A stretch of 46,263 bases of DNA from Opitutia bacterium (lineage in GTDB: Bacteria > Verrucomicrobiota > Verrucomicrobiia > Opitutales > UBA2995): contig JAABVD010000004.1 of the NCBI GenBank assembly GCA_014529615.1, positions 1 through 46,263 on the forward strand, given 5' to 3'. The notes under the pieces were generated by a model that saw only the letters and a program-made list of their open reading frames with translations, was not told the DNA's origin and did not search any database. Position 1 is the first letter of the stretch, and every line of letters starts with the position of its first letter. This document shows positions 1 to 46,263 of this stretch, piece after piece. A program made the translations under genes and the position numbers.

Positions 1-2
1 AA

Positions 3-1685
3 CTCCGCAAATTCATCCGCTCCAATGCCGGAACCTGTTTCAATCAAAAACCACTCGTGGACAAGCGGCAGAATGTAAAAGCCGGTCTGGTAATTGCGGA
101 TCGGGCCTGCACCGATCATGGAGAATAGGCCCTAGGTCGCAATGTCCTGGTCGCGTTCATGCCCTGGAATGGATACAATTTCGAGGATGCCATTCTCATT
201 AGTGAAAAGGTGCTGAAGGAGGACATCTTCACTTCGATTCACATCGAAGAATTTGAGGTGACAGCCCGGGATACCAAGCTGGGACCCGAAGAAATTACCC
301 GGGATATTCCCAATGTGGGGGAGGAGGCTTTGAAAAACCTCAATCACGATGGGGTCATCCGGGTGGGGGCCGAGGTAAAACCTGGAGATATTCTGGTGGG
401 GAAGATCACCCCCAAGAGTGAAAGCGAGCTCGCTCCGGAAGAACAACTCCTCCGGGCCATCTTCGGGGAAAAGGCCGCGGACGTCAAGGATACCTCCCTG
501 GTGGTTCCATCCGGGGTAAGCGGCATCGTGATGGGAGAAAAAATCTCCACCCGCATTGAAGGGGAGCAGGAGAAGCTCAGCCCGGCCGACCGTCGCCGGA
601 GAACCAAGCAAATCAACGAGAGATACCGAAACGAAGGCGAAACCTTGAAGGAAAACCTGACCGAAGCCCTGTCCAACATCCTTCTCGGTGAGAAAATTCC
701 TCTGGATGTGGTAAACGGACAATCCGGCGAAATCATAATTCCGGCCAACCGCAAGATTACTAAAACGCTGCTTCGGCGGTTGGCTTCGGTGTCCAAACAC
801 GTGGAAATCGACCCGTCTCCGGTGCGGATCAAAATCATGGAGATCATCAAATCGTTCCAGGGCCGGTTCAGCGAATTGGAAGCGGACCGCGGGCGCAAGA
901 TCGCCGCCGTCCGGGAAGGCACCGAAATTGATTCCGGAGTCATCAAGCAGGTGAAAGTCTACGTCGCCACCAAGCGCAAACTTCAGGTCGGTGACAAAAT
1001 GGCGGGTCGCCACGGAAACAAGGCTGTTGTGGCCAAGATCGTGCCGGAGGAGGACATGCCCTTCCTTGCCGACGGAACGCCGATCGAGATCTGCCTCAAT
1101 CCTCTGGGGGTTCCTTCTCGAATGAATGTCGGGCAAGTGCTGGAAACGCATCTCGGTCACGCCTGCCACAAGTTGGGAATTCGAATTGCCACACCGGTTT
1201 TTGACGGAATAGACGAGGAGGGTATCCGGGAATATTGTCGAGCTGCCGCAATTCCCGAACACGGCAAGAGCCAGCTTTACGACGGCCGCACGGGGGAAGC
1301 TCTCGATCAGGAGGTGGTAGTGGGCCACATCTATATGATGAAGCTCAATCACCTGGTTGCCGACAAGATTCACGCCAGGGCCGTCGGTCCCTATTCGCTG
1401 ATCACCCAACAACCCCTTGGCGGTAAAGCGCAGTATGGGGGCCAACGATTTGGGGAAATGGAGGTATGGGCTTTAGAGGCTTACGGCGCGGCCTACACGC
1501 TACAGGAATTGTTGACCGTTAAATCGGACGACGTGCAGGGGCGCACAAAGATCTACGAGGCCCTGGTCAAGGGCGACAATTCTCTCAGCGCAGGGACCCC
1601 GCAGTCCTTCAATGTGTTGATGAAAGAAATGCAGAGTCTCTGTTTGGATGTTCGTCTGGATAACCGGACCAAAGCAGGAATTTAA
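3..1685 (+). CDS. rpoB: DNA-directed RNA polymerase subunit beta, C-terminal part (truncated at window edge; in-frame TAG at 126-128)
   Basis: Frame 3 reads [69 protein letters not shown]..., a clear RpoB sequence on both sides of the stop; continues to TAA at 1685. Confidence 0.95.
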
Positions 1686-1704
1686 CCTTTAGGGCACTTA
1701 TATT

Positions 1705-4700
1705 ATGAGCACACAAGAAGTGAGAGAGGTACTCGGATTCGACCGGGAAAGCACTTTCGATTCGGTCAAGATAACGGTGGCGTCGCCGGACACCATTCGT
1801 TCGTGGTCCCGAGGCGAGGTGAAAAACCCCGAAACCATCAATTACCGGACATTCAAGCCCGAACCGGGCGGTTTGTTCTGCCAACGTATTTTCGGGCCCG
1901 TTCGGGATTACGAATGTGCCTGCGGGAAGTATAAGCGGATCAAGTACAAGGGAGTGATCTGCGATCGTTGCGGGGTTGAGGTTACCGTTTCCAGGGTGCG
2001 CCGCGAGCGTATGGGGCACATCGAATTGGCCGTTCCGGTTACCCACATATGGTTCCTCAAGAGCATGCCCAGCCGGATAGGCCTGATGCTGGACATGACC
2101 GCCCGCAACCTGGAGCGGGTCATTTACTACGAAAACTACATGGTGATCGATCCGGGCAAAACCCCTTTGGAGGAAAAGCAATTGCTTACTGAAGCCCAGT
2201 ATCAACAAGCCCTGGACGAATACGGGGACGACGCCTTCACCGCCTGCATGGGGGCCGAGGCGGTGAGGAAAGTTTTGTCCAATACCGTTCTGGAGCCCTT
2301 GGTGGGCGATTTGCACGAGGCCATGAACAACACTCGTTCAAAGCAGATCAAAAAGAAGATTTCCAAGCGCCTCAAGTTGATCCAAGGATTCATCAACAGC
2401 GGCACCCGCCCCGAATGGATGGTGTTGGAGGTGTTGCCGGTGATCCCGCCCGATTTGCGTCCTTTGGTTCCTCTGGAAGGCGGCCGGTTCGCCACTTCCG
2501 ACCTGAACGACCTCTACCGGCGCGTGATCAACCGCAACAACCGTTTGAAAAATCTCATGCAACTGAAAACGCCCGACGTTATCATCAATAACGAAAAGCG
2601 GATGTTGCAGGAAGCGGTAGATGCCCTGTTCGATAACGGCCGGCACGGCCGGGCCGTGACCGGGGCCGGAAATCGTCCCCTCAAATCTCTCAGCGACATG
2701 CTCAAGGGCAAACAAGGTCGCTTTCGCCAGAACCTGTTGGGTAAACGGGTCGATTATTCGGGCCGTTCCGTCATTGTGATCGGTCCCGAGCTGAAATTGC
2801 ACCAGTGCGGTTTGCCCAAGAAAATGGCCCTGGTTCTTTTTGAGCCATTCATCATCCGGCGCCTCAAGGAGTTGGGCTTTGTGCACACCGTTCGCGGCGC
2901 CCGCAAAATGATCGAAAAGCGTTCGCCCGAAGTTTGGGACATCCTGGAGGAAGTCACTTTGGGCCACCCCGTGCTACTCAACCGGGCGCCCACCTTGCAC
3001 CGCCTGTCCATCCAGGCCTTTGAGCCGGTGCTCATCGAAGGGGATGCCATCCGCGTGCACCCCCTGGTATGCGCCCCTTACAATGCCGACTTCGACGGCG
3101 ACCAAATGGCGGTTCACGTTCCCCTCTCCCTGGAGGCGGTCATGGAGTGCAAGCTGCTCATGTTGGCCACCAACAATATCTTCCTTCCCTCCAGTGGCAA
3201 GCCGGCTCTGACCCCTTCGCAGGATGTTGTCCTGGGATCCTATTACCTGACCATCGAACCCAGGAAACGGCCTCGTAAGGGAGAACGCGTGCCTTTGGCT
3301 TCCGAGGTGGAGGAAATCCTCCTGGCCGAGGCGGATAACGTGTTGAAAAAGCACGACTGGATCGACTTGGTCAATCCGGACTACGGGAATCCCCATACCA
3401 TTTTCGGCAACAGCAAGCGCAAGATCATTCGCACTACGGTCGGACGCATCATATTCAATGAAATATGGCCCGCTGAACTGGGTTTTATCAACTTCCCGGT
3501 GGCCAAGTCCAAGCTGGGCGATATTATTTTGTCCACTTACCAGACCGCGGGTAAGGATGTTACCATCCAGGTGCTCGACGAGTTGAAGGAGCTGGGATTC
3601 AGCATAGCTACCAAGGCCGGTATATCCATGGGACTGGAGGATATGATCATCCCCAAAAACAAGGATGAGATCGTCGCCCAGGCCCGCTCCAAGATCGAGG
3701 CAGTGGAAAGAGAATATCGCAAGGGTGTCATTACCCAAGGGGAACGCTACAACAAGATTATCGACGAATGGACCGGGGCCACGGACCAGATTCAGCACGC
3801 CACTTTCCAAGGACTGGAGTTTAACGCGGGCAAGGCCGAGCCCAATCCCGTCTACCTGATGATGGATTCCGGCGCCCGGGGTAATCGTCAACAAGTTCGC
3901 CAATTGTGTGGAACGAGGGGATTGATGGCCAAACCATCCGGAGAAATAATCGAGCGGCCCATACTCTCATCCTTCAAAGAAGGCCTTTCCGTTCTGGAGT
4001 ACTTTATTTCCACCCACGGAGGCCGCAAGGGGTTGGCCGATACCGCTCTTAAGACGGCGGACGCGGGGTACCTTACGCGGAAACTATGTGACGTGGCCAT
4101 GGATATGATAATTACCGAGGAGGACGACGGATACCGCGACGGTATCTGGAAACGTGCCATAGTTGAAGGGGATGAGGAAATCGTCCCGCTGTGCGACCGC
4201 ATTATCGGCCGTTGCGTGGCGCAGGAAGTTCGCAACCCACTGGACCCGGACGAGGTTCTGGTGGAGGAGGGTAACCTCGTATCCGAGGAAATGGGTAAGC
4301 GGATTGAAGACTTGGGCATAGAGAGGGTTAAATTGCTTTCTCCCCTGACCTGCCGCCTCCGCAATGGAATCACGTCCCTCAGCTACGGTATCAACCCCGC
4401 CACCAACAAGATGGTGGAAATAGGATCATCCGTCGGCATCGTGGCCGCTCAATCCATCGGAGAGCCCGGAACCCAATTGACCATGCGCACGTTCCATATC
4501 GGCGGTATCGCCTCGAACTTGTCCAAAAGCAATGAGATCCGGGCCAGAAATGATGGCTTTGTGAAATTTTCAGGCCTTCGTTTCGTCGAACTCGGCTCCG
4601 GAAATCACGTGGTGGTCAATAAGACCGGTTCCATGCAGATTCTGGACGAGGAGGACAAGGAACTGGAAAATTATGTCATCCCGGTAGGGGCGCTTATCCG

Positions 4701-5817
4701 ATTCGAGGACGGGGCCGAGATCAAGACCGGTACTACCCTGGCTGAATGGGACCCGCACAACGTGCCCATTCTTTCCGAAAAGGGCGGCCGGGTCGTTTTT
4801 CGCGATATGATTCCGGGTGTGACCATCAAGAAGGAACTCGATGAATCGACCGGCCGAGTCGGCATCGTGGTGACCGAACACAAGGAAGACTTGAATCCGC
4901 AACTGGAAATCCAGAATGAGGCAGGAAAGGCTATCGCCACCTACGCCATACCGACGGCCGCTCAAGTGGCCGTCAGCGAGGGAGACGACATCACGGCGGG
5001 ATCCCTGATTGCCAAAACGCCCCGTCAAGCCTCCAAGACCATGGACATTACCGGAGGTCTTCCCCGAGTCGCCGAACTGTTTGAGGCTCGCCGCCCCAAG
5101 GACGCGACCAATATGGCAAAAATCGATGGAATCGTCTCTTTTGGGCCCAGCGTGCGCGGCAAAAAGCGCCTCGTCGTCACCGACGAGGAGACGGGGAACC
5201 ATGAAGATCACCTGGTTGCCCACGGCAAGCATATCCTCGTGCAGGTAGGGGATTACGTGCGCAAAGGCCAGCACCTCACCGAGGGTTCGGCCGACCCCCA
5301 TGAAATCTTGGATATTTTGGGTCCGACCGCCTTGCAGGAGTATTTGCTCACGGAAATTCAGAAAGTTTACCGGATGCAGGGCGTTACCATTAACGACAAG
5401 CACATCGAAATCATTATCTCCCAAATGTTGCGCAAGGTGCGGATTACCGACCCCGGGGACACCGATTTCTTCTGGGGAGAACAGATCGAGCGGAAGTCCT
5501 TTATGGCCGAGAATGAACGCATCATCGATGCGGGTGGAAAACCGGCCGAAGGTGAGCCGATCCTCCTCGGCATCACCAAGGCCTCCATCGAAACGGAAAG
5601 CTTCATTTCCGCCGCGTCCTTCCAGGAAACCACCCGGGTCCTCACCGATGCTTCCACCCTGGGCAAGATCGATAACCTGAACGGTTTTAAGGAAAATGTG
5701 ATTATGGGTCACCTGATTCCGGCCGGGACCGGCTTGCCACTATACCGCAACCTTCGCGTCGACACCTTCGGAAGCGAATTTGTTTCCGGAGAAGAGACGG
5801 GGAAGGAAGCCGGCTGA
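1705..5817 (+). CDS. rpoC: DNA-directed RNA polymerase subunit beta'
   Basis: 1370 aa; contains [14 protein letters not shown] catalytic motif, N-terminal zinc-binding [23 protein letters not shown]; directly follows rpoB. Confidence 0.98.
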
Positions 5818-6039
5818 CCGGAATGGATCGCCCGGGGTGAGGCCCATTGCCTCTCCGTTGATGCCGTCCGGGCCAAAATGGCTCGGGCCCCCAGCCTTGC
5901 GGGTTGCAAAACACTGGTTTTCCAGCGTATTCCCTTTGGTTTGGTTTCTCCCTCAAAATCTCCAATTTAGTACTTGAATAACCTCAAGCCTCTGATACGT
6001 TCCACATTTTTTCAAAATTCCAACCTAAGTTATCACCTC

Positions 6040-6414
6040 ATGCCGACCATAAACCAGTTGGTCCGGAAAGGACGTAAAGCGGTAAAATCGAAGTCCAAAT
6101 CGCCTGCTTTGGACGGGAACCCGTTTCGCCGTGGCGTTTGCGTCCAAGTGATGACCCGCACCCCCAAAAAACCTAATTCGGCTATTCGCAAAGTTGCCAA
6201 GGTCCGCCTGACCAACGGGCAGGAAATCATTGCCTACATTCCGGACGAAGGCCATTCTTTGCAGGAACATAGCATTGTGCTGGTTCGGGGTGGCCGCGTT
6301 AAGGATTTGCCCGGTGTGCGTTATCATATCGTTCGGGGCGCTCTCGATTGTCTGGGGGTTGAAAATCGCCGCCGCAGCCGTTCCAAATATGGCGTCAAAC
6401 GCCCCAAGAACTAA
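6040..6414 (+). CDS. rpsL: 30S ribosomal protein S12
   Basis: [13 protein letters not shown]...[22 protein letters not shown]; start chosen at ATG 6040 within the longer listed ORF. Confidence 0.97.
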
Positions 6415-6425
6415 ATAAGGTTTCC

Positions 6426-6899
6426 ATGTCCCGCCGTCGAAGAGCAGAAAAGAGAGTACCGGATCCGGACCCCCGGTATAACAGCCCTTTGGTCAGTTGT
6501 CTCATCAACATGGTGATGCGGGAGGGCAAGAAATCCCTCGCCCAATTAATCGTTTACCGGGCCTTTGAGCGCGTGGCCGAGAAACTGGGGAAGGGCGACC
6601 CGATCGATCTGATATTGGGGGCGCTGGAAAATATAAGGCCCCGTTTGGAAGTAAAAAGCCGCCGGGTCGGAGGAGCCACCTATCAGGTCCCCGTGGAAAT
6701 TTCCTTTGAGCGCCAGCAAAGCTTGGCCTTCCGTTGGTTGATTGATGCCGCTCGAAAGCGCAACGGCATACCGTTCACCGAAGCTCTGGCGCTGGAAATC
6801 GTCGACGCCTATAATAATACCGGGGTGGTCGTGAAGAAACGCCAGGACACTCACCGCATGGCTCGGGCCAATCGTGCTTTTGTGCACTTGCGCTGGTAA
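6426..6899 (+). CDS. rpsG: 30S ribosomal protein S7
   Basis: [39 protein letters not shown]...; follows rpsL. Confidence 0.97.
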
Positions 6900-6910
6900 G
6901 GGAGGTTCTC

Positions 6911-9013
6911 ATGGATGGTGTAAATATATCCGCTTATAATTCGCCGCGCCGCGAATACCCCTTGGAGTACACCCGCAACATCGGCGTCGCGGCCCATATC
7001 GATGCGGGCAAAACCACCACGACGGAACGCATCCTCTACTATACCGGGGTCGTCCATAAAATTGGTGAGGTTCACCATGGGACGGCCGTAACCGACTGGA
7101 TGGCCCAGGAACGCGAGAGAGGCATTACCATCACTTCCGCATCCATCACATGCGCCTGGACCACAAAACGGGGTCCCTATGGCGGAAGGGAACAACGCAT
7201 CAATATTATCGATACACCAGGCCACGTAGACTTTACCGCCGAAGTCGAGCGTTCCCTGCGTGTTCTCGATGGCGCCGTAGCGGTTTTTTGTGCCGTGGGA
7301 GGCGTTCAACCGCAATCCGAAACCGTCTGGCGCCAAGCTGATAAATACGGAGTGCCCCGACTGGCATTTGTCAACAAAATGGATCGATCCGGGGCCGATT
7401 TTTTCGACGTCATCGACGATATGCGTGATAAACTGGGAGCCAACGCCCACCCCTTGTTTTTGCCGATCTGCCTGGAGGAAGCATTTGTAGGTTTGGTCGA
7501 TCTGGTCGCCATGAAGGCCTATTATTTCGACAAGTCCGATCCACTCGGCGTCAATTTCCATGTCCGCGAGATTCCTGAGGAACTGAGGGAGGAGGCAAAT
7601 GCCTACCGCGAAGCCCTGATTGAGGCGGTTGCCGATTTCGATGACGAAATTGCCGAAAAATTTCTTCTGGGGGACACCCCGAAGGAGGATGAACTGAAGC
7701 GGGGCGCCTATAAAAATATCGGGGTCCAACGGCTCCTCCATGCCATTGTCGATTACTTGCCATCCCCCCTGGACCTGCCCCCCATGAAAGCCCAGAATTC
7801 GGTGGGGGAGGAAGTGGTACTGGCCCCCGACGACGGAGGCAAAGCGGCCGGCCTGGTATTTAAACTTTGGACCGACCCCTTCGCGGGGAAACTGGTCTTC
7901 TATCGGCTCTATTCCGGTAGGCTGCAAAAGGGTTCCCAGATTTACAATCCACGCACGCGAAAGATGGAGCGCGTCAGCCGCCTTCTGGTCATGAAAGCGG
8001 ATGCTCGGGAAGATATTGATGTGGTCTACGCGGGGGATATTTGCGCCATCATAGGGGTCCGGAATGTTACTACCGGAGACACCCTCTGTGACAAGGTGCT
8101 GGATGTGTCCCTGGAGCCTCCCACCTTTCCCGTGCCGGTCATCTCCATGTCCATTGAACCCAACACCAAGGCCGATCAGGAGAAAATGTCGATGGCTTTG
8201 GGCAGACTCTCGGACGAGGATCCCACCTTCCGGGTTTCTTCCAACCCCGAGACCGGGCAGACCCTTATTTCCGGAATGGGAGAACTGCATTTGGAAATCA
8301 TAAGGGATCGGTTGTTCCGGGAATTCAGGGTACATGCCCGCGCCGGGAAACCGCGCATCGCCTATCGTGAAACGATTTCCAGAGAGGCCGAAGGAGAAGG
8401 AAGATTCATCCGCCAGTCCGGGGGCAGGGGCCAGTATGGCCATGCCCATATCCTCATTGAACCTCAGAAACCGGGTATGGGTATCGAGGTGGTCAGTAAG
8501 ATCGTGGGTGGGGTTATCCCCAAGGAATTCATCAAGCCCACCGTGGATGGGATTCTGGAGGCGGCCAACAACGGGGTGGTGGCCGGCTACCCGGTAATAG
8601 ATTTCAAGGTGAGTCTTGTGGACGGAAGCTTCCACCAGGTCGATTCCTCGGAAATGGCCTTCCGCATGGCTGGAATTTTCGCCTTCAGGGATGCCACGGC
8701 CAAGGCCGGGCCCACATTGTTGGAACCCATCATGTTGGTCGAAGTTACCACCCCCGAAGCGTATCAGGGAGATCTGATAGGTGACATCACTCGCCGTCGC
8801 GGGCGCATCCAGAATATGCGGGTGGGAACCAGGGCCACCCATATATCGGCCATGGTCCCTCTTGAAGCCATGTTCGGCTATGCCACCGATCTGCGCTCGC
8901 TTTCCAAGGGAAGGGCCGACTACTCGATGGAACCGTCGCATTTCGACGAAGTTCCCGCCTCCCTTTCCGGCCACATCGTTCAAACCTCTCATCGCGAACC
9001 CGTTCGCGCCTGA
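6911..9013 (+). CDS. fusA: Elongation factor G
   Basis: [52 protein letters not shown] GTPase motifs; 700 aa. Confidence 0.98.
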
Positions 9014-9020
9014 TTTTTTC

Positions 9021-9329
9021 ATGTCCGGTCAGAGAATAAGGATAAAACTCAAAGGTTTCGATTTCCGGGTCATCGATTCCTCGGCCCGAGACATAGTGGA
9101 CACGGCAAAGCGATCCGGGGCACGGGTGGCGGGGCCGGTCCCACTTCCCGTACACATTGAAAAGTTTTCCGTGAACCGTTCGCCGCACGTGGACAAGAAA
9201 TCGATGGAACAATTTGAAATCCGCACCCACAAGCGCTTGATCGACATTATTGAGCCCACCTCCCAAACCGTAGACGAGTTGAAGAAATTGAACCTTCCCT
9301 CCGGGGTGGATATATCTATTAACGTATAA
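9021..9329 (+). CDS. rpsJ: 30S ribosomal protein S10
   Basis: [46 protein letters not shown] at 9021 in frame with listed ORF 8781-9329. Confidence 0.97.
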
Positions 9330-9425
9330 CCCTTGCCAAGCCGGAGCTGAATTCTTTTTCCCCTTAACTGCTAAAGTAGGTCTATCCCAAAAACGGAGCC
9401 CCGGTTCCACCTACCGCTTAGAACG

Positions 9426-10073
9426 ATGTTACACACCCTTATCGGAAAAAAAATCGGAATGACCCAGGTCTATGACGATGAAAATCGTTTGATCCCGGTC
9501 ACCGTTATCGAAGCCGGGCCCTGTCCCGTCACACAGGTCAAAACCGAAGGCACCGACGGGTTCAACGCCTTGCAAATCGGTTTCGTGGGGAAAAAGGCCA
9601 AAAACATGAGCTCCGCCCAGAAGGGCCACCTGAAAAAAGCGTCTCTGGCCGGGCTTTCCCAACTCAAGGAAGTCAGGTGTGAGGGGGAGCCGGCTTACCG
9701 GGTGGGCGATACCTTGACCGTATCGGGTTTTGCCCAAGGCAGCAAAGTCGACATAATCGGTGTGACCAAAGGACGCGGATTCCAGGGTGTGGTCAAACGC
9801 TGGAATGCCAAGGGTGGACCTTCCTCCCACGGTTCCATGTTCCATAGGAGGGTGGGAGCCATCGGGTTGTGCCAGGACCCCGGCCGGGTATTCAAGGGCC
9901 AGATCATGCCTGGGCACATGGGAAACAAGCGTCGTACCATGCAAAACCTGCTGGTGGTAAAAATTTACCCGGACAAAAACCTCATACTGATCAAGGGGAG
10001 CGTTCCGGGGCACAACGGCGCCCAGGTCCTGGTGCGCAGCGCAAAAAAGAACCGGATGGCCCAAACGAGCTGA
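9426..10073 (+). CDS. rplC: 50S ribosomal protein L3
   Basis: MLHTLIGKKIGMTQVYDDENRLIPVTVIEAGPCPVTQVKT... Confidence 0.97.
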   Translation: MLHTLIGKKIGMTQVYDDENRLIPVTVIEAGPCPVTQVKTEGTDGFNALQIGFVGKKAKNMSSAQKGHLKKASLAGLSQLKEVRCEGEPAYRVGDTLTVSGFAQGSKVDIIGVTKGRGFQGVVKRWNAKGGPSSHGSMFHRRVGAIGLCQDPGRVFKGQIMPGHMGNKRRTMQNLLVVKIYPDKNLILIKGSVPGHNGAQVLVRSAKKNRMAQTS

Positions 10074-10087
10074 AAGGAAACGGCGCC

Positions 10088-10723
10088 ATGCAATTGAAAA
10101 CCTACAATTCGGATGGATCCTCCAGTGGCTTGGAGGAATTTGATCGGGTTCCCACCTTCGAAGACGACAAAGGTCTTCAGGCCTTGAAGGAGGTCATCAT
10201 CGCGATCCAGGCAAATAACCGTCAAGGTAACGCCAGTAGCAAAACGCGGGCTCAGGTATCCGGCGGCGGAAAGAAGCCTTTCCGCCAAAAGGGCACCGGT
10301 ATGGCCCGCCAAGGAAGCCGTCGTTCCCCCATCCTGGTGGGCGGCGGGGTAGCCATGGGCCCCAAACCACGCCATTACCACAAGAAGGTTAACAAAAAAG
10401 CGAAAGCTCTTGCTTTCAGACGGGCCCTTTCCGACCGCGCCGCAGATGGATCCTTGCTCCTCATCGAGGAATTTTCTTTGCCCCAGGCCAAAACCCGCCT
10501 CATGGTGGATATTCTCAAGCAAGTCGTTCCCGAACGGGGCTCGATTCTCTTGGTGGACCGGGAATTTCAGGAAATGGTCATTTTGGCTTCGCGCAATCTC
10601 CCGTCAGTGGAATTGGAAGAAGCCCCCTACCTAAACCCGCTGCAACTTTCCCTTTATGACACCATAGTCATTTCCAAGGTGGGCTTTGAAACGGTTCTGA
10701 ATCGAATGGAGGAAGACAACTGA
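10088..10723 (+). CDS. rplD: 50S ribosomal protein L4
   Basis: [14 protein letters not shown]...[39 protein letters not shown] at 10088 in frame with listed ORF. Confidence 0.95.
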
Positions 10724-11013
10724 TGAAACGGCCCGAACAAGTCATCAAGGAAGTAAGTATCACGGAAAAATCCAATATTTTGTCCTCCCATTTGGGGCAG
10801 TACACCCTTTCGGTCCATCCCGACGCCGACAAAATCAATATAAAACACGCCGTGGAAAAAACCTTCGACGTATCGGTTATCCGCGTGAACACCCTGAACC
10901 GAAAGGGCAAGCGCAAAGCCGACTTGAGGAGACGGGGCAAGTTTGGTCAGAAGGCCTCCTCAAAACGCGCCATCGTGACCCTCAAGGAAGGGGACGTCAT
11001 CGAAATCGTATAA
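10723..11013 (+). CDS. rplW: 50S ribosomal protein L23
   Basis: [21 protein letters not shown]...; TGATG overlap with rplD. Confidence 0.93.
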
Positions 11014-11029
11014 CCGCGAGTTTCCCACA

Positions 11030-11872
11030 ATGCCCATCGTAGATAAAAAACCCGTAACGCCCAGCCAGCGCTTTCTCAAGCAGAACAAGCAGGATCTTTC
11101 CAAGGAAAAACCCCTGAAGCGCCTAACCCTTCACAAGAAGAGTTCAGCTGGACGCAACGCCTATGGCCGCATTACATCCCGCCGCCGCGGAGGGGGGCAC
11201 AAGCGTCACATCCGGATAGTCGACTTCCGCAGAGAAAAGTTGGATATTCCGGCCAGGATCCAGAGTATTCAATACGATCCCAATCGATCGGCAAACCTTG
11301 CCCTGCTGGCCTATGCCGATGGGGAGAAACGCTATATTCTGGCTCCTCGCGGCTTGCGGGAGGGAGACCAGGTCATCGCTTCGGATACCCAACGCAGCAT
11401 CAGGCCAGGAAACTCGATCCGCCTGTCCAATATTCCCCCGGCCACCAAGGTTCACAATATTGAATTGATCCCCGGAAAAGGAGGTCAAATTGCCCGGTCA
11501 GCCGGCACAGCGGCGCAACTGATGGGTTTGGATGACAAATTCGCCACCCTCAAAATGCCCAGTGGCGAGATTCGCCTGATCAACAAAAAATGTCGGGCCA
11601 CCATCGGTGAGGTGGGCAACACCCAACACCAGTATCGCACAAAGGGCAAGGCCGGTCGATCCCGTTGGCTAGGCCGCCGGCCCCGCGTCCGCGGGGTGGC
11701 CATGAACCCCGTTGATCACCCCATGGGTGGGGGGGAAGGTCGCACTTCCGGTGGAGGGCATCCCATGTCGCCTTGGGGCCAGTTGGCCAAGGGATTTCCC
11801 ACCCGGCGCAAGTCAAAAACCACTAACAAGTTTATCCTGGTCAACCGAAACGGTAAGAAATTCAAGCGATAA
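11030..11872 (+). CDS. rplB: 50S ribosomal protein L2
   Basis: [30 protein letters not shown]...[30 protein letters not shown]. Confidence 0.98.
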
Positions 11873-11877
11873 TCCCA

Positions 11878-12147
11878 ATGGCGCGTTCCCAAAAAAAAGG
11901 CTATTTTGTCGATCCGAAGTTGATGGACCGGGTGGAGATTGCACAAAAGGCAAATTCCCGAAAACCGATCAAGACCTGGTCGCGCCGATCGACCATCACC
12001 CCGGATTTCATCGGCCTCACTGTCCGCGTGCTCTATGGCCGCAGCTTTCTCCCGATCTATATCACCGAAAACATGGTGGGGCACAAGTTGGGTGAATTTG
12101 CCCCCACACGCACCTTCAGGGGTCACGGTTCTCACACCAAAAAATAA
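11878..12147 (+). CDS. rpsS: 30S ribosomal protein S19
   Basis: [16 protein letters not shown]...[52 protein letters not shown]. Confidence 0.97.
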
Positions 12148-12156
12148 TCCTGCGCC

Positions 12157-12495
12157 ATGAAAGGGAAATTCGTCTTATCCATGGTTCTGGCAGCCTGCCT
12201 GTTTTACCCCGCTTTGCAGGCGAAGGCCCCGGGCCGCCCCGGGGAATTGGTAATCTGTATTATAGAGCCTGGCGAACTGACCGATTTGATCGGCATCAAC
12301 GGAGGCCTGGAACAAGGGTTGGTCCCAGGCATGGTCTTATCTGTTTTCAGAAATGGCCAAAGGGTGGGGGAGTTGCTCCTTACCCGGGTCCAAGAACAGT
12401 GTGCAGTGGCCTTGATCGCCGCTCTCGAGCCTAAAAAAACGCTTGCGATTGGGGATAGGGCCACTCCAAAACTAAGTAAATTCAAACCGATTTGA
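12157..12495 (+). CDS. Small exported protein of unknown function (signal peptide plus SH3-like beta-rich domain), embedded between rpsS and rplV
   Basis: 112 aa; MKGKFVLSMVLAACLFYPALQA signal-like N-terminus; start 10 nt after rpsS and stop 4 nt before rplV, same strand. Confidence 0.8.
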   Translation: MKGKFVLSMVLAACLFYPALQAKAPGRPGELVICIIEPGELTDLIGINGGLEQGLVPGMVLSVFRNGQRVGELLLTRVQEQCAVALIAALEPKKTLAIGDRATPKLSKFKPI

Positions 12496-12498
12496 TCC

Positions 12499-12834
12499 AT
12501 GGAAGTTCAGGCCCTCACCAAGTACGTCCGCCTTTCCCCCAAGAAGGCACGTGAAATTACACGGGAGATCCAGGGGTTGCGCGCATGGAAAGCACAACAA
12601 ATTCTCCGTTTCATTCCGCGGAAATCTGCCCGTCTGGTGGCAAAGACCTTGCACTCCGCCATCGCCAATGTGGAAAATAACCATAATCGACCAGGTGAGG
12701 ATCTGATCATATCCAAAGCCGTTATCGAACAAGGACCCACCTTGAAACGCTTTCGTGCCGGGGCCCGCGGCTCGGCCAAACCCATCAAAAAGAGAACCAG
12801 CCACATTCGTATCGTTCTATCCGATGAAGACTAA
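12499..12834 (+). CDS. rplV: 50S ribosomal protein L22
   Basis: MEVQALTKYVRLSPKKAREITREIQG...KPIKKRTSHIRIVLSDED. Confidence 0.95.
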   Translation: MEVQALTKYVRLSPKKAREITREIQGLRAWKAQQILRFIPRKSARLVAKTLHSAIANVENNHNRPGEDLIISKAVIEQGPTLKRFRAGARGSAKPIKKRTSHIRIVLSDED

Positions 12835-12852
12835 TCGCTGACAAACCGCCTC

Positions 12853-13506
12853 ATGGGACAAAAAACACATCCAATCGGTTTCCGACTAGCTGTTCGCCGT
12901 AACTGGCAATCCCGCTGGTACGCGGACAAGAGAAATTTCAGTCAGTTTCTGGAAGACGACCACAAGATCCGCATGGCATTGGCGGAAAGGCTCAGGTATG
13001 CCTCGGTGCCGCGAGTTTTCATTGAGAGGGCTTCCGAGCGGATCCGGGTAAAAATTTACACCGCTCGTCCCGGAATCGTCATTGGTCGCAAGGGGCAGGA
13101 ACTGGATAAACTCAAGTCCCACCTCAACAAGTTGATGAACCGGGAAGTCTTGTTGGATATCCAGGAAGTCAAGAAACCCGAATTGGAGGCTCAGTTGGTT
13201 GCCGAAAATGTGGCGCTGCAATTGGAGCGCCGCATATCATTCCGCCGCGCCATGAAAAAGGCCGTGCAAATTGCCCATAGTCTGGGGGCGGAGGGCATAA
13301 AGATCCGTGTGGCGGGTCGATTGGGCGGGGCGGATATTGCCCGTGCCGAAATGGTGAAGCAGGGCCGCTTCCCCTTGCACACTCTCCGGGAAAATATCGA
13401 TTATGGTTTTGCTGAAGCCAGAACCGTCTACGGGGTGATCGGGGTAAAGTGCTGGCTGCTCAAGGAAGGGGAAAAAACAGATTCATTCAAACGGAGGCGT
13501 ATTTGA
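12853..13506 (+). CDS. rpsC: 30S ribosomal protein S3
   Basis: MGQKTHPIGFRLAVRRNWQSRWYADKRNF...IVIGRKGQELDKL KH-domain. Confidence 0.97.
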   Translation: MGQKTHPIGFRLAVRRNWQSRWYADKRNFSQFLEDDHKIRMALAERLRYASVPRVFIERASERIRVKIYTARPGIVIGRKGQELDKLKSHLNKLMNREVLLDIQEVKKPELEAQLVAENVALQLERRISFRRAMKKAVQIAHSLGAEGIKIRVAGRLGGADIARAEMVKQGRFPLHTLRENIDYGFAEARTVYGVIGVKCWLLKEGEKTDSFKRRRI

Positions 13507-13509
13507 TTT

Positions 13510-13926
13510 ATGGCCTTAATTCCATCCAGAACCAAGTACCGCAAACAGCAAAAAGGGCGGGTCAAAGGCAAGGCCCAGCGAGGCAATACCCTGGCCTTTG
13601 GCGATTTCGGAATGCAATCCCTGGAGCGCGCCTCAATTACTTCGGCCCAGATCGAAGCGGCGCGGGTTGCGGTTACCCGCCACCTCAAGAGAAAGGGAAA
13701 AGTGTGGATACGCATCTTTCCCCATAAACCCATTACCAAGAAACCGCTGGAAACCCGCATGGGCAAAGGGAAGGGTGCAGTCGAGCGTTGGGTGGCTCCG
13801 GTCAAACCGGGCACCATGCTCTTTGAAGTGGGCGGAGTCCCCCTTTCGCTGGCCCGGGCCGGGCTGCGCTTGGCCGATACCAAGTTGCCTTGCCGGTGCC
13901 GGTTCATTTCCCGGGAGGTAGAGTGA
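13510..13926 (+). CDS. rplP: 50S ribosomal protein L16
   Basis: [39 protein letters not shown]...[26 protein letters not shown]. Confidence 0.97.
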
Positions 13927-13937
13927 GAATTGGAATT

Positions 13938-14141
13938 ATGAAAGCAGAGGCAATCAGGAATCTTTCCCAACAGGAAATCGAGAAACTGCTGCGCGATACT
14001 CGGCAGGAGTTATTTAACTTGCGCTTGCGCAAGCAATCCGGGCAAGTTGAAAAGACCCATGAACTGAGGGAATTGCGCCGGGAAATTGCCCGCTTGCAAA
14101 CCATAATCATGGAGCGGCAAGCGGCCGTCTCCGCCCAATAG
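13938..14141 (+). CDS. rpmC: 50S ribosomal protein L29
   Basis: MKAEAIRNLSQQEIEKLLRDTRQELFNLRLRKQSGQVEKTHELRELRREIARLQTIIMER; ATG at 13938. Confidence 0.94.
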   Translation: MKAEAIRNLSQQEIEKLLRDTRQELFNLRLRKQSGQVEKTHELRELRREIARLQTIIMERQAAVSAQ

Positions 14142-14156
14142 ACAAGGAAGGGAACA

Positions 14157-14426
14157 ATGGGCCAAACGAGAAATAAACGCAAACGATTACAAGGAGTTGT
14201 GACGAGCAAAACGGGCGACAAGTCTATCAAGGTTACGGTCGCCTACAAGATTCCCCACCCTCGGTTTCAAAAGGTGATCAACCGGAAAACCGTCCTTCAC
14301 GCCCATGACGAGAAGAACGAAACCAATCCAGGTGACAAAGTCGAAATCATGGAAACCCGCCCCTTGAGCAAGTTGAAGCGCTGGCGCACCACACGTATTC
14401 TGGAAGCCGCCCCTCCACTCGACTAA
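14157..14426 (+). CDS. rpsQ: 30S ribosomal protein S17
   Basis: RKRLQGVVTSKTGDKSIKVTVAYKIPHPRFQKVINRKTVLHAHDEKNE...GDKVEIMETRPLSKLKRWR. Confidence 0.95.
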   Translation: MGQTRNKRKRLQGVVTSKTGDKSIKVTVAYKIPHPRFQKVINRKTVLHAHDEKNETNPGDKVEIMETRPLSKLKRWRTTRILEAAPPLD

Positions 14427-14453
14427 AGGGCAGAAAGGAGAGGATAGTTTACC

Positions 14454-14819
14454 GTGATCCAACTATTGAGCAGACTGGAAATTGCCGACAATACGGGGGC
14501 CAAGAAGGCCACCATGATCCGTCGTCTGGGCCAATTGAAGAAATCGGCCGGCATCGGGGACATCATCGTGGTCAACATCAAGGAAAGTTCCACCGATGCT
14601 TCGGTAAAAAAGGGAGAAGTGGCCCGAGCCGTGGTGGTCAGAACGAAAGCCCCGATTCGCCGCCCCGACGGTAGTTACCTCCGTTTTGACAGCAACGCGA
14701 TCGTGCTGATCGATGCCAACAAGAATCCGCGGGGAACCCGCATTTTCGGGCCGGTGGCCCGCGAACTGCGCCTCAAGCGTTTCATGAAGATTATTTCCCT
14801 GGCCCCGGAGGTTCTGTAA
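14454..14819 (+). CDS. rplN: 50S ribosomal protein L14 (GTG start)
   Basis: [26 protein letters not shown]...[11 protein letters not shown]. Confidence 0.97.
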
Positions 14820-15076
14820 TGAAAAGTCACATCAAAACCGGAGACATGGTTGTGGTCATCAGCGGAAGCCATAAAGGCAAATCCGGCAAAGTGCTTCAAC
14901 TGGTAAAAAATAGAAAGAGAGCCTTGGTCGAGGGCCTCAATATGGTCCATCGCCACCAAAAGCCGACCAACCCCAATGACCCGCAGTCGGGGGGCATCAT
15001 CGAACGCGAAGCCAGCATCCATGTTTCCAATCTGATGAGGGAGTCCCGCTACAACTCCCGCCAATCAAAAAAATAA
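14819..15076 (+). CDS. rplX: 50S ribosomal protein L24
   Basis: [49 protein letters not shown] (KOW motif). Confidence 0.95.
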
Positions 15077-15131
15077 ACCACTAAGGCTTGCCAACCCCTT
15101 TTGTTATTGTCTTTGTCCAACCTTTTTCCCA

Positions 15132-15160
15132 TTGGCGCTACCGATCATTCCCGCTAAAAT
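15132..15160 (+). promoter_or_regulatory. Candidate sigma70-type promoter upstream of rplE
   Basis: TTGGCG (15132-15137), 17-bp spacer, TAAAAT (15155-15160) in a 99-bp gap between rplX and rplE. Confidence 0.45.
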
Positions 15161-15175
15161 GCTCGGCTAAACACC

Positions 15176-15724
15176 ATGAACCAACCCAGTTTAAAAACCC
15201 ATTATCACCAGAAGATAGTTCCGGAATTGTTGAATACCCGCCGGTTGAAGAACAAGCTTCAGGTGGCTAAGGTGGAGAAAATTGTTCTCAATTCTGGGGT
15301 GAGCACTTCCAAGGACAAGAGCGTGATCAACGACGTGGCCAAAGATATGGCCCTGATTTCCGGGCAAAAACCGGTTATCACCCGCGCCCGCAAAAGTGTA
15401 TCCAATTTCAAGTTGCGCACCGGTATGCCCATCGGGGTAAAGGTCACTTTGCGGGGAAACCAGATGTGGGAATTCCTTTTCCGTTTGATTTCAGTATCCC
15501 TTCCCCTGATTCGGGATTTCCGCGGCGTTGGCAGCAAATTGGACGGTCGCGGAAATTACAGCCTCGGCATCGCCGACCACACCATTTTCCCTGAGATCAA
15601 TTTGGACACCCACAAGCACACCATTGGTCTCGATGTCTGTATCGTCACCTCGGCCAAGACCGATGAGGAAGGGCTTGAATTGCTCACAATGCTGGGAATG
15701 CCCTTTAGAAAATCAACAACCTGA
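15176..15724 (+). CDS. rplE: 50S ribosomal protein L5
   Basis: [18 protein letters not shown]...[32 protein letters not shown]. Confidence 0.96.
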
Positions 15725-15735
15725 ACCCTATTGCC

Positions 15736-16041
15736 ATGGCCAAAAAATCTGCCATTTACCGAAACAAGATGCGTGAGCGCCTGGTGGCCAAGTACGCGGC
15801 CGAGCGGGCCGAACTGAAAAAAATTCTAGCCAATCCCGATGTCGGAGACGAAGAATTTTTCAAGGCCCAGCGAAAATTGTCCCAACTCCCCCGCAACTCT
15901 TCACCGGTGCGGTTGCGCAACCGATGCATGGTCACGGGCAGGCCGCGTGCCTATATGGGTCGGTTCGGCCTGTCGCGCATCACCTTTCGCGAACTCGCCT
16001 TGGCCGGCCGCATTCCCGGGGTCACGAAATCGTCCTGGTGA
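15736..16041 (+). CDS. rpsN: 30S ribosomal protein S14 (long, zinc-free form)
   Basis: [29 protein letters not shown]...[42 protein letters not shown]. Confidence 0.96.
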
Positions 16042-16087
16042 CACGGCCACAGTTTGAAGTAGGGATAACATCCGGCAACGCAACGAC

Positions 16088-16480
16088 ATGACCGATCCAA
16101 TAGCAGATTTCCTGACCCAGATCCGCAATGCAGTGAAGGTTAAGAAAAAGACCTGCATCGTCCCGCATTCCAAAATGAAGGCCGGTATCGCAGGCATTCT
16201 GAAAGAATGCGGTTATATCAGGGGGTTTTCCGAAAGCGAAGCGATCGCCCCCCGAAAAAACCTGACCATCGAGCTGAAATACGTCGATGGAGAATCCGCC
16301 ATTACCGAACTCCATCGAGTCAGCCGCCCGGGCCGGCGCCTCTATTTCGGGGCCGATGAGATTCCCAAGGTCCTGGGTGGTATGGGAGCGGGGATTTTAA
16401 CCACCTCCCATGGCCTGATGACGGACAGGGAGGCTCGTCGACAACATCTGGGCGGTGAAATGGTGGCCAGAGTCTGGTGA
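16088..16480 (+). CDS. rpsH: 30S ribosomal protein S8
   Basis: MTDPIADFLTQIRNAVKVKKKTCIVPHSKMK...GILTTSHGLMTDREARRQHLGGE. Confidence 0.96.
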   Translation: MTDPIADFLTQIRNAVKVKKKTCIVPHSKMKAGIAGILKECGYIRGFSESEAIAPRKNLTIELKYVDGESAITELHRVSRPGRRLYFGADEIPKVLGGMGAGILTTSHGLMTDREARRQHLGGEMVARVW

Positions 16481-16490
16481 GGAAGGTAGA

Positions 16491-17027
16491 ATGAGTAGAA
16501 TTGGAAAGTTGCCGGTTGAAATACCGGACAAGGTCACGATCACGGTAGAGGGCAACTCGGTGACGGTGGAGGGTCCGAGGGGCAAGTTATCCCGTACCTT
16601 TCCCGAGGTGGTGGACATTGCCACAACGGACTCCCGCGTAACGGTAGCCCCCAGGAAAAACTCCCGGTTTGCCCGAAGCATGCATGGCACTGCCCGCTCT
16701 CTCATAGCAAACATGGTCAAAGGTGTGGTGGAGGGCTACCGCAAGGACTTGGAGATAAGGGGTGTGGGATACAGGGCTGTGCTCACCGGCAGAACGCTGG
16801 ACATGAATCTCGGTTATTCGCATCCGGCCATCTACCCTGTTCCCGATGGAGTCGAGGTGACGGTCAAAGACAATACCAGAATCAAGGTGGAGGGCATCGA
16901 CAAACAACTGGTCGGTGAGGTAGCGGCCTCCATTCGCAGGTTCTATCCCCCGGAACCTTACAAGGGCAGGGGTGTCAGGATCGTGGGCGAATACGTCCGG
17001 CGCAAGGAGGGTAAGACCGCCGGTTAA
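16491..17027 (+). CDS. rplF: 50S ribosomal protein L6
   Basis: MSRIGKLPVEIPDKVTITVEGNSVTVEGPRGKLSR...PPEPYKGRGVRIVGEYVRRKEGKTAG; ATG at 16491. Confidence 0.97.
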   Translation: MSRIGKLPVEIPDKVTITVEGNSVTVEGPRGKLSRTFPEVVDIATTDSRVTVAPRKNSRFARSMHGTARSLIANMVKGVVEGYRKDLEIRGVGYRAVLTGRTLDMNLGYSHPAIYPVPDGVEVTVKDNTRIKVEGIDKQLVGEVAASIRRFYPPEPYKGRGVRIVGEYVRRKEGKTAG

Positions 17028-17041
17028 TACGGAATAGTGGG

Positions 17042-17404
17042 ATGAAGGTAAAAAAGAAAATTTTGCTGAAGCAGAAACGCCGTTGGCGTATCCGCAAGAA
17101 AATATCGGGTAGCGCCGGCCAACCCCGGTTGGCAGTCCATTTCAGCAACAAACATGTCTACGGTCAGGTCATCGACGATGAAGCCGGCAGGACTCTCGTC
17201 TACGTATCTTCCCTGGACAAGGACCTGAGGAAAAAATCGATCAAGGCGAATCGCGATGGCGCGGTAGTGATCGGCCAAATCGTGGCAGAAAAATCCAGAA
17301 AAGCGGGAATCGAAGCCGTGGTTTTCGACCGAAGCGGCCGTCTCTACCACGGTTGCGTCAAAGCTTTTGCCGAGGCCGTTCGGGAAGGCGGACTAAAATT
17401 TTAA
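17042..17404 (+). CDS. rplR: 50S ribosomal protein L18
   Basis: [37 protein letters not shown]...[26 protein letters not shown]. Confidence 0.95.
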
Positions 17405-17420
17405 CCTCCAGAAAACCCTG

Positions 17421-17900
17421 ATGGCTATCGAACCAGAGCCCCCCGAAATATTCGACAAAGTCGTTCACATCAACCGCTGTGCCAAAGTGGTCAAAGGCGG
17501 ACGACGTTTTAGTTTCTCCTCCCTCGTTGTGAGTGGAGACCGCAACGGCCGAGTGGGAGTGGGCCTCGGTAAGGCCAAGGAGGTTCCCGAAGCGATTCGC
17601 AAGGGCACGGAAATGGCCCGCAAAAATTTGGTCCTCATTCAATTGCGCGAGGACACCATTCCCCACCTGGTGGTGGGCGTGTCCGATGGCGGCAAAGTCC
17701 TTTTGCGTCCGGCCTCCCCCGGAACCGGAATAATTGCGGGGGGAAGTGTCCGTGCCGTTTTAGAGGCGGTGGGAATCAAAAACGTGCTCACCAAGTCCCT
17801 GAGATCGAATAATCAACGTGCCATGATCAACGCCACCATGGCCGGATTGAAAAAGCTCCGTTCCAAACAACAAATCGCCCATCTCCGTTCCGCGGAATAA
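17421..17900 (+). CDS. rpsE: 30S ribosomal protein S5
   Basis: [49 protein letters not shown]...[31 protein letters not shown]. Confidence 0.97.
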
Positions 17901-17917
17901 TCGAAGAGACCGACGCA

Positions 17918-18364
17918 ATGAGACTGCACCAACTTTCCAATACGCCGGGAGCTACCCGCCGGAAGAAGCGCCTGGGTCAGGGAGAGGGTTCCGGAAAGGG
18001 CAAAACTTGCGGAAGGGGACATGGAGGTAGGAAATCCCGTAGCGGTGGAAGCATCCCCATCGGATTTGAAGGAGGGCAAATTCCCCTCTATCGCAAGCTT
18101 CCCCGACGCGGTTTCAACAACGCGCGATTCACCATCCGGTATGAAGTCGTAAACGTGGGGGACCTGGCCAAACTGGGCGATGAGACCAATGCCACTCCGG
18201 AGAACTTGGCCAAAGCCGGGTTGTTGCGAGCCGGGGCCAAATCCGTAAAAATTCTGGGATCGGGAGAAGTTGAAAAAGCATACAAAGTCAGCGCCCATAA
18301 ATTCTCCGCCACGGCCAAAGCCAAGATAGAAAAGGCCGGTGGAGAAGCGGTACTGCTCAGTTGA
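17918..18364 (+). CDS. rplO: 50S ribosomal protein L15
   Basis: MRLHQLSNTPGATRRKKRLGQGEGSGKGKTCGRGHGGRKSRSGGSIPIGFEGGQIPLYRKLPRRGF. Confidence 0.96.
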   Translation: MRLHQLSNTPGATRRKKRLGQGEGSGKGKTCGRGHGGRKSRSGGSIPIGFEGGQIPLYRKLPRRGFNNARFTIRYEVVNVGDLAKLGDETNATPENLAKAGLLRAGAKSVKILGSGEVEKAYKVSAHKFSATAKAKIEKAGGEAVLLS

Positions 18365-18427
18365 TCCGATCCCTTCAAACTTCAGCAGAAGCTCTCCGCT
18401 TTTTCCAATAGCTTCAAAATCCCGGAT

Positions 18428-19894
18428 TTGCGCAACAAGCTATTCTACACCTTGTCCCTCCTGTTTGTGGCGCGTATCGGGGCCAATATCCCCATCCCTG
18501 GAATCAATCCCGCTCCTTTGCAAGAATTTTTTGCCGACCAGACGGCGGCGGGTGGAGGCGGCATGCTCGGGCTCTACAATATGTTTACGGGAGGGGCCCT
18601 TCTGAAAGGAGCCGTATTTGCCCTGGGGATCATGCCCTATATCTCGGCATCGATTATTTTCCAGTTGATGACCGCGGTTGTTCCGAGCTTGGCCCGGCTG
18701 TCCCGTGAAGGGGACGTGGGGCGCCAAAAAATTACCCAATACACGCGGTATGCAACGGTGCTCATCTGCCTGGTGCAGGGAACGCTCATGATAATGGGTT
18801 TGAAAAACCCCCAGAGTCTGTTTTCCGGATTCGACCAGCGTATTTACAGCCCGATTATTCTGAGCGATAGCCTTTGGTTTTTCTTTAGCGCCGTCATCAT
18901 TTTAACTACCGGCACCATCATCCTGATGTGGTTGGGGGAGCAAATTACCCAAAACGGAATCGGGAACGGAGTGTCCCTGTTGATTACAGTGGGCATTGTG
19001 GCCGACCTCCCGGGGGCATTGGCCACCCTCTACCGCCTTGTATTTGCGCCCGTTGGAACCAGTCGGATCGAGGTCCCCCAACTGGCTGTCATGATGATTC
19101 TGCTGTTGGTCGTGACGGCGGGGCTGGTGGCGGTTATCCAGGCCATGCGGAAAATTCCCGTGCAGTACGCCAAGCGGGTAGTCGGGCGCAAGGTTTACGG
19201 AGGGCAGACCTCCTTTCTACCCCTGAAAGTCAATTATTCCGGGGTGATGCCCGTCATATTTGCCAGCGCCATTCTGCTCTTCCCGCAACAAATTTTTTCC
19301 TACCTGGGAGCCAGTAGTGAGAACCTCAGTTTTTTCAGCAACATGTCCGCCTGGTTCAACCAGGGAACGCCCAGTTACTATTTCATATTCGGAATGCTGA
19401 TCCTGCTTTTCAGCTATTTCTGGGTATCCGTCATGTTCAAACCCATTCAGATTGCGGATGACCTGAAAAAATACGGAGGTTATATTCCCGGGGTGCGTCC
19501 GGGGGAGCCGACGGCGAAGTTTCTTGACTTCATCATGACCCGTCTGACCTTTGCCGGGGCGGTATTCCTGACCCTGATTGCGGTTTTTCCGGACATTCTC
19601 CTCTTCACCTATAACGTTCCCTTTCAGATTTCCAACTTCTTTGGCGGAACCGGGATGTTGATTACCGTGGGTGTATTGCTGGATCTGCTACAAAGAATTG
19701 AGACCTATCTGCTGCAACGCCACTATGACGGCTTCATGGAAAAGGGAAGCATTCGAGGACGCAATCCGTCCAGGGCTCGGCGGCAGTTGGCTTCCACGGG
19801 TAATTTGAAGAATATCGGACCCCTCATGGTGGTATTGGGCGGGATCTTCCTGGTGGGCATCATTTCCTGGGTGCTGCGCTCCTGGGTTCTTTGA
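18428..19894 (+). CDS. secY: Preprotein translocase subunit SecY (start uncertain; TTG 18428 is the first canonical start codon in frame)
   Basis: RNKLFYTLSLLFVARIGANIPIPGINP...GIMPYISASIIFQLMTAVVPSL; coding-like upstream sequence QQKLSAFSNSFKIPDL lacks ATG/GTG/TTG. Confidence 0.93.
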   Translation: MRNKLFYTLSLLFVARIGANIPIPGINPAPLQEFFADQTAAGGGGMLGLYNMFTGGALLKGAVFALGIMPYISASIIFQLMTAVVPSLARLSREGDVGRQKITQYTRYATVLICLVQGTLMIMGLKNPQSLFSGFDQRIYSPIILSDSLWFFFSAVIILTTGTIILMWLGEQITQNGIGNGVSLLITVGIVADLPGALATLYRLVFAPVGTSRIEVPQLAVMMILLLVVTAGLVAVIQAMRKIPVQYAKRVVGRKVYGGQTSFLPLKVNYSGVMPVIFASAILLFPQQIFSYLGASSENLSFFSNMSAWFNQGTPSYYFIFGMLILLFSYFWVSVMFKPIQIADDLKKYGGYIPGVRPGEPTAKFLDFIMTRLTFAGAVFLTLIAVFPDILLFTYNVPFQISNFFGGTGMLITVGVLLDLLQRIETYLLQRHYDGFMEKGSIRGRNPSRARRQLASTGNLKNIGPLMVVLGGIFLVGIISWVLRSWVL

Positions 19895-19930
19895 GAAATG
19901 ACAGCGACCCCATATTGTCTTCCCGACTCC

Positions 19931-20698
19931 ATGATTCCCATCAAAAACAGCTACGAGGTCGAACAGATGCGGAGGGCCTGCCGAATTGCGGCCAGGGTGC
20001 TTGACCGGGTTGTGAATTTGGTCGTTCCGGGGGTGAATACCTATGACCTGGACCAGGCGGGGAAACGCTATATCCGGGAATCAGGCGCCACCAGCGCCTG
20101 CCACAATTTTCAAAATGGCAACCGGATCTATCCAGGTTATATCTGCGTCTCGGTCAATGACGAGGTCGTCCACGGCATCGGTTCCCTGCGGCGCACCATT
20201 CGCTCGGGCGATGTGGTTTCAGTAGACGTTGTCATTTCCTACAATGGGTTCATTGGGGACAATGCCCGGACCGTTATGGTGGGGGAGGTATCGGCCGAGG
20301 TGCGGCACTTGGTGGAGACAACCCGCGATGCCCTCGGCTGTGCTATTTCCTTTGCCAGGGACGGCGGCCGGGTGGGGGATATATCCCACGCCGTGCAGAC
20401 CTTCGTGGAATCCCGCGGGCTCTCTATCGTGCGGGAATTTGTCGGCCATGGGGTGGGCAGGTCCATGCACGAAGCCCCTCAAATTCCCAATCACGGCAGA
20501 AAGGGCAAAGGCGACCGTTTAAGGGCTGGAATGACCTTGGCTATCGAACCCATGGTAAACTTGGGTAAACACGAGGTGATAGTTGCCGATGACGGCTGGA
20601 CTGCGGTAACCCTGGATGGAAAACCATCGGCCCATTTCGAGCATACCGTTTTGATAACAAAAAACGGTCCGGAAATCTTAACTTTACCAAAAAAATAG
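19931..20698 (+). CDS. map: Methionine aminopeptidase, type I (alternative start 19898)
   Basis: MIPIKNSYEVEQMRRACRIAARVLD...NDEVVHGI...DVVSVDVVISYNGFIGDNART...GHGVGRSMHEAPQIPN. Confidence 0.96.
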   Translation: MIPIKNSYEVEQMRRACRIAARVLDRVVNLVVPGVNTYDLDQAGKRYIRESGATSACHNFQNGNRIYPGYICVSVNDEVVHGIGSLRRTIRSGDVVSVDVVISYNGFIGDNARTVMVGEVSAEVRHLVETTRDALGCAISFARDGGRVGDISHAVQTFVESRGLSIVREFVGHGVGRSMHEAPQIPNHGRKGKGDRLRAGMTLAIEPMVNLGKHEVIVADDGWTAVTLDGKPSAHFEHTVLITKNGPEILTLPKK

Positions 20699-20761
20699 CT
20701 TTTCAAAAGGACTTGACTTGTTATTTTGGCCACTTTTCACAAATTCCATCATTGACCCTGC

Positions 20762-21136
20762 ATGCCAAGATTACTCGGCGTAGAAATACCTAATAATAAG
20801 CGAATTGCTTATGCGCTTCGCTATATTTACGGCATCGGCCCCACTCGTGCGGACCAGATCGTCGAAACTCTGGGGATCGACCCCTCCTTGCGGTCGCATG
20901 AGCTGAAGGAGGAGCATATGAACCAGATCTCGGAAATCATCGTGAAGAAACAATGGATGATCGAAGGGGATTTGAGACGGGATATCGCGGGCAATCTCAA
21001 GCGCTTGCAGGCCATTCAATGTTACCGGGGTTTGCGTCATCGCAGGGGTCTCCCGGTCCGCGGTCAACGAACCAATACCAACGCCCGCACTCGCAAAGGG
21101 GCTCGCAAGACCGTCGGTGTCATTTCCAAAAGGTAG
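20762..21136 (+). CDS. rpsM: 30S ribosomal protein S13
   Basis: [30 protein letters not shown]...[26 protein letters not shown]. Confidence 0.97.
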
Positions 21137-21147
21137 GTGTTTATTTT

Positions 21148-21762
21148 ATGAGTAAAGAAGAAAATTCGGAGGATAAACCGGCCCAAACGGCCCAGGAACC
21201 CCTCCAGGCGAAAGCAAAGGAAAAGGGTGAGGAACCGGTTTCAAAAGAAACCCCTTCCCAGGAATCCCCAGCCAAAGCGGCTTCCGGAAAAGAAGCCGAA
21301 ACCCCCGATCAAGCCAAAGGGAAGGAAGGCGATAAAAAGAAAGGCACTGCCATCGCGGACCTCCTCAAAGACGAATTGGCCGGGGCAAAGATCCGCCGTG
21401 CCAAGGGGAGTAAGAATATTACTTCAGGTGTGGTGCATGTAGTGGCCACCTTCAACAACACCAAGGTGACCGTTACCGACACCAAGGGAAATGTTATTTC
21501 CTGGAGTTCGGCTGGAAAATGCAATTTTCGCGGTTCCCGCAAATCTACCGCCTATGCCGCCCAGGTAGTGACGCAGGATGCGGCCCGGGCCGCCATGGGG
21601 CATGGGCTCAAGGAAGTAAGAGTCCACCTCAAAGGTCCCGGTTTGGGACGCGACTCCGCTGTCCGCGCCTTGCAGGCGCTCGGGGTTATCGTGCTGGCCA
21701 TTGTCGACAAAACCCCTGTTCCGCACAATGGTTGCCGCCCGCCAAAGCGTCGTCGCGTATAA
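21148..21762 (+). CDS. rpsK: 30S ribosomal protein S11 with about 80-aa N-terminal low-complexity extension
   Basis: C-terminal core [51 protein letters not shown]...[18 protein letters not shown] at 21148 opens a K/E/A/P-rich extension. Confidence 0.95.
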
Positions 21763-21782
21763 TCAATAAATCAAAGTTTGGT

Positions 21783-22391
21783 ATGGCTCGTTACACTGGT
21801 CCCACTACACGCATTAATCGCCGGTTCGGTATGGCGATTTTTCCACCGAACAAGGCTTTTGAACGCAAGAGCTATCCCCCCGGGTCGCATGGCTCGCGCA
21901 TGCGTCGCAAGCAAAGCGAGTACTCCATCGGCCTGGCTGAGAAACAAAAGCTCCGCTACACCTACGGGATGACGGAAAAACAATTTCGCCGCACCTTTCA
22001 ACAGGCAAAAAAGGCCGGTGGGGTGACCGGTGACGTATTTTTGCAGCGCCTGGAAACCCGGCTCGATAATGTGATTTACCGCATGAATCTGGCCAAAACC
22101 CGTTCCGCCGCCCGGCAGTTTGTCAATCATGGGCACATCCTGGTCAACGGAAGGAAAGTTGATATCTCCAGTTTCCGGGTTTCCCCAGGTGACGAGATCG
22201 AGGTCAAAGACGCGACATCCTCCAAACAATTAGCCACACGTGCTTTAGATGAAACCCGGGCCCGCCTCATTCCCGAGTGGGTTTCGCTTTCCGAAGACAC
22301 TTTCAAGGGAAAGATCCTGCGTTTGCCCACCCGCGAGGAGATCGAAGTGGGCATCAATGAACAGCTGATCGTCGAGTTTTACAGCCGATGA
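21783..22391 (+). CDS. rpsD: 30S ribosomal protein S4
   Basis: MARYTGPTTRINRRFGMAIFPPNKAFERKSYPPGSHG...RLDNVIYRMNLAKTRSAARQFVNHGHILVNGRKVDI; ATG at 21783. Confidence 0.97.
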   Translation: MARYTGPTTRINRRFGMAIFPPNKAFERKSYPPGSHGSRMRRKQSEYSIGLAEKQKLRYTYGMTEKQFRRTFQQAKKAGGVTGDVFLQRLETRLDNVIYRMNLAKTRSAARQFVNHGHILVNGRKVDISSFRVSPGDEIEVKDATSSKQLATRALDETRARLIPEWVSLSEDTFKGKILRLPTREEIEVGINEQLIVEFYSR

Positions 22392-22429
22392 TTCATGCAT
22401 TTCGTATTTAATTTTACCTCCGGTAGATC

Positions 22430-23428
22430 ATGGTTACACGATTAAAAATATTCGAACTTCCCAACCGACTGGCCAAGGAAGAAGAAAGCGCTACGGAAAC
22501 GTATTCCAAATTTATCGCCGAGCCCTTTGAAGGTGGATATGGCCACACCATCGGCAATTCCCTGCGCCGCGTGCTGCTGAGTTCCATCGAGGGAGCCGCT
22601 ATTTCCTCGGTCAATATAGAAGGTGTGGATCACGAATTCCAAAGCTTGGAAGGAGTGGTCGAAGACATCACCGATGTGGTGCTCAACCTGAAAAAAATCC
22701 TTTTGATCAATCACAAGCGTGAACCGGTCAACTTGATCCTCGATGTCAACAAGGTGGGACCGGTCACCGCGGCCGATATTCGTCCCGATGCCAACATCGA
22801 GATTATCAATCCGGATCAGGTCATCTGCACCTTGGACAAGGAGCGGCGAATCCTGGCCGAGTTGGAAGTAAAAGTGGGACGTGGCTACGTTACCGGCGAA
22901 GAAAACAAATCCGAGGAGGACCCCATAGGGGTGATCCCCATCGATTGCCTCTACAGCCCGGTGCGGCTTGTAAAATACAGCGTGGAAAATACCCGGGTGG
23001 GCCAAATGACCGACTACGACAAGTTGATCCTGGAAGTCTCCACGGATGGCCGAATCTCGCCGGATGACGCGCTGAAGCACGCCGCCTCCATTCTCAAACA
23101 TCACCTCGACGTATTCGACGCCGTATCCGAGGAATCGGTCGAGTTCGAGGTGGCGGGGGCCGAAGTGAGCGAGGAGCAGAACAAGCTGCGCAAGCTGCTC
23201 AATATGAGTGTGAACGAAATCGAGCTTTCGGTGCGTGCGGCCAATTGCCTCAATAATGCCAACATAACCACAGTGGGCGAATTGGCCATGAAGTCGGAGC
23301 AGGAAATGCTCAAATACCGCAACTTTGGTAAAAAATCCCTCAATGAAATAAAATCCAAACTGGAACAGCAGGGCCTGTCTCTGGGAATGAAGATCGACGA
23401 GCGCCTGCTCGATGCCAGGATGGACTAG
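22430..23428 (+). CDS. rpoA: DNA-directed RNA polymerase subunit alpha
   Basis: EPFEGGYGHTIGNSLRRVLLSSIEGAAI...; C-terminal LRKLLNMSVNEIELSVRAANCLNNANITTVGEL. Confidence 0.97.
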   Translation: MVTRLKIFELPNRLAKEEESATETYSKFIAEPFEGGYGHTIGNSLRRVLLSSIEGAAISSVNIEGVDHEFQSLEGVVEDITDVVLNLKKILLINHKREPVNLILDVNKVGPVTAADIRPDANIEIINPDQVICTLDKERRILAELEVKVGRGYVTGEENKSEEDPIGVIPIDCLYSPVRLVKYSVENTRVGQMTDYDKLILEVSTDGRISPDDALKHAASILKHHLDVFDAVSEESVEFEVAGAEVSEEQNKLRKLLNMSVNEIELSVRAANCLNNANITTVGELAMKSEQEMLKYRNFGKKSLNEIKSKLEQQGLSLGMKIDERLLDARMD

Positions 23429-23449
23429 ATCGCCTGTCCACGAATCGAA

Positions 23450-23872
23450 ATGCGTCATTTAAAGCACCGACATATATTGGGGGTAAAAAAAGCCCACCGG
23501 ATGGCCCTTATGGCCAACCTCGGCTGTGCCTTGATCGTGGAAGGTCGTATCGAGACCACCCTGGCCAAGGCTAAAGCCCTGCGGCCTTTTGTGGAAAAAT
23601 TGATCACACGAGGGAAAAGGGGAACTCTGGCCGACCGCCGGATCGTTTTCTCCCGCCTGCGCAATAAGAAAGCGGTGCAAATCCTCTTCAACGAAAAAGC
23701 ATCTGAATTTAAAGACCGCCCGGGAGGCTATACCCGCATTTATAAATTGGGCAGGCGTGTCGGGGATGCCGCCGAAATGGCCCTTATTGAACTCATTCCC
23801 GCCTCCGACGAAGGTTACCCCAAAAAAAGGAGGACTGGGCAAGAAGCAATAAAGACGGGAAAAAACCCTTAA
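23450..23872 (+). CDS. rplQ: 50S ribosomal protein L17
   Basis: MRHLKHRHILGVKKAHRMALMANLGCALIVEGRIETTLAKAKALRPFVEKLITRGKR. Confidence 0.96.
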   Translation: MRHLKHRHILGVKKAHRMALMANLGCALIVEGRIETTLAKAKALRPFVEKLITRGKRGTLADRRIVFSRLRNKKAVQILFNEKASEFKDRPGGYTRIYKLGRRVGDAAEMALIELIPASDEGYPKKRRTGQEAIKTGKNP

Positions 23873-23916
23873 CAAGGTGCGAAGGTGAAGGACACGCCTG
23901 AAGCACTGGGGCGTTT

Positions 23917-24159
23917 ATGTTTGAGATGATTCCCATTACACTCGGTGAAGGTTTCTTCATTTACCTGTTGGTCGGAATCGGGCTCATTCTGTTGTTGTGG
24001 GTTTATTACGATTATCGCGATAAGCAATTCTACCAGTCGCAACGCTCTAAAACGGTCTTCCATTGTATCAAATGCGGTAAGATTTACGCCGATAACATGG
24101 GGGGAAAGCAGTCGCGATGCCCAAGCTGCCAATTCAAAAACGCGCCTCTCCAGTTTTAG
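23917..24159 (+). CDS. Small membrane-anchored zinc-ribbon protein
   Basis: 80 aa; one TM helix ([18 protein letters not shown]) then CIKCGKIY...CPSCQF paired CxxC. Confidence 0.75.
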
Positions 24160-24161
24160 AA

Positions 24162-25700
24162 ATGGCCCAGGTCGTAGCTGTCCTCGATTTCGGATCTCAA
24201 TACACCCAGGTAATTGCCCGCCGACTGAGAGAATGCCAGGTTTATTCCAAGGTATACCCTTACTCCACCTCCGCTGCATCGTTCAGGGAGGAAGGGGTGA
24301 AGGGGATCATCCTGTCGGGGGGGCCTTCCAGTGTGTTGGCCGAAAATGCCCCCTTCCCTGACCGAGGTATTTTCCAACTCGGGGTGCCGGTTTTGGGCAT
24401 TTGCTACGGAATCCAACTGCTGGGGTATATGCTCGGAGGCAAAACCGAACCCAGCGAGGAACGCGAGTACGGAAAGGGTGCCTTGCGGTTGACTTCGGAC
24501 AGTCCCTTATTCGAGGGAATACCCCGGCGGATACAGGTCTGGAACTCTCACGGGGATAAACTTACCCGATTACCTCCCGGATTTGATTCCATCGCCAGAA
24601 CCGAAAACAGCGAATTCTCCGCCGTGGAAAACCCGGAGCTCAGGTTTTACGGATTGCAGTTTCACCCGGAGGTGTTCCACACCGAGCGAGGAACGGATAT
24701 CATTCGCAATTTTCTCTTTCGGATCTGCCATTGCCAAGGTGACTGGAACATGGCCCGCTACATTGATTCATCCATTGCGGCCATCCGCCAAACCGTGGGT
24801 ACAAGCAAGGTCATTTTGGGCCTCAGCGGGGGAGTGGACAGTTCCGTTGCGGCAAAACTCATCCATGAGGCTATTGGAAATCAGTTGACCTGCGTTTTCG
24901 TGGACAACGGGTTGCTCCGGGAAAAGGAGCGCCAGGCAGTTGAAGAACTCTACCGGGAACACTTCCAGGCCCATCTCGTGGTGGCGGATGCCCGGGATAT
25001 CTTTTTGAATCGCCTCAAGGGGGTGAAGGACCCGGAGAAGAAACGAAAAATAATCGGCAATACCTTCATCGAAGTCTTCGAGGCCGAGGTGTCAAAAATA
25101 GGTGAGGTCGAATTCCTGGCCCAAGGCACCATTTATCCCGACGTCATCGAAAGCATTCCCATCGACGGTAATCCCGCCTCGCTCATCAAGAGTCATCACA
25201 ATGTGGGCGGATTGCCCAAACGGATGAAACTAAAAATCCTCGAGCCGCTCAACCAGCTTTTTAAAGATGAGGTGCGAAGGCTTGGGGAAGAATTGGGGTT
25301 GCCGAAAAACCTGGTGTGGAGACAACCCTTTCCCGGACCGGGGCTGGCCGTGCGGGTGATCGGCGACATTACTGAGGAGCGGCTCGGTATTTTGCGTCGG
25401 GCAGATGCCATCCTGTTGGACGAAATAACAAAGGCGGGCTTGTACTACAAGGTATGGCAGTCCTTTGCCGTATTTCTTCCCATTCGAACAGTGGGGGTAA
25501 TGGGAGACGAACGAACCTACGACAACGTCATCGCTTTGAGAATCGTGGAGAGTATCGACGCCATGACGGCTGATTGGGTAGGCCTCGAGCACAACTTGCT
25601 GCAAAGAATTTCCAACCGCATCATTAACGAAGTCAAGGGGGTCAATCGGGTCGTGCTCGATATCAGTTCCAAACCGCCCAGTACCATTGAGTGGGAATAG
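24162..25700 (+). CDS. guaA: GMP synthase (glutamine-hydrolysing)
   Basis: [50 protein letters not shown]-terminal [22 protein letters not shown] at 24162. Confidence 0.98.
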
Positions 25701-25738
25701 GTCCGCGCCCGCGGGAATGAAGTCAAAACGACCGGAAA

Positions 25739-25754
25739 CATCCGAATTCGGATG
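25739..25754. repeat. 16-bp perfect palindrome CATCCGAATTCGGATG
   Basis: Self-reverse-complementary sequence in the guaA / LolA-like gene intergenic region. Confidence 0.7.
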
Positions 25755-25872
25755 CGACGGAATAAATTGGATTGAACATCGAATGAATATTCTAGTCCTA
25801 TAACTTTGCCTCTGGTATGCCGATAAGGAAATGAACCGGGCATTTTTCAGAATACTGCTGGCTACACATTCG

Positions 25873-26607
25873 ATGAGAACCTCAATCCTTCTGATATTGG
25901 GGCTCATCTGCTCACCTGTTTTGGTAACGGCGGGTGATCCGGAAGCAGAGGCGATTCTGGCCAAGGCCCGGAAGCGTTTGGGTAGCGAAGCCAAGCTGAA
26001 CGGGGTACAATCCCTTCGGTTCACGGGCACTATAACCACGGTTAAGGGTAAGTCGAACTCCATCGAAATTGTCTTGAAAAAACCCTATAAGCAGCTCCAG
26101 GTTTTTGTCGGGGATAAAATGGTTCGCGAAATTGGGCTCAACGACTACGTGGCCTGGACCAGGGTGTATAACATAAAAACCCCCAGCCTTTACAACCTGA
26201 TGCTCCATAATTCCGAGGCGCTCCGGCGCATTCGAGCCTCCACCTTTGAAAATCTCTACTTCTTTTTTCCCTTTTCCAACCGATGGCGCAAGGTGGAATA
26301 CCTGGACCGGGATGTCTACGATGGTCTAAAGGTTCACCGCGTAAAAGTTTCCTACGGAAAAGTCTATTATCTTCGCTATATCGAGGAAACGACCGGACAG
26401 CTTGTTCTGACCGAAGTGGAGACCGGAGAACGCATTGTGGAGGGAGGCGAGATGTTTGCCGGCGGAATCCGCTTTCCCCGCACCTTGACCACATTCAAGG
26501 CTGGGAACGAAGTGCACCAGATTGCCTTTGATGAAATACAGGTAAATCCCGATTTGGACGATTCGCTGTTCACCTTGCCCCCTCTTCCCGGGCTGAAGCA
26601 AAAGTAA
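25873..26607 (+). CDS. Secreted LolA/LppX-like outer-membrane lipoprotein-sorting-type protein (alternative start 25831)
   Basis: Signal peptide MRTSILLILGLICSPVLVTAG; YKQLQVFVGDKMVREIGLNDYVAW, FAGGIRFPRTLTTFKAGNEVHQIAFDEIQVNPDLDDSLFTLP style. Confidence 0.6.
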   Translation: MRTSILLILGLICSPVLVTAGDPEAEAILAKARKRLGSEAKLNGVQSLRFTGTITTVKGKSNSIEIVLKKPYKQLQVFVGDKMVREIGLNDYVAWTRVYNIKTPSLYNLMLHNSEALRRIRASTFENLYFFFPFSNRWRKVEYLDRDVYDGLKVHRVKVSYGKVYYLRYIEETTGQLVLTEVETGERIVEGGEMFAGGIRFPRTLTTFKAGNEVHQIAFDEIQVNPDLDDSLFTLPPLPGLKQK

Positions 26608-26610
26608 CCT

Positions 26611-27906
26611 ATGGCCACCTACCAGTACGGTTCGGTTGGATTTTTTCAACAGTTGCAGGCTTTTGCCGAAGACGCTTTCGGCTCAGCCGAGGTAGAGGCT
26701 GTGGTGACTGACATCCTGCAAGCCGTTGCCAGGCGGGGAGACCGGGCCCTCCTCGAATTGACCGCCAATCTGGATGGCGCCACCATCTCGGCCAATTCGA
26801 TTCGTTTGTCCGGCAAGGAGCTCAAGAAGGGTGTTCAGAGCCTTTCGGCGCGGGATCAGCGGGCCATAGCGGAATCGATTCATTGCGTTGAGTCCTTCAA
26901 CCGCCAGTCTCTTCCGGAAAATTGGACTGGCGAAAATCCGCACGGCGCCACGGTGGGGGAGCGCTACTATCCGATCCGGCGGGTGGGGATCTATGTTCCG
27001 GGAGGTAGCGTTCCTTTGGTTTCCACTGTCATCATGACTACTACCTTGGCCAAAATAGCAAATGTAGAGCAAATTTGTGTCTGCACCCCTCCCAATCGCC
27101 GAGGAGCAATCGCCCCTGCACTGGCTGGGGTATTGTCGATTTGCGGGGTGGATGAGGTCTGCAAGGTGGGTGGCGCCCAAGCTGTTGCAGCCATGGCTTA
27201 CGGGACAAAATCCATTGCCGCAGTGGATAAAATTTTTGGTCCGGGCAACGCTTTTGTCAACGAGGCGAAGCGGCAATTGTTCGGGAAGGTGGGAATTGAC
27301 CTGCTCCCGGGTCCCAGTGAATTGATGGTGATCGCCGATTTACAGGCGGAACCGCAGTTTGTGGCGGCCGATTTGCTGGCCCAAGCCGAACATGGTTCGG
27401 GAAAAGAAAAAATCTATCTGGTTTCCACTTCGGAGAAAATTGCCGCGGAGGTGAAAACAGCCCTGGCCGCACAGGTACTTCGGTTGACCCATCGGGAGGC
27501 GATTGAAAAGGTTCTCGAAACCAATTTTGCCTGGGTCAACGTGCCTCATCTCGATGCGGCCGTGGAAGTGGCGAATTTTGTCGCCCCGGAACACCTCCAG
27601 TTGCAAGTGGATAACGAGGCCATTGCCGGGATGACGCGCCGTATTTCGACAGCCGGGGCGATTATGCAGGGCAATTTTACCGCTACCGCCTTGGGTGATT
27701 TTGTCGCCGGACCCAGTCACGTACTTCCCACCGGCCGGGGTGGGCGATTCTCCAGTGGACTGACCGTGCGGGACTTTTTCCGCAGAAGCAGCGTGGTGCG
27801 TTACGATAAGCCGGAAGTGAACAAGGCCGCCCTTATGGTTGAAGCTTTCGCCAGAATGGAAAACCTCGACGCGCATGGGAGATCTGTTTCTATTCGGGCA
27901 AAATAA
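26611..27906 (+). CDS. hisD: Histidinol dehydrogenase
   Basis: RRVGIYVPGGSVPLVSTVIMTTTLAKIA...DKIFGPGNAFVNEAKRQLFGKVGIDLLPGPSELMVIAD...GPSHVLPTGRGGRFSSGLTVRDFFRRSS. Confidence 0.97.
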   Translation: MATYQYGSVGFFQQLQAFAEDAFGSAEVEAVVTDILQAVARRGDRALLELTANLDGATISANSIRLSGKELKKGVQSLSARDQRAIAESIHCVESFNRQSLPENWTGENPHGATVGERYYPIRRVGIYVPGGSVPLVSTVIMTTTLAKIANVEQICVCTPPNRRGAIAPALAGVLSICGVDEVCKVGGAQAVAAMAYGTKSIAAVDKIFGPGNAFVNEAKRQLFGKVGIDLLPGPSELMVIADLQAEPQFVAADLLAQAEHGSGKEKIYLVSTSEKIAAEVKTALAAQVLRLTHREAIEKVLETNFAWVNVPHLDAAVEVANFVAPEHLQLQVDNEAIAGMTRRISTAGAIMQGNFTATALGDFVAGPSHVLPTGRGGRFSSGLTVRDFFRRSSVVRYDKPEVNKAALMVEAFARMENLDAHGRSVSIRAK

Positions 27907-27922
27907 CTCCTTTTGCCGCGTT

Positions 27923-29026
27923 ATGAAAAATCCCAACCCTTCGGTCGGTGACCGGGCCCTCCCACATGTGCGGGCCTTGGACGCCTATGTGCCGGGAAAG
28001 CAACCCAGGGATTTGGGATGGATCAAACTCAATACCAACGAGAACCCATATCCTCCCAGTCCGGTTGTGGAGGAAGTAATTTGCAAGTCGGCGGGTGAAG
28101 CGCTGAAAACCTATCCTGATCCCATAAGCGCTGCCTTGCGGGAACAATTGGCCGGGTTTTTCGGCCTTCCCGGCTCGGAATGGGTCTTTGTCGGGAATGG
28201 TTCTGATGAGGTTTTGAATCTGCTGGTTCGGACATTTTCCGACCGGAATCGTCCGGTGGGATACATGGCCCCAAGTTATTCCCTGTATCCGGTATTGCAG
28301 AAGATGCAAAATGCGGCCAAAGCGGAACTAAGGTACACCCGAGCCATGGGACTGCCCATCCCTGCCATCGCCCGATGTGGAGCCAATATCTTTTTCCTCA
28401 CCTCGCCCAACGCGCCCACGGGAGTGGGCATTTCCACGGGGTCCGTAGAGGCTTTGCTAAACCGTTTCGGCGGGGTGCTGGTGGTGGACGAAGCCTATGC
28501 TGCATTTGCCGAGGAAGATGCCATAGGTTTACTAGCCAGATACGACAACCTTTGCATTACCCGAACTTTCTCCAAATCCCACAGCCTTGCCGGGATGCGT
28601 ATTGGGTTTTTGCTGGGAAATCCCGGATTTGTCGAACTGTTGGACAAAGTCCGCGACAGTTACAATGTAAACATTCTGTCCCAATTGGCCGGTCTGGCCG
28701 CTCTATCCGATGATGGGTATTATCGGGACTTGGCGCAGAAAATCAAGCGGACGCGGGATCGGCACTTTGAGGCTTTACAGGGTAGGGGATGGTTTACCTA
28801 TCCCTCCCAGGCCAATTTCCTGTTCACCGAGCCAACGGATTCCAAGGGCAATACGGGTCCGCTAGTGGCCCAATCCCTCTATGACTTCCTTTACCGTAAA
28901 AAAATTCTTGTTCGCTATTTCGGAAACGATCCTTTAACGGATTCCTTTTTGAGAATCAGCATCGGTTCGGAAAAGGAAATGGAAATTATCAGTGAAGCTT
29001 TCGATCAATGGCAGAACAGCGCATAG
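27923..29026 (+). CDS. hisC: Histidinol-phosphate aminotransferase
   Basis: [14 protein letters not shown]...[17 protein letters not shown]...SPNAPTG...VVDEAYAAF...[16 protein letters not shown]. Confidence 0.96.
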
Positions 29027-29607
29027 TTACCCTGAGTCGCAAAACGGCGGAAACGGATATTTCCGTTACCATCAACCTGGATGGTAGCGGCCGGTATGAG
29101 GTGGATACGGGGATACCCTTCTTCGACCATATGCTCTGCCTATTCAGCAAACATGGGCTGTTCGACCTGAGCTTGAGGGCGTCAGGTGACCTGAATGTCG
29201 ACTATCACCACACGGTTGAGGATACCGGTATCGTTTTGGGCCAAGCCATTAAACAGGCGCTTGGGGAGAAGTTGGGTATCCGGCGCTACGGGTTCTTTAT
29301 GGTTCCCATGGACGAATCCCTGGCCCGGGCCGCCATCGATCTGAGCAACCGCCCCTACCTGTGTTACCAGGTGGAGTCGCCCGCCCATTACATTCGGGAT
29401 TTCAATATCGTCTTGATCCGGGAGTTTTTTCAGGCCTTGGTTAACGGGCTTGGCGCCAATATCCACCTGAAGCTGGAATACGGCGATGAACCGCATCATA
29501 TTTTGGAAGCCTTATTCAAATGTTTCGGCCGGGCCTTGGATGCGGCTACTGCTATTGATTCCCGGATCGAAGGTGAGATTCCTTCGACCAAGGATGTGCT
29601 ATCCTGA
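29008..29607 (+). CDS. hisB: Imidazoleglycerol-phosphate dehydratase
   Basis: [40 protein letters not shown]...[17 protein letters not shown]...; 19-nt overlap with hisC. Confidence 0.97.
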
Positions 29608-29618
29608 ATCCAATCGTT

Positions 29619-30248
29619 ATGAAACCAAAGGTAGCTGTTATCGACTACGGTCTGGGTAACCTCCGCAGTGTGTGCAAGGCTTTCGAAGCCTGTAGTGCCG
29701 ATGTTGACCTGATTTTTGGGCCGGAGGGCCTGAACGGGGCCCAGGGATTGGTATTGCCCGGGGTTGGCGCCTTGGGCGATTGCATGGATGGCCTCAAGGC
29801 CTGTTCCCTTATGGATCCGGTGAAGGGTTGGATTGCCGATGATCGACCCTTTTTTGGCGTTTGCCTGGGTTTCCAGGCCCTTTACGACTACTCCGAGGAG
29901 GGGAATGTGAGCGGCTTGGGGATTTTTCCCGGATCGGTTAAGCGATTTCGCCTTCCGGGCGGCCTTAAAGTGCCCCACATGGGTTGGAATGCGATCGTCC
30001 TGAAGAACCCGAGCGACCCCATGGCGGCGGGGCTGGTTTCGGGGAAGGACCAGTTTTATTTTGTCCACAGCTACTTTGTGGCTCCGGAAGAGGAGGAGGC
30101 GGTGTTTTTTCAGACCGAATATGGAATTCCCTTTGCCAGCGGGATTAAAGTGGGAAACTGTGTCGCCACGCAGTTCCATCCCGAAAAAAGTCAGGACAAA
30201 GGACTCCGGTTATACAAAAATTTTCTGAATTTGGTTGAAAATCACTAA
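29619..30248 (+). CDS. hisH: Imidazole glycerol phosphate synthase subunit HisH
   Basis: VAVIDYGLGNLRSVCKAFEA...VLPGVGALGDCM...FFGVCLGFQALYDYSEEG...QFHPEKSQDKGLRLYKNFL. Confidence 0.97.
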   Translation: MKPKVAVIDYGLGNLRSVCKAFEACSADVDLIFGPEGLNGAQGLVLPGVGALGDCMDGLKACSLMDPVKGWIADDRPFFGVCLGFQALYDYSEEGNVSGLGIFPGSVKRFRLPGGLKVPHMGWNAIVLKNPSDPMAAGLVSGKDQFYFVHSYFVAPEEEEAVFFQTEYGIPFASGIKVGNCVATQFHPEKSQDKGLRLYKNFLNLVENH

Positions 30249-30302
30249 CCTGCTTTGACTATCTTTGGGCTGACCCTGCAATACTCGTAACCTATTTTGT
30301 TC

Positions 30303-31589
30303 ATGTCTGAATCTGCCATTATTACCATCGGAGGAGAAAACCACCAGTATCCGGTAATCTCCGGAACGGAGGGAGAGAAATCCGTCGACATTCGAAAACT
30401 GAGAGCCGATACGGGATACATAACCTTTGATGAAGGTTATGGAAATACGGGGTCCTGCCAGAGCGACATCACTTTCGTTAACGGAGAACAGGGCATATTG
30501 CGCCACCGCGGGATTCCCATTGAGGAGTTGGCGGATAAGAGTTCCTTTCTCAGCACGGCTTACCTGGTTATCTATGGTCATTTGCCCACTAAGGAGGAAT
30601 CGGATGCCTTCCGCGCCCGGATAGCCCAAAATGCCCAACTGCACGAAGACTTCCGCCATCACTTCCATGGATTTCCGAGGGACGCCCATCCAATGGCCGT
30701 GCTCGGTTCCATGCTCAATGCCCTGGGTTGTTACCATCCCGAAATGGCCTCGAATAATCGTCAGCAGGACCTGGACAACTTCGATGACGCGGCTGCCTTG
30801 CTCATCTCGAAAGTGCGCAGCATCGCAGCCATGACCTACCGCATGAAAGAGGGTCTGCCTTTTGTCTGGCCGCGTAAGGATAACAGCTATGTGGAAAATT
30901 TCCTGCACATGATGTTCAGCGAACCGTATGCGCTCTATGAACCGGCCACCGAGGTGGCCAGCGCCCTCGATCTGTTTTTACTGCTGCATACCGACCACGA
31001 ACAGAACTGTTCGACTTCTACGGTGCGAATGGTTGCCAGTGGAGGCGCCAACCTGTTCCCCTCTGTGGCCGCCGGGGTGTCCGCCCTTTGGGGGCCCCTG
31101 CACGGCGGAGCCAATACCGCAGTGGTTAAAATGCTTCAGAACATCCACCTTTCCGGCGACGACGGCAGCAAGTTTATTGAAGCGGCCAAATCCGGCAAAG
31201 CCCGGCTAATGGGGTTTGGCCACCGCGTTTACAAGAACTACGATCCGCGGGCAAAGATTCTGGGCGCCGCTACTGAAAAACTGTTGAACAGTCTGGGACA
31301 TGCCGATCCCTTGTTGGAAATTGCCAAGCGACTGGAAACGGCAGCTTTGCAAGACACCTATTTTATCGAGAGGAAACTCTATCCGAACGTAGATTTTTAC
31401 AGCGGCCTCATCCTGAAAGCTATCGGCATACCGGTGGAGATGTTCACCGTCATGTTCGCCATGGGGCGGCTTCCGGGTTGGATTGCCAATTGGAGGGAAA
31501 TCGCAACGGGAACGATCCGGATCCACCGGCCGCGTCAAATTTACACCGGGCCCGTAAACCAGAACTATATCCCCATTAAGGAACGCTGA
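30303..31589 (+). CDS. gltA: Citrate synthase
   Basis: [45 protein letters not shown]...[44 protein letters not shown]. Confidence 0.97.
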
Positions 31590-31629
31590 TACCCTCTCCC
31601 GGTTCCTCCATCCAGGGGTTGCTCCTTAC

Positions 31630-32406
31630 TCACCGGCCCTTTCTCTTCTCCTTTGCCGGTTCCAGTAACATTTGCTCCAGCTTCAGGCCGGTAAGCTGCC
31701 CGAGTCCTGTAACCAGTTTCCACAGGGCAATCATCATGATAAGGGCGCTGGGAAGGGCGATTACAAACCAGCTCATGAAATTCATTTTGCCGAGTTGCGC
31801 GTTAAACTCCACCAGATCGACGGCCGGGTGGGTCGTAACCATCATGCGAGCCAACAGGTAGTTGAGGGCCGCGCTCAACAGGAAGGAGACAATCAACAAC
31901 CCATTGCAGATGGAAAATATCTTGTTGAATGCCTGTTGCGATCCAGTTGCTTGCAGGCGCTCATCGATCAGTTGGGTGTTCAAAATTTGAGGATTATAGA
32001 GAAAGGTCTTTATCAGCGGCCTCTTGCTGCGGAAGGTCAGCAAAACCATGATGCCGATGGCCAGGGGCAGGGAGGCTTCCTTTACCGCAAACCAGAACGG
32101 GTCGACCTGAACCAGACCGAATGCGCCGCTTAAACCCACGCTTATGATCCCCAATATCGAAACAAAATTGAGTTGGTTGCGGTTTATCAGATCCCAGATG
32201 CCGTAACCCAGGGGGAAGGCCAATCCGAGGCAAAGCGCCACTACCGCCCCCAAACGATCCGGATTGCTCAATTTGGTTAAAATCAATAAGGGGATGATGA
32301 GGTTGCAAATTACGCTAACCAAAAGATTTTCCCGTTTTCCAACCATATCGGCCTGGTCCCTCCGCATCATGGGTGGGACTGTGTGGAGCCCTAAAATACT
32401 TGGCAA
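31630..32406 (-). CDS. Multi-pass membrane protein, VC0807-like family
   Basis: Several hydrophobic helices; LLTFRSKRPLIKTFLYNPQILN and GLLIVSFLLSAALNYLLA resemble VC0807-type proteins (from memory). Confidence 0.55.
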   Translation of the reverse strand: MPSILGLHTVPPMMRRDQADMVGKRENLLVSVICNLIIPLLILTKLSNPDRLGAVVALCLGLAFPLGYGIWDLINRNQLNFVSILGIISVGLSGAFGLVQVDPFWFAVKEASLPLAIGIMVLLTFRSKRPLIKTFLYNPQILNTQLIDERLQATGSQQAFNKIFSICNGLLIVSFLLSAALNYLLARMMVTTHPAVDLVEFNAQLGKMNFMSWFVIALPSALIMMIALWKLVTGLGQLTGLKLEQMLLEPAKEKRKGR

Positions 32407-32487
32407 CTTTATTAAGATCGGTGTTGGATAGGGTAGCGACTAAGCATTTTCAGGCGGCCCCGGCCAAGGGCATCACCTTCTGCAACA

Positions 32488-33663
32488 ATGACGGAAATCA
32501 GAAATTCCCGGTTAGATAAAGTCCTGGGACAACTCGATCACCTGGACGAAACCAACCTGCAAAACCTGGCCAGCCGACTGGCCAGAGAGAGGGAACTTTT
32601 TGAGGGGATTTTCAACACGGTTTGCGAGGGAATTCTGGTCATTTCCGCCGATGGTGTCTTGCAGTATGCCAACCGGGAGGGCATGGCCATGGTCGGTATC
32701 AGGGAAAGCGATCTGGGGTCCGCTCTCTTATGGAAATGGATTCCCGACTTGGCCCCGGCCATCAATCTCGACCACCGGCAGCCCCAGTTCTCCGAACAGG
32801 CCCTGGTTACGCGCGAAATTGAGATGACCTATCCTGAGCCTCGCATTGTGCGGGTTTATATCGTTCCCTTCGAAAAATTACAGGGCGCCGGGAAACACTA
32901 CGTGGTAATTTTAAATGACATTACCAAGGACGTGGTTTCGACCGAGGAAAAAATCGAATCGGAAAAAATGGCTTCCCTTTATTTATTGGCCGCCGGTGTG
33001 GCCCATGAATTGGGAAATCCACTCAATTCCCTCACCATTCACCTTCAGCTCATGCAGCGCCAACTCGACCAGATCAAAGAACGGGAAACGCGGGGCAAGT
33101 TGAAGGTATCCCTCGATATTTGCAGCGACGAGGTGGTGCGTCTCGATGGAATCATCACTCATTTCCTGGAGGCTATCCGACCCACTCCGCTCGATTTGAA
33201 TGATACCAACCTCGTCGAAGTTCTGGAATCCGTCCTGCGGGTTCAGGAACAGGAATTGAGCAATGCCGGGATTTCCATCGAACTCGAAACGGGAAATGAG
33301 GTGCCCATGATTTCCGGGGATGCCAATCAACTGAAGCAGGTATTTTTCAACGTGATCAAAAATGCCTGTGAAGCCATGACCGAGGGGGGCATTTTGACCA
33401 TTAAACTGAAGGAGGATGACGATTTTTTCTACATTCTCATTGGAGATACGGGCAGTGGTATAGAACCGCAGCACTTGCCCAAAGTCTTTCATCCCTACTT
33501 TTCCACCAAGGCTTCGGGTAGCGGCTTGGGGCTGATGATTGTCAATCGTATTCTCAGGGACCATGGAGGCCAAGTAGGCATTGACAGTAAAACCGGCATC
33601 GGCACGGTTGTTTCCTTGAAGTTTCCCAAGAAACACCGCCGGGTTCGATTATTCCCGGAATAA
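32488..33663 (+). CDS. PAS-domain sensor histidine kinase
   Basis: PAS-like VCEGILVISADGVLQYANREGMAM; H-box AAGVAHELGNPLNSLTIHLQL; N-box NVIKNACEAM; G1/G2 GDTGSGIE, GSGLGLMIVNRI. Confidence 0.92.
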   Translation: MTEIRNSRLDKVLGQLDHLDETNLQNLASRLARERELFEGIFNTVCEGILVISADGVLQYANREGMAMVGIRESDLGSALLWKWIPDLAPAINLDHRQPQFSEQALVTREIEMTYPEPRIVRVYIVPFEKLQGAGKHYVVILNDITKDVVSTEEKIESEKMASLYLLAAGVAHELGNPLNSLTIHLQLMQRQLDQIKERETRGKLKVSLDICSDEVVRLDGIITHFLEAIRPTPLDLNDTNLVEVLESVLRVQEQELSNAGISIELETGNEVPMISGDANQLKQVFFNVIKNACEAMTEGGILTIKLKEDDDFFYILIGDTGSGIEPQHLPKVFHPYFSTKASGSGLGLMIVNRILRDHGGQVGIDSKTGIGTVVSLKFPKKHRRVRLFPE

Positions 33664-33699
33664 CCCTCCATCCGAAACCGGCCGGCTCACTGTTGTTTC

Positions 33700-35076
33700 A
33701 TGCCCGCAACCATCCTCATTGTCGACGACGAGAAACATACCCGGGAAGGGCTGCAGTTGGCTTTGGAGGACACCTACGACGTTTACCTGGCCAGCAATGC
33801 CGACCAGGCCTTCAATTTGCTGGATAGCCAACCCTTTGACGTAGTTTTGACCGATCTCCGCATGTCGGGTAAATCGGGCATGAAGGTTATCGATGAAGCC
33901 CTCTCCCAATCCCACAAGCCGGTCTGCATCATGATGACAGCTTATGGCAATGTGGAAACAGCAGTGGAGGCCATGAAGCGCGGGGCCTTCGATTTTCTGA
34001 CCAAGCCAGTCAACCTGGAGCGATTGGAGATTCTCATCAAACGGGCCCTCAATTCCAAGCAGATCAAATCGGAAAACAAAGTCCTACGCCAGCGGTTGGA
34101 CCATAAATTCGGTTTCAAAGGTATTATTGGCAACTCGGCCGCGCTGCAGGCAGTGATAAACCGGGTTCAACTGGTTGCCCCCTCTCGGGCAACGGTGTTG
34201 CTGGAAGGAGAGACGGGAACCGGAAAGGAACTCATCGCGCAATCCATTCACCAGAACAGTAATCGATCCCGAAAACCCTTCCTTGCGGTCAATTGCGCCG
34301 CCCTTCCGGCCAGCCTCTTGGAAAGTGAATTGTTCGGGCATGAAAAAGGGGCCTTCACCGGGGCCGTGGCAAAGCGGATTGGGCGCTTTGAAGCGGTTCA
34401 GGGCGGGACTTTGTTTCTCGATGAAATAGGGGAGATCGATGCCTCTACCCAGATCAAGCTCCTCCGGTTCTTGGAAACCAAAACCTTCGAAAGGGTGGGA
34501 AGTATCAAATCCATATCGGTGGATGTGCGCTTGGTGTGTGCCACCAACCGGGATTTAAAGGCGCACGTGGATAAGGGGGATTTCCGCGAAGATCTCTATT
34601 ACCGGTTGAACGTGGTCTCCATTATCCTTCCACCCCTGCGCGAGCGAAAGGAAGACATTATTCTATTGCTGGATCACTTTCTCAGGTTCTACGCCAAGGA
34701 AAATGGCGTAAAAATTCCCCAGGTCGATTCAGGCGCATTAAAGGTTCTCGAAGGATATCGATGGCCGGGTAACATCCGGGAATTGAGAAACTTTGCCGAA
34801 AATACCGTAGTGCTGCATCGCGGGGGAACCATAACCGAATACAATCTGGACCATCGGTTCTTCGAAGGAAATTCTGCCGTCACCCTCAATCCCGGCAGGG
34901 TGCAAAACCTTTCCATGAAAGAAAATGAAAAGCACCTTTTGCGTCAGGCTTTGGTGAAGGCCAAGGGAAATCGAACCAAGGCGGCCCAACTGATGGGGAT
35001 TTCGCGCCGCACCCTCCACCGCAAACTCCTGCAGTGGCCCGAACTGGATTTCATCGGAAAAACCGAAATGGGTTGA
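33700..35076 (+). CDS. Sigma54-dependent NtrC-family response regulator
   Basis: Receiver ILIVDDEKHTREGL; AAA+ GETGTGKELIAQSIH; GAFTGA motif (EKGAFTGAVAKRIGRFE); C-terminal Fis-type HTH. Confidence 0.95.
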   Translation: MPATILIVDDEKHTREGLQLALEDTYDVYLASNADQAFNLLDSQPFDVVLTDLRMSGKSGMKVIDEALSQSHKPVCIMMTAYGNVETAVEAMKRGAFDFLTKPVNLERLEILIKRALNSKQIKSENKVLRQRLDHKFGFKGIIGNSAALQAVINRVQLVAPSRATVLLEGETGTGKELIAQSIHQNSNRSRKPFLAVNCAALPASLLESELFGHEKGAFTGAVAKRIGRFEAVQGGTLFLDEIGEIDASTQIKLLRFLETKTFERVGSIKSISVDVRLVCATNRDLKAHVDKGDFREDLYYRLNVVSIILPPLRERKEDIILLLDHFLRFYAKENGVKIPQVDSGALKVLEGYRWPGNIRELRNFAENTVVLHRGGTITEYNLDHRFFEGNSAVTLNPGRVQNLSMKENEKHLLRQALVKAKGNRTKAAQLMGISRRTLHRKLLQWPELDFIGKTEMG

Positions 35077-35080
35077 TGCC

Positions 35081-35953
35081 ATGAATCGCCCTTGGCTCCC
35101 TCTCATATGGTCCATATCCCTACTTGCCTGGCCCATCTGGATTGCGGGGCAAGAGCTTCCTCTCATGGTGGTGGGCAGCCATTACGTGAAGGATATCCTT
35201 GGTTACGACAGTTCGGAAGAGCAGGAATCCATCGCCTATCGGATGACGAGCAGCCTCCTTGGGGATATGAAAATTCGGGAGGGATTAGCTGATGTCGCAT
35301 TCGTCATTCAGTCCTCCGAGGCGCATCCTTCCACACCGGGCACGGCCAACATACTTCTCGGTTTTTGGGGCGTCTTTTTTGCCGTACACCGAGACAACCC
35401 CCTCACTGAAGTCCCCCTCAACCGTTTGTCGGAACTATTGCGCAATACCCGCCATGGCCTCAATTCCAAGTGGGGATTTCTCCTTCCCGGTGAACCTGAT
35501 TGGACCAACCGCCCCCTACTCGTGACATTTGGTCTGACCGAGGAAGATCCTTCCTACCCCGTATTGAACCACTGGTTCTTTCAGGATGAAAAAGTGGCGG
35601 AGTTCGGAAGTCTTGGAGAAAATCCGGCCGATCCTTTTGGGGCCGGGTCCTCCGCCTTGTTGGTTTTGCCCCAATTACCCGAGGTCGATCAAGGGCTCAG
35701 GTTATTATCGTTGGTTCAACCTGGAGATTCGGTGGGATTCCTTCCATCCCAGGAGAATTTGTTTTTCGGAGATTACCCTTTGAGGTGTTCCCTTCACCTG
35801 ATCGCTCGCGATATTTCAGAACCCCGAACCCGTCGATTTCTGGCCGAATTTTTCCAATCGGGAGACTTGGAAAAACTTGGGAATTCCGGCTTTGTGGTTG
35901 TGCCGGCCAACGTGCGCAACCAGGCGCTTTTAGAGTTTGACTTGGAGTTCTGA
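35081..35953 (+). CDS. Secreted protein, phosphate-binding/PBP-like
   Basis: Signal peptide; VVGSHYVKDILGYDSS...MREGLADVAFVIQSSE..., directly downstream of the response regulator. Confidence 0.5.
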   Translation: MNRPWLPLIWSISLLAWPIWIAGQELPLMVVGSHYVKDILGYDSSEEQESIAYRMTSSLLGDMKIREGLADVAFVIQSSEAHPSTPGTANILLGFWGVFFAVHRDNPLTEVPLNRLSELLRNTRHGLNSKWGFLLPGEPDWTNRPLLVTFGLTEEDPSYPVLNHWFFQDEKVAEFGSLGENPADPFGAGSSALLVLPQLPEVDQGLRLLSLVQPGDSVGFLPSQENLFFGDYPLRCSLHLIARDISEPRTRRFLAEFFQSGDLEKLGNSGFVVVPANVRNQALLEFDLEF

Positions 35954-36005
35954 TTTTCCCTTACTCACTGACTTTTAGCCCGGTCTTGAGATGTCCGGGC
36001 GAGAC

Positions 36006-36081
36006 GCGGGCGTAGCTCAGTTGGTAGAGCACAACCTTGCCATGGTTGGGGTCGTGAGTTCGAATCTCATCGCCCGCTCCA
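36006..36081 (+). tRNA. tRNA-Gly (GCC)
   Basis: Acceptor GCGGGCG/CGCCCGC, D-arm GCTC..GAGC, anticodon arm CAACC-TTGCCAT-GGTTG, T-arm, encoded CCA. Confidence 0.96.
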
Positions 36082-36151
36082 ACCCAACGTCACTACGGAT
36101 TGGTGGCGTCCATCTCCCACATTACCACGTCCTTGGCCATAATCACGCCAT

Positions 36152-36246
36152 CCCCATCCGAGTAACCTGTCCTGCGCTGTGCCGTGCGAAGCCTTTAGGC
36201 GAAGCCTTTAGGCGAAGCACGGTTCTGGCGAAGGGGGATCAGTGGT
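36152..36246 (+). repeat. Dispersed intergenic repeat, copy 1 (contains 13-bp tandem insert)
   Basis: CCCATCCGAGTAACCTGTCCTGC...TGGCGAAGGGGGATCAGTGGTT matches the reverse complement of 36604-36659; internal (GCGAAGCCTTTAG)x2.5 at 36186-36218. Confidence 0.8.
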
Positions 36247-36332
36247 TTTTCTTTGCCTCGGCAGACTTCTTCCGCGCGTTTTACGACTTGACCCCTTCTC
36301 CCTTGAACTTAGAGGTTAGTCGCCTATTCCAA

Positions 36333-36408
<76 letters not shown>

Positions 36409-36409
36409 G

Positions 36410-36485
36410 GCCGGCGTAGCTCAATTGGTAGAGCAACTGATTTGTAATCAGTAGGTTGCGGGTTCGAGTCCCATCGCCGGCTCCA
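36410..36485 (+). tRNA. tRNA-Thr (TGT)
   Basis: Acceptor GCCGGCG/CGCCGGC, anticodon arm ACTGA-TTTGTAA-TCAGT, encoded CCA; T-stem GCGGG/CCCAT has a C-A mismatch. Confidence 0.93.
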
Positions 36486-36500
36486 TCCATATAATCATGA

Positions 36501-36530
36501 TCTTGATCCTGATCTTGATCGTGATCCTGA
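36501..36530 (+). repeat. Hexanucleotide tandem repeat (TCNTGA)x5
   Basis: TCTTGA TCCTGA TCTTGA TCGTGA TCCTGA read directly; shorter relatives at 38328-38349. Confidence 0.85.
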
Positions 36531-36603
36531 CCTCCCCCCCTCTGCCCTCTTTTCCTCTATGCCTTCCCCGCTTGGCGTCTGAGCTGATCCAAGAGAAGCA
36601 TTC

Positions 36604-36659
36604 AACCACGGATCCCGCTTCGCCAGACGGCTACGGCAGGACAGGTTACACGGATGGGA
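36604..36659 (-). repeat. Dispersed intergenic repeat, copy 2 (inverted relative to copy 1)
   Basis: Reverse complement reads TCCCATCCGTGTAACCTGTCCTGCCGTAGCCGTCTGGCGAAGCGGGATCCGTGGTT. Confidence 0.8.
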
Positions 36660-36758
36660 ACGGATAGGAAAAATAGCTACAAAAAAACAAAGGACTCAAA
36701 AAGGCGGGGGTGAGAAATTGACTCTCGCAAAGCTCGCAGGGAACGGAAAGAGAGGGGG

Positions 36759-38129
36759 TTAGTGCGAGAACGCATCCAGAATCTTTGCCGGACTGATACA
36801 CGACAGCTCACCTTTTGCCCCGGCCTTCCCTTTATGCCACAACGCAAATATGAGCTTTTGCCCTTTCTTTAATGGAAGTTGAGTAGCGTTTTCCTTAAGT
36901 CGAAACAGAATTTGTTCGGCCTTTGTCACGCTCGACCACTTTGCTTCTCCAATTAAAACGTATCGACCATCCAAGGACTGACAAACGATATCGATTTCCC
37001 GGTCGTGGGAGCCGCGCCACCAACGTTTGGCCGGTTGCCATTCCATGCCTCCAATGGTCATGCGAAAGGTTGAGGCCCGGGCAAGGTCTTCCCAAATATT
37101 TCCCACATGGTGAGGTATGTTCCCCTCGATTTCGTCATATACTTGATGCGTCGCGCCAATTTCAAGGCGCGATCGATTGGGTTCCAGGTAACGGAAAATG
37201 AAGGCGAGATAGGGATCGTCGATTTTGTAAATACTACGCCTCGATTTTTTCTCGTTTTCTCCATAGGGGACTTCGCGCCGAATGTATCCCAGTTCCACCA
37301 AGTTGCCGATTGGTCGCGTCAGATGGGTGGCGGGTTTCTCCATGCGCGCGGCAAATTCAGAAAGCCGATGGCAACCCTTGCCAATGAGGGCAAGAAGGGA
37401 GATCGCCAGCGAAGAGTCTTTCAGGTCATCCAGCAGGAGCCTTCGCATCTCGTTGTGAAGAGTGCCATCACGATCCAGAATCAACTCTTGGATAATCGCT
37501 TCGATGGAACCATGATTTCGGGCAAGTTCCCAGTAGCGTGGGGTGCCTCCCAGGATGGAATAGGCTTCTACAGCTTTTTGGCTGTCGAACCTGAGCGCTT
37601 TGCGGATCCAGCCGCACTCGAGGGGACGAACTTTCAGTATGAGCTGACAGCGTCCATAGAGGGGCTCGGCTGCGCCCATGGCGAGATTGAGCATCATTCT
37701 TTGCGAGGAGCCGCACAGGATGAGATGGAGGTTCTCGAGTATGCGGACATCGAGTAAACGCTGAATCACGCTGGGGAGTTCCGGGCTGGTCCCGACAAGA
37801 TAAGGAAATTCGTCCAGGATAAGGCAGGCGCCTTTTGGCATTCTCTGATCGATTTGAGAGATAATGATTTCCCATGAGGGGTAGCGGACTTGGCCAAATC
37901 CATGCAGGAGCCTGGAGGCATCGGCAGCGAGGCGTTCTCGTTGCAAGGTGGCATTTTGCTTATCAGCCAGGAAATAGAGGTCCCGGCCGTTCGAGAATTC
38001 TTGCAGCAGGCGGGATTTGCCGCAGCGCCTTCGCCCATAGATGATGGCCAGCGAGGGTTCTTCCCATTGGGCAAATGACCGCAGTTTTTGCAACTCGTCG
38101 TTTCGATTGAGGAATTTTAAAGTCGGCAT
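36759..38129 (-). CDS. Archaeal-type AAA ATPase with DUF234-like PD-(D/E)XK C-terminal domain
   Basis: FLNRNDELQKLRSF; Walker A IIYGRRRCGKSRLLQEF; CLILDEFPYL; C-terminal DREIDIVCQSLDGRYVLIGEAKWS; start set at 38129, listed ORF starts at 38159. Confidence 0.85.
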   Translation of the reverse strand: MPTLKFLNRNDELQKLRSFAQWEEPSLAIIYGRRRCGKSRLLQEFSNGRDLYFLADKQNATLQRERLAADASRLLHGFGQVRYPSWEIIISQIDQRMPKGACLILDEFPYLVGTSPELPSVIQRLLDVRILENLHLILCGSSQRMMLNLAMGAAEPLYGRCQLILKVRPLECGWIRKALRFDSQKAVEAYSILGGTPRYWELARNHGSIEAIIQELILDRDGTLHNEMRRLLLDDLKDSSLAISLLALIGKGCHRLSEFAARMEKPATHLTRPIGNLVELGYIRREVPYGENEKKSRRSIYKIDDPYLAFIFRYLEPNRSRLEIGATHQVYDEIEGNIPHHVGNIWEDLARASTFRMTIGGMEWQPAKRWWRGSHDREIDIVCQSLDGRYVLIGEAKWSSVTKAEQILFRLKENATQLPLKKGQKLIFALWHKGKAGAKGELSCISPAKILDAFSH

Positions 38130-38153
38130 GATGCTCAAAGGAATGAGTACATT

Positions 38154-38182
38154 AAACATTATGTCAATAAAACATAATGTTT
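38154..38182. promoter_or_regulatory. 10-bp perfect inverted repeat upstream of the ATPase gene (possible operator)
   Basis: AAACATTATG-tcaataaaa-CATAATGTTT. Confidence 0.5.
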
Positions 38183-38269
38183 TTTGAATGACTTAACGCT
38201 TGCTTGGATGCCGATGGCTTCCAAGGCTTGCCCAAGGATTCCACGGATGGGATGTGGGGGAATGATCAG

Positions 38270-38305
38270 CCAAAAAAAGCACAAAAGACTCGAAATTCCC
38301 AATTC
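38270..38305 (+). repeat. Dispersed A-rich intergenic repeat, copy 1
   Basis: CCAAAAAAAGCACAAAAGACTCGAAATTCCCAATTC, nearly identical to 42010-42044. Confidence 0.7.
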
Positions 38306-38476
38306 CTGATCCTGTCCATTCCCTCTAATCCTGATCCTGATCGTAATCTCTCCCCCCTCATTCCAAATTCCTAATCTCCCCCCTTGGGCATTTCCCCCTT
38401 GGCGTTCTTTGCGAGAGCCGATTCCAAATTCCTGGCTCCCAATAAAATGGACCCGTTCGCCTTGACTTTTGTCGCT

Positions 38477-40114
38477 TTAAAACGCGGGCATTTCCCAGTT
38501 CGCGGTCAGCTTGGGATCATGCCAGCTTCCCTTAGCTCCCGGGGAAATCTCCTTCTTAACCGGACCGATCAGCTTTTGTGAAACGATTCCCGCGCCTTGG
38601 GCGATTGCGCGCCAGCGTTTCGCCATGGCCTGAACGCGTTCAGGATTGGCCGAGGCAAGGTCATTTTGTTCCGCGCGGTCCTCAACCAGATTGTAGAGTT
38701 CCCACTTGTGCCCGTAAAAACTGACCAGTTTCCAATCTCCCTGACGTAAGGCGCGGCAGTTGGAGAAGATAAAAAATAATTCCTCATGGCCGGTCCGTTT
38801 CTCTCCTTTCAGAATCGGCGCCAGGGATTTTCCTTGGAGAGGATTCAACCCATTGCGTTCCGGATAGCGCGCTCCCGCAACTTCGATACAGGTTGCCATC
38901 ACGTCGATCAAGTGACTCAATTCACTGTCTAACCGGCCCGGGTTTATTATCTTTCCCGGCCAGTGCGCAATGAAGGGACTGGCGATTCCTCCTTCGTGCT
39001 GCGTCTGTTTATAGTGTTTAAAGGGGGTGTTTCCAACTGTTGCCCAACTGGCGTCATAGAGGTACCAAGACCCCGCCTTCCAAGGTGGAATTTCGAGGCG
39101 CTCACTGCGTTCAAAGGGACATGCCCCATTGTCGGACAAAATTAAAATGAGGGTGTTTTCATATACGCCCTTCTCTTTTAAATAGGCGATGAGTCGGCCG
39201 ATATTCTGATCGAGGCTATCCACCATGGCGGCGTAAACGGCCATGCGAAAGGATTCGAATTGCTTTTGCTTATCGGTCAGCGAATTCCATGGGGGCACAT
39301 GGCTGGGTAGGGGGGGCAACTCAACGTCGGCCGGAAATAGTCCGAGCAACTTCTGTTTAGCCAGGCGTTCCTCTCTCAATACTTCCCAACCGGCGTCATA
39401 ACGGCCCAAATATTTTTTAATATCCTTCTTAGGGGCCTGAAGGGGATAGTGAGGGGTATTGAAAGCGATGTAGTGAAAGAAAGGCCTATCCTCTTTCAGG
39501 GCATTGTCCAAAAACTGGATTGAGAAATCGACATTGGCGTCCGTGGTGTAGAAATCTTCGTGAAAATCATTCCACGCCTCTCCATTCATTCGAAAGGTGT
39601 CGTCACCCTGAAAAAAATCCGTGGCGCCAGAAATATGTCCCCAGTATTGTTCGAAACCATAATCGGTGGGTTCGTTATCCAAATGCCATTTTCCCGTCAT
39701 GGAAGCGCTGTAACCGGCTTCCTTCAGGACCTGTGCAATGGTTACGGCATTGCGGAAATCCTCTTCTCCGGCGTAATGGCTGTATTGGCCGCTTAAGAGA
39801 CTGAGCCGCGATGAGTGGCATTTGGCGGTGTTGTAAAACTGGGTAAGCCGAAGACCGTTGCTGGCCAGACGATCGATATGGGGAGTTTCGATTTCGCTCC
39901 CGTAGCATCCGAAGTCGGCGTACCCGAGATCATCCACCATGATGAGGAGAATATTGGGTCTGTCCTGAGCGGATGCGGCGGCAAGGAAACTCAAGATACA
40001 GATTCCAAACGGCAAAAGCCGCCGGAACGGCCAGGGTCCCCTCGGGGACCTCTCCGCAGGGTTGGCCTGGGCTGCTGCAGTCGCAAAATACATCGAAGCT
40101 GAATTTTGATTCAT
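38477..40114 (-). CDS. Secreted arylsulfatase (S1-type) with C-H-S-S-R active-site motif
   Basis: DRPNILLIMVDDLGYADFGCYGSEIETPHIDRLASNGLRLTQFYNTAKCHSSRLSLLSGQYSH; signal peptide; SDNGACPF. Confidence 0.92.
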   Translation of the reverse strand: MNQNSASMYFATAAAQANPAERSPRGPWPFRRLLPFGICILSFLAAASAQDRPNILLIMVDDLGYADFGCYGSEIETPHIDRLASNGLRLTQFYNTAKCHSSRLSLLSGQYSHYAGEEDFRNAVTIAQVLKEAGYSASMTGKWHLDNEPTDYGFEQYWGHISGATDFFQGDDTFRMNGEAWNDFHEDFYTTDANVDFSIQFLDNALKEDRPFFHYIAFNTPHYPLQAPKKDIKKYLGRYDAGWEVLREERLAKQKLLGLFPADVELPPLPSHVPPWNSLTDKQKQFESFRMAVYAAMVDSLDQNIGRLIAYLKEKGVYENTLILILSDNGACPFERSERLEIPPWKAGSWYLYDASWATVGNTPFKHYKQTQHEGGIASPFIAHWPGKIINPGRLDSELSHLIDVMATCIEVAGARYPERNGLNPLQGKSLAPILKGEKRTGHEELFFIFSNCRALRQGDWKLVSFYGHKWELYNLVEDRAEQNDLASANPERVQAMAKRWRAIAQGAGIVSQKLIGPVKKEISPGAKGSWHDPKLTANWEMPAF

Positions 40115-40270
40115 AGGTTTCCGGGTTTTACTCGGATTATTTCCTGGTAGGCAAAATTGCTGCCCCCAGGGTTAGAGAAAGGATGGAAATAAGAAATTTA
40201 TCAACCAAGGATTTCTCGATCATGGAAAGACGAAAATGGACGGAAGGTCGTTTTCGGCCAATCCAATGGG

Positions 40271-40705
40271 CTAACCAAATGGATCGCGCGTTCGCAGTTC
40301 CGGAAATAAGGAGAAGTCGCGATCCCGCGTGAAAAGGGATTCAATGCCGTGCGCCAGACAAATCGCCGCGATCCGAGCATCATGTACAATGGCTCCGCGC
40401 ACTCTCGGACGTCTCACCAGACCGCTTAATACCTTTAAAAAGTCGTCCGTTTCACCCAGAAGGCGATTGCTCGGCGACGCAGTCCAGGCTTCGAGTTGCC
40501 GCCAGGCGCGTTCCGGCGGTGTTGCAGTGTCTTTCCAGATCCGGTAGTTCGTTACGACACTGAGGAATTCGTAGCAGCAGGGCCAGGGAATGGCCCACAA
40601 TTGCCTCCCTTCGGCAAGCTCCCGCACCATGGAAAAAGATACTTCATGCAGGCGGGACTCCTTGCGATGGGCGTACACGAGCAGGTTTGTATCCACCGCA
40701 ATCAC
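40271..40705 (-). CDS. PIN-domain toxin, VapC-like
   Basis: MIAVDTNLLVYAHRKES...IVHDARIAAICLAHGIESLFTRDRDFSLFP. Confidence 0.9.
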   Translation of the reverse strand: MIAVDTNLLVYAHRKESRLHEVSFSMVRELAEGRQLWAIPWPCCYEFLSVVTNYRIWKDTATPPERAWRQLEAWTASPSNRLLGETDDFLKVLSGLVRRPRVRGAIVHDARIAAICLAHGIESLFTRDRDFSLFPELRTRDPFG

Positions 40706-40950
40706 CGCATTTCAGCCTCTCCGTAGATCAACCCGCGCAGGTCCTGCCACGAGTGGGCTTCGAGAGGGTCTTCCGCCCCGGCATGGCCGGCGCTCAAATC
40801 GGGTAACCGGTAAGAATTGGGGCCGGCAGGTGCGGCGAGGACCTCCCGCAGACCGTCCTCAACCACCGCACGCAAGGTTCGACCCGTTTTTCTGGCATGA
40901 CGCTTCGCTCGCCCCAGGAGGTCGTCCTGGATATCGATAGTGGTTTTCAT
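40702..40950 (-). CDS. VapB-like antitoxin
   Basis: MKTTIDIQDDLLGRAKRHARKTGRTLRAVVEDGLREVL ribbon-helix-helix style; overlaps toxin start by 4 nt. Confidence 0.88.
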   Translation of the reverse strand: MKTTIDIQDDLLGRAKRHARKTGRTLRAVVEDGLREVLAAPAGPNSYRLPDLSAGHAGAEDPLEAHSWQDLRGLIYGEAEMR

Positions 40951-40976
40951 AGTGCCACATTGCCCATATTATATAG

Positions 40977-40991
40977 TATTGCAAGGCAATA
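40977..40991. promoter_or_regulatory. Inverted repeat TATTGC-aag-GCAATA upstream of vapBC; likely operator with nearby TATAAT on the minus strand
   Basis: Perfect 6-bp arms; minus strand reads ATTGCCTTGCAATACTATATAATATGGG ahead of the antitoxin ATG. Confidence 0.55.
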
Positions 40992-41049
40992 TCATTAAAT
41001 GACCGGCGGCAGGGTTCAAATAGGACAAACGTCCGAATTGGGGCGTTTT

Positions 41050-41928
41050 TTACCAGAGAGTTTCCGGATAGGTTCCGCGGGCGATCAGGTCACCCAGCTT
41101 GGCTGCCGCTTGGGATGTGTCCTCAGGGTAGGTCAGCCCCAACCACGATTCCCCTGACTGTATCAACTCTACCGTGGCGCCCCGCTCCCCGATCCATTGG
41201 AATACCGCAGTGGGCAGGTAAAATTCCTCCTTCTGCGGGTCGGTTAGGGCGCCGAGGAATTGTTCGAACTTTTCCCGCAGGAAAGGCAAAAAATCCAGGC
41301 CAAATCCCCAGAGATTGAGCGAAACGATGGCATCGGGAGCCAGGTGGCGAGCCTCCCCCTCAAAGGATCCGACAATTCCCTGATCGGTCCGGGAAATGTG
41401 GGTGTGCTCCTCGATTCGGATCAGGAAATTGTCTTTGCAGGTTTCACATACAGCGCGTGAGACGCCGCCATGGGGAGAGAGCGTCTTTTCCAGTTCAAAT
41501 CCGATGTTGACCCCGGATTTCCCTGTCATTCCGGCCAGGCTTTGGGCCAGGAGCTGAAAAGATGAGGGTCCGTAAAAATCATCCGCATTGATCACCCCCA
41601 TGGGCCCATTGATATGATGGGCTGCGCTGAGGAGGGCATGGCCCGTTCCCAAAGGTTTATCCCGGGTCACAGGGGCAGGCTGCATGGATTGAAAGGCGAA
41701 CTCGACTGCGATGCGGTCTTCAAACCTCCGGGTAATGCGTTGGCGAAAGCCCGGTTCCATTTCTTTGCGGATAACTAGGACCACCTTTCCGAATCCCGCC
41801 CGGATGGCGTCGTAAACCGAATAGTCGAGCAACACTTCCCCGGAGGGTCCCAGACCTTCCATTTGTTTGACCCCGCCATAGCGGCTGCCCATTCCTGCGG
41901 CTAAAACAACCAGGGTTAAATCGCTCAT
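41050..41928 (-). CDS. NDP-sugar/nucleotidyltransferase-family protein
   Basis: MSDLTLVVLAAGMGSRYGGVKQMEGLGPSGEVLLDYSVYDAIRAGFGKVVLVIRKE; start chosen at 41928. Confidence 0.85.
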   Translation of the reverse strand: MSDLTLVVLAAGMGSRYGGVKQMEGLGPSGEVLLDYSVYDAIRAGFGKVVLVIRKEMEPGFRQRITRRFEDRIAVEFAFQSMQPAPVTRDKPLGTGHALLSAAHHINGPMGVINADDFYGPSSFQLLAQSLAGMTGKSGVNIGFELEKTLSPHGGVSRAVCETCKDNFLIRIEEHTHISRTDQGIVGSFEGEARHLAPDAIVSLNLWGFGLDFLPFLREKFEQFLGALTDPQKEEFYLPTAVFQWIGERGATVELIQSGESWLGLTYPEDTSQAAAKLGDLIARGTYPETLW

Positions 41929-42009
41929 AAAAGAGATAATCGGACCCAGCATTTGGAACCCCTTCCCTTTCGTCCAGTCCGGAATCGATGAGGAATTTGG
42001 AATGTTAAA

Positions 42010-42044
42010 CCACAAAAAGCACAGAAGACTCAAAATTCCCAATT
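42010..42044 (+). repeat. Dispersed A-rich intergenic repeat, copy 2
   Basis: CCACAAAAAGCACAGAAGACTCAAAATTCCCAATTC-like block, matches 38270-38305. Confidence 0.7.
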
Positions 42045-42215
42045 CTCCCTCCCCCTCTCTATGCCTTCGTGCCTTTTCTTTCCCAATTCCCAATTCTTCC
42101 TCCGTCGGCACTTCAGAATCTCATGAACTCTATTCTTGGTAATCCTCAGCAGGGGTTTATAGGATTGCCACTTGTCCGGGCAATTTACTCAAAATAACCC
42201 CCTAGCTATATTTTC

Positions 42216-43379
42216 ATGGCGACCTCATCCCATTTTAAAACTCGGATTTTCAGCCTCTTATTAGCCTTGTATTTGCTTTCCAGCATGCCGAAGCCGGTAG
42301 GGGGAGAGGATTCCATCCGCTACAAGTACGAAGATTACCAAGAGGACGACGACCGGATTCGGGTGAGAGCCCATTACATCAGCGCCGATAAGGATCTCAG
42401 CCCGAGCACTCGTTTGGGCGTGGTGGGGCTGATCGATACCATAACCGGGACTACACCCACGGGGGAACTGCCGGAGGCCGGGGCCGATCGCGTTCCCATG
42501 GGGGATTTGGTCGATGAGCGCCGCTCCATTATTCTGAATCTCGATCACCAGTTGAAGGACCACGCTTTCACCTTCGAGTTGAATTATAGCAATGAAAGCG
42601 ATTATTTGTCGGAGGGTGGGGCCCTTACCTATCGACGCTACCTCAACAAAAAAAACACCACCATCGAGTTGGGCTACTCCTCGCTCCAAGATGAACTCAG
42701 CGCCCCGACTCTTCCTGAGAAGGAACGCAAGGACAGCGAGGATGTTCTCATTGGGATTACCCAGATACTGGATCCCGCCACCGTTTGGTCGGCCGATTTG
42801 ACCTACGGCCGGGAGGATGGCTACCTGGCCGATCCCTACAAGGTAGTGGAAAAAGACATCGAACTCATTTCCGATTTCTTTCTCGCCATCACCTTTCCGG
42901 AAAACCGGCCCCGCTCACGCCAAAAATGGATTTTTTACACCGATATTTTACGGGATTTTGAGAAACTGAAAGGCAGCTTGCAAACCTCCTACCGTTATTT
43001 TTCCGATGACGCCGATCTGGACGCCCACACCTTTTCCCTGCAGTGGTTTCAAAAAATCTCCGACCAGATCATCCTCGAACCCTTAATGCGCTACTATAAG
43101 CAGTCGGCCGCCAACTATTACCACCACGACCTCAACCTCACCGGTATCCTTCCCGATCGCAATACGATCGGCCACGCGCCCTATTTCTCTTCCGATCACC
43201 GCCTTTCCAAAATGGAAACCTACACTTGGGGAGCGAAGCTGGTTTATTTTTTTTCGCAAGATCTGGAATTCAATTTCAAGATCCAACGCTACGAGATGAC
43301 GGGACTGGATCCCCTGACCCATCCCAGTGTTTACAGTGACGCCGATATCCTTACGGTGGGGGGACGTTGGTTCTTCTAA
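42216..43379 (+). CDS. DUF3570-family predicted outer-membrane beta-barrel protein with DTITGTT motif
   Basis: Signal peptide; EDSIRYKYEDYQEDDDRIRVRAHYISADKDLSPSTRLGVVGLIDTITGTTPTGELPEAG; alternating beta-strand-like sequence; ends WFF. Confidence 0.8.
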   Translation: MATSSHFKTRIFSLLLALYLLSSMPKPVGGEDSIRYKYEDYQEDDDRIRVRAHYISADKDLSPSTRLGVVGLIDTITGTTPTGELPEAGADRVPMGDLVDERRSIILNLDHQLKDHAFTFELNYSNESDYLSEGGALTYRRYLNKKNTTIELGYSSLQDELSAPTLPEKERKDSEDVLIGITQILDPATVWSADLTYGREDGYLADPYKVVEKDIELISDFFLAITFPENRPRSRQKWIFYTDILRDFEKLKGSLQTSYRYFSDDADLDAHTFSLQWFQKISDQIILEPLMRYYKQSAANYYHHDLNLTGILPDRNTIGHAPYFSSDHRLSKMETYTWGAKLVYFFSQDLEFNFKIQRYEMTGLDPLTHPSVYSDADILTVGGRWFF

Positions 43380-44359
43380 TGTCCGATTTTCTCCAGTTGA
43401 ACGTATCGAGAGTGGCGACCAGTGATTTGGCCCGGGGGCTGTTCCGGGTGGAATTCAGGGCCATGGGCACAACCTGCGAAATCCAGTTTCAATGCAACGA
43501 TGAGGGGGTAGCGGGTAACTTCAAGGAAGCGGCCCTGGATTGGGTGCGCAATTTTGAAGCCACCTATACGCGATTCGAGGATTCCAGCCTGGTCAGCCGT
43601 ATCAACCGTGCCGCCGGAAGGGACTGGGTGGCTATCGACCCCGAGACGGAAGCCCTTTTTGACCTTTGCGACCGGTTTCACTTTATTACCCGAGGCCTCT
43701 TCGATCCCACCAACTTGCCCATAATCGAACTCTGGGACTACAAGGCCAGGCATCCGCGGATTCCCACTGATGAAGAAATTGGGAGAGCCAAGGACCTTGT
43801 CGGATGGGACAAGGTGAAGCGAAAGCCCGGTAGGGTTTACTTGGAAAAAGTCGGAATGGGAATCGATTTGGGGGGTATCGGAAAGGAGTACGCGGTGGAT
43901 AGCGTTGCCCTGTTGGCTCGGGACTTCGGGATTGGCGACGTACTGATAAATTTTGGTGGGGACGTGGCCGCACTGGGGCATCCCCCCGGCTACACCCATT
44001 GGCATATCGGCATGGAGGATCCCGGGAATCCGGGGAAGTGTTGGGGAAGTTTGGCCCTGAATGACCTCTGTGTAGCCAGTTCGGGGGACTACCGTCGATT
44101 CTTCGACCTCAACGGCAAGCGTTACGGGCACATCGTCGACCACCGTAAAGGCTATCCCATCGCCAACAAGGTGCAACATGTCACCGTAGTTGCAGGCACA
44201 TGCACGGAGTCGGGTATCCTTGCTACTGCCGCCTGCCTCTTGGGCGAGGAAGAGGGCATGGAGTTGATAAACCGGTTTTTTGGAGCGGAGGGATGCCTCC
44301 ACACGAAATTCAAACGAATAGATTCGCATGGAATATATCATTATATGGTCTCGGATTAG
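43379..44359 (+). CDS. apbE: FAD:protein FMN transferase (ApbE family)
   Basis: FRAMGTTCEIQF...GIDLGGIGKEYAVDSVALLARDFGIGDVLINFGGDVAALG...HIVDHRKGYPI; TAATG overlap with the upstream gene. Confidence 0.93.
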   Translation: MSDFLQLNVSRVATSDLARGLFRVEFRAMGTTCEIQFQCNDEGVAGNFKEAALDWVRNFEATYTRFEDSSLVSRINRAAGRDWVAIDPETEALFDLCDRFHFITRGLFDPTNLPIIELWDYKARHPRIPTDEEIGRAKDLVGWDKVKRKPGRVYLEKVGMGIDLGGIGKEYAVDSVALLARDFGIGDVLINFGGDVAALGHPPGYTHWHIGMEDPGNPGKCWGSLALNDLCVASSGDYRRFFDLNGKRYGHIVDHRKGYPIANKVQHVTVVAGTCTESGILATAACLLGEEEGMELINRFFGAEGCLHTKFKRIDSHGIYHYMVSD

Positions 44360-44849
44360 ATCCTTGGTCCTGGCCCTGCTGGTCGTGTTTTCAGTCATCG
44401 GTCAGCATGAGGCTGCGGCAAAGGTGGTAGAGGGAGACATGTTTCCCGATTTGAGCAATTTCGAGTTCGATGGAGAAGTGCCCGAAATTGAGGGAAAAGT
44501 CGTATTGGTCGATTTTTGGGCCTCGTGGTGCGCCCCCTGTAAAGCTTCCTTTCCCGCCATGGAACGGTTCTACCAGGAGTTCAAGGACCGGGGTTTCGAA
44601 ATTATTGCCGTCAGCGTGGACGACAGCGCCTCGGCTTATGCCCGGTTTGCAAAAAGTTCGGGAGCCACTTTTCCCATATTGCGCGATTTGGGAAAAAAAC
44701 TGGTGGCCACCTGTGCCATAGAAGCCATGCCCACCTCTTTTATGCTGGATAAATCGGGCCGAGTGCACGCCGTGCACCAGGGTTATTCGGGAAAAAAGAC
44801 GGACGAACAATATAGAAAGGAAATCCTGGCCCTGTTGGCCGAGGATTGA
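44328..44849 (+). CDS. TlpA/ResA-like thioredoxin-fold protein
   Basis: N-terminal signal/TM; VLVDFWASWCAPCKASFPAMERFYQEF; 32-nt overlap with apbE. Confidence 0.92.
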   Translation: MEYIIIWSRIRSLVLALLVVFSVIGQHEAAAKVVEGDMFPDLSNFEFDGEVPEIEGKVVLVDFWASWCAPCKASFPAMERFYQEFKDRGFEIIAVSVDDSASAYARFAKSSGATFPILRDLGKKLVATCAIEAMPTSFMLDKSGRVHAVHQGYSGKKTDEQYRKEILALLAED

Positions 44850-45070
44850 TGGTGAGGGCAACCCTTCGAATAGGGTGCATTATTGCCTCCGGAATATTTT
44901 TGTGGGGGTGTGGCACGGTGCAACCGTGGGAACGCGGGGCATTGACTCAATACGGTATGACGGCAGACCGGGATCCCCTTGATACCGCCATGGCCGAGCA
45001 CGTATTTTATACGCGGGAGGCAGCACATGGGGGCGGCAGCATTGGAGGTGGCGGTTGCGGATGCAATTGA
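44849..45070 (+). CDS. DUF4266-family lipoprotein with C-terminal GGGGCGCN
   Basis: Lipobox LWGC; VQPWERGALTQYGMTADRDPLDTAMAEHVFYTREAAHGGGSIGGGGCGCN; TGATG overlap with tlpA-like gene. Confidence 0.85.
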   Translation: MVRATLRIGCIIASGIFLWGCGTVQPWERGALTQYGMTADRDPLDTAMAEHVFYTREAAHGGGSIGGGGCGCN

Positions 45071-45105
45071 TCAGTTGGTGAATTCATTGAAGTGTGGTTT
45101 TCAGC

Positions 45106-45160
45106 TGTAGGAGCGGCTTTACGCCGCGATTGCGGTGAGGCTGTCTCGTGGGACCGCGAC
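45106..45160. repeat. REP-like GC-rich palindromic sequence
   Basis: GTAGGAGCGGCTTTACGCCGCGATTGCGGTGAGG...GGGACCGCGAC; stems GCGGC/GCCGC and GCGGT/ACCGC. Confidence 0.6.
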
Positions 45161-45255
45161 TAGCCCGCATATCTCACAAAATTCGTAGTGAACGAAGGTC
45201 GAACGTTGGTGCGGGTTTCTGAGCGCAGTAAAAGATTTGCGAGAAATGCGGGCTA
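45161..45255. mobile_element. MITE-like 95-bp element with about 20-bp terminal inverted repeats
   Basis: TAGCCCGCATATCTCACAAA ... TTTGCGAGAAATGCGGGCTA; arms match at 18/20 positions. Confidence 0.55.
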
Positions 45256-46176
45256 AGTCAAACCCCAGTATCGACGTGCCTCCCGGACATCGAGGGCGAT
45301 CTGTTTTCTCAAGGATTCGACACCCTCAAACGTTTTTTCCGTTCGGAGAAAGTGATGCCAGCGGACCTTGAGCCGGGACCCGTGGGTAAAGGGGCATTGG
45401 CGAAGGGCGTGGACTTCCAGAATGGGTTCCGTCGTCTTTTCCACCGTGGGTCTGAGACCAAAATTGGCCACCCCCGGAAGGGTGATGGTCGCTCCTTCGC
45501 ACTCACCTTCCACCTCCACGCAATATACCCCGTAAGGTGGTTTCAAATCTGAGTTCCAGGGCAGGTTCAGGGTGGGGAAGCCCATTTCCCGGCCCAATTT
45601 GTTCCCTTGGATGGCTGGCCCCAAGGAAAAGTATACATCTCCCAGGAGAGCATTGGCCATTTTCATTTCACCGGCTTTGAGGTGATTGCGTATTCGGGTG
45701 CTGCTGATGGGTTGGCCGTCGTAATTCACGCGTTCAACACTTATGACATGGATTCCGGCCTTTCGGCACGATTGCAAAAGCAATTGCACGTCCCCGGCTC
45801 GCCCCTTTCCAAACCTCCAATTCGATCCCACGTGAATGGAGTTCAAATTGGGTAAAAAAGACTTCAGGTGCCCCACAAAATCGGTCGCTTCTATTGCGGC
45901 GAAGGCCAGGTCGAATTTTTGTTGAATTACGTATTGAACCTTGTGGGAACGCAGAACCTCCACCTTGATTTCAGGGGACATGATCATATGTTCGGGATTG
46001 TCCGGCCGAAACAAGCGACTGGGATGGGGCCAGAAAGTCAGGACTGCGTTAATCCCTTGGGTTGCCTGCGCCAATTGAGTGGCTGTCTCGATCACGGCCT
46101 GGTGCCCCAGGTGCACCCCATCGAACATACCCACCGCGAGATGCAGTGGTTTTGCGGGAAGATCGACTTCATCCAT
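45253..46176 (-). CDS. ribF: Bifunctional riboflavin kinase/FAD synthetase
   Basis: HLAVGMFDGVHLGHQAVIETA, LTFWPHPS, ISSTRIRNHLKAGEMKMANALLGDVYFSLG, GREMGFPTLNL, PPYGVYCVEVE; start set at 46176. Confidence 0.95.
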   Translation of the reverse strand: MDEVDLPAKPLHLAVGMFDGVHLGHQAVIETATQLAQATQGINAVLTFWPHPSRLFRPDNPEHMIMSPEIKVEVLRSHKVQYVIQQKFDLAFAAIEATDFVGHLKSFLPNLNSIHVGSNWRFGKGRAGDVQLLLQSCRKAGIHVISVERVNYDGQPISSTRIRNHLKAGEMKMANALLGDVYFSLGPAIQGNKLGREMGFPTLNLPWNSDLKPPYGVYCVEVEGECEGATITLPGVANFGLRPTVEKTTEPILEVHALRQCPFTHGSRLKVRWHHFLRTEKTFEGVESLRKQIALDVREARRYWGLT

Positions 46177-46263
46177 CCGCAATGGAAGACTGGGGGGGAA
46201 AGGGCTCACAAATGAGTATAAGCGATTGGTAAGAGCAAGGGCCAGGGGACCGGGAATCAACAG

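Follow-up and report, generated by a model that had tools for sequence, protein, structure and literature searches.

A Verrucomicrobiota DUF3570-ApbE-TlpA-DUF4266 cassette with a leaderless flavin transferase of altered active site

The cassette and its published relatives

Where in the cell would a flavin be attached to an outer-membrane protein, if the flavin transferase encoded next to it has no signal peptide? The question is raised by a four-gene cassette in a stretch of 46,263 nucleotides from Opitutia bacterium (Verrucomicrobiota; contig JAABVD010000004.1), called here the window. The original prediction described four coupled genes forming an extracytoplasmic redox system, and these reading frames were all found on the plus strand:

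42216..43379, plus strand: DUF3570 protein, 387 aa (PF12094, 218 bits)
43379..44359, plus strand: flavin transferase ApbE, 326 aa (PF02424, 246 bits)
44328..44849, plus strand: TlpA/ResA-like periplasmic thioredoxin, 173 aa (Redoxin, AhpC-TSA, Thioredoxin_8)
44849..45070 from ATG, plus strand: DUF4266 lipoprotein, 73 aa (PF14086, 71 bits)

The Pfam scores of all four proteins are well over the cut-offs. The predicted junctions were recovered as well: TAATG at 43376-43380 joins the DUF3570 and apbE genes, which share one base; apbE and tlpA overlap by 32 nt (44328-44359); and TGATG at 44847-44851 joins tlpA and the DUF4266 gene. Scans of the cassette for promoters and terminators gave no excess over shuffles. 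The cassette is flanked by a divergent nucleotidyltransferase-like gene (41050-42111, minus strand) and by the convergent gene ribF encoding FAD synthetase (45253-46260, minus strand). RibF was considered as a part of the system and rejected, as its gene is convergent and the same arrangement was seen only inside the window's own GTDB family; it is therefore treated as local synteny.

In the literature searched, only Méheust et al. 2021 (PMC8238504) names DUF3570 or DUF4266. That study describes 285 flavinylation clusters with DsbD, typically together with ApbE, DUF3570, a thioredoxin-like protein and DUF4266, and further 316 such clusters without DsbD. As in the window, the genes of DUF3570 (PF12094), ApbE (PF02424) and DUF4266 (PF14086) are adjacent. 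The window cassette has no linked DsbD, and its thioredoxin-fold protein is of the TlpA/ResA type and does not match PF13899, the thioredoxin family of the published clusters. The cassette is real, conserved and of an already described kind. The earlier statement that no function is established for it no longer holds, since both the linkage and the flavinylation of DUF3570 were published in 2021 (PMC8238504).

The anticipated linkage of DUF3570 and DUF4266 to ApbE and thioredoxin was confirmed by a neighbourhood survey. DUF4266 is encoded in 42 of 388 genomes of Verrucomicrobiota and in 21 of 299 genomes of Pseudomonadota (20 above the cut-off). Type A, the type of the window and the common one in Verrucomicrobiota, has the gene order DUF3570-ApbE-TlpA-DUF4266. 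All four genes are present at 103 of the 128 type-A DUF4266 loci of Verrucomicrobiota, several of the others being broken by contig ends; this linkage is not due to chance. In the rarer type B (L097-L101) DUF4266 comes first, and the DUF3570 proteins have two motifs, VSSAS and QSGAS or QTGAS.

The active site of ApbE

By fold and sequence the window ApbE belongs to its family: the AF2 model (pLDDT 94) matches FmnB/Ftp with Foldseek TM 0.87, and the fold is common with the FmnB, Ftp and ApbE proteins of Listeria, Treponema and Vibrio (TM 0.76-0.87). By active site, as judged from the alignment, it is a variant. The positions concerned are:

43886..43888, plus strand: codon GAG of Glu170, a position held by Gly in canonical ApbE (residue cross-tabulation)
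44129..44131, plus strand: codon of the conserved His251, equivalent to His273 of FmnB and His257 of V. cholerae ApbE
44213..44215, plus strand: codon GGT of Gly279, a position held by Asp in canonical ApbE (Asp301 of FmnB, Asp285 of V. cholerae)

Of the conserved triad Ser/His/Asp (241/257/285 in V. cholerae), the window ApbE retains Ser235 and His251, together with Thr283, whereas the metal-binding catalytic Asp is replaced by Gly279. Compared to FmnB, it also has Glu170 for Gly191 and Asp195 for Asn216. The Glu170 position lies four residues past FmnB Ala187, which also coordinates Mg.

The exchange is not peculiar to the window. In a joint alignment, E170/G279 was found in all 130 cluster-linked ApbEs of Verrucomicrobiota and Pseudomonadota (110 of type A, three away from the cluster or at a contig end, and 17 from Pseudomonadota), and G170/D279 in all 45 canonical or type-B ApbEs; there were no mixed cases. 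An ApbE of Verrucomicrobiota fetched as a presumed canonical control (L237) turned out to have E170/G279 too. Ser235 and His251 are invariant across all aligned ApbEs, and Thr283 is nearly so. In a tree built with both trait columns (170 and 279) removed, the E/G ApbEs group in a single clade (SH-aLRT 95), and one change of state is needed. Thus the pair was exchanged once, and its covariation gives no independent support for compensation. What suggests a constraint on the pair is its retention at low identity in two phyla, not repeated covariation.

These enzymes follow the cassette. In the 388 Verrucomicrobiota genomes, the profile of type-A ApbE finds 38 genes at 366-512 bits, the remainder scoring at most 248 (about 40 of these lower-scoring genes were inspected one by one). 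All 38 are from DUF4266-positive genomes; 35 adjoin the DUF4266 gene, and the other three are on other contigs (genomes G324, G413, G391). All nine genomes with an apbE-less DUF3570 cluster have an E/G ApbE elsewhere, in four cases beside a second DUF3570 gene. The link is looser in Pseudomonadota, where an E/G ApbE occurs without DUF4266 in five genomes.

Asp301 of FmnB binds both Mg ions, and Ala in its place strongly lowered or abolished activity (PMC8906456); a review counts this Asp among three conserved ApbE residues (PMC12052999). Thus loss of function in the G279 enzymes is possible. One alternative is that the E/G ApbE no longer transfers flavin and acts in FAD binding, in FAD processing or as a chaperone, DUF3570 being unflavinylated and its motif serving as a structural turn where the barrel opens. 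The missing Asp speaks for this, as do the conservation of the DUF3570 motif even in clusters without apbE and the form of the motif in the window, TGTT. However, Ser235 and His251 are invariant, Thr283 nearly so, and the new invariant carboxylate adjoins the metal site. Each ApbE-less cluster examined has an E/G ApbE in trans, and sister E/G ApbEs without DUF4266 adjoin EF-hand proteins with [ST]GAS motifs. We consider this alternative unlikely.

Cellular location of ApbE

The window ApbE starts MSDFLQLNVSRVATSDLARGLF and has no hydrophobic stretch, no signal peptide and no lipobox; the reading of the cassette as wholly extracytoplasmic is incorrect for this reason. The hydropathy of the best 11-residue window upstream of the ApbE core (a measure distinct from SignalP) has a median of 2.79 in canonical ApbEs, against 0.95 in type A and 0.29 in the Pseudomonadota class. 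It exceeds 1.9 in six of the 110 type-A ApbEs, compared to 41 of 42 in the canonical set (one being L237, itself E/G). The type-B ApbEs combine an N-terminal hydrophobic stretch, clear in three of four, with the canonical active site.

The Chlorobium ApbE studied experimentally had a signal peptide, which was taken off for expression (PMC8238504), whereas the window ApbE is leaderless and carries E170/G279. The cytosolic ApbE of Klebsiella pneumoniae is, like the window enzyme, without a signal peptide, but its substrate is a cytosolic fumarate reductase (PMC12052999), while the substrate proposed here is an exported barrel. The first step of the published survey removed FMN-binding and apbE genes that encode neither a signal peptide nor a lipidation site (PMC8238504), and thus the E/G class may be under-counted. 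No description of a subtype with a leaderless E170/G279 ApbE and a single-motif DUF3570 was found in the literature searched. Hence, while the cassette itself has been described, the subtype with a leaderless ApbE of altered metal site looks new.

It is rather improbable that flavinylation nonetheless occurs in the periplasm, either by this ApbE exported via an unrecognised or piggyback route, or by a second, secreted ApbE. Most characterised systems are indeed flavinylated outside the cytosol, and the same genome (a draft, 91% complete, with three ApbEs) encodes a canonical ApbE whose lipoprotein signal is clear, ...LLLGFTLLFLVVACG (L056). However, the leader is missing in nearly all members from two phyla, and DUF3570 and DUF4266 are tracked by the E/G ApbE and not by the canonical enzyme.

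The DUF3570 barrel and its motif

The DUF3570 protein has a signal peptide and no cysteines, and is predicted to form an outer-membrane beta-barrel, in which 16 membrane strands were counted. The model is confident (AF2 pLDDT 95.6, pTM 0.87). Foldseek matches it to the BcsC, PelB, FadL and OmpT barrels, with the top TM among the matches listed for BcsC (0.55) and PelB (0.52). The candidate site of modification is:

42435..42455, plus strand: candidate flavinylation motif D74-T-I-T-G-T-T80, followed by P81, with candidate acceptor Thr80

In Chlorobium luteolum, DUF3570 has two [S/T]GA[S/T] motifs that are flavinylated by the cognate ApbE (PMC8238504). Thus the original suggestion of DUF3570 as an ApbE substrate was right, although the published case is of a different subtype. 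The window protein lacks two such motifs and has one, TGTT instead of the textbook form; its type-A relatives likewise have one conserved motif. All 118 type-A proteins have Gly78, Ser/Thr80 and Pro81, and position 79 is Ala in 105 of them, Ser or Thr in the window's family and Thr in the window. Substitution of Val for the Ala of the motif only about halved flavinylation (PMC12052999), and so a TGTT motif may remain functional. Loss of the motif from clusters without apbE was considered and rejected, as they keep it and an E/G ApbE is present in trans. No FMN_bind or DUF2271 protein was found in the draft genome, and so DUF3570 is the sole representative found there of these known types of ApbE substrate.

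The motif closes strand 65-81, ahead of the loop 82-94. Given that both termini are periplasmic, this end of the strand would be extracellular. Barrel topology here is derived from strand counting, not from coordinates, just as the geometry of the ApbE metal site is derived from the alignment.

TlpA, DUF4266 and electron supply

TlpA matches the Redoxin and AhpC-TSA families (76 and 73 bits) and has the motif WCAPC with Cys68 and Cys71 (44529-44540); the score with a ResA-like model, 115 bits, is under the cut-off. TlpA is absent from clusters L052-L055, L095, L125, L147 and L174, and thus it is not essential. No DsbD is encoded in the cluster, and one full DsbD (DsbD_N, transmembrane and thioredoxin domains) is encoded on another contig of the genome.

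The DUF4266 protein has a lipobox, LWGC, with Cys21, and ends GGGGCGCN. Its C-terminal CGC (Cys70, Cys72) is invariant in two DUF4266 alignments, and this CxC end was already remarked on (PMC8238504). The proposal that DUF4266 is flavinylated was rejected, as it has no [S/T]GA[S/T] motif; more likely, the CGC is a redox or metal site. As DUF3570 has no cysteines, a disulfide between it and the CxC is impossible, and exchange with TlpA or metal binding is the more likely role. One DUF4266-positive locus (L094 of genome G412) belongs to neither type: its DUF4266 ends GGGGCN and has lost the CxC, and neither a DUF3570 gene on its contig nor a high-scoring E/G ApbE was found.

Metal binding would fit a cassette that handles iron or copper and is not a general electron path: the CxC would bind the metal, with TlpA keeping it reduced, and the flavin barrel would serve in uptake or release, either as a reductase or as a channel. 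The CxC itself and the iron transporter VIT1 in 25 published DUF3570-type clusters (PMC8238504) are consistent with this, but no metal transporter was identified among the reading frames beside the window cassette, and we give such a role little credence.

Proposed mechanism

The explanation that we prefer, at about even odds, is that the cytosolic E170/G279 ApbE flavinylates the DUF3570 barrel before its export, with TlpA and DUF4266 forming an electron path to the flavin. The leaderless ApbE would move FMN from cytosolic FAD to Thr80 of DUF3570 while this preprotein is being made by coupled translation or shortly afterwards, and ahead of Sec export. In the active site of this ApbE, Glu170 would supply the carboxylate in place of the usual Asp, whose position is taken by Gly279; Asp195 may assist. 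Once inserted in the outer membrane, the barrel would carry FMN at the mouth facing outwards. The unlinked DsbD of this genome would keep TlpA reduced; TlpA would reduce the C-terminal CxC of the DUF4266 lipoprotein, and the latter would pass electrons to FMN and then to an outside acceptor, the opposite direction being also possible. In a bolder form, which we put forward tentatively, the cytosolic ApbE, its metal carboxylate now on a Glu of another helix, flavinylates the barrel, on which FMN crosses two membranes to the cell surface, and the system is a haem-free flavin/thiol conduit of the outer membrane.

Modification of an unfolded substrate is plausible, as a seven-residue flavinylation motif is sufficient (PMC12052999). 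Several observations count against this mechanism: the usual Ala of the motif is Thr in the window, the literature searched documents no Sec export of a chain bearing FMN, cytosolically expressed ApbE did not rescue the growth of a knock-out in an early study (PMC12052999), and some clusters lack TlpA.

Among the exported proteins known to be flavinylated, most receive the flavin outside the cytosol from secreted ApbEs that have the conserved Asp. If the proposed mechanism is true, a protein can acquire its covalent flavin ahead of export, and the metal site of ApbE can be rebuilt. The class of leaderless, Asp-less ApbEs is widespread and tied to one family of outer-membrane barrels, and it hints at new substrates, such as the EF-hand proteins adjoining the sister enzymes.

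Sister enzymes and other genes of the window

In three genomes of Pseudomonadota (G454, G525, G616), E/G apbE genes without DUF3570 or DUF4266 adjoin genes of small EF-hand proteins (L331:5993-6415, L333:4071-4538, L335:4570-4962). In their N-terminal part these proteins have the motif [ST]GAS, as in PQVMTGASARMPP. Strong matches to the EF-hand family occur in only four of the 299 Pseudomonadota genomes, these three and G514, and all four are among the five genomes with an E/G ApbE and no DUF4266. A quick look at the G514 copies did not reveal the [ST]GAS motif. The EF-hand proteins are candidate new cytosolic flavinylation substrates; nothing relevant to a link between EF-hand proteins and ApbE was found in the literature searched.

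In genome G570, an E/G ApbE without DUF4266 adjoins a protein of barrel-like sequence (L291:1465-2682) that has one CxxCH, seems to have a signal peptide and matches no Pfam family. The ApbE L237/L350 (G324:C51:58603) is a second E/G ApbE in a Verrucomicrobiota genome. It has a hydrophobic stretch upstream of the core and clusters with the Pseudomonadota enzymes, and its horizontal transfer is possible.

Elsewhere in the window, overlapping genes of a VapB-like antitoxin and a PIN-domain toxin are found at 40271-40950 on the minus strand. The ATPase_2/DUF234 protein encoded at 36759-38159 matches the PADLOC candidate defence family PDC-S27 (118 bits).
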